From NCBI RefSeq assembly GCF_001510655.1, contig NZ_LMVC01000004.1, forward strand, positions 45,649 to 102,082: 56,434 nt of DNA, written 5' to 3'. Below the pieces are notes generated by a model that was not told the DNA's origin, searched no databases, and was given only the letters and a program-made list of their open reading frames with translations. Shown here piece after piece: positions 1-56,434 of this stretch. The stretch comes from Fictibacillus sp. FJAT-27399. GTDB lineage: Bacteria > Bacillota > Bacilli > Bacillales > Fictibacillaceae. The translations under genes were made by a program, and so were the position numbers. Within the stretch, counting starts at the first letter, position 1. Each line of letters opens with the position of its first letter.

Positions 1-109
1 CTAGCACCAAAAAGTAGGCGTTCACGCCGGTAAGGCTCACCGCACGCCCAGCGGAAAGCGAGCAGCCTGGAACGGAAATCAACAGCTTACAGACTTCTTG
101 GACAGCCCC
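1..109. repeat. MITE-like repeat, family A, copy A1 (right part only)
   Basis: The window opens inside a repeat. Its right part matches the copy at 6316-6561, ending in TGGACAGCCCC followed by T-rich sequence. It lies 17 bp beyond the stop codon of the iron alcohol dehydrogenase, so the end could act as that operon's terminator. The left end is outside the window. Confidence 0.85.
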
Positions 110-126
110 TTTACATTTTTTATTAA

Positions 127-1308
127 TTAAGTTGGCTCTACGATCGTACCATTAAAGGCGGCTTGATATATTTTCCTAATATCGCCTTCTAATAAAGGAA
201 GAGGACTTCTGGCCAGGATTCTTTTTTGCTTTACTCCATCCTGTGTTAAGCTCTCCAGTGCTGAATCCGGTACATTGAAGCCAGATAAAGCAGCTGGGAT
301 TCCAACATCACTCACAAGCCTCTGGAGTTCTTCTACACATTTATAGGAAGCTTCTTCTTCGGATAAGTAGGCAGAATTTCCACCCAGGGCATTTAAGATG
401 TCCGCCATACGCTTTGTGCAGCTTTTCCGAATATAACCCATTACATAGGGAAGAAGGACGGCGTTCGATTCACCGTGGGAAATGTGAAATTGCCCGCCCA
501 GCGGGTAAGCCAAGGCATGAACTCCTGCTACTCCCGCGTTAAAGAATGCAAGGCCTGCGATATAACTCCCATTGCTCATATCAATTCTTGCTTGCCGGTT
601 ATTTCCGTCTGTAACGGCCTTCCGAAGGGATCGTCCTATTAAGCGGATCGCCTGCAGAGCTAAGCCATCAGTGGCAGGGCTTGCATTCACTGAAATATAG
701 GCTTCCACTGCATGGGTTAAAGCATCAATTCCCGTAGCTGCCGTTACTTTGGCGGGAACCGATACGGTCAGCTCCGGATCAATAATGGCTACATCTGCGA
801 GAAGATAATCGTGTGTCACCACGTCTTTTGTGGTCTCTAAGGAGAGGACAGAGATATTTGTCACTTCTGAACCGGTTCCGGATGTAGTCGGAATGAGGAT
901 TTTAGGCAACCCTTTTTTTTCTACATTTTTAGAGCCGGATAAGTTTAAGTAATCAGCTGCAGAACCATCATGCACAGCCAATACTGAAGCTAATTTGGCC
1001 AAATCGAGTGCGCTTCCGCCGCCTACACCGACGACCATGTCAAATTCTCCTTCACGGGTAAAGGAAACCAGCTTTTCTCCTGTTGCTACAGGAGGTTCAG
1101 GAACGACGTCCGTGTATAAAGTGACAGAATAGCCCTGTTCTTCAAGCGGTTCTGTTACTCGTTGAGCGATTCCTATTTTGGCCAGCATTGGATCTGTGAT
1201 AACAAGGATTCTCTTTGGCGCATACTTCGCAACTTCAGGCAGCAATTCCTTCAGTGATCCCCATCCTGTGTAGCTTAATGGGGTGAAAACTAACTTTGCG
1301 ACACTCAT
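127..1308 (-). CDS. iron-containing alcohol dehydrogenase
   Basis: 393 aa, the usual length of group III iron alcohol dehydrogenases. The dinucleotide-binding motif GVGGGSALDLAK is near residues 94-105. The metal-site region has GIDALTHAVEAY and later SHGESNAVLLP near residue 275. The start follows a GAGGGGG ribosome site. It is the last of three co-directional genes, 18 bp after the lactonase. Family members oxidise short hydroxy acids or alcohols, for example 4-hydroxybutyrate to succinic semialdehyde (Agrobacterium BlcB/AttL). The context suggests it oxidises the hydroxy acid released by the lactonase. The exact substrate is inferred. Confidence 0.93.
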   Translation of the reverse strand: MSVAKLVFTPLSYTGWGSLKELLPEVAKYAPKRILVITDPMLAKIGIAQRVTEPLEEQGYSVTLYTDVVPEPPVATGEKLVSFTREGEFDMVVGVGGGSALDLAKLASVLAVHDGSAADYLNLSGSKNVEKKGLPKILIPTTSGTGSEVTNISVLSLETTKDVVTHDYLLADVAIIDPELTVSVPAKVTAATGIDALTHAVEAYISVNASPATDGLALQAIRLIGRSLRKAVTDGNNRQARIDMSNGSYIAGLAFFNAGVAGVHALAYPLGGQFHISHGESNAVLLPYVMGYIRKSCTKRMADILNALGGNSAYLSEEEASYKCVEELQRLVSDVGIPAALSGFNVPDSALESLTQDGVKQKRILARSPLPLLEGDIRKIYQAAFNGTIVEPT

Positions 1309-1326
1309 TGTTTTTCCCCCTCTATT

Positions 1327-2175
1327 TTATTCGTAATATCCTTCAGTAGATTTGCGGAATGTTTTAAATTGGTCAGCATCGTGTCCAAACCAGACTTGGG
1401 AACCTGTTTGTTTCGCGATTCTGCGTATTTTCTCAACTGCGTTTGAATAGCCCAGTGAATCATAGATAATGCCAGGCGGCTTGATCGGCGGTCCGAAGCT
1501 TTCAGCAGTATAGATAGCATCTGAGGCGAGAATAATCCCGCCTGTTTCTGGCATGTTAATCTGAAGGCCAAGCATACCCCAGGCATGTCCGCTTCCAAAA
1601 TTAAGGATATTAATTCCTTCTGCTAATTCAAGATTGTCTTCACTTCGTTTTATGGTTTTCCATTGAAGATTATTTTTTATCCAGGCATCAATATCTCCCC
1701 AGATGTATGCTCCTTCTTTTTCATTGCGGGCATACGTTTGAAGGGCACCGTTCAGCTCATCTTCATGAACGATGATTGTCGCATTTGTAAATAACTCCAA
1801 GCACCCAGCGTGGTCAAGGTGAAGGTGGGATGCTATTACGTATTTAATATCTTCGGGTCTTACATCTAGCTCCTCCAGGCGGTTATGAAGATAACATTCC
1901 TCCCCCATATTGATTGGAAACATTTGCTGAGTTGCTTTCCCCCACCGGCCTTCTGGCCCCATTGAGCTAGGATTGCAAGCAGTATCAAAAAGAATTTTAC
2001 CTGCTGGATGGTCGATAAGTACAGTATAGACAGGGAACTCGACAAACTCAGTTGGTGTATTGGGATTCTCCACTGTTGCTGGACTGTGCATCGCAATCAT
2101 CCAGTTTTTATCCATTCTCATACGGCCATTATCCATTACATAAAGCTTTGGGTTAGGTTTAATAATATTCGCCAA
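1327..2175 (-). CDS. N-acyl-homoserine / gamma-lactone lactonase, metallo-beta-lactamase fold
   Basis: 282 aa with a TTG start behind GGAGGAGAAG. The dinuclear zinc motif SHLHLDHAG puts ligands at about H117, H119, D121 and H122. Further ligands are expected at GSGHAWG (near 198), LASDAIY (near 218) and WFGHDADQ (near 265). This is the AiiA/AttM/AhlD lactonase family, cytoplasmic, with no signal peptide. It lies between an aldehyde dehydrogenase and an iron alcohol dehydrogenase. That combination matches the Agrobacterium blcABC operon, in which the lactonase BlcC opens gamma-butyrolactone. It may also hydrolyse acyl-homoserine lactones. The family is sure; the physiological substrate is inferred. 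Confidence 0.9.
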   Translation of the reverse strand: MANIIKPNPKLYVMDNGRMRMDKNWMIAMHSPATVENPNTPTEFVEFPVYTVLIDHPAGKILFDTACNPSSMGPEGRWGKATQQMFPINMGEECYLHNRLEELDVRPEDIKYVIASHLHLDHAGCLELFTNATIIVHEDELNGALQTYARNEKEGAYIWGDIDAWIKNNLQWKTIKRSEDNLELAEGINILNFGSGHAWGMLGLQINMPETGGIILASDAIYTAESFGPPIKPPGIIYDSLGYSNAVEKIRRIAKQTGSQVWFGHDADQFKTFRKSTEGYYE

Positions 2176-2189
2176 AGTACTTCTCCTCC

Positions 2190-3617
2190 TTAAAATGCTG
2201 TTTTTATGGTAACGAATTTTAATTCTGTCATTTCTTCAACGGCATATTTAATTCCTTCACGTCCATAGCCGCTGTCCTTTACTCCGCCATAAGGCATATG
2301 ATCCAGCCTAAAGGTTGGGATATCATTAATAATGACTCCGCCTGACTCCAGCTTTTTGGCCGCATGTATTGCATGAAGGATGTTTTGGGTATAGATAGCC
2401 ACATTTAATCCATACGAAGAATCATTGACCATATGGATGGCTTCATCCAGCTCATGGTAGGGAACGATTGAGACAACGGGAGCAAATGTTTCTTGGCAGG
2501 AAACCGCCATATCTTTTTTCACATTCAATAGTACGGTTGGCGGGAAGACAGAACCGTCGCGTTTACCACCTAGTGCAATGTCAGCTCCCTGCTCATTTGC
2601 TTCCTGGACCCATGACTCAATTCGCTCTGTTTCCTTAAGGTTGATCATGGCACTAATATCGGTTTTTTCATCGAGAGGGTCGCCGGCTGTTAAATTTTTT
2701 GCCTCTTCAATAAAACGCTTACAAAATTCATCATAAATGGAATCATGAACATAAATTCTTTGCAGTGAAATACAAACCTGGCCTGCAAAGGAAAATGCTC
2801 CTTCTACACATCGGGGCACAATTTTTTCCAGCGGGATATCCGGTTCAACAATTAACCCTGAATTGGAACCAAGTTCTAATGTTACTTTCCTCAACCCGGC
2901 TTTTGATTTAATCAGTTTACCTACTTCTGCACTCCCTGTGAAGGTTACTTTTTTAACTCTTTCATCAGTAATAAGAGCGTCACTAAGCTCTCTTCCGCTG
3001 CCTGTTATCACTTGAAGAGCTCCATCCGGAAGGCCGGCTTGCTTGAAGATCTCAGCGATTAATAACGCGCTTAAAGGTGTTTGTTCAGCCGGTTTCAATA
3101 CAACAGTATTTCCCGCAGCAAAGGCTGGTCCTAGTTTATGCGCGACGAGATTAACCGGAAAATTAAAGGGGCTGATTGCAACGACAACACCTAATGGTTC
3201 TCTCCATGTAAATCCTAGCCGATTCTCACCTCCAGGAGCGGCATCCATTGGAATGGTTTCTCCATAGATCCGTTTTGCCTCTTCAGCTGCAAATTGATAG
3301 GTAGCAATGGTGCGGTCTATTTCGCCACGTGCTGTTCGAATGGGCTTACCGGCCTCAAGTGCAACAATTCGTGCCAACTCTTCCTTTCTTTCACGGAGAA
3401 GTTGGACAACATTCAGCAAAATCTCTGAGCGCTTATAGGCAGGCATCACTTTCATCGTTTCATAGGCTGTTTTTGCTCCTTCAATGGCTTTTTTTACATC
3501 TGCCTCATCTGCCATACTAATGTTAGCAATAACATCCCCGCTATAAGGAGAGTGCAGTGCATAGGTTCTTTCTTTTGATTCCCATTTACCATTAATGAAT
3601 AACTCTTTAATTTCCAT
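2190..3617 (-). CDS. NAD(P)-dependent aldehyde dehydrogenase
   Basis: 475 aa from the ATG at 3617, chosen because AAGGAGG stands just upstream; an in-frame start 10 codons earlier has no such site. The catalytic glutamate lies in TLELGSNSG (about residue 250) and the nucleophilic cysteine in GQVCISLQR (about 281). The cofactor loop is FTGSAEVGK. First gene of the operon, 14 bp before the lactonase and directly behind a -24/-12 promoter. By analogy with BlcA it would oxidise succinic semialdehyde or a similar oxo-acid. The cysteine-loop motif also resembles lactaldehyde or phosphonoacetaldehyde dehydrogenases, so the substrate is open. Confidence 0.93.
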   Translation of the reverse strand: MEIKELFINGKWESKERTYALHSPYSGDVIANISMADEADVKKAIEGAKTAYETMKVMPAYKRSEILLNVVQLLRERKEELARIVALEAGKPIRTARGEIDRTIATYQFAAEEAKRIYGETIPMDAAPGGENRLGFTWREPLGVVVAISPFNFPVNLVAHKLGPAFAAGNTVVLKPAEQTPLSALLIAEIFKQAGLPDGALQVITGSGRELSDALITDERVKKVTFTGSAEVGKLIKSKAGLRKVTLELGSNSGLIVEPDIPLEKIVPRCVEGAFSFAGQVCISLQRIYVHDSIYDEFCKRFIEEAKNLTAGDPLDEKTDISAMINLKETERIESWVQEANEQGADIALGGKRDGSVFPPTVLLNVKKDMAVSCQETFAPVVSIVPYHELDEAIHMVNDSSYGLNVAIYTQNILHAIHAAKKLESGGVIINDIPTFRLDHMPYGGVKDSGYGREGIKYAVEEMTELKFVTIKTAF

Positions 3618-3642
3618 TCTCAACCTCCTTGCCTTTTTATAA

Positions 3643-3659
3643 TGCAAGATTCATGCCAA
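3643..3659 (-). promoter_or_regulatory. sigma-54 (-24/-12) promoter of the aldehyde dehydrogenase operon
   Basis: Read on the minus strand the site is TTGGCATGAATCTTGCA. It has TGGCA (-24) and TTGCA (-12), with the invariant GG and GC exactly 10 bases apart, as in the family consensus TGGCAC-N5-TTGCW. The first gene starts 26 bp downstream and a divergent sigma-54 activator gene lies upstream. Confidence 0.9.
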
Positions 3660-3711
3660 TATTAAAAATGCTTATTTTATATAAGAATTTACATTGTCTA
3701 AAGCAAATAAT

Positions 3712-3802
3712 GGTGATAAAATTCACCATAATAAAAAGAATTGTTGGTGTAACAGAGACTAAAGACGGTGAAAATCGTCACCGTTTGGTGATAATTTTCA
3801 CC
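3712..3802. promoter_or_regulatory. three palindromic activator sites (UAS)
   Basis: Three 16-bp palindromes of the form GGTGA-N6-TCACC: GGTGATAAAATTCACC at 3712-3727, GGTGAAAATCGTCACC at 3767-3782 and GGTGATAATTTTCACC at 3787-3802. Centres are 55 and 20 bp apart, and the last two are about two helical turns from each other. They sit between the sigma-54 promoter and the divergent activator gene, where an enhancer-binding protein would bind. The last ends 10 bp before the activator's ribosome site, which suggests autoregulation. Confidence 0.85.
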
Positions 3803-3828
3803 GCTTCTTGCAGGAGGCAGAGATTCCG

Positions 3829-5535
3829 ATGAAACCACTTACTGTGAACAAAGAAATTTTAGAAAGCGTTTTCTCCTCGATGCCCAACGGGGTCATTGTA
3901 GTGGACCATAATAATAGGATTTTATTCATTAATTCCTCAGCACAAAAACTAATAAAACAAGAACACCAAGACTTAGTGGGCAAAGATATTCGTGATTTTG
4001 TTCCTAATTCACCAATCCACCAAGTTCTTAATAGTGGCAAGAGCACACTCGGAGCGAAAATGACGATAGCAGGGTTGCAATGTATGGTGAATAAAACTCC
4101 CTTATATAAGGAAAATCAGCTCATTGGTGCTGTGAGTGTTATTCAGGATATTTCTCAAATCGAACATTATCGTTCATTACTCAAGCAAATGGAAAAAATC
4201 ATCGAATTTTCTACGGATGGCATTTATGTCGTTAATAGTGAAGGAATTACACTCATTGTGAATTCAGCTTACGAGGCTATGTCAGGAATCAAGAGGGAAA
4301 GACTTATCGGTCATCACATGGGCGATTTGATGAACCACGGCTACTTTGATCAATCTGTCTCACTCCTTGTCCTGCAGGATAAAAAACGCAGATCGATTCT
4401 TCAGCGAATCGGCCAGCAAAAAGATGTCATGGTCACGGGAACTCCCGTTTTCGATGAATCAGGCGAGATTCAAATGGTTGTAACCAGTGTCAGAGACATT
4501 ACTCAGCTAAATGAACTGACAAATGAGTTGAAGAAGGCAAAAAGCTTTTCTGAAATGAGTCAGAATCGATATACCTTTTCCACGGAGGGAAATGATGAAA
4601 AAGTAGTCTTTCAAAGCATTCAAATGAAGGGAATTATAGAAAAAGTAAAACAAATCGCTTCATACCCAACAAGTATATTGCTATCTGGTCCTTCAGGAGC
4701 GGGTAAAGAGGTTATTGCTAATTTAGTTCACCAATTAAGTGACAGAAAAGATATGCCTTTTATTAAAGTGAACTGCGGGGCTATCCCTGAACAGCTGCTG
4801 GAATCTGAGCTTTTTGGTTATGAAAAAGGGGCGTTTACCGGAGCAAGGCAGGAAGGGAAAGTCGGCCTGCTGGAACTGGCGGACAAGGGGACAGTTTTGC
4901 TGGATGAAGTAGGGGAACTTCCATTGTCTCTGCAAGTCAAATTGCTTCGTGTCCTGCAAGAGAAACAAATTCAAAAATTAGGCAGCAGCAAAGTAAAACA
5001 ACTAGACATTAGAATCATTTCAGCAACAAATAAACATTTGAAAGAGTTAGTGGAGAAAGGAAAATTTCGAGAAGACTTATATTACCGGCTGCAAGTGATA
5101 GAAATAGCTATTCCTCCATTGAGCCAGCGTCCTGAGGACATTGAAGTCTTGCTGGATCATTTTTTCACCTATTTCTGTAAACTATTTAATATCGAAAAGC
5201 ATGTATCACCCGAAACCAAACAAATTTTACAAAGCTATCATTGGCCGGGGAATGTGAGAGAATTAAGGAATTTAGTTGAGAGCATGATTGTTTCGGTGCC
5301 ATCACTTACTATTGAACCGGTTGATCTGCCGCCGCACTTTAGTATTCATGGTAACTCAGAGTCTGTTCATACTTTCAAACAAAGAATGGAACAGTTTGAA
5401 AAAAGAGTGATAATGGATGCGCTTCACACGAAACCCTCCATCAGAAAGGCAGCAGAATATTTAGGAGTCGATCACTCGACACTTGTGAAAAAAATGAAAA
5501 AGTGGGATAGGGAGATCAACAGAGGGATCAATTGA
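3829..5535 (+). CDS. sigma-54-dependent transcriptional activator (PAS-PAS-AAA+-HTH)
   Basis: 568 aa from the ATG at 3829, 11 bp after AGGAGG; an upstream in-frame TTG precedes that site and is rejected. Two PAS-like segments fill the first 230 residues, so it probably senses a small molecule. The AAA+ domain has Walker A GPSGAGKE (about 287), GAFTGA (about 334), which contacts sigma-54, and Walker B TVLLDEVGELP. The C-terminal Fis-type helix-turn-helix is near 534-560 (IRKAAEYLGVDHSTLVKKM). It is divergent from the lactonase operon, which has a -24/-12 promoter and three palindromes between, so it almost certainly activates that operon. RocR/AcoR class; the ligand is unknown. Confidence 0.93.
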   Translation: MKPLTVNKEILESVFSSMPNGVIVVDHNNRILFINSSAQKLIKQEHQDLVGKDIRDFVPNSPIHQVLNSGKSTLGAKMTIAGLQCMVNKTPLYKENQLIGAVSVIQDISQIEHYRSLLKQMEKIIEFSTDGIYVVNSEGITLIVNSAYEAMSGIKRERLIGHHMGDLMNHGYFDQSVSLLVLQDKKRRSILQRIGQQKDVMVTGTPVFDESGEIQMVVTSVRDITQLNELTNELKKAKSFSEMSQNRYTFSTEGNDEKVVFQSIQMKGIIEKVKQIASYPTSILLSGPSGAGKEVIANLVHQLSDRKDMPFIKVNCGAIPEQLLESELFGYEKGAFTGARQEGKVGLLELADKGTVLLDEVGELPLSLQVKLLRVLQEKQIQKLGSSKVKQLDIRIISATNKHLKELVEKGKFREDLYYRLQVIEIAIPPLSQRPEDIEVLLDHFFTYFCKLFNIEKHVSPETKQILQSYHWPGNVRELRNLVESMIVSVPSLTIEPVDLPPHFSIHGNSESVHTFKQRMEQFEKRVIMDALHTKPSIRKAAEYLGVDHSTLVKKMKKWDREINRGIN

Positions 5536-5596
5536 AACAAATTCAAAAAAATTTTATATGGTAAAATGAACAAAAACGAATGGAGAAATGATTGTC

Positions 5597-5738
5597 TTGT
5601 CTAAATTGCCTAACTGCCCAAAATGCAGCTCAGAGTATACCTACGAGGATGGCAGCCTTTTTGCACGATATTGATTGCAAAATTGACAGTTTTGGCGCCA
5701 TGAAGTTAAAATCTGAATTTGTAATGAAGATATTATGA
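5597..5738 (+). pseudogene. phnA/yjdM-like zinc-ribbon gene, internally deleted remnant
   Basis: From a TTG at 5597, behind GGAG, the frame reads LPNCPKCSSEYTYEDGSLF, the N-terminus of PhnA/YjdM-type proteins. It stops at 5669-5674. From about 5664 another frame reads IDCKIDSFGAMKLKSEFVM, the C-terminus of the same family, ending in TGA at 5736-5738. The middle of the protein, including the second zinc-ribbon cysteine pair, is gone and the halves are out of frame. Recognition of the family is from memory of its sequence. Confidence 0.7.
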
Positions 5739-6303
5739 TCGAAGCTGCTCATAAAGAATACGGCCGTGTAGATGTGCTCATCAACAATGCAGGATTACAG
5801 CACGTGTCTCCTATCGAAGAGTTCCCGACTGCTAAATTCGAACTAATGATTAAAATCATGCTGTCTGCTCCATTCATCGCGATTAAACATGCATTCCCAA
5901 TCATGAAAGAGCAAGGGTTCGGACGCATTATCAACGTGGCTTCCATTAACCGACTTATTGGGTTTGCTTGAAAAGCAGCATACAACAGTGCAAAACATGG
6001 TGTGATCGGTCTAACAAAGGTTGCGGCATTAGAGTCTGCTACTCACGGAGTAACAGTAAATGCCCTTTGTCCAGGATATGTTGACACGCCTCTCGTACGT
6101 GGCCAGATGGAAGATTTAGCGAAAACAAGAAACGTTTCTTTGGAAAGTGTTCTTGAAGAAGTCATCTACCCGTTAGTTCCGCAAAAACGTTTTATTGGAA
6201 GTAAGTGAGATCGCTGACTACGCAATGTTCCTTTCAAGCGACAAAGCAAAAAGTATTACAGGACAAGCCATCGTTATGGATGGGCGGCTATACTGCACAA
6301 TAA
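5735..6303 (+). pseudogene. 3-hydroxybutyrate dehydrogenase (SDR family), decayed 5'-truncated gene
   Basis: The remnant reads HKEYGRVDVLINNAGLQHV, then the catalytic [15 protein letters not shown], then [12 protein letters not shown] and MDGGYTAQ at the end, as in BdhA-type short-chain dehydrogenases. The first 70 or so residues with the TGxxxGIG motif are missing. There is an in-frame TGA at 5969-5971 (GGA to TGA by one change), a one-base insertion near 6194 and another near 6285. The fragment begins exactly at the end of the phnA relic. Three independent lesions show it has been inactive for some time. Confidence 0.88.
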
Positions 6304-6315
6304 TTTGTATTGTAA

Positions 6316-6561
6316 GGGGCTGTCCAGAAAGTCGAAAATTGACCTTCAGGCAGCCCCTTTTTGGCTTGAAAAATCTTCAATGAAAAGTTAATTGAAGTGG
6401 AAGATGCGAGACTCCTGCGGGACTAGCGTGACAGGTGAGACTCCCGCCGGTGCTTGCACCAAAAAGTAGGCGTTCACGCCGGTAAGGCTCACCGCACGCC
6501 CCGCGGAAAGCGAGCAGCCTGGAACGGAAATCAACAGCTTACAGACTTCTTGGACAGCCCC
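6316..6561. repeat. MITE-like repeat, family A, copy A2 (short form, complete)
   Basis: 246 bp bounded by inverted ends GGGGCTGTCCAGAAAGTC and, on the other strand, GGGGCTGTCCAAGAAGTC. Just inside the left end a second CAGCCCC followed by TTTTT lets the end fold into a terminator-like hairpin (6316-6360). The right end is also followed by TTTTT. This copy lacks the internal module of about 75 bp, running from CTCGAAAATGAACTTC to the CCTTCCTTGTC stretch, that other copies carry. No transposase reading frame. Confidence 0.85.
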
Positions 6562-6573
6562 TTTTTAGTTCTA

Positions 6574-7482
6574 TTAAACTTTTGAATCTATAGCTTTTAC
6601 GATTCTCTCACAGATCTCATGCGTTAAAAGCGAATCATCAATCGATGGATCAGGTAACTTATTATTTTGAATGCATTCGATAAAATGATCGACAATTTGA
6701 TAGAAGCCTCGTTTATACAGCGTGGGCTCCCAGTCACCAAATTTAGACATGCTGATCTCTTTATTATGATAATGTGTGGTTTCCACCAGACTGTTAACGA
6801 CATATTTATCGCTGCGAGTATGGTATTCAATGATTTCCTCTGTCACCCCGCCATTTCTGTTCATGATTCCCATAGCAATACATCCATCACCAATAAGCTG
6901 AATGATCAAGTGATCAAGCATTTCCCCATTCCTTAAAAACTGTATCTTTACATCCAACACCTCAGTATCCATTAAAAATCGAAGTGTATCTACCACATGG
7001 ATAAAATCTTCAACAACAAATCTTCGTATAAAATCCGGAGACGAATATCTGTTTTTTTGCATGAGGATTAAGCTTGCTTTCCCGTGTTCTATAAGCTCAT
7101 TCACCTTTGGTATAAACCTTCTGTTGAAACCAGCCATGGCGATACTGCCGCTTTCTTTTGCGAGCTTTACAATGCTCTCGGTTTCCTGAAGGCTCATGGA
7201 TATAGGTTTATCTATGTAAGTATGGATTCCGCTTTTTAGCAGTTTTTCAGCGATTTCAAAATGTGCCTCTGTCGCTGTACTCACAAACGCTGCATTAATG
7301 CCCTTTGTTATGAGCTCATCAACTGTCGGTACCTTTTCCTGAATTCGATATTTTTCGGACAATCTATTGAGAGTTTCGATATTCCTTGTACAAAGCACCA
7401 GCTCTATCCCTTCTTTTTCAGAAAGAACAGGCAAGTAGGCCTTTGCTGCAATGTCACCCAACCCAATAATTCCAATCTTCAT
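6574..7482 (-). CDS. Gfo/Idh/MocA-family oxidoreductase
   Basis: 302 aa. The N-terminal Rossmann motif is GIIGLGDIAAKAYLP, and the family signature DKPISMSLQETE (EKP-like) is near residues 90-100. These enzymes oxidise or reduce sugars, inositols and related polyols with NAD(P). It starts behind GGTGAAGGG. It follows a VOC gene with a 61-bp gap and ends 13 bp from repeat A2, which probably terminates it. Substrate unknown. Confidence 0.9.
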   Translation of the reverse strand: MKIGIIGLGDIAAKAYLPVLSEKEGIELVLCTRNIETLNRLSEKYRIQEKVPTVDELITKGINAAFVSTATEAHFEIAEKLLKSGIHTYIDKPISMSLQETESIVKLAKESGSIAMAGFNRRFIPKVNELIEHGKASLILMQKNRYSSPDFIRRFVVEDFIHVVDTLRFLMDTEVLDVKIQFLRNGEMLDHLIIQLIGDGCIAMGIMNRNGGVTEEIIEYHTRSDKYVVNSLVETTHYHNKEISMSKFGDWEPTLYKRGFYQIVDHFIECIQNNKLPDPSIDDSLLTHEICERIVKAIDSKV

Positions 7483-7543
7483 CCCTTCACCTCATCCCTA
7501 TTACTGAAGTTACCTTATTTCAGGTATCCTTTCTTCTCCTTTT

Positions 7544-7921
7544 TTAAACCTCTGCCTCACTCATCAAGGCATGTGTATTTCCTTCTTTATCGTTAAAGAA
7601 AGCCATCCATGTTTCGGTTTGTCCCATTTTAGCAATCAGGTGAGGTTCGCTTACAAACGCAGCACCTTTTTTAAGCATATCTTCATAAGCACTCTTAATA
7701 TGAGTCACTTGGAAATAGATGACGGAACTGGGATGGGCAAATGTTTCATTCTCAGGCAGGCTGAGCATTAAACGAAGGCCGCTGCACTCAAAGAATGCCA
7801 TGTTTTTGTTTTGAAAAAGGAGTTGAAGCCCTAAGTCGTTTTGATAAAAATCAACGGCTCTTTCCAGGTCTTTTACAGGAACTCCAATCTGTCCAATTTT
7901 ATGTATCGCTGTTGCTTCCAT
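7544..7921 (-). CDS. VOC-family (glyoxalase/bleomycin-resistance fold) protein
   Basis: 125 aa, the usual single-domain length with two beta-alpha-beta-beta-beta units. Family features are HKIGQIGVPVKDLERAVDFY at the start, LGLQLLFQNKNMAFFEC, and a C-terminal AFFNDKEGNTHALM with a likely metal-ligand glutamate (DKEGN). The start follows GAGGAGAG. It lies between an AraC regulator and a Gfo/Idh/MocA oxidoreductase on the same strand, so the three may be co-transcribed. Members include glyoxalases, dioxygenases and epimerases; the reaction here is unknown. Confidence 0.88.
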   Translation of the reverse strand: MEATAIHKIGQIGVPVKDLERAVDFYQNDLGLQLLFQNKNMAFFECSGLRLMLSLPENETFAHPSSVIYFQVTHIKSAYEDMLKKGAAFVSEPHLIAKMGQTETWMAFFNDKEGNTHALMSEAEV

Positions 7922-7974
7922 TAACCATCTCTCCTCTTTTGTTCTTTCTTCTTCATCATAAATGGTTGTTGCTG

Positions 7975-8823
7975 CTATTTCTTATCCAAAATCACTTTTT
8001 TTCGAAACTGTAGCGGAGAGATCCCGGCATGCTGTTTGAACATTTTGCTGAAAGAAGCGGGGGTCTCAAATCCCAGGTTAAAGGCTATATCGGTCATCGT
8101 CTTTTCTGTTTTCATTAATAGTTGTTTAGCTTTTTCGATTCGAAGCGCTGTGACGTGCTGGTGAGGTGTGCATCCATAGATGGCCGAATAGTTCCTTAGG
8201 AGATGATTCGTCGATAGGGAAGCAGCTTGGGAAATCTGCTGCAAGGTTACCGGCTGTTGATAAAAGGCGCGAATATATTCATGTGCGGTACTGATTCTTC
8301 TGTACAGTTCCTCCCGTGTTCCCATTTTTAACGAAGGCAGTGCCTCTGTCTCCATAACTGCATGAAACTGTTCCCTCACAATCGTTTCCATCAATTGCTG
8401 AAACTGTTCTTCCTTCCAAAGAGGATCGCTTTTTGTAGTCATATTTCCCCGGAAATAGTCGATTTGTGTGGAGAGAGCTGAAGAAAAGGGATAGGTTTTT
8501 TCAAAAAAATTGACAGAATTTAGCGGTTTAAAAGGATCGGCCAAAAGATTGCCGGAATCAGCTTTCAACGTCCTCAGCACTTCCTCGGCAAGCCCTTTTC
8601 TGAAGAATAAACAGAAAGACTCCACCTCAGTTTCTTCTTCAATAGCAATCGTATAGGCACCTTCATTTAAAAGAAGATATCGGCCTTCTTCCACCGCAAA
8701 GAAACCCCGGTTCGTTTTGTAAAGGGCCCGGCCATACCTAAACGTTTTAATTGAAAGCTGTCCATCACCTTCCCAATAAAATTCATTGCTTTTGTCATGC
8801 AGCACGTAATTTTGGGATTCCAT
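7975..8823 (-). CDS. AraC-family transcriptional regulator
   Basis: 282 aa from the ATG at 8823, directly after a GGGGGG ribosome site; a start 13 codons upstream lacks one. The N-terminal 170 residues form a cupin-like sensing domain (FFAVEEGRYLLLNEGAYTI). The C-terminal double helix-turn-helix holds VTLQQISQAASLSTNHLLRN and the family signature IAFNLGFETPASFSKMFKQ. It is upstream of the VOC and oxidoreductase genes (53-bp gap), a plausible local regulator. Confidence 0.92.
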   Translation of the reverse strand: MESQNYVLHDKSNEFYWEGDGQLSIKTFRYGRALYKTNRGFFAVEEGRYLLLNEGAYTIAIEEETEVESFCLFFRKGLAEEVLRTLKADSGNLLADPFKPLNSVNFFEKTYPFSSALSTQIDYFRGNMTTKSDPLWKEEQFQQLMETIVREQFHAVMETEALPSLKMGTREELYRRISTAHEYIRAFYQQPVTLQQISQAASLSTNHLLRNYSAIYGCTPHQHVTALRIEKAKQLLMKTEKTMTDIAFNLGFETPASFSKMFKQHAGISPLQFRKKVILDKK

Positions 8824-9052
8824 CCTATCCCCCCTAAGCAAGTTCCTAATGCAATTATACATAAAATTGGAAACAAATGTCTTTCATTGCTTTTCAAGAT
8901 TAAGAAGGATAAAGGATGGTCAGAATGTTCCAAAGAAGACAAAACAGCGCCACTGAATACCCAGACTTTTTATGGTAAGATAACAGGTGGTTACGAAAAA
9001 GTATGCTGTCTTTTGGGACAGTTCATTATATGTTTTGAAAAGAGGGTAAAAA

Positions 9053-10120
9053 ATGGTAAAGGAATCCATCTATGGATTAACATTTGAACAGCTGGCTGCC
9101 TGGCTATTAGAACGGGGCCATAAACCATATCAAGCATCCCTGGTTTGGGAATATCTATATAGAAAACGAGTCACTTCCTTTTCTGAAATGAGCGATGTAA
9201 AAAAGGAATGCATCGAAATGCTTTCAGAAAGCTTCGAGTTCCAGACGATGCAGCAGCATGTGAGGCAGGAATCAGAGGATGGCACGATCAAGTTTTTGTT
9301 CAAGCTGCGGGACGGTAACTTGATCGAAACGGTATTAATGAAGCACAAATACGGCTTGTCTGTTTGTGTGACGACCCAGGTCGGCTGCAACATTGGCTGC
9401 AGTTTCTGTGCGAGCGGTTTATTGGCCAAAAGCCGCGACTTATCGAGCGGTGAGATCGTCGAGCAGATCATGAACGTCCAGCTTCATCTTGATCAAAGAA
9501 ATCAGGATGAAAAAGTGAGCCATATCGTTGTCATGGGAATTGGAGAGCCATTTGATAACTTTGAAAATATGATTGATTTCATAAAAGTGGTGATTAATCA
9601 TAAAGGACTCGCGATTGGCGCGCGTCATATCACGGTTTCTACAAGTGGACTCGCCAACAGGATTTATGAATTTGCTGACTCTCAGCTACCCGTGAATTTG
9701 GCGATTTCCCTTCATGCACCGAATAATGAATTACGGACACGCATCATGAAAATAAACCGTGCGATTCCTATTGAAAAATTAATGGAATCCTTGGATTATT
9801 ATTTAGAAAAAACAAACAAGAGAATTACGATTGAGTACATTTTATTAAGAGATGTTAATGATCATAAGGAAGAAGCAGAACAACTCGCTGATTTGCTCCA
9901 GGATAAAAAGCAAAAGGTCTACGTCAACCTTATTCCGTACAATCCAGTAGACGAACACAGCCAATATCAGCGAAGCGAGGAGAAGTCTGTGCTGACGTTT
10001 TACGATACACTGAAAAAACGGGGCATCAACTGCAAAATCCGCCAGGAGCACGGTACTGATATTGACGCTGCATGCGGACAGTTGAGAAGCAAACAGATTA
10101 AAAAAGAAAAAGCGCAATAA
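9053..10120 (+). CDS. rlmN: RlmN/Cfr-family radical SAM rRNA methyltransferase
   Basis: 355 aa. The radical SAM cluster motif CNIGCSFC has cysteines at 112, 116 and 119, and the methyl-carrying cysteine is in [10 protein letters not shown] (about 341). RlmN makes 2-methyladenosine at A2503 of 23S rRNA; Cfr makes the 8-methyl mark at the same base. HITVSTSG and [10 protein letters not shown] are RlmN-like, while [11 protein letters not shown] and [13 protein letters not shown] differ from the B. subtilis RlmN I remember (CASTLGGLKRNL, LIPVNYVPE). It is not in the conserved rsmB-rlmN-prpC-prkC cluster, so it may be a second family member. The family is certain; RlmN rather than a Cfr-like activity is probable. 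Confidence 0.8.
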
Positions 10121-10126
10121 CGCTGT

Positions 10127-10160
10127 AAAGAAGACCAGACTTTTGTCGGGTTTTCTTTTT
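10127..10160 (+). terminator. probable terminator of the RlmN-family gene
   Basis: AAGACCAGAC, a TTTT loop, then GTCGGGTTTTC runs into TTTTT. The stem is imperfect. Confidence 0.55.
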
Positions 10161-10285
10161 ATTTGGATTACTTTTCTGCAGTGATTAGTGAGCGGTTGAT
10201 AGGTCGAATAGTGCACAATACTAGTTATTCATCATATAGTTTTGGGTATAATCTAAAGCAAAGCTTTACATAAAAGGAGATAACC

Positions 10286-10768
10286 ATGATTCCTAAAACG
10301 ATAGAAGAACTAGAAGCCATCCGAACGGAATGTAGAGTGCTGGTTAATAAACGAGCGTCAGCTTCTGCGGCGGCCGCTGTTATCCCGATTCCCGGAGTAG
10401 ATGTGGGTGCGGACATCACGATCATGATGGAATTACTCCCGGCCATTAATGAGAAGTTCGGCTTGGCGCCCGGCCAGATTGAGAAGATGGATGCAACATT
10501 GAAAGGGAAAATCATTGTACTCATTACGTCAGCGGGCAGCCAGTTTGCTGGCAGAGTCGTAACGAAACAGATGATTTCTCTTTTATTAAAAAAGGCAGGT
10601 AAACGCATAGCGGTCAAACAGGTCACGAAGTTCGTACCTTTTGTAGGACAGGCGGTAGCGGCCGGTATCAGTTTTGCTGCGATGAAATATCTCGGTAATT
10701 CTCATATTGAGGAGTGCTATCAAGTCTGTAAAAAGATGATAGAAGAACAACAGATGCCAGCACAATAA
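10286..10768 (+). CDS. small hydrophobic protein, DUF697-like
   Basis: 160 aa starting after AAAAGGAG. The N-terminal 25 residues are helical and charged. Then come a Gly/Pro/Ala-rich hydrophobic stretch (ASAAAAVIPIPGVDVGADI), a second around ITSAGSQFAGRVV, and a third, VPFVGQAVAAGISFAAMKYL. The pattern resembles the DUF697 membrane-associated domain found in some GTPases and stand-alone proteins. No catalytic motif is visible. Isolated gene with its own terminator; function unknown. Confidence 0.75.
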   Translation: MIPKTIEELEAIRTECRVLVNKRASASAAAAVIPIPGVDVGADITIMMELLPAINEKFGLAPGQIEKMDATLKGKIIVLITSAGSQFAGRVVTKQMISLLLKKAGKRIAVKQVTKFVPFVGQAVAAGISFAAMKYLGNSHIEECYQVCKKMIEEQQMPAQ

Positions 10769-10774
10769 TACAAA

Positions 10775-10812
10775 GAAAGCCCTATCCCGCATACGGGGTA
10801 GGGCTTTTATCA
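10775..10812. terminator. bidirectional terminator
   Basis: AGCCCTATCCC and GGGGTAGGGCT are perfect stem arms around a 6-base loop, followed by TTTTAT on the plus side and TTTCTTTG on the minus side. It serves the DUF697-like gene and the convergent phosphatase gene. Confidence 0.9.
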
Positions 10813-10818
10813 TAAAGC

Positions 10819-12714
10819 TTATTTTGTTTTCAAATCTCCTGATGGAAGTCCTGAGAGGTAGCCGACTCCGCCAGTTTCCTGGATTCCTATGCCTTTTTTC
10901 ATGGCATCTTCGAGCTTTTCCTTATCTACTGCTGTAATTTGTTTTCCATCCAGATCTTCACCCGGGTGCTGGAAGTTGCTAAGCAAATAGCGGGAATTCT
11001 TCAGCTGATCAACCGCTCGCAAGCCCGTTGCTTCAGCCCCTGCTGGAACAGAAAGTATTCTTGAAAGTTTTTTCGTTTTAACATTATAGGCCCAAACAAA
11101 GTTGTTGGTGTGATGCGAGCTGTCTTCACCGATAAATAGCGTGTCCATGTCGTTGGAGAAGGTAAGATTATCTGGATTCGCTATTTTATCCGGATTGGCA
11201 GTATTGCCGTATGCATCAGATTTTGGAAGATCCTCACCGACAAGGAGACCCTTCATTTTTGAAGGCGCATAGCGGCTATTGATGTTGTGGCTGCTATGAT
11301 CTTTTTGATCGGCATTCAAATCTAGTTCAAAGGTTGTTCCAGAGTCAAGAACCGGCATTTGGATGTCATCCTGCACGCCGCTGATATCCTCTTTTTTCAT
11401 ACTTCCGTTTTCATATGAAATGGCGATATAGGCTTTATGGCCAGCCTTATTAACGGCAATTCCCTCCATTTTATTGAACTCAGAAGTTGCACCAAGCAAT
11501 GCGCCATATCGTCGTGATTCTAGGAATGCTGCAGCCTTTTCCATGCCTGGCTTAACTTTAAGATACTCTACCTTCTTGCTTGCAGCTGTTTTTATCGCTT
11601 TAAAGCCAGGAGCAGGTTGCGCCGAAGTTTCAAAGATATCGCTGAATTTCGTGCCTTTATCGATTATTTTCTTTACTTCTTTGTCTGTTGAGTGGCCAAG
11701 CTTGATCCACTGCAAGTCTCCTGCGCCGCCGTTATCTGAAGACGTTTGCTTGAATTTTGCCGCATATAGAGTCCCTGCAGAGAAGTCTCTCTTCTGATCG
11801 GCGACATACATAAACATCATCGTATTACCGCCGTCATCTCCAAACAATGCTGTTTTTTGATCAGGCATCACCTGCATGATTTCATGGGAAAAGCGTCCTG
11901 TGCTGTAATGTTTTACCACGCTGGTATTGCCATTGGGGTGAATAGAGATCTCTGGAATCCATCCATAGAAATAAGGATTGGCTTTTGATTTGTCTCCAAA
12001 GTAGTGCTGTGCAAAATTGGTGACATCACGATAGGAATCAGAAGAAGAATCTTCGAACGCACGGGCATCCGGTTCATATTCTTCAGATCCAAGGTGAGTT
12101 CCCCAATCTGTTGTGGAACCGTTACAAGGTGTCCATAGGCCGTTCACGTTAGAAAAGTCAATTTTCTTCGCATGATTAACGGTAAGCTTGCCTGTTTTCT
12201 TATCGCGGTCAACTTGAGTCAGTGTCATGGATGCAGGAAGTCCTTTAATTTCGTTTCCGGCATTATCCATGGAATCATACTCATAATGAGAGATAATATA
12301 ATCTTTTCCGGCAATCGTAATAAAACTATTGGAATCGGGTGCGTCAGAAATATAATATGAAGGCTTGTCAGGCACGCTTCGATCAACGATAGGATTGCCT
12401 TTTGCATCAATAGGTGTACCTGCAGGAATCTTTTCGCCTTTGTTGTCTACAATTTTATCTTTGGATAAGAATAGCTGATTATAATTTAACGGAGTTTCTT
12501 TTACCGTACCGTCTTTGTACGTGATTTTTACTTTTGCCTCTGTATACGTTTTTACCATGTTTTCAATGGTGCTTGGTGCTTTCATTGATTCGAATTCTAT
12601 GCTCTTGATCTGGTTATGGGAAAAGCGATGGTGCTGGTCAGTTGAAGCAAAGGCTGGAATGGCGCTTGAGGCCATGATCGCCAAGGATAATCCGATTGAA
12701 ACTTTTTTCTTCAA
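10819..12714 (-). CDS. PhoX-like (DUF839) secreted alkaline phosphatase
   Basis: 631 aa with a cleavable Sec-type signal peptide: KKK, hydrophobic core GLSLAIMASSAIPAFA, likely cut after AFA at about residue 23. PhoX/DUF839 features are WTPCNGSTTDWGTHLGSEEYEPDAR (in part, near 193-217), SHEIMQVMPDQKTALFGDDGG, EGIAVNKAGHKAYIAIS, and FSNDMDTLFIGEDSSHHTNN near the C-terminus. PhoX enzymes are calcium/iron phosphatases of the six-bladed propeller type. Classical PhoX uses a twin-arginine signal; none is seen here. Probable role: phosphate scavenging outside the cell. Confidence 0.85.
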   Translation of the reverse strand: MKKKVSIGLSLAIMASSAIPAFASTDQHHRFSHNQIKSIEFESMKAPSTIENMVKTYTEAKVKITYKDGTVKETPLNYNQLFLSKDKIVDNKGEKIPAGTPIDAKGNPIVDRSVPDKPSYYISDAPDSNSFITIAGKDYIISHYEYDSMDNAGNEIKGLPASMTLTQVDRDKKTGKLTVNHAKKIDFSNVNGLWTPCNGSTTDWGTHLGSEEYEPDARAFEDSSSDSYRDVTNFAQHYFGDKSKANPYFYGWIPEISIHPNGNTSVVKHYSTGRFSHEIMQVMPDQKTALFGDDGGNTMMFMYVADQKRDFSAGTLYAAKFKQTSSDNGGAGDLQWIKLGHSTDKEVKKIIDKGTKFSDIFETSAQPAPGFKAIKTAASKKVEYLKVKPGMEKAAAFLESRRYGALLGATSEFNKMEGIAVNKAGHKAYIAISYENGSMKKEDISGVQDDIQMPVLDSGTTFELDLNADQKDHSSHNINSRYAPSKMKGLLVGEDLPKSDAYGNTANPDKIANPDNLTFSNDMDTLFIGEDSSHHTNNFVWAYNVKTKKLSRILSVPAGAEATGLRAVDQLKNSRYLLSNFQHPGEDLDGKQITAVDKEKLEDAMKKGIGIQETGGVGYLSGLPSGDLKTK

Positions 12715-12860
12715 TATTGTTTCCCCCTTATTGAGTGTTCAGACTCATTAAACCACTTTATTGTTAAGGAGATATGAAGAAAAAGGGGAAAAATATTGGA
12801 AAAAGGTTAAGAAACGGTTACAAGTCTGAGGAACTTGTCCCATTATTCCTATAAAGCCTG

Positions 12861-14513
12861 CTACGTATTAACGATTGAAATGGGAGTTTTGTAGCCGAGT
12901 GAGTGGAAATCTTCAATTTTTGCGTTGGAATGATCAACGACGAGACCCTTATTTCCCTTTTCGCAAACAGCTTGAACATCACCGATTCTAATGGACTGTA
13001 TATTAGATCCGATGTAAACGGCAGTTGGGGCAGAGTTTTGTATTTTCACCTTTCGAATTTCTACCGAGTCTGCCCCATGAGGACCGCCGAATACTTTAAT
13101 ATCGGCCCCTGCCGTTTTAAAATCCCGGATGTTCAGATGATGAAGGATAATGTTCCTTGATCGGTACTGGACCGCAATGACCGGCTCTCCCCGGTAATCA
13201 TATTCAGAATCTCCGATGACGGTAAAATGGTTGATGGCCACGTTTTTGTAAGCAGAGATCACCATTGCCCGGGGTGTTGAGTCCCTGTAGAGAGGAGTCC
13301 GAATTGGAGCAACCGCCACGATATGGCTGGCTTTAATATTAAACGCCGTCTTCGATTCAGGATCCGTTTCAACGTGGTGGCCGATATGGCGGAAATTATA
13401 AGAACGGTTGTCATTGATTGAGATATGCCCGATGATCTGTGTGTTGCTCGCGGCTGCAGAATTATGGTGTGCCTTGATTTCCACACCGCCGAAGCATCGT
13501 GTGGTCGAATTGTTAAGAAGCATGACATTTCGAGAGCCATCGTCCACTTCAATCCCGTTGGAGTTCGAGAATCCTTCTTTGTGGGCTCTTCCGCTTGGGT
13601 CACACAAATGGCAATTGGAAATGAGGATATTATCGCTGTGATGAGTTGTGATCCCATCATCACCAAAACCATAGCCGTTCAGCTGATCGAGCCAAATATA
13701 GCGGCTGCTTCTGCGGGCCCGTGTAGCATCTCCGAAATAGGTATACACGGCAGATGATACATCAAAACAATGCAGACCGGGATTGATGCCTTCCACCTCT
13801 TTTACCCAGCCAAATGATACATGAGCAAACGTGAGGCAGCTAGACTGGTTATTGCCTGAAGCTGTCTTTTTGTTCGGATTCAAACGTTCCACATTCCAGT
13901 CCAGGCTCATCCCCTGGACATAAATATGATGGTTGCCTTTCCAGTGGCTGGAGTTGGTCAACAGCTGACGGCTTCTGGGCGCCTTATCATGAAGCTTGAT
14001 GGTGGTCGCTCCCTTACCCTCACCGATCAGCATTGTATAGGAAGGGAGCCGGATTCCCCGAGTGACATATACACCTGCGGGAACAACAACTTTTACATTG
14101 CCGTTTCCGATGGCTTTTTTGAACGCTTCTGTGTCATCAGTGATACCGTCGCCAGCTGCGCCGTAATCCCGGACATTTTTCTCTTGTTCGATCTCCCTTT
14201 GCAGCTGAATAAATGCCTGATCGAGCTTCTTTTTCCAGTCCGGATAGATGCCTCCCTCTTGATCTGTTACAATTTGCGGGAGCGGTTCTTTGTTTTTATG
14301 CCATGCTGTGGAAAGCAAGATCTTCGGAAGACCATGCAGCAGGTTTTTAAAAGAGAAGGATGGAAAATGCGTTGGTTCTGGCAGGGGATTCAGCTCCTGA
14401 AATAGGTTGTCTGTCTGGTTCAACAGGCTTTTTAGATCTTCTTTATTCTCAGAAAAAGAAGCAATGAGTTCTTTGTTTTCTTGCGGGTTATGATTTTTAT
14501 CTAAATGAAGCAT
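12861..14513 (-). CDS. right-handed beta-helix (pectate lyase superfamily) protein
   Basis: 550 aa. After a coiled, charged N-terminal region (1-115) the sequence VRDYGAAGDGITDDTEAFKKAI marks a Pectate_lyase_3 domain. Repeated short beta-strand coils follow (NSNGIEVDDGSRNVMLLNNS, then HHNSAAASNTQIIGHISIND). Such domains occur in polysaccharide lyases, GH28-related enzymes and phage tailspikes. There is no signal peptide, so it is cytoplasmic, released by lysis, or a spore or surface component. Single gene; substrate unknown. Confidence 0.85.
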   Translation of the reverse strand: MLHLDKNHNPQENKELIASFSENKEDLKSLLNQTDNLFQELNPLPEPTHFPSFSFKNLLHGLPKILLSTAWHKNKEPLPQIVTDQEGGIYPDWKKKLDQAFIQLQREIEQEKNVRDYGAAGDGITDDTEAFKKAIGNGNVKVVVPAGVYVTRGIRLPSYTMLIGEGKGATTIKLHDKAPRSRQLLTNSSHWKGNHHIYVQGMSLDWNVERLNPNKKTASGNNQSSCLTFAHVSFGWVKEVEGINPGLHCFDVSSAVYTYFGDATRARRSSRYIWLDQLNGYGFGDDGITTHHSDNILISNCHLCDPSGRAHKEGFSNSNGIEVDDGSRNVMLLNNSTTRCFGGVEIKAHHNSAAASNTQIIGHISINDNRSYNFRHIGHHVETDPESKTAFNIKASHIVAVAPIRTPLYRDSTPRAMVISAYKNVAINHFTVIGDSEYDYRGEPVIAVQYRSRNIILHHLNIRDFKTAGADIKVFGGPHGADSVEIRKVKIQNSAPTAVYIGSNIQSIRIGDVQAVCEKGNKGLVVDHSNAKIEDFHSLGYKTPISIVNT

Positions 14514-14611
14514 TTCGGGATCACCTCAGAATAATCAGCTGTTATTTTCAACATTATGTACTATTCCCGCTCTTATTCCAAGCTTAATCATTCTTCTTCC
14601 AAACAAAGAAA

Positions 14612-14632
14612 ATACCCCTGTAAAAGGGGCAT
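14612..14632 (-). terminator. short terminator of sspH
   Basis: Read on the minus strand: GCCCC, loop TTTTACA, GGGGT, then ATTTTC, immediately after the sspH stop codon. Confidence 0.6.
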
Positions 14633-14812
14633 TTACTGTTCCATTAAACTGCTGAGAGAAACCTGCTTTTCATTTTCCGGCTGTCCGAGCGGGTAGATTC
14701 TGGCCGTTTCTCCTTGCTCGTCAACATGCTGGATGTAAATTGGTACACCATCACATGTAACGTTTGCCATTACCGGGGATGAGGCAATCTCTTGTGCACG
14801 CTGTTTGTTCAT
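14633..14812 (-). CDS. sspH: H-type small acid-soluble spore protein
   Basis: 59 aa. It begins MNKQRAQEIASSPVMANVTC, continues VPIYIQHVDEQGETARIYPL and ends SLSSLMEQ, the unmistakable sequence of the minor spore protein SspH. The start follows AAAAGGAGG with a 9-base gap. These proteins are made in the forespore and found in the spore core. A sigma-G/F-type promoter lies 25 bp upstream. Confidence 0.95.
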   Translation of the reverse strand: MNKQRAQEIASSPVMANVTCDGVPIYIQHVDEQGETARIYPLGQPENEKQVSLSSLMEQ

Positions 14813-14836
14813 CGTACGATCCCTCCTTTTCGTCTT

Positions 14837-14867
14837 TACTATGGGCGGGAAGAGCAGAATTTATACT
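14837..14867 (-). promoter_or_regulatory. forespore (sigma-G/F type) promoter of sspH
   Basis: On the minus strand AGTATA (5 of 6 to the sigma-G -35 TGNATA) is followed after 18 bp by CATAGTA (6 of 7 to the -10 CATACTA). It ends 24 bp before the sspH start. Confidence 0.7.
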
Positions 14868-15093
14868 TTTAGCTAGCGTGCCTTGAAAAATGATTGTGTC
14901 AAAATCGGTCTTAATTAGTCGAGCTTATCCGGTTCGATAATAAAAGTTTGGATCATCCTCCTGGGAATGATTTAGACACTTTTTACATGGATGAATGACA
15001 GGCATCAATTGTCCATCAAAACAGAAGAAAGAGGCTGCATCAATCAAACAAGAGAGCAATACTCAAATTCGAGGCTGCTTTTATCATTTTTTA
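14868..15093. other. intergenic stretch, nothing identified
   Basis: A T/A-rich region between the sspH promoter and the broken small gene. A reading frame from 14991 has no ribosome site. GAGGCTGC occurs twice (about 15031 and 15073), but no hairpin with a T-tract forms. Confidence 0.5.
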
Positions 15094-15101
15094 GCATTAA
15101 C

Positions 15102-15300
15102 ATGAAAAAAACACCGCAGATCGGCACCCGATACAACCGTAAACATGTAAACGAAGGGATGAGTCCCACACATCTTTCCTTCTTGGCCGGATAAGCTGGA
15201 CAATGCCGTAGCGCAGGGCGATATAGCTTACGATATGAACGCCCAAGAGGCTGCAGGAAAGATTCAGAAGGTTCAGTCTGGAGAAATTCTTAAAAAATAG
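15102..15300 (+). pseudogene. possible small gene broken by a frameshift
   Basis: From the ATG at 15102 the frame reads KKTPQIGTRYNRKHVNEGM and PTHLSFLAG, then TAA at 15192. Dropping one base there joins it to KLDNAVAQGDIAYDMNAQEA, AGKIQKVQSGEILKK and a TAG at 15298-15300. The joined product of about 65 residues is compositionally coherent. No ribosome site precedes the ATG. I do not recognise the family, so the call is tentative. Confidence 0.35.
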
Positions 15301-15464
15301 AGGTGTTATTCTAAAATTGTCAAATATTATTAAGCATAAGAGTGTCGGAATCTATCCAAAACGTTCGAAGTTCTATATAGTAGAACTTCAGCCATCTATA
15401 TTCCAGTGCCTCTATTTTTCAGGAAATATCGATACATAAAGCAGTATATGGCTGAGTAACACCT
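15301..15464. promoter_or_regulatory. nested palindromic element upstream of the ParM-like gene
   Basis: Three inverted repeats share one centre. AGGTGTTA (15301-15308) pairs with TAACACCT (15457-15464). AGAG and GGAAT (15339-15351) pair with ATTCC and CTCT (15400-15413). GAAGTTCTA (15367-15375) pairs with TAGAACTTC (15381-15389). The middle stem is followed by ATTTTTC. It could be an operator, a folded leader RNA, a terminator or a centromere-like site. Confidence 0.55.
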
Positions 15465-15511
15465 TGTGTCACCAGGTAGTTTTAGATAAAATAATAGGAG
15501 GAATAGATACT

Positions 15512-16708
15512 ATGCAATTTCAATTTTTAGTAGGTAACGATAATGGAAACAGTGAGCATGACATTTATATCGATGGCCGTTTGTTTCAGCAGCCGAACGT
15601 AAACTGTGCCGTGGACCAGCTGCCATGGAGTGAAGAACAGGCCCCTGAAACGATTGTACGCAACCTTCAGGAGAACTTAATCGTAACGATTGATTCCCCG
15701 GCAGCACGTGCGGGTATGTATTATGTAGGAAAGTTCGCGCTTGAAAGCGGTGAGCTGATCGAAAACATTCAGGTCGGCGTAGATTACAAGTACGAGATTG
15801 ACCTGCCAATCGTCAACACACTCGCTCAAATCGCAGCAGTAGCGGTACAAAAAGGATTTGCAGAAGAGAAAAAGCTTCCTGCATCCATTGATGTAACGGT
15901 TGATATGGCGACTGCGCTGCCGATCACACAGCACTCTGATGAATCAGCAGCTAAATTTGAGAAGCGTTTCATGAACGGCCCTCACCATGTGACGGTTCAT
16001 GTTGGAAAGCAGCGCGTTACAGTTAAAGTAGAATTTGAGTTTGTAAAAGTTATTCCGGAAGCTACACCAGTAACCTTCTCTCTTCAAAAAGATGAAGACG
16101 GCAACTGGAGAAAAGGCGATATTTTTGACCAATTTATTGAAGCGTACGATATGCCGAAGAACTTCAACGGCAGCTTCTTTAAAAACAAAAAAATCCTTCA
16201 CACAGATATCGGTGATGGTTCTACAGAGTATCCGATCACAGAAGGAAACAAATTTTTGCGCCAGTTCGTGCATGGCACCAACCATGGTGCAGGGTATGCG
16301 ATCGAGGAAGCACTCAGTGAGTTCAACCGTTTGATCCACCTTCCCGACAGCCCGCGTCAATTTTTCAGTGACGTGATCAAGAACCCGAACCATAAATATC
16401 ATGCGCGTGCGATGAAAACATTAAAAAGACCGCTTGAAGGACAAGCTCGCCAAATCATCAACAACATCCGCAAGCAGCTTACTAAAGCGAGAAACGAAAT
16501 CGATTTGATCTGCGTTTATGGAGGCGGAAGCATCTTGATGAATCCGATTCTTTCTCCAATGCTTAAGGAACTTTGTGATGAGCGTGAAATTCAGCTTCTT
16601 TACATTCCTGCAAAATATGCAGTGACAATGAATGCAAATGGACTGGATGCATTCGTACGCGGAAAAATCTACGGTGCGATCAAGGATCGTGCGAAACAGC
16701 CGGTATAA
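15512..16708 (+). CDS. ParM/StbA-family actin-like ATPase
   Basis: 398 aa from the ATG at 15512, 9 bp after AGGAGG; an earlier in-frame start precedes that site. Actin-superfamily motifs are present: phosphate-1 loop VGNDNGNSE at the N-terminus, phosphate-2 DIGDGSTEYPI (about residue 230), and adenosine motif VYGGGSILMNPIL near 350. Such filaments push plasmid copies apart together with a ParR adaptor and a parC centromere. A ParR-like gene follows after 32 bp. The surroundings look chromosomal, so the cargo is unknown; it may be a domesticated segregation system or an integrated plasmid remnant. Confidence 0.88.
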   Translation: MQFQFLVGNDNGNSEHDIYIDGRLFQQPNVNCAVDQLPWSEEQAPETIVRNLQENLIVTIDSPAARAGMYYVGKFALESGELIENIQVGVDYKYEIDLPIVNTLAQIAAVAVQKGFAEEKKLPASIDVTVDMATALPITQHSDESAAKFEKRFMNGPHHVTVHVGKQRVTVKVEFEFVKVIPEATPVTFSLQKDEDGNWRKGDIFDQFIEAYDMPKNFNGSFFKNKKILHTDIGDGSTEYPITEGNKFLRQFVHGTNHGAGYAIEEALSEFNRLIHLPDSPRQFFSDVIKNPNHKYHARAMKTLKRPLEGQARQIINNIRKQLTKARNEIDLICVYGGGSILMNPILSPMLKELCDEREIQLLYIPAKYAVTMNANGLDAFVRGKIYGAIKDRAKQPV

Positions 16709-16740
16709 GTCTCTAATTTAAATGGTAAGGGGGTGTAAAG

Positions 16741-17055
16741 ATGAAGAAACAAAAAAAGCCAGGCGACAATATTTCGTTAAAGACGAAGAAGAATGAAGCC
16801 CCCGCCATTATTGACTGGATCAACTCGCAAACGAACTTGATGGACTCGATCCGTTTTTTGGTCGAGAATGAGATCAAAGCGAACGGAGTCCGTAATCTGC
16901 AGCAGCATGTCCCCGCAGACCGCGGATTCTCGAACGAGGTTGCGGCAGGACTGCATGGACACGGCTATCAGGAAGAGCCGAAGCATTCTCCGGAGTATGA
17001 AGATGTGATCGACGAAGAAGAGATCGATGAGGATGACATCGAATCCTGGACGTAA
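16741..17055 (+). CDS. ParR-like partner of the actin-like ATPase
   Basis: 104 aa after GGGGGTGTAAAG. Residues 18-55 (APAIIDWINSQTNLMDSIRF, then LVENEIKANGVRNLQ) resemble the ribbon-helix-helix start of ParR adaptors: a short strand, then two helices ending in NGVRN. The C-terminus is extremely acidic (YEDVIDEEEIDEDDIES), like the filament-binding tail of ParR. It is second in a two-gene operon with a strong terminator after it. Identification rests on pattern and context. Confidence 0.7.
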   Translation: MKKQKKPGDNISLKTKKNEAPAIIDWINSQTNLMDSIRFLVENEIKANGVRNLQQHVPADRGFSNEVAAGLHGHGYQEEPKHSPEYEDVIDEEEIDEDDIESWT

Positions 17056-17074
17056 AAGATAATAGGTTAGTCAA

Positions 17075-17118
17075 GAAAGCCGGTTTGAGAGGATTACTCT
17101 CGAGCCGGTTTTTTTTAA
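17075..17118 (+). terminator. terminator of the ParM/ParR operon
   Basis: GCCGGTTTGAGAG, a GATTA loop, CTCTCGAGCCGG, then TTTTTTTT. Confidence 0.92.
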
Positions 17119-17445
17119 AAGACTCTTTTCTAAAAATTGTTGCTTTGGGAACATTTTTGTAAAGAATCTTCATTGACAAGTTGATTGGAGTGTAAGGTGC
17201 GAGACTCCTCGAAAATGAATTTCACATTTTTCGTGCGATATAACGCTGCCAAAGCCTTCCTTGTCCTGCGGGACTAGCGGGACAGGTGAGACTCAAGCAG
17301 GCGCCAGGCGCCGAGAAAGTAGGCGCTGACGCCGGTAAGGCTCACCACACGCCCCGCGAAAGTAGGCGTTTATGCCGGTAAAAGCGAGCAGCCTGAAACG
17401 GAAATCAGCCACACTCAAGAGCAGCAACGGTTACGAAAACAGCCT
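17119..17445. repeat. shared-core repeat, family B, copy B1
   Basis: The core (GCGAGACTCCT ... GGGACAGGTGAGACT ... GTAAGGCTCACC ... CACGCCCCGCG ... GAAACGGAAATCA) is the same as in family A. The ends differ: GACTCTTTTCTAAAAATTG at the left, and GGCTGTTTTCGTAACCGTTG read inwards from the right. This copy has an extra tandem GAAAGTAGGCG segment. With the terminator before it and the lia promoter after it, it fills the gap between the ParR-like gene and liaI. Confidence 0.8.
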
Positions 17446-17492
17446 AATTAACCCCCCTCCTTTTATTAATAAGCCTATGGATTCTATGAAAA

Positions 17493-17508
17493 TACGCCTC
17501 AAGTCGTA
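17493..17508. promoter_or_regulatory. candidate LiaR operator upstream of liaI
   Basis: TACGCCTCAAGTCGTA is an imperfect palindrome (TACGnCTnnAGnCGTA). Its centre is about 41 bp before a plausible start point downstream of CATTAT at 17530-17535, a typical place for an activator of the LiaR type. The assignment is by position only. Confidence 0.4.
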
Positions 17509-17586
17509 CCTGAAAATATAGCCGGGGTACATTATAGAAAACCCGGAACGCAGGTAAGCTAGAACTATGAAAGGAGGTAACAACAA

Positions 17587-17931
17587 ATGAAGAAATTTGG
17601 TTTGTTTGTACTCGGAGGAATTGCAGCGATCACCCTGCTGGCGAACATCGGCCACATGATTGGACTCGCGATCGGGTTAATCATTTTATATTTTGCCGTT
17701 AAGGGTTTCATGAAGGCAGAAACAACATCTAAGAAAATCTTGTGGGGTGCTGCCGGCGTGATTGCAGCATGTGCAGCCATCTCCAATGTGCCGGCACTTT
17801 TAGGTGTCCTTGCCCTCTATGTGCTGTACCTGGTGTATAAAGGATGGAACGGCAAGAAAAGCGAAACAGGCTCAGCTGATGATCCGTTCGTAAACTTTGA
17901 AAAACAATGGGCAGAAATGAACAGAAACTAA
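17587..17931 (+). CDS. liaI: LiaI-like membrane protein
   Basis: 114 aa after AAAGGAGG. Hydrophobic segments lie at about 5-22, 25-45, 52-70 and 72-85. The C-terminus is polar (DDPFVNFEKQWAEMNRN). First gene of a lia operon and 18 bp before the PspA-type gene. LiaI anchors LiaH at the membrane under cell-wall antibiotic stress. Identity rests on size, membrane pattern and gene order. Confidence 0.85.
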   Translation: MKKFGLFVLGGIAAITLLANIGHMIGLAIGLIILYFAVKGFMKAETTSKKILWGAAGVIAACAAISNVPALLGVLALYVLYLVYKGWNGKKSETGSADDPFVNFEKQWAEMNRN

Positions 17932-17949
17932 TAAAAGGAGAGAATGAAC

Positions 17950-18594
17950 ATGAGTACACTTTTTACAAGAATCAAAAATTCCATAGCAGCTGATTTTCAC
18001 GAGATGCTCGATCAGAAGGAGCAGAAGAATCCGATCTCACTGCTGAACCAATATTTGCGTCAATGTGAACAAGAAACGGACCGTGTGCGAAAACTGGTCG
18101 AACGTCAATTTATACTTACTGAAGAATTTACAAAAGAGTACAGAGAAGCAAAGTCACATGCTGAAAAACGAAAGAAGCAGGCGGATTTAGCTCTTCAGGC
18201 TGGAGAAAGCGATTTGCATGAGTTCGCAGTCAACGAACAGCAGCGGTATGATGAGCGTGCAGCCCGCCTGAATGATGCTAAATTAGAGGCGAAGCGCGAA
18301 CTGGAAGCGCTGGAGCAAAAGTTTGAACAGATGAAGCATAAGCTGAAAGATATGTATGTGAAGCGAATGGAGCTGATGGGCCGCGAAAACATCGCCCGAG
18401 CCCATCGAGGAATGAATAAAGTTCTGGATGCCGGAGCAGGTTCGAAGCCAGGCCTGAGATTCGACGAAATGGAACGCTATCTAGAGCGGCTGGAGCATCA
18501 GGTGAATACGGATTATCACTTCAATACGATCGATGAGCGGTTTGCACAGCTTGAAAAACAATGGAAAAAAGAAGAAAAAACTACGATTTCATAA
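17950..18594 (+). CDS. liaH: LiaH, PspA/IM30-family phage-shock protein
   Basis: 214 aa from the ATG at 17950, 9 bp after AAGGAG; the ATG 6 bp earlier is too close to it. Nearly the whole chain is coiled-coil helix rich in K, E, R and Q, starting with an amphipathic FTRIKNSIAADFHEMLDQ that can dip into the membrane. LiaH forms large rings that shield the cell membrane during bacitracin, daptomycin or similar stress. A hairpin follows before liaF. Confidence 0.93.
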   Translation: MSTLFTRIKNSIAADFHEMLDQKEQKNPISLLNQYLRQCEQETDRVRKLVERQFILTEEFTKEYREAKSHAEKRKKQADLALQAGESDLHEFAVNEQQRYDERAARLNDAKLEAKRELEALEQKFEQMKHKLKDMYVKRMELMGRENIARAHRGMNKVLDAGAGSKPGLRFDEMERYLERLEHQVNTDYHFNTIDERFAQLEKQWKKEEKTTIS

Positions 18595-18609
18595 TTTAAA
18601 AATGGTATT

Positions 18610-18639
18610 CTAAAAGGCGTAGGGTACTGCGCCTTTTAG
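18610..18639 (+). promoter_or_regulatory. hairpin between liaH and liaF
   Basis: CTAAAAGGCG (18610-18619) and CGCCTTTTAG (18630-18639) form a perfect 10-bp stem with a 10-base loop and no T-tract. It lies in the 100-bp gap between liaH and liaF. It could attenuate or process the transcript so that liaIH is made in excess of liaFSR. Confidence 0.6.
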
Positions 18640-18694
18640 GACGTGCACCATTAACAATAAAGAGGAAAAACGAGAGAGATAGAGGGGGTGCACC

Positions 18695-19429
18695 ATGTTT
18701 AACGGAAAAAAAACAGATTTGATCAGCTGGCTTCTTTTGATTGGTGTACTGCTTCTTATTCTTGAACTTTCATTTCGCGGAGGGGAATTGATTTTTATTT
18801 TTGCCCTCATGGCTGGCTGCATCTATATCGGAAGAAAAAAAATGCCTCGGACAATCGGGAAAGTGCTGTATTGGGGCGGATGGTTTGGATTGATCATCAC
18901 CCTGCTGAACATGATGGCCTTTAAGTTTGTCATGATTGCGGTCCTTGTTTATCTGGTCATCCAGTTCTATCAATCTAAAAAAAAACCGTCAGTCATTGAG
19001 CCGGTCGTCCAAAACGAAGAGGATTCCCGGCTGTCCGAGTCACTTTTTACGAAACAGCCGCTGTTTAAAAATATACTGTACGGCCGGCAGCAGACCCCTG
19101 ACCATGTGTATGAATGGAGTGACATTAACATCCAGTGCGGGATAGGGGACAGTGTCATCGATTTGAGCAACACCGTTTTGCCGGATGGCGAATCAGTCAT
19201 TGCCATACGGAATCTTGCCGGAAACATTAAAATTCTTGTGCCGTATGAAGCGGCGGTTAGTGTTCATCATTCTGTGCTGGCTGGAAACACAACAATTTTT
19301 CAGCTTCATGAATCGAAAATATTCAATCAGCTTTTTCATTTTCAAACAGAGAACTACCAGGAGGCCCAGCAAAGAATTAAGATCGTTACATCCATGGTGG
19401 TCGGGGATCTAGAGGTGAAGCGGACATGA
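18695..19429 (+). CDS. liaF: LiaF, membrane inhibitor of the LiaRS system
   Basis: 244 aa. Four hydrophobic segments fill residues 9-92 (ISWLLLIGVLLLILELSF is the first). A C-terminal soluble LiaF/DUF2154-type beta domain starts near 140 (IQCGIGDSVIDLSNTVLPDG). LiaF keeps LiaS in the inactive state until the envelope is stressed. It overlaps liaS by 4 bp. liaG, which separates liaH and liaF in B. subtilis, is absent. Confidence 0.92.
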   Translation: MFNGKKTDLISWLLLIGVLLLILELSFRGGELIFIFALMAGCIYIGRKKMPRTIGKVLYWGGWFGLIITLLNMMAFKFVMIAVLVYLVIQFYQSKKKPSVIEPVVQNEEDSRLSESLFTKQPLFKNILYGRQQTPDHVYEWSDINIQCGIGDSVIDLSNTVLPDGESVIAIRNLAGNIKILVPYEAAVSVHHSVLAGNTTIFQLHESKIFNQLFHFQTENYQEAQQRIKIVTSMVVGDLEVKRT

Positions 19430-20472
19430 GTATTGTGCTGCGAAGTGTCCTCCTATCCATCGCCGTATCTCTATTGACCGCTATTCTGGTTTTCATTGCT
19501 GTGTTCATGGTGAACCCTTTCCCAGGCCTGGCTACACTATGGGAACGGCAGCTGTTCGGCCTGCCATTTATATTGGTTGTGCCGGCTGCCAGTTTGGTTC
19601 TTGGTGTGTTTTTTGGTTTGCTGCATGGGTTTGCTGTCCGAAGACAGCTCAAACAAGTGGAAGAAGGCCTGCGTGAGATGGAGAACGGCAGATCCATCTA
19701 TCCTCCTTTACAAGCACAGGGAACAGAGATGGATGCCCTGTGGAAAAGAATGAAAAATGTACAGCGCCAGGTTACGGATCAGGCCAGGGCCTCACAAAAG
19801 CTGGCGAACGAAAAAGCAGAAGATCAAGAGAAAATCATTCAAGAGATGATCTCGAGAGAACGGCATCGTTTAGCACGTGAGCTGCATGATTCAGTGAGCC
19901 AGCAGCTTTTTGCCGCCTCCATGCTGATGTCAGCCATCAATGAGTCAAGGGAAGCTGAAGAAGCTCCTGAAAACAGGCAGCTGAAACTGGTGGAACAAAT
20001 GATTCACCAGTCGCAGCTTGAGATGAGAGCGCTGCTGCTTCACCTCCGTCCTGCAGCTCTAAAAGGAAAGTCCTTGCAGGAAGGAATTAAAGAACTGTTA
20101 GCGGAGCTCGTTCAAAAAGTGCCGATTGAGATTCATGCAAAAATAGAAGAAATGCCGCTCGACAAGGGTGTTGAGGACCACCTGTTCAGGATTCTGCAGG
20201 AATCCGTCTCAAACACACTGAGGCATGCCAAAGCTACCTCTCTTGAAATTCTGCTGATCGAACGGGAAGAATTAATCATTCTTCGTGTAGCTGATAATGG
20301 TGTCGGCTTTGCTATGGACGAGGATAAAGCCGGATCCTACGGGCTTCAAAACATGCAGGAACGAGCGCTGGAAATCGGCGGCACGATGAAAGTGGTAAGT
20401 CTGCCCGACAAAGGGACGCGGCTGGAAGTAAAAGTACCAGTGATTTCGGTGGAGGATGATAAAAATGATTAA
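19426..20472 (+). CDS. liaS: LiaS sensor histidine kinase
   Basis: 348 aa. Two membrane helices (about 5-28 and 44-66) flank a short outside loop, the intramembrane-sensing layout. The HisKA_3 phospho-site is [17 protein letters not shown] (His near 150). ATP-binding parts are [13 protein letters not shown] and ADNGVGF, then [12 protein letters not shown]. It partners with LiaR, whose gene overlaps the end of liaS. Confidence 0.95.
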
Positions 20473-21097
20473 AGTATTGTTTGCGGACGATCATGAAATG
20501 GTAAGAATCGGTGTTTCATCCTATCTTTCTGCCCAGTCAGATCTTACGGTGGTTGGTGAGGCCGAGAATGGGAAGAAAGCCGTTGAACTGGCACTGGAGC
20601 TGCGCCCTGATGTCATTTTAATGGACTTGGTCATGAATGAGATGGACGGGATTGAAGCGACGAAAAAAATCATTGAGCAATGGCCGGAAGCGAAGATTAT
20701 CATTGTGACCAGCTTCTTGGATGATGAAAAAGTTTACCCGGCGATAGAAGCAGGAGCGGTAAGCTATATGCTTAAGACCTCAAAAGCGAGTGAGATCGCC
20801 GAAGCGGTAAGAGCCACTTATCACGGCCAGTCTGTCTTGGAACCCGAGGTTACAGGCAAGATGATGAACCGTATGCGCCAAAAAAATCATCAACAGCCAC
20901 ATGAAGAGCTCACGAGCCGTGAGCTTGAGGTACTCCTCTTAATGACAGAAGGAAAATCCAATCAGGAAATTGCAGACCAGTTATTCATCGCACAAAAGAC
21001 CGTTAAAGTACATGTGAGCAACATTTTAAACAAGCTCGATGTACAGGACAGGACCCAAGCCGTCATCTATGCGTTTAAGCATTCGCTTGTTAAGTAA
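20465..21097 (+). CDS. liaR: LiaR response regulator (NarL family)
   Basis: 210 aa. The ATG at 20465 is preferred because GGAGG ends 9 bp upstream; the ATG at 20456 abuts it. Receiver domain: acidic pocket DDH, phospho-aspartate in [13 protein letters not shown], and lysine in [10 protein letters not shown]. The C-terminal LuxR-type helix-turn-helix is [20 protein letters not shown] onward to [17 protein letters not shown]. It activates liaIH. The 8-bp overlap with liaS suggests coupled translation. Confidence 0.95.
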
Positions 21098-21116
21098 ATT
21101 TTTTATCATAGTATAC

Positions 21117-21146
21117 GCCGCCGTCTCAAAACAGGCGGCTTTTTTT
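21117..21146 (+). terminator. terminator of the lia operon
   Basis: GCCGCC, an 11-base loop, GGCGGC, then TTTTTTT. Confidence 0.9.
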
Positions 21147-21151
21147 GTTTT

Positions 21152-21376
21152 AGGCTGTTTTCGTAACCTTTGTTGCCCTTAGGAGTGGTTGATTTCCGTT
21201 TCAGGATGCTCGCTTTCCGCGGGGCGTGCGGTGAGCCTCCTCGGCGCATGTGCCTGCGGGTCTCACCTGTCCCGCCTGTCCCGCAGGAGTCTCGCACCTT
21301 GCACTCCAATCAACTTGTCAATGAAGGCTCTTTACAAAAATGTTTCCAAAGCAACAATCCTTTATAAAAGAGCCTT
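21152..21376. repeat. shared-core repeat, family B, copy B2
   Basis: Inverse orientation to B1. The left end is AGGCTGTTTTCGTAACC and the right end runs TGTTTCCAAAGCAACAATCC to AAAAGAGCCT. The core in between (TTCCGCGGGGCGTGCGGTGAGCC, in part, and CGCAGGAGTCTCGCACC) matches families A and B. No coding potential; reading frames across it are artefacts of the high-GC core. Confidence 0.8.
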
Positions 21377-21592
21377 GTTTTGGAATGAAATACTTCCGAA
21401 ACGGGAAAGAAATACTAGACAGAGAAGTATGAATTTTGTCCATATGATGTAAACAAACTTAAAATATGATAAAATATTTTTTAGTGATAGATACTTAATA
21501 ACATTGAATTATTTCTGAATTTTTGTGTTTTTCTCACGTGTACATTTGTTCAGACTCACATAACATTTTTAAAATTTGAAAGGAGAGTTTGT
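21377..21592. other. A/T-rich leader region of kbl
   Basis: No gene, hairpin with a T-tract or clear -35/-10 pair could be assigned. The stretch is very A/T rich and ends in AAAGGAGAG, the ribosome site of kbl. Confidence 0.5.
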
Positions 21593-22786
21593 ATGTCAAG
21601 TAATGTATTGGATCGCTTCCTGCAAGAAAATTTAGGTGATTTAAAAGAAAAAGGGCTTTATAACGTGATTGATCCGCTGCAAAGCGCGAACGGTCCGAAG
21701 ATCAAAGTGAATGGTAAAGAACTGATCAACCTTTCTTCAAACAATTATCTTGGTTTAGCAACAGATGAGCGTCTTAAGCAAGCTGCCAAACAGGCAATTG
21801 ACGAATATGGTGTTGGTGCGGGGGCTGTGCGTACCATTAATGGAACGCTTGAACTGCATGTAAAACTTGAAGAAAAATTGGCAGAGTTCAAACATACAGA
21901 AGCAGCGATTGCTTACCAATCCGGTTTTAACTGCAATATGGCTGCCATCTCAGCAGTCATGGATAAAAATGACGCGATTCTATCAGATGAACTGAACCAT
22001 GCGTCCATCATTGACGGCTGCAGACTTTCCAGAGCAAAAATTATCCGTGTCAACCACTCTGACATGGAAGACCTTCGTACAAAAGCGAAGGAAGCGAAAG
22101 AATCCGGACTTTATAACAAGATTATGGTCATCACAGACGGTGTGTTCTCCATGGACGGAGACGTTGCCAAGCTTCCGGAGATCGTAGAAATCGCTGAAGA
22201 GTTCGACCTAATTACTTACGTAGATGATGCACACGGCTCTGGCGTACTAGGCAACGGTGCAGGTACGGTGAAGCATTTTGGATTATCTGATAAAGTGGAT
22301 TTCCAAATCGGTACGCTTTCTAAAGCAATCGGTGTTGTCGGCGGTTATGTAGCCGGTAAAAAGGACTTGATCGACTGGCTGAAAGTAAGAAGCCGTCCAT
22401 TCTTGTTCTCTACTTCACTGACTCCAGGAGATGTAGCGGCTTGTACAAAAGCCATTGAAATTTTAACATCAAGCACAGAGCTGCAAGAAAAACTGTGGGA
22501 CAACAGCAAGTATTTGAAACAAGGCCTTGAGAAGCTGGGCTATGATATCGGAAACAGTGAAACACCAATCACACCAGTTATTGTAGGTGATGAAGTAAAA
22601 ACTCAGGAGTTCAGCAAAAAGCTGAATGAAGAAGGCGTTTATGCAAAATCCATCGTCTTCCCAACCGTACCAAGAGGCACTGGCCGTGTAAGAAACATGC
22701 CAACGGCTGCCCATACGAAGGAAATGCTTGATCAGGCACTTGCCATCTACGAAAAAGTCGGCAAGGAAATGGGAATCATCTCTTAA
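21593..22786 (+). CDS. kbl: glycine C-acetyltransferase (2-amino-3-ketobutyrate CoA ligase)
   Basis: 397 aa, normal for the alpha-oxoamine synthase family. Motifs: [15 protein letters not shown] near 41, [12 protein letters not shown] near 207, and the PLP lysine in [12 protein letters not shown] near 242. It cleaves 2-amino-3-oxobutyrate with CoA to glycine and acetyl-CoA. The next gene, 34 bp downstream, is threonine 3-dehydrogenase, which makes that substrate, so the pair degrades threonine to glycine. Confidence 0.95.
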
Positions 22787-22820
22787 TACAGGAACCGGTA
22801 ATAGATTTGGAGGATGTAAC

Positions 22821-23783
22821 ATGAAGAAGATATTGATTACTGGAGCACTCGGGCAGATCGGTTCAGAGCTGGTCATGAAAGCCCGTGATATATATGGCGC
22901 GGATAATGTTATTGCGACAGATATCCGTAAGACAGACAGCCCGGTCGTTCAATCCGGACCGTTCGAGATTCTTGATGTAACCGATGCACAGGCGATGGCC
23001 GGCATCGCTAAAAAATACAATGCGGATACGGTGGTCCACCTTGCTGCTCTTCTTTCTGCTACTGCAGAAGCGAAGCCGCTGCTTGCTTGGAACTTGAACA
23101 TGGGAGGCCTGGTGAACGCACTTGAGGTCGCGAGAGAATTGAACTGCCAATTCTTCACACCAAGTTCAATCGGAGCATTCGGTCCTTCTACACCGAAAGA
23201 CCAGACTCCGCAGGACACGATCCAGCGTCCGACAACGATGTATGGAGTAAACAAAGTGTCCGGCGAGCTTCTTTGTGATTATTACTATCACAAATTTGGC
23301 GTAGATACCCGCGGACTGCGTTTCCCTGGATTGATCTCCAATGTGGCACCTCCTGGAGGCGGCACAACGGACTATGCGGTTGAAATTTATTACGAAGCGG
23401 TCCGAAAAGGAAGATATACTTCATTTATTGATGCGGGCACATACATGGATATGATGTATATGCCTGATGCGTTAAATGCAATTATTAACTTGATGGAAGC
23501 TGATCCGGCGAAACTGGTTCACCGAAACTCATTTAACGTTTCTGCGATGAGCTTTGAGCCGGAACAAATCGCTGCTGCCATCAAAAAGCAGATGCCATCC
23601 TTTACGATGGATTATGATGTAGACCCTGTTCGACAGGCGATTGCCGATAGCTGGCCGAATGTCATCGATTCTTCAGCAGCTATAGCGGAATGGGGCTTTA
23701 AAGCGGACTATGACTTGGATAAAATGACAGCAGATATGCTGTTGAAGCTGAACGACAAGCTGAATAACAAAGTAGCAAATTAA
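22821..23783 (+). CDS. tdh: L-threonine 3-dehydrogenase, epimerase (extended SDR) type
   Basis: 320 aa from the ATG at 22821 behind TTGGAGGATG. The N-terminal GxxGxxG motif is [12 protein letters not shown] and the catalytic pair is in [12 protein letters not shown] (YxxxK). It belongs to the UDP-glucose-4-epimerase-like threonine dehydrogenases, not the zinc MDR form. It oxidises threonine to 2-amino-3-oxobutyrate with NAD and supplies Kbl. Confidence 0.94.
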
Positions 23784-23795
23784 TACGAAGAAAAA

Positions 23796-23824
23796 GGGAG
23801 CCTTAATATGGCTCTCTTTTTTAA
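23796..23824 (+). terminator. terminator of kbl-tdh
   Basis: GGGAGCC, loop TTAATAT, GGCTCTC, then TTTTTT. Confidence 0.92.
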
Positions 23825-23955
23825 AAGGTACATGCTTACTATAGGGGTAATAGACTTGAGTCCTCTTTCAGCATCAGTATGCGAAGTTCAACAAGAAAGA
23901 GCATTAATAATATTGCTCTAACCAAGTAATTTAAGAAAAGGAAGGAGACTTGCTT

Positions 23956-25182
23956 ATGGGTGGTTTTGAAGCTTTACAGGTGAATCCTCTGCTCCGGAAA
24001 ACGTTAGCTGACTATGGTATTGCCCAGCCGACAATGATCCAGGAGCAGGCGATCCCGCTGCTGTTAGAAGGAAAAGATGTGATTGCAAAATCCCAGACAG
24101 GAACCGGGAAAACGATGGCTTTTGCCGTACCGATGCTGCAGCGGATTGACCAGGAGAATGAAGCTATCCAAGCACTGATCGTGACGCCGACAAGAGAACT
24201 TGCTATCCAGGTGGCGGAAGAAGTAAAAAAGCTGAGCAGTTCAATGGGAATTGATGTCCTGTCCGTTTATGGGGGACAAGATGTTATTCAGCAAATGCAT
24301 AAACTCGGCGGTAAGGTGCAGGTTGTCATCGCCACACCAGGGCGTTTGCTGGACCATGTAAGACGAGGAACCATTGATCTGTCACACGTCTCCATGCTGG
24401 TTTTAGATGAGGCGGATCAGATGCTTCATATCGGATTTTTGCAGGATGTTGAAGAAATTATTGATCAGACACCAGAAGAGAACCGGCAGATGATGCTTTT
24501 TTCCGCAACGATGCCTTCTGAAATTGTAAACCTTGCAGGAACGTATATGAAAGATCCAGCAGAGATTACGGTGAAGAAGACACAAATCACCTTAAAGGAA
24601 ATCAGACAACGTGTTATTGAGACGACAGACCGCTCAAAGCAGGATGACTTGAAGCTGCTTCTGGAGCTGCACCGTCCGTACCTTGCTATTATTTTTTGCC
24701 GGACGAAGCGGCGGGTAAGCAAGCTGAATGAAGCTTTGAAGGAAGCGGGATACCAGGCAGACGAACTGCATGGCGATCTTACCCAGGCTAAACGGGAAGC
24801 GGTGATGCATGCCTTCCGGCAGGGAGAAATCCGCTACCTGATCGCTACAGATGTTGCGGCAAGGGGCCTGGATGTTGAAGGTGTGACCCATGTCATCAAT
24901 TACGATATTCCTCAAGATACAGAAAGTTATATCCACCGTATAGGACGAACAGGACGAGCCGGCAGCAAGGGGCTTGCCGTGACGATGGTTGCGGCAAAAG
25001 ACCGCAATTATTTAGAGTTGATCGAAAAAGGAATTAAGCAGAAGATACAAAAACAGCGGCTGGAAAAACCGGAAAAAAAGAAGGAAGGAAGCCGCTCTGA
25101 AACGAATGACAAGATGCAGAGCCGCCGTGCGGGTGCAAGACAGCAGTATCAGAAAAGCAGCAGAAAGCCACGGAGGCGCTGA
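23956..25182 (+). CDS. DEAD-box ATP-dependent RNA helicase
   Basis: 408 aa from the ATG at 23956, 8 bp after AGGAG; a TTG 6 bp earlier is less likely. All core motifs are present: Q motif QPTMIQEQAIPLL, Walker A SQTGTGKT, PTRELAIQ, TPGRLLDH, VLDEADQML, SAT, ATDVAARGLDV and HRIGRTGRAG. A basic tail (RLEKPEKKKEGS to SSRKPRRR) replaces a folded C-terminal domain and likely binds RNA. A shorter relative of the CshA/CshB cold-shock helicases; the exact target is unknown. Confidence 0.93.
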   Translation: MGGFEALQVNPLLRKTLADYGIAQPTMIQEQAIPLLLEGKDVIAKSQTGTGKTMAFAVPMLQRIDQENEAIQALIVTPTRELAIQVAEEVKKLSSSMGIDVLSVYGGQDVIQQMHKLGGKVQVVIATPGRLLDHVRRGTIDLSHVSMLVLDEADQMLHIGFLQDVEEIIDQTPEENRQMMLFSATMPSEIVNLAGTYMKDPAEITVKKTQITLKEIRQRVIETTDRSKQDDLKLLLELHRPYLAIIFCRTKRRVSKLNEALKEAGYQADELHGDLTQAKREAVMHAFRQGEIRYLIATDVAARGLDVEGVTHVINYDIPQDTESYIHRIGRTGRAGSKGLAVTMVAAKDRNYLELIEKGIKQKIQKQRLEKPEKKKEGSRSETNDKMQSRRAGARQQYQKSSRKPRRR

Positions 25183-25205
25183 CAACCGTACAGGAGAAGG
25201 ATCGC

Positions 25206-25880
25206 ATGAAAATTTTACTGGTTGAAGACGATCGCCGTCTCGCACGGTTAATCATGAGGATGCTGGAAAACGAAGGGTACAGGCTGGTTCTGTGTGAAGA
25301 TGGTGACACGGCATTTGATCGTGCGCTTGAGGAACCGTTTGATATCATAATCCTGGATTGGATGCTGCCAAAAAAAGAAGGTGTCTCTGTCAGCAGGGAG
25401 CTCCGGAAAGAAGGCTATCAGGGGGCTATTTTGATGCTGACGGCAAGGGATCAAGTGGATGACCTTGTTCAAGGATTTGATGCGGGGGTCGATGATTACC
25501 TTTCCAAGCCGTTTGAATTCAAAGAGCTTTTTGCTCGGATTACGGCTTTAGGGCGAAGAAGAAGCTTTTTATATGAAGATAACTGGGTGATGATCGGTGA
25601 CCTGCAGCTTGATGTACAGCACCATATGCTTAAACGGGGCGATGAAGAAATTCAGCTGACGCCAAAAGAATTTCAGCTGCTCGTCCTGTTTGCCCGCCAT
25701 AAGAATCAGGTGCTGACAAGGGAAAGCATCCTTCAGCATGTGTGGGGAGCAGACAGCGATGTGACGATGAACACGCTTGAAGCCTTCATTAAACTGCTGA
25801 GGAAAAAGCTGGATCCATCTGGAGAGAAAAAATACATTCAGACCGTCCGAGGCATCGGGTATCGAATGGAGAAAGAATAA
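25206..25880 (+). CDS. OmpR-family response regulator
   Basis: 224 aa after AGGAGAAGG. Receiver domain: VEDD, phospho-aspartate in IIILDWMLPKKEGV, lysine in DDYLSKPFEFKEL. The C-terminal winged helix contains LTPKEFQLLVLFARHKNQVL and VRGIGYRME. Its stop overlaps the start of the kinase gene (TAATG), so the two are coupled. The signal is unknown. Confidence 0.93.
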   Translation: MKILLVEDDRRLARLIMRMLENEGYRLVLCEDGDTAFDRALEEPFDIIILDWMLPKKEGVSVSRELRKEGYQGAILMLTARDQVDDLVQGFDAGVDDYLSKPFEFKELFARITALGRRRSFLYEDNWVMIGDLQLDVQHHMLKRGDEEIQLTPKEFQLLVLFARHKNQVLTRESILQHVWGADSDVTMNTLEAFIKLLRKKLDPSGEKKYIQTVRGIGYRMEKE

Positions 25881-27127
25881 TGCTGAATCATCTTAGAAAG
25901 AAACTCACATGGAACTACAGCAGCTGGTTTTTTGTAACTCTCCTTATCGTCTTGGCCGTTCTTTATTTATTGGTAAAAAGCATGCTGTTTGAGACAGCAA
26001 ATGAAGACATTCAGGACATCCTGCACTATGAACTGGCGAAATACAAAGATCAGGACGATACTCTTGGAAAAGAGACCTCGCGATCGCTGTATTTTACTGA
26101 AACCGTGCAAAAGTTTCCTCATAGAGCAGCCGTACAGCCAAAAGGGAAGGAAGCCCAAGCTTTTCGCGCATTTGTCCGAGGTCAGAAGTGCTGCCGCTCA
26201 GAAGGGCAGTTAGAGAGCTTAAGCATGCATTCGAGGGACGAGATGCACATCATTTATGCCAGTGCTCGCATCGACAAAAATACCATGCTTTTTGTAGGAA
26301 AGAATATTAGCAGCATTCATGAAAAAATTGAGCATTGGTTCTTTTCCCTTGCCTTAATCGGGCTGGCCGCATTAATTATTTCCGTTATTATGGGAGATCG
26401 GCTGGCAAGAAAAGCGATGAAGCCGATCATTCAGAATATTGAAGGGAAAAAAAAGTTTTTTGCTGACGCTTCCCATGAACTTCGAACGCCTATCAGTATA
26501 TTTTCTGCCGCTCTTGAGGTTTTGGAACAGGAAGAAAAAGATAAACTTTCACCTTTTTCTCAGGAAACGTTGAATGAATTGAAGGATGAGATCCGCCAAA
26601 TGAACGGGCTTGTCGCCAATCTACTTACACTGGCCAAAGAGGATGCAGGGCAAACTAAGATGAACAAGGCGTCCTTTTCGTTTGCAGAGCTGGCTGAAAA
26701 GGTCATCCATCAGTATGAGCGGCTGCATGAGGGTAAAAGGCTGTTTGTCTTAAATATGCCTGATGACAAAATCCTGGTAGAGGCTGACCGGGTAAGAATA
26801 AAAGAACTGCTTCATATCCTCCTTGATAATGCCTCCAAATATTCAGATCCAGGGTCTTCTATATACATGACGGTTGAGAAGGAAGAAGGAAGAACCCTGA
26901 GCTTTACGGTTGAAGATAAAGGAGCAGGAATTCCAATAGAAGAAATTCCTTATCTTTTTGACCGTTTTTACCGGGTGGAGAAAGGGCGTTCCCGGCAGGC
27001 TGGGGGTGCGGGTCTTGGATTGTCCATTGCAAAGGTGATTACAGACCTTCATCATGGGACGATTGGGGCTGAAAGCGAGCTGGGAAAAGGTACGGCATTT
27101 ACAGTGAAGCTGCCTATTTTATCGTAA
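25880..27127 (+). CDS. sensor histidine kinase
   Basis: 415 aa. Membrane helices lie at about 14-35 and 152-172, with an outside loop of about 115 residues that contains a CC pair (RGQKCCRSEG). The phospho-acceptor is in FADASHELRTPISIF (about 200), the N box in LLDNASKYS, the G boxes in DKGAGIP and GGAGLGLSIA. Partner of the preceding regulator. The adjacent cysteines in the sensor loop might respond to redox state or metal; that is speculative. Confidence 0.92.
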   Translation: MLNHLRKKLTWNYSSWFFVTLLIVLAVLYLLVKSMLFETANEDIQDILHYELAKYKDQDDTLGKETSRSLYFTETVQKFPHRAAVQPKGKEAQAFRAFVRGQKCCRSEGQLESLSMHSRDEMHIIYASARIDKNTMLFVGKNISSIHEKIEHWFFSLALIGLAALIISVIMGDRLARKAMKPIIQNIEGKKKFFADASHELRTPISIFSAALEVLEQEEKDKLSPFSQETLNELKDEIRQMNGLVANLLTLAKEDAGQTKMNKASFSFAELAEKVIHQYERLHEGKRLFVLNMPDDKILVEADRVRIKELLHILLDNASKYSDPGSSIYMTVEKEEGRTLSFTVEDKGAGIPIEEIPYLFDRFYRVEKGRSRQAGGAGLGLSIAKVITDLHHGTIGAESELGKGTAFTVKLPILS

Positions 27128-27214
27128 AACTTTTGAGGAACTTCCGTTTTTTCAGCTAAAATTCAGTTTCTACTTTTATCATTAGTTTACGAATACTAAA
27201 AGGAGCTGACCAGT

Positions 27215-27661
27215 ATGTTATCTACACCGCTTCATCCTGTGCTTGTACATTTTCCGATTGCGCTGCTGATCATTGGAGTTTTGGCGCAGATTATTGCGAT
27301 ATGGAAGAAACCATTTTTTGATCAAATGGCGCTGTACTTGTTTTCTTCAGGTTTTGTTATGGGAATTGTAGCCTACATTTCCGGTGACGGAGCTGAACAC
27401 TTCCTAAGAAAACAGGTCGGTCACAGCATCGAGAGTGGCGTTCAACCGCATGAGACGTATGCGCTCATCACCCTTTTCATATTTGGGGCAGTTATACTGC
27501 TTAAATTGCTCCATCGCTTTCGCCTGATTCCGCCACTAATGCCGATCGTGCTTATTCTCTCTCTTGCAGGAGCAGTAACGCTTTCGATTACAGGCCATTA
27601 TGGAGGAAAGATGGTCTATCATCCGGAATCGATAAAAACAACGTCGAACCATGAAGAATAA
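27215..27661 (+). CDS. DUF2231-family membrane protein
   Basis: 148 aa, four hydrophobic segments. It begins TPLHPVLVHFPIALLIIGVL, the hallmark of DUF2231 with conserved His residues that could bind heme or metal. A second His pair occurs in QPHETYALITL and ITGHYGGKMVYH. It lies 87 bp after the sensor kinase with its own ribosome site (AAAGGAG). It may be a target of that two-component system; function unknown. Confidence 0.85.
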   Translation: MLSTPLHPVLVHFPIALLIIGVLAQIIAIWKKPFFDQMALYLFSSGFVMGIVAYISGDGAEHFLRKQVGHSIESGVQPHETYALITLFIFGAVILLKLLHRFRLIPPLMPIVLILSLAGAVTLSITGHYGGKMVYHPESIKTTSNHEE

Positions 27662-27754
27662 ACGTTCCATGTGAAACATTTGTCATGATTTTAATTTAAT
27701 CTTTAAACTTTGTTTAAGCTGTCCTTTTAAAGGAAATAAAGAATTTAGAACGGT

Positions 27755-27785
27755 AAAAAAGTCGCCGAACAGGCGGCTTTTTCAT
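27755..27785 (+). terminator. terminator after the DUF2231 gene
   Basis: AAGTCGCC, loop GAACA, GGCGGC, then TTTTTC. The rest of the gap to qoxA (27786-28019) holds the qox promoter region; no clear -35/-10 pair could be fixed. Confidence 0.85.
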
Positions 27786-28019
27786 TTCGTACAGGGATAA
27801 ATCGTGAAATGGAAGAGCAAGAAGTAAATTCCAAAAATATGAACATTCTTTGATAAATATGTGATAAACTAGTGAAATTTACATGAAGAACTTATGACAG
27901 TTCATAAAAGATGGTCTATTTTTGGGGGAAATTTGTTATTATGTGAACGAAAGCACAAACTTAGTAAGTTAACAGTGAGAAATCTCACATATATGTTTAC
28001 AGGAAGGAAGGTGGGCCTA

Positions 28020-28970
28020 GTGTTTAAGCGGTTAAGACCGTTTTTTGCGTTAGGACTTATGCTGTCCGTATTTTTCTTAGGCGGTTGCAGCAATTATATA
28101 GTTCTAGATCCGAAAGGACCTGTTGCGGCTCAGCAGAAGGATCTTATTCTTTATTCTATAGGATTCATGGCACTTATTCTACTTGTAGTGTATATCCTGC
28201 TCACGGTGATTGTTGTTAAATACCGTGAAAACAGAAAAGATATGTCCAACTGGGAACCTGAACAAGAGGGAAGCAAGAAATTAGAAATACTCTGGACGGT
28301 TATCCCGATTCTTATTACAATCGCTTTGTCTATTCCGACGATTAAGACCATTTATGATCTTGAGAAACCGCCACAGGCTTCTGCGCACCAAGAACCGATC
28401 GTCATTACGGCGACGGCAGTTGACTGGAAATGGATTTTCTCTTATCCGGAGCAAGGCATTGAAACCGTCAACTACATTAATATCCCGGAAGACCGGACGG
28501 TGGAATTCAAGCTGACTTCAGCAGATTCCATGTCGTCATTCTGGGTTCCTGCACTTGGGGGTCAAAAGTACGCGATGCCAGGTATGGAAACAACGCTTTA
28601 TCTGCAGGCGGATCATAAAGGCAAATTTGCAGGTCGAAATGCAAACTATAATGGTGAAGGATTCACCCACCAGATTTTTGATGTGAATTCTGTTTCACAG
28701 ACTGATTTTGACAAATGGGCAAAAGATACGAAGAGCAAGGCGCCTGAGTTGTCTAAAAAGCAGTATGATCAGTTAATGCTTCAAGGCGAAGCCAAGAAGA
28801 TGACATTCTCATCTACACATTTAAAATGGGTAGATCACGCTAAAGATAGAGACTATGCAGTGAAGACCCGTGAACGCTTAGGAGTAGTTCCGCAAAACCC
28901 GCACGGTTCAAAAGCGAAAGATGCGAACAAGCCGGAACAAGACTCTCATGGGGAATCTCATTCTCATTAA
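28020..28970 (+). CDS. qoxA: quinol oxidase aa3 subunit II (QoxA)
   Basis: 316 aa from the GTG at 28020 behind GGAAGGTGG; longer in-frame extensions are rejected because the lipoprotein signal starts here. Lipobox FFLGGC gives a diacylated Cys near residue 25. Two membrane helices follow (about 42-65 and 90-110), then the cupredoxin-like domain (TAVDWKWIFSYPEQGIE). CuA ligands are absent, as in quinol oxidases. The tail has HGESHSH. First gene of qoxABCD; electrons come from menaquinol. Confidence 0.95.
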   Translation: MFKRLRPFFALGLMLSVFFLGGCSNYIVLDPKGPVAAQQKDLILYSIGFMALILLVVYILLTVIVVKYRENRKDMSNWEPEQEGSKKLEILWTVIPILITIALSIPTIKTIYDLEKPPQASAHQEPIVITATAVDWKWIFSYPEQGIETVNYINIPEDRTVEFKLTSADSMSSFWVPALGGQKYAMPGMETTLYLQADHKGKFAGRNANYNGEGFTHQIFDVNSVSQTDFDKWAKDTKSKAPELSKKQYDQLMLQGEAKKMTFSSTHLKWVDHAKDRDYAVKTRERLGVVPQNPHGSKAKDANKPEQDSHGESHSH

Positions 28971-28988
28971 TAGAGGAGGCACTAAATT

Positions 28989-30932
28989 ATGAAATGGGAT
29001 GAATTTTTTGTTACCGGTGACCCGCTGATTTACGGTGCGGACGTTTCCATCGGTTTAACAGTAATCGGACTTCTATTTTATCTGACATATTTTAAAAAAT
29101 GGCAGTGGCTTTGGAAAGAATGGCTCACTACCGTTGACCATAAAAAGTTAGGAATCATGTACATCGCTTCTGCGGTTCTTATGCTATTCCGCGGTGGTGT
29201 CGATGCATTGCTCATGCGTGCACAGCTTGCTGTACCGGATGCAAAATTCCTTGATGCCCAGCACTATAACGAAATCTTTACAACACACGGTACGATCATG
29301 ATCATCTTCATGGCGATGCCGTTCTTGATTGGTTTGATCAACGTAGTTATCCCGCTTCAAATTGGAGCACGTGACGTTGCATTCCCTTATTTGAATGCCG
29401 TAAGTTTCTGGACGTTCTTTATCGGAGCAATGCTCTTTAACATCTCGTTCGTTATCGGTGGATCACCATCTGCCGGCTGGACAAGCTACATGCCGCTTGC
29501 CGGTAATGAGTTAAGTCCTGGACCAGGGCAGAACTACTACTTGCTCGGTCTTCAGATCTCCGGGATTGGTACCCTGTTAACGGGTATTAACTTCCTGGTA
29601 ACGATTTTAAAAATGCGAGCGCCAGGCATGACATTGTTCAGAATGCCAATGTTCACTTGGTCTGCACTCATTACTATGGTCATCATCGTGTTCGCGTTCC
29701 CTATTCTTACAGTAGCGCTTGCACTTATGACATTTGACCGTTTATTCGGAGCTCATTTCTTCACGCTTCAAGGAGCGGGGATGGATATGCTATGGGCGAA
29801 CTTGTTCTGGCTTTGGGGCCACCCGGAAGTATACATCGTTATCCTTCCTGCATTCGGTTTGTTCTCAGAGATTATCAGTACATTTGCCCGCAAGGTGCTT
29901 TTCGGTTACAAAGCGATGGTATGGGCGATGGTCCTTATCGCAGCATACAGCTTCCTGGTTTGGGTCCATCACTTCTTCACAATGGGCTCAGGAGCAGCAG
30001 TTAACACTGCATTCTCGATCAGTACCATGCTGATTGGTATTCCGACCGGTATTAAGATCTTTAACTGGTTGTTTACGATGTACAAAGGTAGGATTTCATT
30101 TACGACACCAATGCTTTGGGCACTAGGATTTATCGTAAACTTTGTTGTCGGTGGAGTAACGGGTGTCATGCTTGCGATGGCTGCAGCTGACTACCAGTAC
30201 CATAACACGTACTTCCTTGTATCTCACTTCCACTATGTATTGATCGCCGGAACAGTCTTTGGGTGTTTCGCAGGACTTGTATTCTGGTATCCGAAAATGT
30301 TCGGCTACAAGCTGAATGAACGTATTGGTAAATGGGTATTCTGGTTGTTCATGATCGGATTTAACGTATGTTTCTTCCCGCAGTATTTCCTGGGCCTTGA
30401 TGGAATGCCTCGCCGTGTTTACACGTACAGCGCAGCATCAGGCTGGGGAGATCTTAATATGGTCTCTACTGTAGGAGCGTTCGTGATGGGTATCGGATTC
30501 CTTGCCCTTGTTTATAACATCTACTACAGCTTCCGTTACTCAGAGCGTGAAAACGCTGGTGACTCTTGGGGTCTTGGACGTACACTTGAGTGGGCAACAA
30601 CGTCAGCTGTACCGCCACACTATAACTTTGCGGTTACTCCAACTGTAAAAGGTTTGGATCCGGTTGAGACTATGCGACATGAAAACCATGATGTAACACC
30701 AAAACTCGCTGATATTAAACCGATTCATATGCCTGATAACTCAGGAGTACCATTTGCTATGGCGTCCTGCTTCTTCGTTGCAGGTTTCGGATTAGTGTTC
30801 GAATGGTACTGGATGGGGATTGTCGGATTGATCGGCGTATTCATTACCCTAATCATCCGCTCATTTGATAAAAATGAAGGTTACTATGTAAGTGTTGAAG
30901 AAATAAAAGAAACTGAACGGATTACCGTTTAA
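28989..30932 (+). CDS. qoxB: quinol oxidase aa3 subunit I (QoxB)
   Basis: 647 aa, the catalytic heme-copper subunit. Signatures: [19 protein letters not shown] (heme a His), [15 protein letters not shown] with the His-Tyr cross-link, [11 protein letters not shown] for CuB, and [10 protein letters not shown] for the low- and high-spin heme ligands. It reduces O2 to water and pumps protons. It starts 18 bp after qoxA behind AGAGGAGG. Confidence 0.98.
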
Positions 30933-30946
30933 AGGAGGCGTGAACA

Positions 30947-31567
30947 ATGGCACATGCAGAAGTACACGATCATAACACGCCTTTAGAATATCAATCAGAA
31001 ACCGGGCGCTTGAATATTCTCGGTTTCTGGATATTCCTTGGGGCGGAAATTGCGTTGTTCTCTACGTTGTTTGCAACCTATCTCACTCTGATGTACAGAA
31101 CTGGAGATGGACCTACACCACATGAGCTCTTTGAACTCAAAGGTGTATTGATTGAAACATTCCTGCTGTTGACCAGTAGTTTTACATGCGGTATTGCGAT
31201 TCATGAAATGCGTAAACGCAACAGAAAAGGACTATTTGTCTGGATGATCATCACGCTCGCACTTGGGGCTGGATTCCTGGGCTATGAAATCTACGAGTTC
31301 GTCACTTACGTACATGAAGGTGCTGCATTAGGAACAAGCGCGTTCTGGTCTGCGTTCTTCGTTATCGTAGGAACACACGGACTTCACGTAACAATGGGTA
31401 TTGCATGGATTACCTTAATCTTGATACAGGTGGCAAGACGAGGATTAACGCCTCAGACGTCAGCGAAAGTCTTTATCTCAAGTTTATATTGGCACTTTCT
31501 TGATGTTGTGTGGATCTTTATCTTCACTGCCGTGTATTTGACAGGGATGGTGTTGCACAATGGCTAA
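30947..31567 (+). CDS. qoxC: quinol oxidase subunit III (QoxC)
   Basis: 206 aa with five membrane helices and the cytochrome oxidase subunit III core: LGFWIFLGAEIALFSTLFAT, HEMRKRN, TSAFWSAFFVIVGTHGLHV, and WHFLDVVWIFIFT at the C-terminus. Start after AAAGGAGG. It overlaps qoxD by 8 bp. Confidence 0.96.
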   Translation: MAHAEVHDHNTPLEYQSETGRLNILGFWIFLGAEIALFSTLFATYLTLMYRTGDGPTPHELFELKGVLIETFLLLTSSFTCGIAIHEMRKRNRKGLFVWMIITLALGAGFLGYEIYEFVTYVHEGAALGTSAFWSAFFVIVGTHGLHVTMGIAWITLILIQVARRGLTPQTSAKVFISSLYWHFLDVVWIFIFTAVYLTGMVLHNG

Positions 31568-31988
31568 TCCACAAAATCAAGCTGTATCAAACGAACATGG
31601 CGGCATACCTTGGAAACACGTGGTTGGTTATATCCTGTCCATCGTTCTTACTGCATTAGCTCTATGGGTAACATTTAAAACAGGCTTTTCTAAACAAACC
31701 ATTCTTATTATCATCTTTATCTTTGCGTTCTTGCAAGCGGCTCTTCAGCTTCTCATGTTCATGCATATGACAGAGAGCTCCGAAAAGAGCAGCTCGCTTA
31801 CCGGCAAAACCCAGACAGGAAACATCTTGTTTGCTGCATTCATCGCGATCGTTATCGTTGCAGGTACTGTATGGGTTATGTGGGCGGGCCATGCTAAGCA
31901 TGACCATCATAAAATGGAAATGGATCATGGCAAGACGGAGATGGATGGCCATAAGATGGATAAAGACATGGAAGGTATGGATCACTAA
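31560..31988 (+). CDS. qoxD: quinol oxidase subunit IV (QoxD) with His/Met-rich tail
   Basis: 142 aa with three membrane helices (about 22-40, 47-70, 85-107). The family core reads FIFAFLQAALQLLMFMHMTE. Residues 110-142 form a tail rich in His and Met (HAKHDHHKMEMDHG, MDGHKMDKDMEGMDH) that I do not remember in B. subtilis QoxD, which is shorter. It could bind copper for the oxidase, which is an inference from composition. Confidence 0.93.
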   Translation: MANPQNQAVSNEHGGIPWKHVVGYILSIVLTALALWVTFKTGFSKQTILIIIFIFAFLQAALQLLMFMHMTESSEKSSSLTGKTQTGNILFAAFIAIVIVAGTVWVMWAGHAKHDHHKMEMDHGKTEMDGHKMDKDMEGMDH

Positions 31989-32008
31989 ATCTTCCTATAG
32001 AAGCACAA

Positions 32009-32047
32009 AGAAAGCTCCTTGCAGAATTCCTGCAAGGAGCTTTTTTA
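32009..32047 (+). terminator. terminator of qoxABCD
   Basis: AAAGCTCCTTGCAG, loop AATT, CCTGCAAGGAGCTT, then TTTTT. Confidence 0.95.
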
Positions 32048-32054
32048 TGGTTAC

Positions 32055-32339
32055 TTATTTAGATTCACGGTAAATTTTACGTCGTTCTCTTTCACGACGG
32101 ATAAACGGGATCGCATAGATTTTGAAAGCTGCAACATGAGCAAATACCACGTTGGCTACAAACACGATATTGAACAGCAGATGAGCCAGCGGATTCAAAT
32201 CTCCTGCCAAGAAAAGCGCGACATAGAGCCACATGATCGCGATAAACGGAATCTGCCATAAAGCAAGCTTTCTATGATCGTGCCATAGGAATAGCGGAGT
32301 AGCCGTGGCCACGAATAGATATACAACATACACATCCAT
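32055..32339 (-). CDS. ywcE: YwcE-like holin-like spore morphogenesis protein
   Basis: 94 aa from the ATG at 32339, 10 bp after AAGGAG. Three hydrophobic helices and a basic end (RRERERRKIYRESK). It matches B. subtilis YwcE in pattern (VYLFVATATPLFLW, then AHVAAFKIYAIPFIRR) and position: YwcE is also encoded beside qoxABCD. It acts in spore coat and cortex formation and germination. Convergent with qoxD. Confidence 0.85.
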   Translation of the reverse strand: MDVYVVYLFVATATPLFLWHDHRKLALWQIPFIAIMWLYVALFLAGDLNPLAHLLFNIVFVANVVFAHVAAFKIYAIPFIRRERERRKIYRESK

Positions 32340-32703
32340 TACAATCAACTCCTTAAGTAGATGACAGCGTTTGCAATTGTGACGAAGTTAGGTCTGTTTT
32401 GTGAACATTTTGTTACATTTAGTATACCACGTTTTCTAAAATATACTACAGAAAATTTAGAAAATAGGACTATTTTCTATAAAAAATTCCAGTTATACAG
32501 TTAGCTTGTAAGCTTTGATGCCGTGTGGCATAAATGTTTCGGGTTTTTAGGGTTGAGAAGAAATCTGAATACTTAGTTAGAATCAATTATTTTGAGTTAG
32601 AATCAATTACTGGTCCTTTTGGTACAATTATCTCCTTCCTTCGTTCAATTATTCTCTCATTTGGTTCAAAAACGGCAAAAGAGACGCTTTTCCTTATAAA
32701 AAA
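32340..32703. other. non-coding stretch containing a 20/21-bp periodic array
   Basis: No gene. The left part is the A/T-rich promoter region of ywcE. The right part holds the array at 32576-32672. Confidence 0.6.
32576..32672. repeat. 21-bp periodic array 2 (CAATTA core)
   Basis: CAATTA occurs at 32584, 32604, 32625 and 32646, with a degenerate CAAAAA at 32667: steps of 20, 21, 21 and 21 bp. The first two units share GTTAGAATCAATTA; later units share GTTCAATTA. The spacer bases are otherwise free. The period equals two turns of DNA or seven codons. Confidence 0.7.
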
Positions 32704-33030
32704 GGGGCTGTCCAAGAAGTCTGTAAGCTGTTGATTTCCGTTCCAGGCCGCTCGCTTTTACCGGCGCGAGCTCCTACTTTCGCGGGGCGTGCGGTGAGCC
32801 TTACCGGCGTGAACGCCTACTTTTTGGTGCAAGCACCGGCGGGAGTCTCACCTGTCACGCTAGTCCCGCAGGACAAGGAAGGCTCCGGCAGCTTTTTATC
32901 GCACGAAGAAAATGTGAAGTTCATTTTCGAGGAGTCTCGCATCTTCCACTTCAATTAACTTTTCATTGAAGATTTTTCAAGCCAAAAAAGGGCTGCCTGA
33001 AGGTCAATTTTCGACTTTCTGGACAGCCCC
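32704..33030. repeat. MITE-like repeat, family A, copy A3 (long form, inverted)
   Basis: 327 bp from GGGGCTGTCCAAGAAGTC to the inverse of GGGGCTGTCCAGAAAGTC. It carries the internal module (AAGGAAGGCTCCGGCAGC ... GTGAAGTTCATTTTCGAGG) absent from A2, and an extra TTACCGGCGCGAGCTCC segment. Its end, 18 bp from the proA stop codon, can serve as the proBA terminator. Confidence 0.9.
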
Positions 33031-33047
33031 TTTTATAGCACTACCGA

Positions 33048-34322
33048 TTATCTGATCTGTCCGTCACCGGTCATGCAGTATTTTGTCGTCGTGAGCGCGG
33101 GTAAGCCCATAGGGCCGCGTGCATGAAGCTTTTGGGTAGAGATGCCGATTTCAGCCCCAAAGCCTAGCGCAGACCCGTCAGTGAAGCGTGTAGACGCGTT
33201 ATGGTACACGGCAGCTGCATCGATGCGGCTCATAAAGACTTCAGCTGTGCCAGCATCTTCTGTGACGATGGCTTCTGAATGCTTTGTACCGTAGCGGTCG
33301 ATGTGTTCAATCGCTTCTTCCGTGCTCTCTACGGTTTTGATCGCGATAGAAAGGCCAAGGAATTCTTCTGCCCAATCCTTATCGGAAGCTGGAACAGCAT
33401 CGGCGAAGGCAGAAACAACAAACTCGTCGCCATGAACGGAAATTCCATGTTCCTTCAGCACGTTCTCCAGCACAGATTGATACTCATTGAGCCAGTCTTT
33501 ATGAACGATCAAGGTCTCTGCTGCGTTGCACACCGCAGGACGGTCGGTTTTCGCATTAATGAGTATATTGAGGGCTTTCTCCAAATCAGCCACTTTATCA
33601 ACGTAAATATGGCAGTTTCCAACGCCTGTTTCAAGAACAGGAACCGTCGCTTCGTTCACAACCGTATTGATTAAAGAACCGCCTCCGCGTGGAATCAGTA
33701 CGTCAATATGTTCTTTCATCGTAAACAGCTCACTTGAGGCTTTTCTATCTGTTGTTGCAATCAATTGAGCGGCATCAGCAGGAATACTGGTTTTAGCCAG
33801 CCCCTGCTGAATGACCTGGATAATGGCCTTATTGGAATGAATGGCGCTTGAACCGCCTTTTAAGACAATTGCATTACCTGACTTTAAAGCTAAGCCGGTA
33901 GCATCCACAGTGACGTTTGGCCGTGCTTCATAAATCATGCCAATCACTCCGAGCGGTACACGTCTTTGTTCAACCCTCATTCCGTTGTCGAGGGTCCATT
34001 CACTGACAGTCTCACCGACAGGGTCATCCTGGCCAGCTACTTGTCTGAGTCCTTCGGCAAAATCTGCAATTCTTTCCTTTGTAAGAGAGAGTCTGTCCAT
34101 AAAGGCTTGGCTGAAGTCCTTCTCCCTGCCGATCTGCAAGTCTTTTTCATTTTCATTTAATATAAAGGAAGCCTGATCTTCAAGCTCATCAGCTAATATG
34201 AAGAGCGCCTCGTTCTTATCCTTTTCACTCAGTATGGCAATTTCTTTTGAGGCCTTTTGCGCTGCCTTCGCCTGTTCTTTTACATTGGTTTTATTTTTCA
34301 CTTCAGATTCTAAAATACTCAT
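33048..34322 (-). CDS. proA: gamma-glutamyl phosphate reductase (glutamate-5-semialdehyde dehydrogenase)
   Basis: 424 aa from the ATG at 34322 behind TTAAGGAGG; a start 16 codons earlier is rejected. Signatures: GVIGMIYEARPNVTVDA, LKSGNAIVLKGGSSAIHSN, and the catalytic cysteine in DRPAVCNAAETL. Second proline-biosynthesis step: NADPH reduction of glutamyl-5-phosphate. It follows proB after 11 bp. Confidence 0.97.
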   Translation of the reverse strand: MSILESEVKNKTNVKEQAKAAQKASKEIAILSEKDKNEALFILADELEDQASFILNENEKDLQIGREKDFSQAFMDRLSLTKERIADFAEGLRQVAGQDDPVGETVSEWTLDNGMRVEQRRVPLGVIGMIYEARPNVTVDATGLALKSGNAIVLKGGSSAIHSNKAIIQVIQQGLAKTSIPADAAQLIATTDRKASSELFTMKEHIDVLIPRGGGSLINTVVNEATVPVLETGVGNCHIYVDKVADLEKALNILINAKTDRPAVCNAAETLIVHKDWLNEYQSVLENVLKEHGISVHGDEFVVSAFADAVPASDKDWAEEFLGLSIAIKTVESTEEAIEHIDRYGTKHSEAIVTEDAGTAEVFMSRIDAAAVYHNASTRFTDGSALGFGAEIGISTQKLHARGPMGLPALTTTKYCMTGDGQIR

Positions 34323-34333
34323 CCAACGCCTCC

Positions 34334-35479
34334 TTAAGATAATAGTGGTACAGCTAACTGGGTGTGGCACACAAGATCAGCATTATGAATGGCTTCTTGC
34401 GGATCAACATCGATAATGTCCGCGATCTCGTCATTGGAATGCCCTTTAATCTTGATCAGCTGTCTTGAAGAATAATTGCTGACACCTAGGCCGATCTGTA
34501 AGCCGTCCAAATCTTTAATTCGCACAACGGCACCTTTTTTAAAATAGCCTTCTACATATTCAATGCCGTCAGGATACAGGCTTTTGTGTTCTGCAATCTC
34601 GTCTTTTGCCTCATTCGATACAATAATTTCTCCTTCAGGACCGGAATGAAAAGCAATCCACTGTCTTCTGACATCCAGGTTTTCTGAGTCGTCTTTTGGT
34701 GTAAAGTACGTTCCTTTGGCTGTTTCCTGAACCGCATTATAAATAATGTGGGGTACTGCTGCATCCCCTAAAAATGAAGGAATGCCCGATGCCATCGCAA
34801 TCTTGACAGCATCTATCTTGGAACGCATGCCGCCGGTTCCGACCTCACTTCCGGACTCACCGGCTGAAGCTTCAATTTCTGGTGTGATCTCATATACTTC
34901 TTCTAAAAGTTTTGCGTCTGGATTGCTTCTTGGATCATCTGTATATAACCCGTCGATGTCTGATAAGATCAGCAGCTGATCGGCATTTACAAGCCCTGAT
35001 ACTTTTGCTGAAAGGGTGTCGTTATCACCGAACTTCAGACGTTCAACGGTAATCGTGTCATTTTCATTAATTATAGGAACGATACCGCGATCCAATAATA
35101 CGTTTATCGTATTGCGCGCGTTGTTGTATCGTTTTCGGTCAGAAAAATCACTTCTTGTAATCAAGATTTGTGAAGCTGTATAGCCATGGGATAGGAATCG
35201 TTCAGAATAAGCTTCCATTAACAGCCCTTGGCCGATCGATGCTGCAGCTTGTTTTTCTGGAAGAGAAGTTGGTCTCGCAAGGCAGCCGAGCTTTCTGTAG
35301 CCGGCAGCCACAGCGCCAGAAGAAACAAGCAGTACTTCATGTCCTTCATCTTTAAGCATGACAATCTCGTCGACCAAACGTTCCAATTTTCTGCGGCTGA
35401 TTTCTCCATGCCTGCTTGTCAGTGAACTTGAACCGATTTTTACCACAATTCGTTTATTTTTAGTAGTAGATAAATTCAA
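34334..35479 (-). CDS. proB: glutamate 5-kinase
   Basis: 381 aa from the TTG at 35479, 8 bp after GAGGAG; the GTG at 35488 overlaps that site. N-terminal kinase: RIVVKIGSSSLT, VLLVSSGAVAAGYRKL, NENDTI, and GTGGMRSKIDAVKIA. The C-terminal PUA domain begins near 285 (KKGAVVRIKDLDGLQIGLG). First step of proline synthesis. I saw no proline T-box in the 300 bp upstream, so this may be the osmotic or general proBA copy. Confidence 0.96.
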   Translation of the reverse strand: MNLSTTKNKRIVVKIGSSSLTSRHGEISRRKLERLVDEIVMLKDEGHEVLLVSSGAVAAGYRKLGCLARPTSLPEKQAAASIGQGLLMEAYSERFLSHGYTASQILITRSDFSDRKRYNNARNTINVLLDRGIVPIINENDTITVERLKFGDNDTLSAKVSGLVNADQLLILSDIDGLYTDDPRSNPDAKLLEEVYEITPEIEASAGESGSEVGTGGMRSKIDAVKIAMASGIPSFLGDAAVPHIIYNAVQETAKGTYFTPKDDSENLDVRRQWIAFHSGPEGEIIVSNEAKDEIAEHKSLYPDGIEYVEGYFKKGAVVRIKDLDGLQIGLGVSNYSSRQLIKIKGHSNDEIADIIDVDPQEAIHNADLVCHTQLAVPLLS

Positions 35480-35778
35480 CTCTTTCACTCCTCATTTCCT
35501 CGTTTTTTCCCGTTCAATAAGCAACGGTTACGAGTATAACGAAGCTTCAAAATCGATACAACCGCTCATGCCGAGATAGTGCGGATACGGCCCAGAAAGA
35601 GAGAAAAACGGAGGATGCATGCTTTAATCGGACCAAAGGATGTGACAGGGTATGAGGGAATGGCAGAGGGAGAATTATGGAAGAATAAATCTTGCGGAAG
35701 ATGCAAGAATCTGGGTGATTTTTAAAAGAAGCAGGCAAGCGAAACCTTTGGCATGTAAGGGTTTTCATTCGTTTTCAT
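35480..35778. other. proB upstream region, nothing assigned
   Basis: No gene with a ribosome site. A small hairpin CTTGC-ATCTTCC-GCAAG lies near 35690-35710 on the minus strand. No T-box antiterminator sequence is visible. Confidence 0.5.
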
Positions 35779-35807
35779 AAAAAAACAAGCTCAATGGGTG
35801 AGCTTGC
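35779..35807 (-). terminator. terminator of the efflux operon
   Basis: On the minus strand: CAAGCTCA, loop CCCAT, TGAGCTTG, then TTTTTTT. Confidence 0.9.
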
Positions 35808-35817
35808 CTTCAGTCAT

Positions 35818-37614
35818 TTATTTTGTTGGCGGGATGACCCGTTTGATAAAGAAAGAAAGAATCAGGGCGACAACAGCTATACCGGTCGCGACCATAAACG
35901 AATCATTGATCCCGTCGATGGCTGCTTGTTTGGCTGCAGTTCCATAGATCACTTGAATGCCAAGCGAACTTCCTGCTCCTCCAGGTAACCCTGCAATCTG
36001 AGCAAGTCCTTGCCCGAGCGCTGAAAGCTTATCAGCGATGTATGGATTTGCGCTCGTCACTACATTGGAATAGTCCGCCATGTGATACTCCTGGCGGTTG
36101 GAGAACACGGTAACGAGAAAAGCTGTACCGAGTGACCCCGCAACCTGGCGCATCGTATTGGAAGTGGCTGTTCCGTGGCTGTTTAAGTACCGCGGCAGCT
36201 GGTTCATTCCTGCTGTCATGACGGTCATCATCAAGAAGGACATACCGAACATACGGGATACATAAAGGAACAGAATATGTCCATACGTGGTATCGGTCGA
36301 TAGATGGCTGAAACCCCAAGTGGTGATAACGGTAATGGTTAATCCGACAATCGCCAGCGGCCTTGCTCCAATACGGTCAAAGATCGCGCCGGATATTGGA
36401 GACATGATGCCCATGATGATCGCTCCAGGAAGAAGTAAGAGCCCGGATTCAAAAGGCGTGAATCCTCTGATGTTCTGCAGGTAAATGGGAAGCAGGATCA
36501 TGGCGGCGAACATGGCCATGTTGATGATCATGCTGATGACGGTCGTTAAGGCAAATACATCATATTTAAAAACTCTCAGGTCGAGCATCGGTTTGTCAGT
36601 CGTCAGCTCTCTATACGTGAAAGCGACAAGTGAAACGATACCGATGATAATGCTCGAAAGGACGATGGTGCTGGTCCAGCCTTTGTTTCCTGCTTCACTG
36701 AATCCGTAGAGCAAGAATCCGAAACCGAGCGTGGAGAAAAGGAACCCCGGGAAATCGAACTTAGGGCTTGATTTCTTGATAACGTCCTTCATCCATGCAA
36801 AAGCAATAATAAGGTCGATCACACCAAAAGGAATAATGATATCAAATAAAAGTCTCCAGGAATAATTTTCAACGATATACCCGGAGAGCGTAGGGCCGAT
36901 GGCTGGTGCAAACAGCATGGCAATCCCCATGGTTCCCATCGCCTGGCCGCGTTTTTCAATCGGGAAAACAGTAAGGAATACGGTCATCATCAACGGCATG
37001 ATGATTCCAGCTCCTGCAGCCTGAACAACCCTTCCCGCCATCAGCATGCCAAAGGTGGCGGAAAGCGAGCAGATGACCGCTCCGGCTGTAAAAAGGAACA
37101 TAGCGGTAATAAATAGCGTCCGTGTCCCAAACTTTTCAATAAGATAAGCGGTAATCGGTATACATACACCGTTAACGAGCATATAGCCTGTTGAAATCCA
37201 CTGCACCGTGTTGGCAGAGACGTTCAAGTCGTTCATGATGTGGGGAATGGCTACATTCAGCAAGGTTTGGTTCAAGATAGCGATGAAGGCACCGAGCATA
37301 AGAACCGTAAGTATCTTGCCAACGTGAATCGGCTCATCTTTTTTACCGCTTCCCGTCCGCTGAAGCGAGCGCTCTTCTGTATGCTTTTCTGCAGCAGATG
37401 TTACATACTCAAGTGCAGGCTCGGAAACGGCTGTATCCTCAAGTGTTTCATCAATGAGGACGTTGGACTCATCCGGATGGCCCGTAGCCCTTTCCGAGAT
37501 CAGTTCGGTCTCTTCGCCCAGTTTTTTGCGTTTTGAGCGGATGGCCATATAGTTAACGGTCAGCAAAAGTATAACGCATAGGATGGCGTAGCCTGTTAAA
37601 TAGATTGACATCAT
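35818..37614 (-). CDS. MFS drug efflux transporter, DHA2 (EmrB/QacA) family
   Basis: 598 aa. An N-terminal helix (5-24) and a charged linker of about 75 residues precede the 14-helix DHA2 core, which starts near 102 (LTVLMLGAFIAILNQTLLNV). Motif C-like AGRVVQAAGAGIIMPLMMTV and motif A-like FEKRGQAMGTMG (approximate) follow. DHA2 pumps with an EmrA partner expel hydrophobic drugs by proton antiport. The EmrA-like gene lies 5 bp upstream and a MarR regulator precedes that. The long N-terminal extension is unusual for EmrB. Confidence 0.9.
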   Translation of the reverse strand: MMSIYLTGYAILCVILLLTVNYMAIRSKRKKLGEETELISERATGHPDESNVLIDETLEDTAVSEPALEYVTSAAEKHTEERSLQRTGSGKKDEPIHVGKILTVLMLGAFIAILNQTLLNVAIPHIMNDLNVSANTVQWISTGYMLVNGVCIPITAYLIEKFGTRTLFITAMFLFTAGAVICSLSATFGMLMAGRVVQAAGAGIIMPLMMTVFLTVFPIEKRGQAMGTMGIAMLFAPAIGPTLSGYIVENYSWRLLFDIIIPFGVIDLIIAFAWMKDVIKKSSPKFDFPGFLFSTLGFGFLLYGFSEAGNKGWTSTIVLSSIIIGIVSLVAFTYRELTTDKPMLDLRVFKYDVFALTTVISMIINMAMFAAMILLPIYLQNIRGFTPFESGLLLLPGAIIMGIMSPISGAIFDRIGARPLAIVGLTITVITTWGFSHLSTDTTYGHILFLYVSRMFGMSFLMMTVMTAGMNQLPRYLNSHGTATSNTMRQVAGSLGTAFLVTVFSNRQEYHMADYSNVVTSANPYIADKLSALGQGLAQIAGLPGGAGSSLGIQVIYGTAAKQAAIDGINDSFMVATGIAVVALILSFFIKRVIPPTK

Positions 37615-37619
37615 ATCAC

Positions 37620-38297
37620 CTACTTGTGAATCCGTACGGTTACATTCATTCCAGGTACAATATCCAGTCCTTGGTAGCTGTCTAATGAGATTTTAACTGG
37701 GATAACTTGAGTTACTTTTGTATAGTTCGCTGTGTTGTTTGAGTTTGGCAATAAAGAAAATGTATTGGCAGTAGCCAGGCCGATTTTTTTCACTTCTCCA
37801 GAAAGTGTATTGTCCGGATAAGAATCCACGTACACATCTACCTCCTGGCCAACCTTAACATCATTAATGTCCGTTTCTTTCACATTTGCTGTTACCCAAA
37901 GGCTGCTTAAATCATAAACATGCGCCAGCGGTGTTCCGGCTGCAACAAAAGAATCTTCAACTGCGGATTGCTGTACGACTGTTCCATCCTTTGGAAGAGT
38001 GATTTTGACCTTTGACATTCCTGCAGCTGCAGGGGTTGCTCCAGCTCCGGCTGAAGGTGCAGCAGAGATTGTACCGATTTCTTCGCCTTTATTAAATTCT
38101 TTTCCGAGGGAGCCTTTCCAATCGGTTAGTTTTCCATTAGCTGGTGCTGCAATCGTGACCTGTTCTCCTGCGATTTGGGCATTATCTGTTTTGATATAAG
38201 AAACGGATTGATTGTAGTAATAATAAGCTGCAATTCCGCCCCCAACTAAAATCAATAAAATTATTACGTTTAGTACAGCTAAACGTTTCATGTTCAT
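37620..38297 (-). CDS. HlyD/EmrA-family membrane fusion protein
   Basis: 225 aa, short for the family. N-terminal anchor (LNVIILLILVGGGIAAYYYY), then a lipoyl-like domain (YIKTDNAQIAGEQVTIAAPA) and a beta-barrel (VKETDINDVKVGQEVDVYVD). The long coiled-coil hairpin of Gram-negative EmrA is replaced by a short Ala/Gly-rich loop (APSAGAGATPAAAG), as expected in a cell with one membrane. It overlaps the end of the MarR gene by 4 bp. Confidence 0.9.
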   Translation of the reverse strand: MNMKRLAVLNVIILLILVGGGIAAYYYYNQSVSYIKTDNAQIAGEQVTIAAPANGKLTDWKGSLGKEFNKGEEIGTISAAPSAGAGATPAAAGMSKVKITLPKDGTVVQQSAVEDSFVAAGTPLAHVYDLSSLWVTANVKETDINDVKVGQEVDVYVDSYPDNTLSGEVKKIGLATANTFSLLPNSNNTANYTKVTQVIPVKISLDSYQGLDIVPGMNVTVRIHK

Positions 38298-38743
38298 TCC
38301 TGATTTTCCTCCTTGGTTGTCAATACGTCCAGTACTTGATGATGAATCCTGAGTAAATGGTCCTTATCTTCTTGCGGCATATCCGTCAATTCCATAATTT
38401 TTTTGGTAAAAAAAGAATTATTTCCAGTTGCTTCCTGAAGCTTTTCTTCCCCTTTTTTCGTGAGCTTAAGTGTGATGGCCCTTCGATCGGCAGAAGAAGT
38501 ATGTCTTTCTAATAGTTCATGAGCGACAAGGCGGTCTACCACTCCGCTCATCGTGCTGTTGGTCAGCTTTAAGCCGCCTGCAAGCTCTCTCAAACCTAAT
38601 TCAGGTGTAAGACGGATCTTGTACAACGCTTTGAGCTGTACAACGGTCAAGCCAGCCCGGTCGGCATCTTCCTTCATTAACGAATAGAGTGCTTTTTGTA
38701 TTTGTATAAAGGAATCCAGCAGCTCATTATTGAGCAGATTCAT
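38294..38743 (-). CDS. MarR-family transcriptional regulator
   Basis: 149 aa from the ATG at 38743 behind GAGGGG; the 26-codon upstream extension has no ribosome site and covers the promoter. Winged helix: LGLRELAGGLKLTNSTMSGV, then the wing RHTSSADRRAITLKLTKKGE. First gene of the efflux operon. A palindrome 47 bp upstream is a likely operator, so it probably represses its own operon until a drug binds. Confidence 0.93.
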   Translation of the reverse strand: MNLLNNELLDSFIQIQKALYSLMKEDADRAGLTVVQLKALYKIRLTPELGLRELAGGLKLTNSTMSGVVDRLVAHELLERHTSSADRRAITLKLTKKGEEKLQEATGNNSFFTKKIMELTDMPQEDKDHLLRIHHQVLDVLTTKEENQE

Positions 38744-38789
38744 TCCACTATCGTCCCCTCTTTCTAATAATGTTAACAGTTTGCATTGT

Positions 38790-38813
38790 AAATAGTTCGC
38801 ATACAAACTATTT
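38790..38813. promoter_or_regulatory. MarR-type operator palindrome
   Basis: AAATAGTT (38790-38797) and AACTATTT (38806-38813), a perfect 8-bp inverted repeat with an 8-base spacer, just upstream of the marR-type gene. TGCAT/ATGCA stand outside it as a weaker second frame. Confidence 0.65.
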
Positions 38814-39020
38814 ATGCACAAAGATTATAATAAATGCACAAGATTAATTTTGTCAATATAAAACTGCCATTACAAAATTTATTTTGCCATTCGATTAGAC
38901 TTAATACTCTTCTGCCTTCATTTACCTAATCATTTACAACTTCTATAAATGGCTGTAACTCCTTCAACATATAGTTGAGTTATTGTTGCGTTGAATCAAT
39001 AAAAATTGGAGGTATGGCTT

Positions 39021-40565
39021 TTGAAACACAAAACGATTTTATCTTCCTGTTTCCAGGCATTCGTGGCTGTGTCGATGTTGAGCACGATGATCCCTGGACA
39101 CACGGTTCATGCAGAAGAACATTTTTCCCAGCCAAAAACCAAGCATACCGAACAGCTTCAGAAGGGTCTGGCTTACACCCATGCTGTTTATGGGGAAAAT
39201 AACCCCAATGCTGAATATATGGTGGATGCAGCCTTTACCGAAACAAAAAAAGAAGCCGATGAGCTTCAGAATGAACTTGCGGGCAAGGGTTATGCTGCAT
39301 CAGTAAAAACGGTGGCCGAGCGGGCGCAGGATGATCCGTTGCGCGGGACGCCGCTCGGTTATCTTGTACGGACCGGGCCTTTTCAAAAGGAAACGGACGC
39401 AAAATCTGAACAAAAGAAGCTGGTTTCTGCAGGCTATAACCAATCAAAGGTCGTCTACATACCCGAAGATGGCGAAGAGGCTTCCGGGCCATGGACAGTC
39501 AGTGTCCTTGAGGTATCTCTTGAAAAGTGGAAAGGGAAGCTGCAGCCATCCCTGGCGAGCGGCATTGTGCCAGGCAGGGAAAAGCTGACGGATATGGCTG
39601 CCAAAAAGAAGGCTATTGCCGGCATTAATGGAGGATACTTTGTGATGGGATCGCAGGATGGAACTGAAGGCGATTTAGCTGGAGTTTCTGTCATTAACGG
39701 CGAGCTGATCAGTGAGGCGGTTAAGGGAAGAACGAGCCTGCTTATCGGCAAAGACAATACGTCTGAAATTTCCTCGGTCCGTACTAAGTTAACGGTTAAA
39801 GGTACAAAAGGCATGCCGGCTGAACTGGATGGTTTAAACAGGGATCCCGGACGTATCCGTGGATGCGGCGGCGTGGGTGATCTTGAAACTACACTTCCTA
39901 AACACGATTTTACGTGTACAGATGAGGACGAACTGATTCAATACAATTCTGTTTTCGGAAAAAGAGCTCCAGAAGGTCCGGGAGCTGAAGCAGTTATGGA
40001 CAGTACGGGAAGAGTGGTGGCTGTCCATAAGTCACGGGGAGCTGATATTCCGTTTGGAGGCTCTGTTGTTGCAGGAACGGGTCAATCTGCGGCTTGGCTT
40101 CAGGAACATGCTGTCATCGGTAAAAAACTTCACGTTGGAAAAATGGTCTTTGCAGATAACAAACCTGTCCCCGCGTCTAAAAAAATGGGCATTATCAATG
40201 GAGGCCCTCGATTGCTGAAAAACGGAAAGGTTTTTATTGATGCCACTAAAGAAGGGTTTCATCAGCCCGATGATCCGGAATTCTTTTATCGTTTCGGTGA
40301 GCGGCGAAATCCAAGAACCATTGCGGGCATTAAGCCAAACGGTAATATCCTCCTCGTTACGGTTGATGGGCGAAGTCCTGGATACAGCATCGGCATGAAT
40401 TTTGACGAAGAAGCCCACCTGATGAAATCACTGGGCGCTGTCGATGCAGTCAACTTGGACGGCGGTGGTTCTACGGGCATGGTCATGAACAGCCGGCTCG
40501 TTACCGATCCATCCGATGCAGCGGGTGAACGTCCGATAGGGGATGGAATTTTGCTTGTTCCTTAA
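39021..40565 (+). CDS. secreted phosphodiester glycosidase-like protein (NAGPA/DUF2233) with SPOR-like repeats
   Basis: 514 aa from the TTG at 39021, 7 bp after TGGAGGT; a TTG at 39006 lies before that site. Signal peptide with core AFVAVSMLSTMIPG and a likely cut after VHA. Residues 60-165 hold two SPOR-like peptidoglycan-binding units (YMVDAAFTETKKEADELQNE; YLVRTGPFQKETDAKSEQKK). The C-terminal NAGPA domain shows AIAGINGGYF, GIINGGPRLL, NPRTIAGIKPNGNILLVTVDG and NLDGGGSTGMVM. Family members cleave sugar phosphodiesters such as wall polymers; the substrate is inferred. Confidence 0.88.
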   Translation: MKHKTILSSCFQAFVAVSMLSTMIPGHTVHAEEHFSQPKTKHTEQLQKGLAYTHAVYGENNPNAEYMVDAAFTETKKEADELQNELAGKGYAASVKTVAERAQDDPLRGTPLGYLVRTGPFQKETDAKSEQKKLVSAGYNQSKVVYIPEDGEEASGPWTVSVLEVSLEKWKGKLQPSLASGIVPGREKLTDMAAKKKAIAGINGGYFVMGSQDGTEGDLAGVSVINGELISEAVKGRTSLLIGKDNTSEISSVRTKLTVKGTKGMPAELDGLNRDPGRIRGCGGVGDLETTLPKHDFTCTDEDELIQYNSVFGKRAPEGPGAEAVMDSTGRVVAVHKSRGADIPFGGSVVAGTGQSAAWLQEHAVIGKKLHVGKMVFADNKPVPASKKMGIINGGPRLLKNGKVFIDATKEGFHQPDDPEFFYRFGERRNPRTIAGIKPNGNILLVTVDGRSPGYSIGMNFDEEAHLMKSLGAVDAVNLDGGGSTGMVMNSRLVTDPSDAAGERPIGDGILLVP

Positions 40566-40568
40566 TAT

Positions 40569-40621
40569 AAAAAAGGCTGGACGCTTGGCAGTTTGTTTGA
40601 ATGCCGTGCGCCAGCCTTTTT
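40569..40621. terminator. bidirectional terminator
   Basis: AAAAGGCTGG (40571-40580) and CCAGCCTTTT (40611-40620) with an inner stem TTGGCA/TGCCGT-like. T-tracts lie on both sides, between the convergent glycosidase and SASP genes. Confidence 0.85.
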
Positions 40622-40898
40622 AATGCTGTTTGTTAAGATGCTGCTTCGCCTGCCGGATCAGCTCGCTGACCATACGGCCGCCAATCTGTCCGCCAACAGT
40701 TCCCGCCTGTTTCGCGGTAAGCTGGCCATTATAATCCTTTTGAAGAGGAACATTAACATCTTTAGCCACTTCAAACTTAACGCTGTCAGGCTGTGACGGA
40801 TCGACTTGATAGCCAACATCCCTCATCACCTGGGCTTTTAATTGATCCAATGCTTCTCTTGCTTCAGGAACAAGCGGCCTTCGACTTCTTCTAGCCAT
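40620..40898 (-). CDS. alpha/beta-type small acid-soluble spore protein
   Basis: 92 aa behind CTGGAGGG. The DNA-binding signature is in GQLTAKQAGTVGGQIGGRMV, and the helix EAREALDQLKAQVMRDVGY is typical of the family. The germination-protease region is KFEVAKDVNVPL. These proteins coat spore DNA and protect it from UV and heat. The basic start (RRSRRPLVPE) marks the longer Bacillaceae subtype. Confidence 0.95.
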   Translation of the reverse strand: MARRSRRPLVPEAREALDQLKAQVMRDVGYQVDPSQPDSVKFEVAKDVNVPLQKDYNGQLTAKQAGTVGGQIGGRMVSELIRQAKQHLNKQH

Positions 40899-40994
40899 GA
40901 TTTTCCCTCCAGTTTCGTCGTTCTTACTGTTAGTTTGCCCGTTTATAGGAAGATAAACCGCTGGAAGGGATTGCGGACGACTGATCGGGGTTGC

Positions 40995-41109
40995 TTACTT
41001 GCGAAAAATGGCTCGTTACTTGCGGTTCGACAAGGATTACTTGCGACTTTCCAATCTTTACTTGCGAGAATATAGACTTTACTTGCGACTTTGCTCCATT
41101 TACTTGCAT
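40995..41109. repeat. 21-bp periodic array 1 (TTACTTGCGA core, six units)
   Basis: TTACTTGCG stands at 40995, 41016, 41037, 41058 and 41079, and TTACTTGCA at 41100: five steps of exactly 21 bp. The 11-12 bases between cores are mostly free, though units 3 and 5 share ACTTT after the core. The array looks like iterons. Read on the minus strand it encodes a seven-residue period with ASK/ASN at the same place. Confidence 0.9.
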
Positions 41110-41134
41110 AGCACGTCATTTTCATAATAACGTT

Positions 41135-41206
41135 TAATGCCAAAGTCCAGTGCTTTTCGGGCCTAACCGAACACTTCAGCACTTTCAACTAGGCATTATT
41201 TTTTTA
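41135..41206 (+). terminator. nested hairpin with T-tract between array 1 and msrAB
   Basis: Three stems share one centre: TAATGCC (41135-41141) with GGCATTA (41192-41198), AGTGCT (41149-41154) with AGCACT (41178-41183), and TTCGG (41156-41160) with CCGAA (41167-41171). TTTTTTT follows on the plus strand only. It is shaped like an intrinsic terminator or attenuator and no plus-strand gene ends here. Confidence 0.6.
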
Positions 41207-41278
41207 TTATGTGCCATACTTGTTTTATGATAGGAACAATAGAACAATAAGACTTTCAAAAGAATGGGAGTGAGGTCT

Positions 41279-42247
41279 TTGAATACTCAGTATAACAATC
41301 AGCAGCTTGCGACTTTTGCGGGTGGATGTTTCTGGTGCATGGTTTCTCCGTTTGAGGAAATGCCGGGCATCATCAGTATCGTGTCAGGCTATACAGGCGG
41401 CCACACGGAAAATCCGACATACCAGGAAGTCTGTTCCGATACAACGGGCCACTATGAAGCGGTACAAATTACGTTTGATCCCGAATTGTTTCCGTATAAA
41501 AAGCTGCTGCAGCTCTTCTGGCAGCAGATCGATCCGACCGATCCTGGCGGACAATTTTATGACCGGGGCGATTCGTACCGCACTGCGATTTTCTATCATA
41601 ATGAAGAGCAAAAGGAATTGGCAGAGGCCTCTAAGCAAGAACTTGCTAAAAGCGGCCGCTTCCAGAAGCCGATCGTGACTGAAATTTTGCCAGCCTCTGT
41701 TTTTTACCCAGCCGAAGAGTACCATCAGGGTTATCATAAGAAAAATCCGACTCATTATAAGCGCTATCGTACGGGTTCTGGGCGTGAAGACTTTATTAAA
41801 AGCCATTGGCAGTCCAAGCCGGACAAAAATGAACTGAAGAAAAAATTAACACCGATTCAGTACGAAGTCACTCAAAATGACGCAACAGAGCCTCCTTTCC
41901 AAAATCCGTATTGGGATCATAAAGAAGAAGGCATCTATGTTGATATTGTTTCTGGAGAACCGCTGTTCAGTTCTCTTGATAAATTTGACTCCAACTGCGG
42001 CTGGCCAAGCTTTACGAAGCCTATGCGCCAAACGGATGTAAAGGAGAAGAAGGATTTCAGCCACTTCATGATTCGTACTGAAGTAAGGAGCAAAGAAGCA
42101 AATTCTCATCTTGGCCATGTGTTTAACGATGGTCCGAGGGAAGCAGGGGGACTGCGCTACTGCATCAATTCTGCGGCATTGAGGTTTATCCCGAGAGAGG
42201 ACCTTGAAAAAGAAGGCTATGGCGAGTACCGCTCGATTTTCGAATAA
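41279..42247 (+). CDS. msrAB: peptide methionine sulfoxide reductase MsrA-MsrB fusion
   Basis: 322 aa from the TTG at 41279, 8 bp after GGGAG. The MsrA domain (8-165) has its active cysteine in [13 protein letters not shown] and the signature GHTENPTY. The MsrB domain (178-320) has [25 protein letters not shown] and the active cysteine in [13 protein letters not shown]. The pair repairs both epimers of oxidised methionine with thioredoxin. The upstream nested hairpin may attenuate it. Confidence 0.95.
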
Positions 42248-42258
42248 AATCCATATTT

Positions 42259-42295
42259 TTTAAAAGCAGGCAGTGTGCAACTGTCTGCTTTTATT
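42259..42295 (+). terminator. terminator of msrAB
   Basis: AAAAGCAGGCAGT, loop GTGCA, ACTGTCTGCTTTT. Confidence 0.9.
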
Positions 42296-42371
42296 CGTTT
42301 ACGCCGTTAAACAGGATGTGATTTGGGGAAGTCTAGAAAGATACAGAAGTTCCGGAAAGGAGAAGATCGAT

Positions 42372-43415
42372 GTGGATGAGCAAAATTCCTATACAGAAAA
42401 ACGAAAAAACGAGCATATCGAAATTGCACTAAACCAAGATGTGACTGGGAAAAAGATGACAACAGGATTTGAAAACTACAGGTTCAAGCACAACGCGCTC
42501 CCTGAAATCAACTTCAGCGAAATCGATTTGTCTTCTTCTTTTCTCGGAAAAACGATGAGAACCCCTTTCTTGATCAGTTCAATGACAGGCGGCACAGAAA
42601 AAGCGTATCAGATCAATAAGGCTCTCGCTTTGGCTGCGGAAAAACAAGGATGGGCGGTTGGATTAGGATCCATGCGGGCGGCCATCGAGAACGGGCAGAC
42701 AGCCTACACGTTTCAAATCAGGAATTATGCTCCTTCTGTACCAGTCATCGCTAACCTGGGGGCGGTGCAGTTGAATTATGGGTATGGGCTGCGTGAGTGC
42801 ATGAAAGCTGTTGAGGTTGCCGAAGCAGACGGGCTTGTCCTGCATCTTAACGGCATGCAGGAAATTTTCCAGCCGGAAGGAGACGTCAACTTCTCTAATC
42901 TACTGAAAAAAATTGAAGAGGCGGCGAAAAACCTGCCTGCTCCGGTCGGTGTGAAAGAAGTGGGAATGGGTATCGATAGGGAGACTGCCCAAAAATTGAT
43001 CGACGCAGGAGTGCAGTTTATTGATGTAGCAGGAGCGGGCGGAACCTCTTGGATTCAAGTAGAAAAATACCGATCTAAAGACCAAATGCGAGAACAAGCG
43101 GCAGAAGCTTTCTTGGAGTGGGGAAATTCGACTGCGGAGGTTCTTAATGAAGTGAAAGGATGTTCGGCAGAGGTTCCTGTCATTGCAAGCGGCGGGCTGA
43201 ATAACGGTGTGGACGCTGCAAAGGCACTGGCACTTGGTGCAAACCTTGCCGGCTATGGCCGTACCCTTTTGCCGGCTGCTATTGAAAATGAACATGCCAT
43301 CATTTCAAAGCTTGATCAAATTGAATTTGAACTGCGGACGGCCATGTTTGGGATTGGGGCTGTTTCTGTTGACGAACTAAAATCAACAAAACGGCTGAAA
43401 AAGCTTAAGAGCTGA
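42372..43415 (+). CDS. fni: type 2 isopentenyl-diphosphate delta-isomerase
   Basis: 347 aa from the GTG at 42372, 9 bp after AAAGGAG; a longer in-frame extension runs back into the msrAB terminator. FMN-dependent TIM barrel: RKNEHIEIAL at the start, TPFLISSMTGGT, GLGSMRAA, HLNGMQEIFQPEGD, DVAGAGGTSW and VIASGGLNNGVDAAKALALG. It interconverts IPP and DMAPP for isoprenoids such as menaquinone side chains. Its last 11 bp overlap the convergent DUF3298 gene. Confidence 0.96.
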   Translation: MDEQNSYTEKRKNEHIEIALNQDVTGKKMTTGFENYRFKHNALPEINFSEIDLSSSFLGKTMRTPFLISSMTGGTEKAYQINKALALAAEKQGWAVGLGSMRAAIENGQTAYTFQIRNYAPSVPVIANLGAVQLNYGYGLRECMKAVEVAEADGLVLHLNGMQEIFQPEGDVNFSNLLKKIEEAAKNLPAPVGVKEVGMGIDRETAQKLIDAGVQFIDVAGAGGTSWIQVEKYRSKDQMREQAAEAFLEWGNSTAEVLNEVKGCSAEVPVIASGGLNNGVDAAKALALGANLAGYGRTLLPAAIENEHAIISKLDQIEFELRTAMFGIGAVSVDELKSTKRLKKLKS

Positions 43416-44007
43416 TTTTCACTTCTGGTTTGAGTATAGAAGCAATTTTATTATAAGGAATCGTAAATTCAGGAATTCCGACATAGTAAGGCGTGTATTC
43501 ATAGCTTTGGTAATAGATGACGAGGCCTGATTTTGTTAAATAAAAGTCATCCGTGTCTTTCACGCTCTGATAGGGCTGAATGAGCGGGAATTGAAATTCT
43601 TTGAACTGCTTTTTGATGAGGGCGGTGAGCCTTGTTTTATAATAGCTTCCTTCCTTAAAAAGATCACGCAGCTCATAAATGGTGCCGGTTTTTACATTCA
43701 TCGTAATCGATCCCTGGAGTGTAAGGCCGTGGGCAGCATTTTTCCAATAGGCGTAATTTGTGAACACGATGCTCAGCCAGTCTCCCTGATTGAGTTTTAC
43801 TTCAAATAAGCCTCTCATTTCTTCTAAATCCTTGCGCTTGATTCCGTTTTCATCCATCAGGCTGAATACCTTATCCTTTATCGCCTTGTTCAGCTTAATC
43901 TGCGTCTCGGTACTGGGCAGCCCAATGATTTGGGGATATTGAACCGTCGCTTTGTTATTTTGATATTGCTGGATCAGCAGATTGGTATAGGAGCGGGCTT
44001 CATACAA
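43405..44007 (-). CDS. DUF3298/DUF4163 (RsiV-like ectodomain) protein
   Basis: 200 aa without a signal peptide or membrane helix. YTNLLIQQYQNNKATVQYPQ and the later LYLTKSGLVIYY-like and YVGIPEFTIPYNKI stretches are typical of the DUF3298 domain, which binds lysozyme in the anti-sigma factor RsiV. Here the domain stands alone and appears cytoplasmic. It starts 18 bp after the Staygreen gene, so the two are probably co-transcribed. Function unknown. Confidence 0.8.
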   Translation of the reverse strand: MYEARSYTNLLIQQYQNNKATVQYPQIIGLPSTETQIKLNKAIKDKVFSLMDENGIKRKDLEEMRGLFEVKLNQGDWLSIVFTNYAYWKNAAHGLTLQGSITMNVKTGTIYELRDLFKEGSYYKTRLTALIKKQFKEFQFPLIQPYQSVKDTDDFYLTKSGLVIYYQSYEYTPYYVGIPEFTIPYNKIASILKPEVKISS

Positions 44008-44025
44008 AAGGAACTCACCTCTTAC

Positions 44026-44475
44026 TTATTGGTATTTAGAGATCGGCCCATAAGACTTTACCTGGCGATACTCAGGATAGACTGATTCAAATTGAATATA
44101 GACAGGAGCATCCTTATATTCCGGGTGTGCCTGGAAAAAGAAGCGGTCTCCATAGAAAAAAGCTTCCAGTACCCGCGGCAATTCGCTCATGAAAATCTCA
44201 TTTCTTGTTTTGGCCTGGCTTTTACTTGTGTTTTCGTCCGCAATCAATACATAGCCGTACAGAATTTTTTCACGGTTAAATGTTTTCCATTCGGCAAAAA
44301 CTTCATCTCTCATCTCGTTGGTCGTATCATAAGCAAATTCAGGCCCTGCCACGAGGAACAGCTGTGCCGTAGTATCAGAGTGAGTAAGTGTATACCGCCT
44401 TGGATATTTTGGATCCGCAGGATTTGCATTGGGGCGATACTGGACATACAGCTTCTTGGGATCAAGCATCTTCAT
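44026..44475 (-). CDS. Staygreen (SGR)-family protein
   Basis: 149 aa. It begins LDPKKLYVQYRPN and continues PRRYTLTHSDTTAQLFLVAG, FAEWKTFNREKILYGYVLIA, ELPRVLEAFFYGDRFFFQAH and ESVYPEYRQVKSYG, the pattern of bacterial Staygreen proteins. Plant SGR removes magnesium from chlorophyll a; some bacterial homologs are known to act on chlorophyll in vitro, although their hosts do not photosynthesise. The natural substrate here is unknown. First gene of a pair with the DUF3298 protein. Confidence 0.82.
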   Translation of the reverse strand: MKMLDPKKLYVQYRPNANPADPKYPRRYTLTHSDTTAQLFLVAGPEFAYDTTNEMRDEVFAEWKTFNREKILYGYVLIADENTSKSQAKTRNEIFMSELPRVLEAFFYGDRFFFQAHPEYKDAPVYIQFESVYPEYRQVKSYGPISKYQ

Positions 44476-44534
44476 GAAAGTTCCTCAATTCCTTTTTGTT
44501 CAATGTATACAATCTCAGGGCTAAAGGTGAATAG

Positions 44535-44680
44535 AAAAGCTGAGGCGGCTGTTTAGAGACGAAAAACGGTGGAGCTCCTGAATAGCAACACAGGTTTTTG
44601 TGTTGTATTGAAGGAGTGAAGCGTCCGAGTCTCTAGGCGCTGAAGCTGGATCAAGAAAAGCTGAAGCGGCTGTTTAGCCC
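44535..44680. repeat. fold-back repeat flanked by direct repeats
   Basis: The direct repeats GCTGAGGCGGCTGTTTAG (44539-44556) and GCTGAAGCGGCTGTTTAG (44660-44677) bracket an 82-base imperfect hairpin. Its stems are TAGAGAC (44554-44560) with GTCTCTA (44629-44635), then CTCCT with AGGAG, then CAACACA with TGTGTTG. No coding potential. Probably one copy of a dispersed intergenic repeat, but this window holds only one. Confidence 0.7.
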
Positions 44681-44687
44681 GGCATAA

Positions 44688-44725
44688 TAAAAACCCCGGA
44701 CCTTTGTCAGGTCTGGGGTTATTTT
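44688..44725 (-). terminator. terminator of the YfmJ-like gene
   Basis: On the minus strand: AACCCCAGACC, a TGACAAA loop, GGTCCGGGGTT, then TTTTATT. Confidence 0.9.
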
Positions 44726-44732
44726 ATAGCAA

Positions 44733-45755
44733 TTACCGGCTTAGCTCGGATACTTTAACGAGCTGCTTGCCGAGGTTTTCTCCTTTAAACAATCCTAAGA
44801 ACGCATCTATCGTGTTGTCAAAGCCTTCTACGATATTCTCTTCGTATTTCAGTTTTCCTTCTTGGAGCCATTGTCCAAGCTGTTTCGCTCCTTCTTCAAA
44901 GTGAGAAGCATAGTTGCTGACGATGAATCCTTTCATCAAGGCGCTGTTGATGAGCAGCTGTCCTTGAATACGGGGGCCATGATCGGCTTTTTCAAGATTA
45001 TACAGGGAAATTTGGCCGCAAAGCGGAATGCGGGCATTCTGGTTGAGCAGGCTCAATGCCGCGTCCGAAATTTCTCCTCCCACATTATCAAAATATACAT
45101 CGACACCGTCCGGGCAAGCTTCTTTAAGAGCTTTTCGGATATTGCCTGCTTCACGGTAGTTTACCACGGCATCAAAACCAAGTTCATTTTTGAGATAGCT
45201 TATCTTTTCTTCAGAACCTGCAATTCCTACTACACGGGCACCTTTAATTTTAGCGATTTGGCCGACGGCACTTCCTACTGCACCGGCTGCACCTGATACG
45301 ACAACAGTTTCCCCTTGCTGAGGATTGCCGATATCCAGTAATCCGAAGTAGGCAGTGAGGCCAGGCATTCCAAGAATACCAAGGTTAGTAGTGATTGGAG
45401 CTAGATCAGGATCAATCTTTCTGACTTGTGCATCCTCCGCGACTGAATAGAGTGCCCAGTCAAGATTTCCGATAACAAGGTCTCCTTCTTCCAATTCGCT
45501 GGAACGGGATTGAACAACCTCCGCCACAACTCCTCCGCTGATCGCCTTGTTCAATTCAAAAGGAGGAACATAGGATTTTGTATCATTCATTCTGCCTCGC
45601 ATGTAAGGATCCACGGAAAGATAGAGCGTTTTAAGCAATACTTGTCCATTCTTCGGTTCAGGGATCGCAATGTCTTCAAATTTGAAGTTGTCCATCGTCG
45701 GCATCCCTTTCGGACGGCTCTTTAATAAGATGTGCTGATTTTTTTCTGCTGCCAT
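44733..45755 (-). CDS. NADP-dependent MDR-family oxidoreductase (YfmJ-like)
   Basis: 340 aa, zinc-free medium-chain reductase of the leukotriene B4 12-hydroxydehydrogenase/curA type. Signatures: LYLSVDPYMRGRMNDTKSY, the cofactor motif VVSGAAGAVGSAVGQIAKIK (near 153), and YFDNVGGEISDAALSLLN. B. subtilis YfmJ is the closest relative I can name. These enzymes reduce alpha,beta-unsaturated carbonyls with NADPH. Monocistronic. Confidence 0.92.
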   Translation of the reverse strand: MAAEKNQHILLKSRPKGMPTMDNFKFEDIAIPEPKNGQVLLKTLYLSVDPYMRGRMNDTKSYVPPFELNKAISGGVVAEVVQSRSSELEEGDLVIGNLDWALYSVAEDAQVRKIDPDLAPITTNLGILGMPGLTAYFGLLDIGNPQQGETVVVSGAAGAVGSAVGQIAKIKGARVVGIAGSEEKISYLKNELGFDAVVNYREAGNIRKALKEACPDGVDVYFDNVGGEISDAALSLLNQNARIPLCGQISLYNLEKADHGPRIQGQLLINSALMKGFIVSNYASHFEEGAKQLGQWLQEGKLKYEENIVEGFDNTIDAFLGLFKGENLGKQLVKVSELSR

Positions 45756-45939
45756 TTTTTCACCAAACCTCTCATATTAATTGTCATGCCTGTTAGTCAT
45801 GATAAAGGGATTTTCATAGGATGCCAATGAATATGCATTTTAGGTTTTCTTTAATAAATCAGAAACGGGTGATCGTTGTACAAAAGCAGGTTTACCCCTC
45901 GTGTTCATAGAAACTTAATAAAGGAGATTGGCAAAATGA

Positions 45940-46797
45940 ATGTATGGCGGTGAGAATATGGAGCTGGAGCAATTCAGTGAGATCAAAGACTTTTATAAAA
46001 GCGCTGAATCATTTTTGATGAAGCATGAGGCAGCAGCGGAATTGATAACGTCCAGCTGTCTTGCTCATATGGAGGTTAAGGCATCAAGCAGCAATCCCCC
46101 TTTTTTATGCTGTATAAGAGAAGGCGGTGATATCCTGCTTACTGCCTTTATGAACCCTCCTCGTCCTTTGCTTATTTTCGGCAAAGAAGAAGCACTTCCC
46201 CTCTTGATCAAGAAGCTAGCCATGCAAGACTGGGGAATATCGAAGCTTACGGCACCTGCAAAACCTGCGCGTGCTTTTGCAGAAATGTGGCTGAGAGAAA
46301 CGGGGAACAGCCACCGAATTTCCATGAGAATGATGCTGTACCGGCTTGAGCGGTTAACAGCCTTCACACCTACTCTGGGAAGAATGCGGCAGGCCAGCCT
46401 GAAAGACAGCGAGCTCGCAGGAAAATGGCTGTATGAAATGGGAAGTGAGACCCGATCGCTGTTGACAGAGCAGGAGGCGATGCAAACAGCCCGCCAAAAG
46501 ATTCAGGAAAAGAGAGTCTATATTTGGGACTCTGATCAGCCTGTCAGTATGGCGGCAATTACGAGGCCTACAAAGAACGGGATGACGGTCAATATGGTGT
46601 ACACCCCTCCAGAGCATCGGAGAAAAGGCTTTGCCAAATCATGTATTGCAGGTCTTAGCAGGGAACTCCTTCAATCCGGCAGGAAGTTCTGTACGATTTA
46701 TACCGATGAGACCAACCCTTCTTCCAGCAAAATTTACAGTGATATCGGCTATGAAGAGATCGGCAGGTATACGGAGCTCGCTTTTAATCAGAAATGA
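45940..46797 (+). CDS. GNAT-family acetyltransferase (two-lobed)
   Basis: 285 aa from the ATG at 45940; the ATG at 45958 (MELEQF) is an alternative. AAGGAG at 45921-45926 is better spaced for a tiny upstream frame, ATG 45936 to TGA 45953 (MNVWR), so the gene may be coupled to it. The GNAT fold occupies the C-terminal half: MVYTPPEHRRKGFAKSCIAG is the acetyl-CoA loop and YTDETNPSSSKIYSDIGYE the final strands. The N-terminal half is a degenerate second lobe. Substrate unknown; overlaps the next GNAT gene's region. Confidence 0.85.
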   Translation: MYGGENMELEQFSEIKDFYKSAESFLMKHEAAAELITSSCLAHMEVKASSSNPPFLCCIREGGDILLTAFMNPPRPLLIFGKEEALPLLIKKLAMQDWGISKLTAPAKPARAFAEMWLRETGNSHRISMRMMLYRLERLTAFTPTLGRMRQASLKDSELAGKWLYEMGSETRSLLTEQEAMQTARQKIQEKRVYIWDSDQPVSMAAITRPTKNGMTVNMVYTPPEHRRKGFAKSCIAGLSRELLQSGRKFCTIYTDETNPSSSKIYSDIGYEEIGRYTELAFNQK

Positions 46798-46811
46798 AAA
46801 GGGGAATGAAA

Positions 46812-47255
46812 ATGTCAGTACGTATTCGAACCGCACAGCAAGAAGATACTGCACAGCTGCGGTCGCTCATGCTTGAATATATTGTAGATTTCTACAATAG
46901 CCCTCATCCGGAAGATGAAAAGCTGAATGCGCTGATCAGTGTGCTTTTAAAAAGAGCGAGAGGCATTCAGTTTGTCGCAGAACATGGCGGAGAGCTTAAA
47001 GGCTTTGCGACGCTTTATTTTACATACAGCACGACCCGGGCGGCAGAAATCACGGTTATGAACGATCTGTATGTGGCCGAGGACAGCAGGGGAACAGCTG
47101 TAGCTGAAGGATTGTTCAATGCCTGCAAAGAGTATTCAGTAAAGAACGGCTATGCTTCCATGCTGTGGGAAACGGCAGATGACAACAAAAGAGCACAGCG
47201 TTTTTACGAAAAAATGGGCGGGAAACAAGGAAACTTCCTAACCTATTCGATCTAA
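46812..47255 (+). CDS. GNAT-family acetyltransferase
   Basis: 147 aa from the ATG at 46812 behind AAAAGGGG. Motif A: VMNDLYVAEDSRGTAVAEGL; end: NGYASMLWETADDNKRAQRF, then YEKMGGKQG. It lies 14 bp after the first acetyltransferase and forms an operon with it. Small-molecule or protein acetylation; the acceptor is unknown. Confidence 0.9.
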   Translation: MSVRIRTAQQEDTAQLRSLMLEYIVDFYNSPHPEDEKLNALISVLLKRARGIQFVAEHGGELKGFATLYFTYSTTRAAEITVMNDLYVAEDSRGTAVAEGLFNACKEYSVKNGYASMLWETADDNKRAQRFYEKMGGKQGNFLTYSI

Positions 47256-47262
47256 CGGTGCT

Positions 47263-47303
47263 GAAGGAACCTCATTCTACTTTTAGAATGAGGTTTTTTT
47301 GAT
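47263..47303 (+). terminator. terminator of the acetyltransferase pair
   Basis: AACCTCATTCTA, loop CTTT, TAGAATGAGGTT, then TTTTT. Confidence 0.93.
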
Positions 47304-47347
47304 TGGGAAACAATGCTCTTATGAGATTTGTAAAAAGGAGAATTGCA

Positions 47348-48310
47348 ATGGGAGTGTTCGCAAAGCCAAAGCTTGTTGTCAGCCAGTGTTTAGAATTTGA
47401 TCATTGCCGTTATAACGGTGACGTAATCCATCATCCAACCATCCGCAAACTAATGAGGCATGTTGACTTTCTGCCGGTATGTCCCGAAGTTGAAATCGGA
47501 CTCGGAACACCGAGAGAGACGATCAGAATCGTTCTTCAAAATGGGGAACAGCGCCTCATGCAGCCTAAAACGGACAAAGACGTTACTGCCGATATGGAAA
47601 AGTTTTCAGATGCTTACCTCCAGTCTCTTCATCATATCGATGGTTTTATTTTAAAAAGCCGTTCGCCTTCCTGTGGATTGAAAGAAGTAAAACTGTATAC
47701 CTCAACAGAGAAAGGTCCGGCCATCGGCTCAAGCAGCGGCCTTTTTGGCGGCAAAGTGCTTGAGCTGTATCCCCATTTAGCCGTAGAAGACGAGGGGCGC
47801 CTCAATAACTTCCTGATCAGGGAACGTTTTTTCACAAAAATATTCTTGCTGGCTGCCTACAGGGAACTGAAAAAAGAAGAGTCTCTACAAAGGCTGATGG
47901 ACTTTCATGAAGTAAACAAGTATTTGTTTCTTGCCTACAGCCGCCCGACACAAAAGGTTCTGTCGCGCATCTTGAAAAATAAAGAACAGCCAGAGGAATT
48001 GTTTTCATTGTATGAAAAGGGGCTGCGCCGCCTTTTTTTGAGGACGGCACGCTATGATTCCAGCATAAATGCTGCAAAGGAAATGGCAAAAGCATTTGAC
48101 CGTTTCTTAAACGACAAAGAAAAATCATACTTTCTGGAGCTTACAGATAAAGTAGCGGAGAAAAAAGAGCCGTTTTCGAGCGTGATGGCACTGCTCAAAT
48201 CATGGGCATACCGTTTTGAAGACGAAGAAATACTCCGCCAAAGCTGGTTTGAGCCCTATCCCGGTGACCTGCTTGAAATATCCGATTCCGGAAAAGGAAG
48301 AGATTATTAA
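47348..48310 (+). CDS. DUF523 and DUF1722 protein (YbgA type)
   Basis: 320 aa from the ATG at 47348 behind AAAAGGAG. The N-terminal DUF523 domain (5-150) keeps the three cysteines expected to hold an iron-sulfur cluster: SQCLEFDHCRYNG, VCPEVEIGLGTPRE and SRSPSCGLKEVK. DUF523 includes the thiouracil desulfidase TudS. The C-terminal DUF1722 domain (about 185-300: FHEVNKYLFLAYSRPTQKVL) is the usual fusion partner. Possible role in removing sulfur from modified nucleobases; inferred from family only. Confidence 0.88.
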   Translation: MGVFAKPKLVVSQCLEFDHCRYNGDVIHHPTIRKLMRHVDFLPVCPEVEIGLGTPRETIRIVLQNGEQRLMQPKTDKDVTADMEKFSDAYLQSLHHIDGFILKSRSPSCGLKEVKLYTSTEKGPAIGSSSGLFGGKVLELYPHLAVEDEGRLNNFLIRERFFTKIFLLAAYRELKKEESLQRLMDFHEVNKYLFLAYSRPTQKVLSRILKNKEQPEELFSLYEKGLRRLFLRTARYDSSINAAKEMAKAFDRFLNDKEKSYFLELTDKVAEKKEPFSSVMALLKSWAYRFEDEEILRQSWFEPYPGDLLEISDSGKGRDY

Positions 48311-48388
48311 ACTTATAGGATCTCCTTTTTCCGCCTTTGTCTGCATGTTATAGTTGAATGAGACTTATGCAAAGAGGTGGAACACGTC

Positions 48389-48883
48389 GTGTTTTTACAT
48401 AAAGGGGAAATATTGTTTCGTCAGGGAGAAAGCGGTCCGCTCTTTGAACTGAAAAGCGGGCTCCTTAAAGTGGTCCGTGTACATGAAGATGGAACCGCTT
48501 CACTGCTGAATTTGATCGTGCCTGGAGAAGTAATCCCGCACCACTCGCTAATCAGCGAAAAAGATTATCATGGGACGGCTATGGCTCTTCTTCCGGCCGA
48601 AGTGGAAGTGATTCCTGAAAAAGAGTGGTACAGGGAGCTCTCGGAGAACCCGGAAAAGTACCGGGAAGTGGCATTGCTGCTGCAAACAAAGCTTCGAATG
48701 ATGCAGCAGCGCATCGACCAACTGACCGCTGTCGCCACAAAAGAACGGGTGGATTTGCTGCAAAACTGGTTTCAGCAATATTTTCCGGATATGTCGGTAA
48801 AAGATGTGCTGACACAGGAGGAGATCGGCCAGTTTGTCGGCCTGCGCCGTGAAACGGTCAATCGTGTGCTGCGCCATCTATAG
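48389..48883 (+). CDS. short Crp/Fnr-family regulator
   Basis: 164 aa from the GTG at 48389, 8 bp after GAGGTGG. The cyclic-nucleotide-binding-like barrel starts at once (HKGEILFRQGESGPLFELKS). The C-terminal helix-turn-helix LTQEEIGQFVGLRRETVNRV is followed by only LRHL, so the usual wing is missing. No cluster-binding cysteines. Downstream lies a secreted His/Lys-rich protein it might control. Confidence 0.85.
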   Translation: MFLHKGEILFRQGESGPLFELKSGLLKVVRVHEDGTASLLNLIVPGEVIPHHSLISEKDYHGTAMALLPAEVEVIPEKEWYRELSENPEKYREVALLLQTKLRMMQQRIDQLTAVATKERVDLLQNWFQQYFPDMSVKDVLTQEEIGQFVGLRRETVNRVLRHL

Positions 48884-48984
48884 GACTATCACTTATGAAA
48901 AAAATTACATAATGTTTTTCCTATATTTTCTTGTAAGCTGCTCACACTAATGATGTATCACCAATCAAAGGAGGAATGAACATC

Positions 48985-49488
48985 ATGAAACGTGTGATGA
49001 TTTTAGCCACAGTACTCTGTTTAAGCATCGGGCTTTTCACAGGACTGGTACATGCAAACGCAGAAGGAAACAGTGGAAAACAGCCAAAACACCACATGCA
49101 TAGAGACCATATGTGGAAAGAGCTTGCCCCTTACAAAGACAAGCTTCACGAGAAAAACCGATTGAAAATCCAGTATTACGAACTTAAGCAGGAAGCGCTG
49201 TTAAAAAAGGATACGATCCTCAGACTGCATACGGGGAATGAAAAGCCCGGTGCCTGGCACCAAAATCAGAACCATCAGGCAATGAAAAAGATCTGTCACG
49301 AGATGAAGGCTCTCCGCGATAAGGCCAAGACGGAAAAGAAAAATCTTAAGGCAGCAATCAAAGCGAAAGACAAAGCAAAAATTGAAACCCATTTTGATCA
49401 AATGCTGCTCATTCAGAAGCAGGTCAATCAAAAGCTTGCCGAAAGAAATGCAGTGTTGGATTCCATGATTAAAGAAATGAAAAAATAA
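48985..49488 (+). CDS. secreted helical His/Lys-rich protein of unknown function
   Basis: 167 aa from the ATG at 48985; AAGGAGG is 10 bp upstream, and the ATG at 48976 abuts it. Signal peptide with core MILATVLCLSIGLFTG and likely cut after VHA. After it come KHHMHRDHMWKEL (possible metal ligands) and a long charged helix (KMRDKAKTEKKNLKAAIKAK-like) to the end. The layout recalls periplasmic CpxP/Spy-type helical proteins in size, but no LTxxQ motif is seen. Function unknown. Confidence 0.8.
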   Translation: MKRVMILATVLCLSIGLFTGLVHANAEGNSGKQPKHHMHRDHMWKELAPYKDKLHEKNRLKIQYYELKQEALLKKDTILRLHTGNEKPGAWHQNQNHQAMKKICHEMKALRDKAKTEKKNLKAAIKAKDKAKIETHFDQMLLIQKQVNQKLAERNAVLDSMIKEMKK

Positions 49489-49506
49489 GCAGCAGCCACT
49501 AAAAAA

Positions 49507-49812
49507 GGGGCTGTCCAAGAAGTCTGTAAGCTGTGGATTTCCGTTCCAGGCTGCTCGCTTTCCGCGGGGCGTGCGGTGAGCCTTACCGGCGTGAACGCCT
49601 ACTTTTTGGTGCAAGCGCCTGCGGAAGTCTCACCTGTCACGCTAGTCCCGCAGGACAAGGAAGACTCCGGCAGCGTTTAATCGCACGAAGAAAATGTGAA
49701 GTTCATTTTCGAGGAGTCTCGCATCTTCCACTTCAATCAACTTTTCATTGAAGATTTTTCAAGCCAAAAAGGGGCTGCCTGAAAGTCAATTTTCGACTTT
49801 CTGGACAGCCCC
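49507..49812. repeat. MITE-like repeat, family A, copy A4 (long form, inverted)
   Basis: 306 bp between GGGGCTGTCCAAGAAGTC and the inverse of GGGGCTGTCCAGAAAGTC, with the internal module. It is preceded by a run of A and followed by TTTT, and sits between convergent genes, where it can end transcription from both sides. Confidence 0.9.
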
Positions 49813-49826
49813 TTTTAGTTTCTTCC

Positions 49827-50495
49827 TTATTTAAAGCTTCTTGCAAGATAAATAACAGGTGTGGATGCGGCAGAAACGATAAATTTTAGCAGGTAGGTCG
49901 TAATGAAAATCTCAAACCATACGTTCCATTCATAGACCCCTGCAAAAGCGATCGTGCAAAACACTAAGGAATCTATCATCTGGCTGAGAAGTGTGCTTCC
50001 ATTGTTTCGGATCCAAAGCTGTCCGTATCCCGGAAAAGCTTTTTTCAGCATGGTATACAGCTTTACATCAATAAACTGGCTGATCAGATAGGCAGCAAGA
50101 CTGGCAGCAGCTAGTCTAGGCATTAATCCGAACAGTGCTTCCATCGGCTTTTGGGCAATATCGCTTTGAGCGGGTTCAAACAACAAGACCATCTGCATGA
50201 TTACAGTTGTCATGATGAGCGTGAAAAAGCCAAACCAAACGGCTTTCTTCGCTTCTTTGGTGACCGTATTTTCATTTAATAAGTCGGTAGAAAGGTATAT
50301 TGCGGAATACATAGTATTACCAAGTGTCATCACTAGACCGAACATCTCAATCGTTTTTACCACTTGGATGTTCGCCAGGACGGTAGCTGCTCCAACCCAT
50401 ACATATAAACCATTACGGTCAAACAGACGGTAACAGATTAAGAAGAATATAAAGTTCACGGCAGCAAATAAAATACCGTAATAAACGTTAAACAC
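49827..50495 (-). CDS. yhhQ: queuosine precursor transporter (YhhQ/COG1738 family)
   Basis: 222 aa, GTG start 8 bp after AGGAGG. Six hydrophobic helices. Family signatures: NIQVVKTIEMFGLVMTLGNT, YSAIYLSTDLLNENTVTKEA, and the C-terminal SLLSQMIDSLVFCTIAFAG-like stretch. YhhQ takes up preQ0/preQ1 for tRNA queuosine. A preQ1-I riboswitch overlaps its ribosome site, which strongly supports the assignment. Confidence 0.93.
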   Translation of the reverse strand: MFNVYYGILFAAVNFIFFLICYRLFDRNGLYVWVGAATVLANIQVVKTIEMFGLVMTLGNTMYSAIYLSTDLLNENTVTKEAKKAVWFGFFTLIMTTVIMQMVLLFEPAQSDIAQKPMEALFGLMPRLAAASLAAYLISQFIDVKLYTMLKKAFPGYGQLWIRNNGSTLLSQMIDSLVFCTIAFAGVYEWNVWFEIFITTYLLKFIVSAASTPVIYLARSFK

Positions 50496-50503
50496 GCCAA
50501 TAA

Positions 50504-50541
50504 CCTCCTAGTTTTGTTACAGCGGGAGTTCTCGAACCGCG
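50504..50541 (-). promoter_or_regulatory. preQ1-I riboswitch
   Basis: On the minus strand: stem GCGG, TTC, loop GAGAACTC, CCGC, then the A-rich tail TGTAACAAAACTAGGAGG. P1, the UUC and the tail match the preQ1-I consensus (the tail folds back on the loop as a pseudoknot). The ribosome site AGGAGG is the end of the tail, so ligand binding should block translation. Confidence 0.88.
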
Positions 50542-50673
50542 GTGTATTTAGTTTTTTATAAAGTGAAATTATAGGAGAAAGTGGAAAAGAAAGCAATGTA
50601 CATTGGTGCTCGTTCGACAAATTATTTACCGGGAAATAAAGAAAAGCGGAAGTATCTCTCCATTGAGTAGACA

Positions 50674-50720
50674 TAAAAAAAGCACCCTCCCCTCTTAAAG
50701 AAGAGAGGAAAGTGCTAATA
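50674..50720 (-). terminator. terminator of ald
   Basis: On the minus strand: AGCACTTTCCTCTCTTC, TTT loop, AAGAGGGGAGGGTGCT, then TTTTTTT. Confidence 0.9.
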
Positions 50721-50731
50721 GCTTTTATAAA

Positions 50732-51865
50732 TTAGATGGCTTGAAAAGCTTTTTCAAGTGCAGATTCTGCAGGAACATACTCAAGCCCGAGATCTTTAGC
50801 AACTGCTTCGTAAGTGATATGTCCGCCGGCTGCGTTAAGGCCCAATTTCAATGCAGGGTTGGACAATACGGCTTCTGTTACACCTTTGTTTGCAATTTGA
50901 AGAGCGAAAGGAACGGTTGCGTTCGTCAATGCGATAGTAGATGTACGAGGAACCGCACCAGGCATGTTAGCTACTGCATAGTGAACAACGCCGTGTTTTT
51001 CGTAAGTTGGGTTGTCATGTGTTGTAATGTGGTCAACCGTTTCGAAAATACCGCCTTGGTCGATCGCTACGTCTACGATAACAGATCCAGGAGTCATGGA
51101 TTTAACCATTTCTTCTGTAACTAGCTTTGGTGCTTTAGCACCAGGAATAAGAACAGCACCGATTACAAGGTCAGATTCTGCTACTGCGTCCGCGATGTTC
51201 ATTGGGCTGGACATCAGCGTTTGTACGCTTTTTCCGAAGATGTCTTCCAATTGGCGAAGACGGTCTGGGCTTAAGTCGATGATGGTCACGTCAGCACCAA
51301 GTCCTGCTGCTACTTTTGCAGCGTTTGTTCCAACAACACCGCCGCCGATTACGGTTACTTTTCCGCGCTTAACTCCTGGTACACCACCTAGAAGGATACC
51401 TTTTCCGCCTTTTGGTTTTTCAAGGAATTGAGCACCGATTTGTGCAGACATGCGTCCTGCTACTTCACTCATTGGAGTCAACAATGGAAGCGTACGGTTT
51501 TGCTCAACAGTTTCATAAGCGATCGCTGTTACACCTTTCTCTGTAAGAACTGCCGTTAACTCCGGCTCAGCTGCAAGGTGAAGGTATGTGAAAAGAATCA
51601 ATCCAGGACGGAAGTAATTATATTCAGAAGCAAGAGGTTCTTTAACCTTCATGATCATGTCTGCTTTAGTCCAAACGTCCGCAGCGCTGTCGAACATGTT
51701 TGCGCCAGCTGCAGCGTATTCTTCGTTAGGGAATCCGCTTCCTTCTCCCGCGTTTTTTTCCACTAATACTTCATGTCCAGCTTTTATTAAAGTAACTACA
51801 CCCGCCGGCGTTAAAGCTACACGGTTCTCGTTGTTTTTAATCTCTGTAGGTACACCAATAATCAT
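50732..51865 (-). CDS. ald: alanine dehydrogenase
   Basis: 377 aa. It starts [20 protein letters not shown]; the pyruvate-site lysine is in [10 protein letters not shown]. The NAD fold is [20 protein letters not shown] (about 169-188), and [19 protein letters not shown] is near 297. It converts alanine to pyruvate and ammonia, needed for growth on alanine and for sporulation. The activator gene adeR lies just upstream on the same strand, as in B. subtilis. Confidence 0.97.
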
Positions 51866-51971
51866 TGTAAAAACCTCCTGGTGCCATAAATGATGGCGTT
51901 TTCATTATTACTGTGCCTACAGTATAATCCTTTCCACTTTAAATTTCTTTGTGAGGAAAAGAGAAAAAAAA

Positions 51972-52006
51972 GAAGAGCATTTGTGAAATTTCACAAATGC
52001 TCTTCA
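51972..52006 (-). terminator. terminator of adeR
   Basis: A perfect 34-bp palindrome, GAAGAGCATTTGTGAAA and its inverse, followed on the minus strand by TTTTTTTTC. It includes the adeR stop codon. Confidence 0.93.
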
Positions 52007-53245
52007 ATAAAAAAGCTGCTGAATTTTCAAATCCAGATAAAGCATCGTTTTCTGGTTCGTATTCCTAAAGTCGATCTGCCCGATTTCGGCAATTCGTTTC
52101 AGCCGATAGGTCAGTGTGTTGAGATGAATATGGAGCAGACTGGCTGTAAGATGTGTATTGGAACCGGCAGACAGGTACGTATCCAACGTGTTGTACAGAT
52201 CGGTCTTATGGAGCCGGTCGTACTCCAGCAATTTATCAAGCGCTGGATTTCTGTAGCGGCTCGCGGACTGCTTCTGGTGAATGACATCAAGGAACTGATA
52301 AACACCTAAATTTTCATAGCCAAAAAGATCGGATGCCCCTTCTTTAAAGCGGTTTTTTATTTTAAGGACCTGCAGTGCTTCCATGTAGCTTTTTTCTGTA
52401 AGATGGTAGGAGCTGTAGACCCCGCCAAAACCCGCTGTAATGCCATCTACTCCAAAACGCTCCTTCATTTGCTGAGTAAAAGAAAGAATAAACTCTTGTA
52501 GGATTTCACTAAGCGGTTCTTTAAGTGCAGAGGTGACGAGCATGATCATTTGATTTTCATCTACTGCTGTTAGTTGGGCTTTAACGCTCTGATTGACAGA
52601 AGTGATGTAGCTTACATTTTTCTCGAACCCCGCATAAATCTCCTCAGGGAACTGAAAGATCAGTACGGAGACAGAAGAACTGGGCAAGATTCCAAGGTCC
52701 CGCAGGCTATCCTGAATGGCTTCCTCATTACTGCTGTGGCCGGTCAGCAGCTTCCAGAAAAATTCCTGAAGGCTTTCCTGCTTTCTTCTCGAACCGGTAT
52801 AGAGCTGAAGCAGCTGGTTCTTGGCCGCCTGTGCGGCCTTCTTCAAAAGCTCCAAATCCTCATCAGACAGATGTCGGTCCACTTCAAGAACCCAGATGTA
52901 GCCGAGGATCTCTTCATTTTTTCGAATGGAAACGGCGACACGGTCACCCAAGCCGACTTTGGAGATGGAGGATACACGAAGAGGTTCATCACTGGCCTGA
53001 AGTCCTGGGATAACCCCATCTTTCCAAAGGCTGTTAATGACTTTCTCAGGCACACGGCGGCCGATAATGGTTGCAATGCGTGCAGGATCCGTGCTGTTTT
53101 CATGGGTGCTGTAGGCCAGAAGCCGATGATTGGCGTCTTCGATCGTTACAGGGCAATGAAGGACTTCGCTGATCGTATCTGCAAGGTTTTCAAGGCTGCC
53201 GAACGTGCCTTTAAACGGATTATTTGAATAAGGATTAGAATTCAT
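52004..53245 (-). CDS. adeR: AdeR-like PucR/CdaR-family activator of ald
   Basis: 413 aa from the ATG at 53245 behind AGGAGCG; a start 15 codons earlier has no site. N-terminal sensory (GAF-like) region: LADTISEVLHCPVTIEDANH and GYIWVLEVDRHLSDEDLELL. C-terminal PucR helix-turn-helix: LTASLLHIHLNTLTYRLKRI. Gene order and family match AdeR, the alanine-responsive activator of ald. Its terminator separates it from ald, so ald has its own promoter in 51866-51971. Confidence 0.9.
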   Translation of the reverse strand: MNSNPYSNNPFKGTFGSLENLADTISEVLHCPVTIEDANHRLLAYSTHENSTDPARIATIIGRRVPEKVINSLWKDGVIPGLQASDEPLRVSSISKVGLGDRVAVSIRKNEEILGYIWVLEVDRHLSDEDLELLKKAAQAAKNQLLQLYTGSRRKQESLQEFFWKLLTGHSSNEEAIQDSLRDLGILPSSSVSVLIFQFPEEIYAGFEKNVSYITSVNQSVKAQLTAVDENQMIMLVTSALKEPLSEILQEFILSFTQQMKERFGVDGITAGFGGVYSSYHLTEKSYMEALQVLKIKNRFKEGASDLFGYENLGVYQFLDVIHQKQSASRYRNPALDKLLEYDRLHKTDLYNTLDTYLSAGSNTHLTASLLHIHLNTLTYRLKRIAEIGQIDFRNTNQKTMLYLDLKIQQLFY

Positions 53246-53379
53246 ACGATACGCTCCTGTTAGTTGACTGTTATCTCTATAATAAAACACATTTTGGCCA
53301 AAACCCTAGTCTTTTCATTCAAAAAAGGAAAAGAAGCGGCTGTGTAGAATACAGCAGGTGAAAGAGAGGAGAAGATCAC

Positions 53380-55086
53380 ATGAAATTCAGTGAGTTTACG
53401 TATAAACGTCCCAATATGGAACAGCTTCAAGAAGAGTTTAAACAAAAATTGGAAAGCTTTGAGCACGCAGCTTCTTTCAATGAGCAAGACGAGGTAATGG
53501 CAGAGCTTGTATCCATCCGAAACCATTTCGAAACGATGCAAAATATTGTACATATCAGGTATACATCAAATACAGAAGACCCTTTTTATAAAGAAGAGCA
53601 CGATTTTATGGATGAAAACACTCCAGTCTATCAAGGGATGGTAAGCGAGTTCTTCCAAGCGATCGTCCATTCCAAGTATAGAAAAGAACTGGAAAGCAAG
53701 TGGGGAAAGCATCTGTTTAACCTTGCGGATGCAGAGCTAAAAACGTATTCACCGGAAGTCGTCGAAGACCTTAAACTGGAAAACAAACTGAAAAGCCAGT
53801 ATGTAAAGCTGCTGTCTTCCGCAAAAATTGATTTCCAAGGTGAAAAAAGAACACTGGCACAGCTCATTCCGTTTACCCAATCACCGGATCGCGCCATCCG
53901 AAAACAAGCCGTGGAAGCGCAGTTCGGCTTCTTTAATGACCATAAGGAAGAACTGGACAGACAATATGATGAGCTGGTGAAGCTCCGTACTTCGATCGCT
54001 AAAAAACTCGGCTTCCCAAGCTTTGTAGAGCTCGCTTACAACCGTCTGAACCGAACGGATTATGACAAGAACATGGTAAAAAAATTCCGTGATCAAGTCA
54101 AAGAGCATATCGTTCCGTTCTGCACGTCTCTGAGGGAGAAACAAAAGGCGCGCATTGGGGTGGACAGCCTTAAATTCTATGATGAATCCTTCAGTTTTCC
54201 GCAGGGAAATCCAAAACCAAAAGGTGATGCGGATTGGATTGTTGAGCAGGGAGCCAAAATTTTCAAAGAGCTGTCACCGGAAACGGATGAGTTTTACACC
54301 TTTATGGTTGAAAATGAGCTGCTTGACCTGCTCGCGAAGGAAGGCAAGGCGCCTGGGGGCTACTGTACGTATATCAGTGAGTACCAGTCACCATTCATTT
54401 TCGCAAACTTTAACGGCTCACAGGGCGATATCCGGGTACTGCTTCATGAAGCGGGACATGCCTTCCAGGTGTATACGAGCAGAGGCTATGAAGTGCCTGA
54501 ATACCAATTTCCAACCTTGGAAGCTTGCGAGATTCACTCCATGAGCATGGAGCTGATTACGTATCCTTGGATGGAGCAGTTCTTCGGGGAAGATACAGAG
54601 CGCTATCTTTATGACCATTTGGCCGCAGCAGTTAAATTTATCCCTTACGGTGTGGCTGTCGATGAGTTTCAGCATTTTGTGTACGAGAATCCTGATGCGT
54701 CACCGAATGAGAGAAAACAAGAGTGGCGCCTACTGGAGGAGAAATATTTGCCGCACCGTGATTTTGACGGCATTGAGTTCTTAGAAGAAGGAGGCTTCTG
54801 GCAGATGCAGACCCACATCTACCGCACGCCGTTCTATTACATTGACTACACACTCGCTCAAGTTTGCGCGCTTCAGTTCTGGAAACGTTCACGGGAGAAT
54901 CATAAGGCAGCATGGCAGAATTACCTTGAACTGTGCGGCCGTGGAGGAAGTCTTCCATTTACTGAGCTGGTGAACATCGCCGGTCTTGTTTCGCCGTTTG
55001 AAGAGGGCTGCGTAAAATCCGTGATGGATGAAGTGAGAAAATGGGAAGCGCAGATCGATGACACAAAGTTTTTGCAAAAAGCATAG
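53380..55086 (+). CDS. M3-family oligoendopeptidase
   Basis: 568 aa after AGAGGAG. The zinc motif HEAGH is at 357-361 (LLHEAGHAFQVYTS), with the second glutamate in LEACEIHSMSMEL. Cytoplasmic, no signal. It cuts peptides of about 5-15 residues and recycles peptide nutrients. Divergent from adeR. Relative of PepF but a shorter subtype. Confidence 0.95.
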   Translation: MKFSEFTYKRPNMEQLQEEFKQKLESFEHAASFNEQDEVMAELVSIRNHFETMQNIVHIRYTSNTEDPFYKEEHDFMDENTPVYQGMVSEFFQAIVHSKYRKELESKWGKHLFNLADAELKTYSPEVVEDLKLENKLKSQYVKLLSSAKIDFQGEKRTLAQLIPFTQSPDRAIRKQAVEAQFGFFNDHKEELDRQYDELVKLRTSIAKKLGFPSFVELAYNRLNRTDYDKNMVKKFRDQVKEHIVPFCTSLREKQKARIGVDSLKFYDESFSFPQGNPKPKGDADWIVEQGAKIFKELSPETDEFYTFMVENELLDLLAKEGKAPGGYCTYISEYQSPFIFANFNGSQGDIRVLLHEAGHAFQVYTSRGYEVPEYQFPTLEACEIHSMSMELITYPWMEQFFGEDTERYLYDHLAAAVKFIPYGVAVDEFQHFVYENPDASPNERKQEWRLLEEKYLPHRDFDGIEFLEEGGFWQMQTHIYRTPFYYIDYTLAQVCALQFWKRSRENHKAAWQNYLELCGRGGSLPFTELVNIAGLVSPFEEGCVKSVMDEVRKWEAQIDDTKFLQKA

Positions 55087-55099
55087 ATCATAAGACTTC

Positions 55100-55130
55100 C
55101 TGCCCCCTGATGATTTCAGGGGGTTTTTAA
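55100..55130 (+). terminator. terminator of the M3 peptidase gene
   Basis: CCCCCTGA, loop TGATT, TCAGGGGG, then TTTTT. Confidence 0.93.
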
Positions 55131-55262
55131 CTGCGCTTAAATTTGTAGTTTTTTTGACAGATGGCTGTAATTGGTGATTTCCAGGGGGAGTTAGCTTCAG
55201 GTTTGTTGTCTACAATGGTAGAATAGGAAACGAAAAAAGAAGATTATGAAGGAGACCAGTCC

Positions 55263-55808
55263 ATGAGCGATCAATCAAACTCTACCGTCAAGCAGAGAAA
55301 TTATACGCCTGTTGTCATTGGGCTTTCGATAGCGATCAATGTTCTTGTTGTCATTTTGTTTTTCTTACCGGCTTACAATGGCAAGGTGTCGTTTGATGTT
55401 CATCTTCTCCCCCGTCTGAACGCGATTTTTAACAGCTTTACCTTTGTGTTCCTTTTGGCGGCGCTATTTTTTATCCTTAGAAAAAACATCAAGCTGCACA
55501 AGCGTTTTATCTTTGCAGCATTTACGACGACTGCTCTGTTCTTGCTTTCTTATGTTACGTATCACTATCTTGCCGAATCTACTAAATATGGCGGAGACGG
55601 CCCGTTAAAGTACATCTATTTCTTTATTTTGATCACACATATTATTTTGGCCGCGCTTATTGTTCCTCTCGCGCTGTTCACACTTGCCCGCGGATTGAAC
55701 ATGCAGGTGAAAAAGCATAAAAAGATTGCCCGCTGGACAATGCCTATATGGCTGTATGTCAGTTTGACGGGTGTTATTGTTTACTTAATGATTTCACCGT
55801 ATTATTAA
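55263..55808 (+). CDS. ctaM: CtaM/YozB (DUF420) oxidase biogenesis protein
   Basis: 181 aa after GAAGGAGACC. Four to five membrane helices. DUF420 features: LPRLNAIFNSFTFVFLLAAL, KLHKRFIFAAFTTTALFL, YVTYHYLAESTKYGG and KKHKKIARWTMPIWLYVSLT. In Staphylococcus CtaM is needed for the aa3 quinol oxidase. The same window carries qoxABCD, its likely client. Heme or copper handling is suggested by the conserved His residues. Confidence 0.9.
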   Translation: MSDQSNSTVKQRNYTPVVIGLSIAINVLVVILFFLPAYNGKVSFDVHLLPRLNAIFNSFTFVFLLAALFFILRKNIKLHKRFIFAAFTTTALFLLSYVTYHYLAESTKYGGDGPLKYIYFFILITHIILAALIVPLALFTLARGLNMQVKKHKKIARWTMPIWLYVSLTGVIVYLMISPYY

Positions 55809-55836
55809 AAAGCAGGAACTCTCCTGCTTTCTTCTA
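55809..55836 (+). terminator. terminator of ctaM
   Basis: AAAGCAGG, loop AACT, CTCCTGCTTT, then CTTCT. Confidence 0.85.
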
Positions 55837-55910
55837 TACATAAAAAGAACCGAATAGCTTTTCCGCAAACGGGTAGTAATAAGAAATGACCATAAAAGGA
55901 GGAAAACAGC

Positions 55911-56150
55911 TTGAGCATTGAACAAAAAATTGAGAATGTAGTGCAGTATATCAAAGAAAAGACATCCTACGAGGAAGAAAAGATCCGTCTCGTTTTAAAA
56001 GAGGAAGGGCGTTACTTTGAAATGCAGAATGCAGATGTGGATATGGACGAGCTCATTGACCATCTCGCAAGAAAAACAAACCTGACAGAGCTCGAGGTCG
56101 ATACCATCCTGGAAAAGGAACTTCAGTATTATGAGGAAACAGAAGAATAA
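55911..56150 (+). CDS. small acidic protein of unknown function
   Basis: 79 aa, TTG start behind AAAGGAGG. Very acidic (about one residue in three is D or E) and predicted all helical: IEQKIENVVQYIKEKTSYEE, then VDMDELIDHLARKTNLTELE. No membrane segment or cysteine. It has its own ribosome site and terminator, so it is probably real. I do not recognise the family. Confidence 0.8.
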   Translation: MSIEQKIENVVQYIKEKTSYEEEKIRLVLKEEGRYFEMQNADVDMDELIDHLARKTNLTELEVDTILEKELQYYEETEE

Positions 56151-56157
56151 GCATAAA

Positions 56158-56197
56158 TTACAGCCCGTTCAGTTTATCTGAGGGGCTGCTTTTTTGA
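56158..56197 (+). terminator. terminator
   Basis: CAGCCC, inner stem TTCAG-TTTAT-CTGA, GGGGCTG, then TTTTTT. Confidence 0.85.
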
Positions 56198-56247
56198 TGT
56201 AATGTCTAACTCCAGCGCTTGTACCCACAGGGCATAAGTGTGACATT

Positions 56248-56434
56248 GGGGCTGTCCAGAAAGTCGAAAATTGACCTTCAGGCAGCCCCTTTTTGGCTTG
56301 AAAAATCTTCAATGAAAAGTTAATTGAAGTGGAAGATGCGAGACTCCTCGAAAATGAACTTCACATTTTCTTCGTGCGATAAAAAGCTGCCGGAGCCTTC
56401 CTTGTCCTGCGGGACTAGCGTGACAGGTGAGACT
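56248..56434. repeat. MITE-like repeat, family A, copy A5 (left part, runs off the window)
   Basis: It begins GGGGCTGTCCAGAAAGTC and carries the internal module (CTCGAAAATGAACTTCACAT onward). The window ends within the core, so the right end is not seen. Confidence 0.88.

Follow-up and report, generated by a model that had tools for sequence, protein, structure and literature searches.

Gram-positive bacteria are not known to make acyl-homoserine lactones (AHLs), and there is still a question over what their AHL lactonases do natively. For GcL of Parageobacillus caldoxylosilyticus the authors of PMC11423328 lean to quorum quenching, for which they consider the enzyme perhaps more likely specialised. 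Both GcL and AaL of Alicyclobacillus have been studied as quorum-quenching enzymes, and the word 'operon' is absent from the main texts of PMC6062542 and PMC11423328 (term search). In Priestia megaterium, the lactonase gene aiiB is preceded by a gene for a sigma-54-interacting regulator and followed by one for an iron-containing alcohol dehydrogenase (PMC12501872, 2025). The passages on this locus describe no promoter or sites and interpret the enzyme as quorum quenching, and the main text contains neither 'aldehyde dehydrogenase' nor 'operon' (term search). It was the only paper found by a literature search for homoserine lactonase with iron-containing alcohol dehydrogenase; a search joining lactonase, sigma-54, Bacillus and butyrolactone returned a single review, on saline environments, and a further search a single broad review. 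Lactone catabolism that also destroys AHLs has been described elsewhere. The Agrobacterium blcABC operon (attKLM, with the divergent regulator gene blcR or attJ; locus L093 in our set) encodes an aldehyde dehydrogenase (ALDH), an iron alcohol dehydrogenase (ADH) and a metallo-lactonase; it degrades gamma-butyrolactone and cuts AHLs too (PMC5924552). The Rhodococcus qsd operon is inducible and also quenches AHLs; its lactonase is QsdA, an acyl-CoA ligase is encoded alongside, and control is by a TetR-like repressor (PMC6262395). The terms 'alcohol dehydrogenase' and 'aldehyde dehydrogenase' are absent from the main text of that paper.

The locus described here lies at positions 127-5535 of the window, by which we mean the whole stretch of DNA analysed, 56,434 nucleotides from Fictibacillus sp. 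FJAT-27399 (GCF_001510655.1, contig NZ_LMVC01000004.1, 45,649-102,082 of the forward strand). Open reading frames and Pfam matches delimit a single operon, in the order ALDH, lactonase, iron ADH, with an activator gene divergent from it. Intergenic gaps of 14 and 18 bases bear out the tight linkage of the three enzyme genes that an earlier note on this DNA had claimed. The features are as follows:

127..1308, minus strand: iron-containing alcohol dehydrogenase of group III, 393 aa, third and last operon gene (Pfam PF00465/PF25137)
1327..2175, minus strand: AhlS/GcL-family metallo-lactonase, 282 aa (NF047976, 554 bits)
2190..3617, minus strand: aldehyde dehydrogenase, 475 aa from ATG 3617, first gene of the operon (Pfam PF00171)
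3643..3658, minus strand: sigma-54 -24/-12 promoter, TGGCATGAATCTTGCA, 25 bases ahead of the ALDH ATG
3712..3727, no strand assigned: activator-site palindrome, proximal, GGTGATAAAATTCACC
3767..3782, no strand assigned: activator-site palindrome, GGTGAAAATCGTCACC
3787..3802, no strand assigned: activator-site palindrome, GGTGATAATTTTCACC
3829..5535, plus strand: sigma-54 enhancer-binding activator, 568 aa with the start at ATG 3829, PAS-PAS-AAA+-Fis-type HTH

For the ALDH the most likely start is ATG 3617, because the listed TTG 3647 falls within the -12 element; for the activator it is ATG 3829, not TTG 3808. With these corrected starts the gap between the two genes measures 211 bases. The operon contains no transporter gene, which would fit a membrane-permeant substrate. 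Two nearly identical repeats, one at 1-113 and the other at about 6450-6563, raised the possibility of a repeat-bounded mobile element. This was rejected, since the family to which they belong matches the genome at 133 places (both strands searched, at most 2 mismatches) and their pairing around the operon is not special.

The lactonase had been assigned to the AiiA/AttM type, and this assignment fails. The protein scores 554.1 bits against the AhlS/GcL model NF047976, above the curated cut-off of 475, and 568 bits against the GcL structure PDB 6n9q. It reaches only 139 bits with NF045700 (AttM/BlcC family, cut-off 390) and 107 bits with the AiiA model (cut-off 375). Its identity is 31.5% to BlcC and 41.8% to the Ti-plasmid AiiB, and 232 of its 282 residues are identical to the P. 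caldoxylosilyticus protein of locus L028. The residues H117, H119, D121, H122, H197, D219, Y222 and H265 are all present and match that protein; they comprise the HxHxDH motif and further metal ligands, together with the catalytic Asp and Tyr. Asp122 and Tyr223 in the numbering of PMC11423328 stand one above D121 and Y222 of the window lactonase. By sequence the enzyme is thus a member of the AhlS/GcL family, as are GcL and AaL, and it is predicted to hydrolyse AHLs. The L028 locus, from the source species of GcL, is itself an activator/lactonase/Fe-ADH block with promoter and sites of the same kind, but without the ALDH.

The activator carries two PAS domains (PF00989, PF13426), an AAA+ domain (PF00158) and an HTH (PF18024/PF02954), its translation contains the GAFTGA loop, and the genome has its own sigma-54 gene (one PF04963 match, 168 bits). 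The gap between ALDH and activator holds a -24/-12 promoter that fits the consensus searched (TGGCAY-N5-TTGCW), together with three GGTGA-N6-TCACC palindromes at which the activator presumably binds. The sequence supports the earlier note's PAS-type sigma-54 activator, with putative sites of its own. Among 35 intergenic regions with a divergent activator, the window included, the promoter is exact in 33; the palindrome is present with at most one mismatch in all 35 and exact in 33, and at least two copies occur in 34 (hand count). Among the other named loci, the promoter occurs in 2 of 46 (within 450 bases upstream), both with an activator upstream on the same strand. The 4.5-Mb genome contains only five such palindromes, three of them at this locus, and a search of it for a wider regulon found the combined site-plus-promoter pattern once only. 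Across 397 genomes of the order this pattern has 10 matches, against 1 in 397 for a reversed control pattern; it is not a product of chance. All 10 matches lie between an activator gene and the first gene of a lactonase operon (in six, the 3-kb stretch stops short of the lactonase, which a separate search places adjacent). By the counts in the order genomes and in the named loci, the sigma-54 cassette is specific to the lactonase operon.

A dedicated, substrate-inducible lactone-catabolic operon best explains this arrangement, and from gene content and conservation we give this reading a probability of about three in four. What induces the operon, which way the flow runs and what it acts on are inferred in the scheme that follows. 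When a lactone or its breakdown product is present, the PAS-type activator at the GGTGA-N6-TCACC sites would trigger sigma-54 RNA polymerase, which would fire from the -24/-12 promoter ahead of the ALDH gene. Ring opening by the GcL-type lactonase would give a hydroxy acid, whose hydroxyl group the iron ADH would oxidise to yield an aldehyde; from this the ALDH would make a dicarboxylic acid feeding central metabolism. The enzyme would truly cut AHLs as well, but as a side activity. A small gamma- or delta-lactone is the most likely substrate, and gamma-butyrolactone is among the candidates. The family member AaL acts on gamma-butyrolactone, delta-valerolactone and delta-decalactone with kcat/KM values of 1.4e5, 4.5e5 and 4.5e5, and it is quicker on C4-AHL (1.3e6); its KM for gamma-butyrolactone is 171 uM, above the 9-83 uM for AHLs (PMC6062542). 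Planococcus AidP, a lactonase that may or may not belong to the AhlS/GcL family, is reported as inactive on gamma-butyrolactone (PMC6240239). The activity of AaL on these lactones speaks for a catabolic reading; its better figures for AHLs, the AidP result and the view of GcL taken in PMC11423328 count against it.

Equivalence to blcABC, as proposed in the earlier note, holds for the three enzyme classes and for the catabolic logic. It does not extend to the lactonase family, to the gene order (ALDH-ADH-lactonase in Agrobacterium, ALDH-lactonase-ADH here) or to the regulator, an IclR-family repressor (BlcR) there and a sigma-54 activator here. The strict analogue, in which gamma-butyrolactone would pass through 4-hydroxybutyrate and succinic semialdehyde to succinate, is a special case of the operon proposed above, and we regard it as possible, although we lean against it. 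The iron ADH scores too low for any of the listed NCBIfam models (the best, lactaldehyde reductase, at 302 bits against 523), and it is nearer to BlcB (40.5% identity) than to YiaY (35.8%) or FucO (31.9%). AaL does hydrolyse gamma-butyrolactone. The ALDH fits less well: its best NCBIfam model, NF040648, gives 568 bits (cut-off 650), and the succinate-semialdehyde dehydrogenase (SSADH) model TIGR01780 gives 405 bits, below the cut-off of 646, whereas BlcA scores 737. At the GabD positions of the Arg-Arg-Ser substrate triad (taken from PMC2823781), which GabD and BlcA share, the window ALDH shows His-Ser-Thr; the missing triad counts against the strict analogue and also against the catabolic reading as a whole. 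Its sequence places it closest to lactaldehyde-dehydrogenase-like ALDHs, outside the SSADH subfamily. Other operons built around a lactonase of this family speak for the analogue, since the ALDHs of L038, L059 and L072 all have Arg-Arg-Ser and score 683 (over), 636 and 640 bits (both just under) with TIGR01780. At L003, a second sigma-54 activator, an Fe-ADH, an unassigned 459-aa protein and an SSADH adjoin the block. A bolder proposal, which we consider rather unlikely, is that the GcL/AhlS lactonases of Bacilli form the first step of a pathway that is widespread, inducible through sigma-54 and directed at some lactone which is not gamma-butyrolactone, because the ALDH subfamily of the operon lacks the succinate-semialdehyde pocket residues; AHLs, through a new oxidation of N-acyl-homoserine, would be one option.

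That last option, taken as a route of its own, would run from AHL through acyl-homoserine and acyl-aspartate semialdehyde to acyl-aspartate. We know of no precedent for it and think it improbable, although the opened AHL carries a primary hydroxyl, C4-AHL is the best measured substrate of AaL, and an ALDH outside the SSADH type leaves the identity of the aldehyde free. A conserved acylase or ligase partner is not apparent, since, the four core genes apart, the most widely shared gene clusters occur in no more than 12 of the 80 named loci (the clusters are only partly annotated). We give as little credence to a route from a diol or a cyclic ether, by which 1,4-butanediol would yield a lactol and then the lactone as an intermediate to be opened; the lactonase gene is flanked by alcohol and aldehyde dehydrogenase genes and 1,3-propanediol dehydrogenases are among the solved relatives of the ADH, but nothing supports this route specifically. 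That the lactonase mainly quenches the quorum sensing of competitors, the dehydrogenases being incidental or using released products, is unlikely in our judgement. AHLs are good ligands and substrates of GcL and AaL, the P. megaterium enzyme degrades AHL and is reported to act as a quorum quencher against a plant pathogen (PMC12501872), and in 10 of the 80 loci an ADH-less lactonase gene diverges from an HxlR regulator gene. Against this stand the restriction of the sigma-54 cassette to the lactonase operon and the distribution of the ADH: all 23 lactonase homologues in the 397 order genomes (E<=1e-60) have an alcohol dehydrogenase gene in their gene run, of the iron type in 15 cases and of the zinc type in 8. 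Six of the 23 were assigned to named loci through the length of the contig and the position on it. Moreover, ADH-less Paenibacillaceae rows of the lactonase tree nest in a set that holds two operon-bearing rows, the root not being fixed; in this tree of 82 rows the outgroup branch is very long and the drawing starts from the midpoint, which leaves the order in which genes were gained and lost uncertain.

The earlier note had suggested a genome search for the four-gene block. Of the 23 genomes with the lactonase, all of which have the ADH in the gene run, 13 hold the activator. All 13 have the strict promoter, and 3 of them miss the exact combined pattern; in the other 10 the promoter was not found in the fetched stretch. 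The 10 genomes with neither activator nor promoter and the 3 that miss the pattern count against the catabolic reading, as do 20 of the 80 named loci (Paenibacillaceae, Planococcus) in which no alcohol dehydrogenase gene lies next to the lactonase gene, contig ends not being the cause; catabolism is therefore not universal for this lactonase. The broader claim that the Bacillaceae lactonase is primarily catabolic is best narrowed to the AhlS/GcL family, for which the sequences make it likely, with the exception of those 20 loci. It does not carry over to AiiA: at 3 AiiA loci in 2 of the 397 genomes, homologues of the window ADH, ALDH or activator or of a zinc ADH are absent within about 5 kb, and AiiA as a second carrier of the block was rejected on these loci.

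The genomic evidence favours an inducible catabolic pathway, with a regulator and sites of its own, over quorum quenching, and signal breaking by the lactonases of many Bacillus relatives may be a side effect of what looks like a lactone-eating gene set. What GcL-type quorum-quenching lactonases do natively can thereby be tested directly through the inducer of one promoter. A lactonase gene alone is no ground for a quorum-quenching reading, and its neighbours need a look first. Across the loci the lactonase is constant, while the ADH beside it comes from one or the other of two unrelated families and the ALDH from dissimilar subfamilies, which speaks for the catabolic reading; L072 and L073, from two Alicyclobacillus species other than that of AaL, pair a zinc ADH with an ALDH of the SSADH type.

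The feature comprises three closely packed genes and a regulator gene on the opposite strand:

3617-2190, minus strand, aldehyde dehydrogenase (ALDH)
2175-1327, minus strand, lactonase of the AhlS/GcL family
1308-127, minus strand, iron alcohol dehydrogenase (ADH)
3829 (ATG)-5535, plus strand, sigma-54 activator (PAS-PAS-AAA+-HTH)
3658-3643, promoter TGGCATGAATCTTGCA, inside the 211-base gap between ALDH and activator

The mechanical ORF starts of the ALDH and activator genes probably lie too far upstream. The tight linkage of the three enzymes with a sigma-54 activator, as claimed in the earlier note, was confirmed, the ALDH, lactonase and ADH genes being separated by 14 and 18 bases. The genome carries one sigma-54 gene and nine sigma-54 activator domains above 200 bits, that of the window activator included.

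We then asked about the regulatory sites. Besides the promoter, the 211-base gap contains three GGTGA-N6-TCACC palindromes. Among 80 named loci with related lactonases (out of 106 encoding a relative), 34 have a divergent activator, or 35 once the window is added. The strict promoter TGGCAY-N5-TTGCW was found in 33 of these 35, with L046 and L078 each deviating from it by one base, and the palindrome was present in all 35 with at most one mismatch (exact in 33). The other 46 loci, for which up to 450 upstream bases were scanned, yielded the strict promoter twice, both times with an activator upstream on the same strand; across all 80 loci it occurred 43 times in 3.2 million positions, both strands counted. 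The palindrome and promoter combined gave 10 matches, in 10 of 397 whole genomes of the order, and the reversed control pattern gave one in the same genomes. Each of the 10 falls between a homologue of the activator and the gene that opens the lactonase operon (ALDH in six, lactonase in four), and the activator therefore looks dedicated to this operon. Sigma-54 control through its own sites, proposed earlier, is supported at the sequence level.

The four-gene block was also searched for in relatives, as had been suggested. The lactonase (E<=1e-60, 63-100% identical) occurs in 23 of the 397 genomes, so the family is patchy. An ADH belongs to its gene run in all 23, iron-type in 15 and zinc-type in eight; in three of the latter (L131, L132, L134) an ALDH lies between lactonase and zinc ADH. 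Gene content was read directly in 16 genomes; the rest are the window's genome and six equated with named loci. The activator is present in 13, all with the strict promoter, which is absent from the fetched stretches (two below 8 kb) of the 10 activator-less genomes. One zinc-ADH block (L128:2587-10024) has as neighbours a sugar-type transporter, a PdxA-family gene and a kinase-like gene (sugar-/nucleotide-binding; PF07005/PF17042), a context that hints at lactones of sugar acids. Two plasmid-borne copies were noted (L091 and L092): a full block in Peribacillus sp. R9-11, and a lactonase/ADH/ALDH run with transposase genes on both sides in Planococcus lenghuensis.

An ADH adjoins the lactonase in 59 of the 80 named loci; the other 21 are 15 from Paenibacillaceae, five from Planococcus/Planomicrobium and one cut by a contig end. 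A LacI-type regulator replaces the activator in 11 loci, and every gene cluster other than the four core genes is confined to at most 12 of the 80. Ten of the 15 Paenibacillaceae loci carry a divergent HxlR-type gene (L035, L036, L048, L057, L060, L066, L067, L068, L071, L076), and this solo lactonase possibly serves detoxification or quenching. On the lactonase tree (82 rows, root not fixed), the 15 rows cluster with two operon-bearing Paenibacillus rows (95/98), suggesting that the operon is older there than the solo state. Another group (99/84) joins the row of the GcL species, Parageobacillus caldoxylosilyticus, to Geobacillus and two Alicyclobacillus rows of the zinc type. In the five ADH-less Planococcus/Planomicrobium loci the lactonase stands, by eye, behind an aspartokinase-like gene. 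Such a gene lies about 100 bases ahead of the lactonase in nine loci of these genera (L019, L020, L022, L023, L026, L029, L030, L044, L052, around 5000-10850), where homoserine dehydrogenase-, threonine synthase- and homoserine kinase-like genes (named by eye) adjoin it.

The proposed equivalence to Agrobacterium blcABC was supported in part: the operon is likely to be catabolic, and its ALDH is not of the succinate-semialdehyde dehydrogenase (SSADH) type. Identities to the window proteins are 40.5% for BlcB (ADH), 31.5% for BlcC and 41.8% for Ti-plasmid AiiB (lactonase), and 34.7% for BlcA and 36.2% for GabD (ALDH); the common enzyme logic was probably assembled separately. The substrate-binding positions of E. 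coli GabD are R164, R283 and S445 in a legend of PMC2823781, two of them one higher in our numbering. Among 11 ALDHs encoded downstream of the lactonase, nine have Arg-Arg-Ser there, one has Arg-Arg-gap (cut by a contig end), and the split L077 gave no fit. Where the ALDH is encoded upstream, the arrangement of the window, 30 of 31 show His-(Ser/Ala/Gly/Val)-Thr and the other is a fragment; His-Ser-Thr is the window's version. Scores against the SSADH model TIGR01780 (cut-off 646 bits) were 737 for BlcA, 683 for L038, 640 for L072, 636 for L059, 405 for the window, 402 for L132 and 366 for L061. The 4-hydroxybutyrate to succinate route would therefore fit the Arg-Arg-Ser sister operons better than the window operon. 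In Halalkalibacter (L003, 741-6545), the immediate neighbour of the lactonase block is a set that looks like a 4-hydroxybutyrate operon. It comprises another sigma-54 activator, the promoter-like TGGCACATTCCTTGC, an iron ADH (48% identical to that of the window), a 459-aa protein to which no Pfam family matched, and an SSADH.

According to these results, the block is best explained as a catabolic operon, with a probability of about three in four, and a strict gamma-butyrolactone pathway is rather unlikely. PMC12501872 describes the lactonase gene of Priestia megaterium as having a sigma-54 regulator upstream of it and an iron ADH downstream, so the neighbourhood is already published for one species; the literature covered, which excludes most subscription papers, gave neither a catabolic interpretation of this neighbourhood nor a promoter or sites. 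According to PMC6262395 and PMC5924552, the Agrobacterium operon is induced by breakdown products and not by AHLs, and the catabolic reading predicts the same outcome for the window operon.

Beyond the activator, 5690-6310 holds a short-chain dehydrogenase remnant resembling 3-hydroxybutyrate dehydrogenase (by eye), disrupted by an in-frame stop codon and what looks like a frameshift. A dispersed repeat, whose core has 133 matches in the genome, lies at 1-113, about 6450-6563, 21208-21239 and 49553-49584; two same-direction copies flank the operon and the remnant by happenstance.
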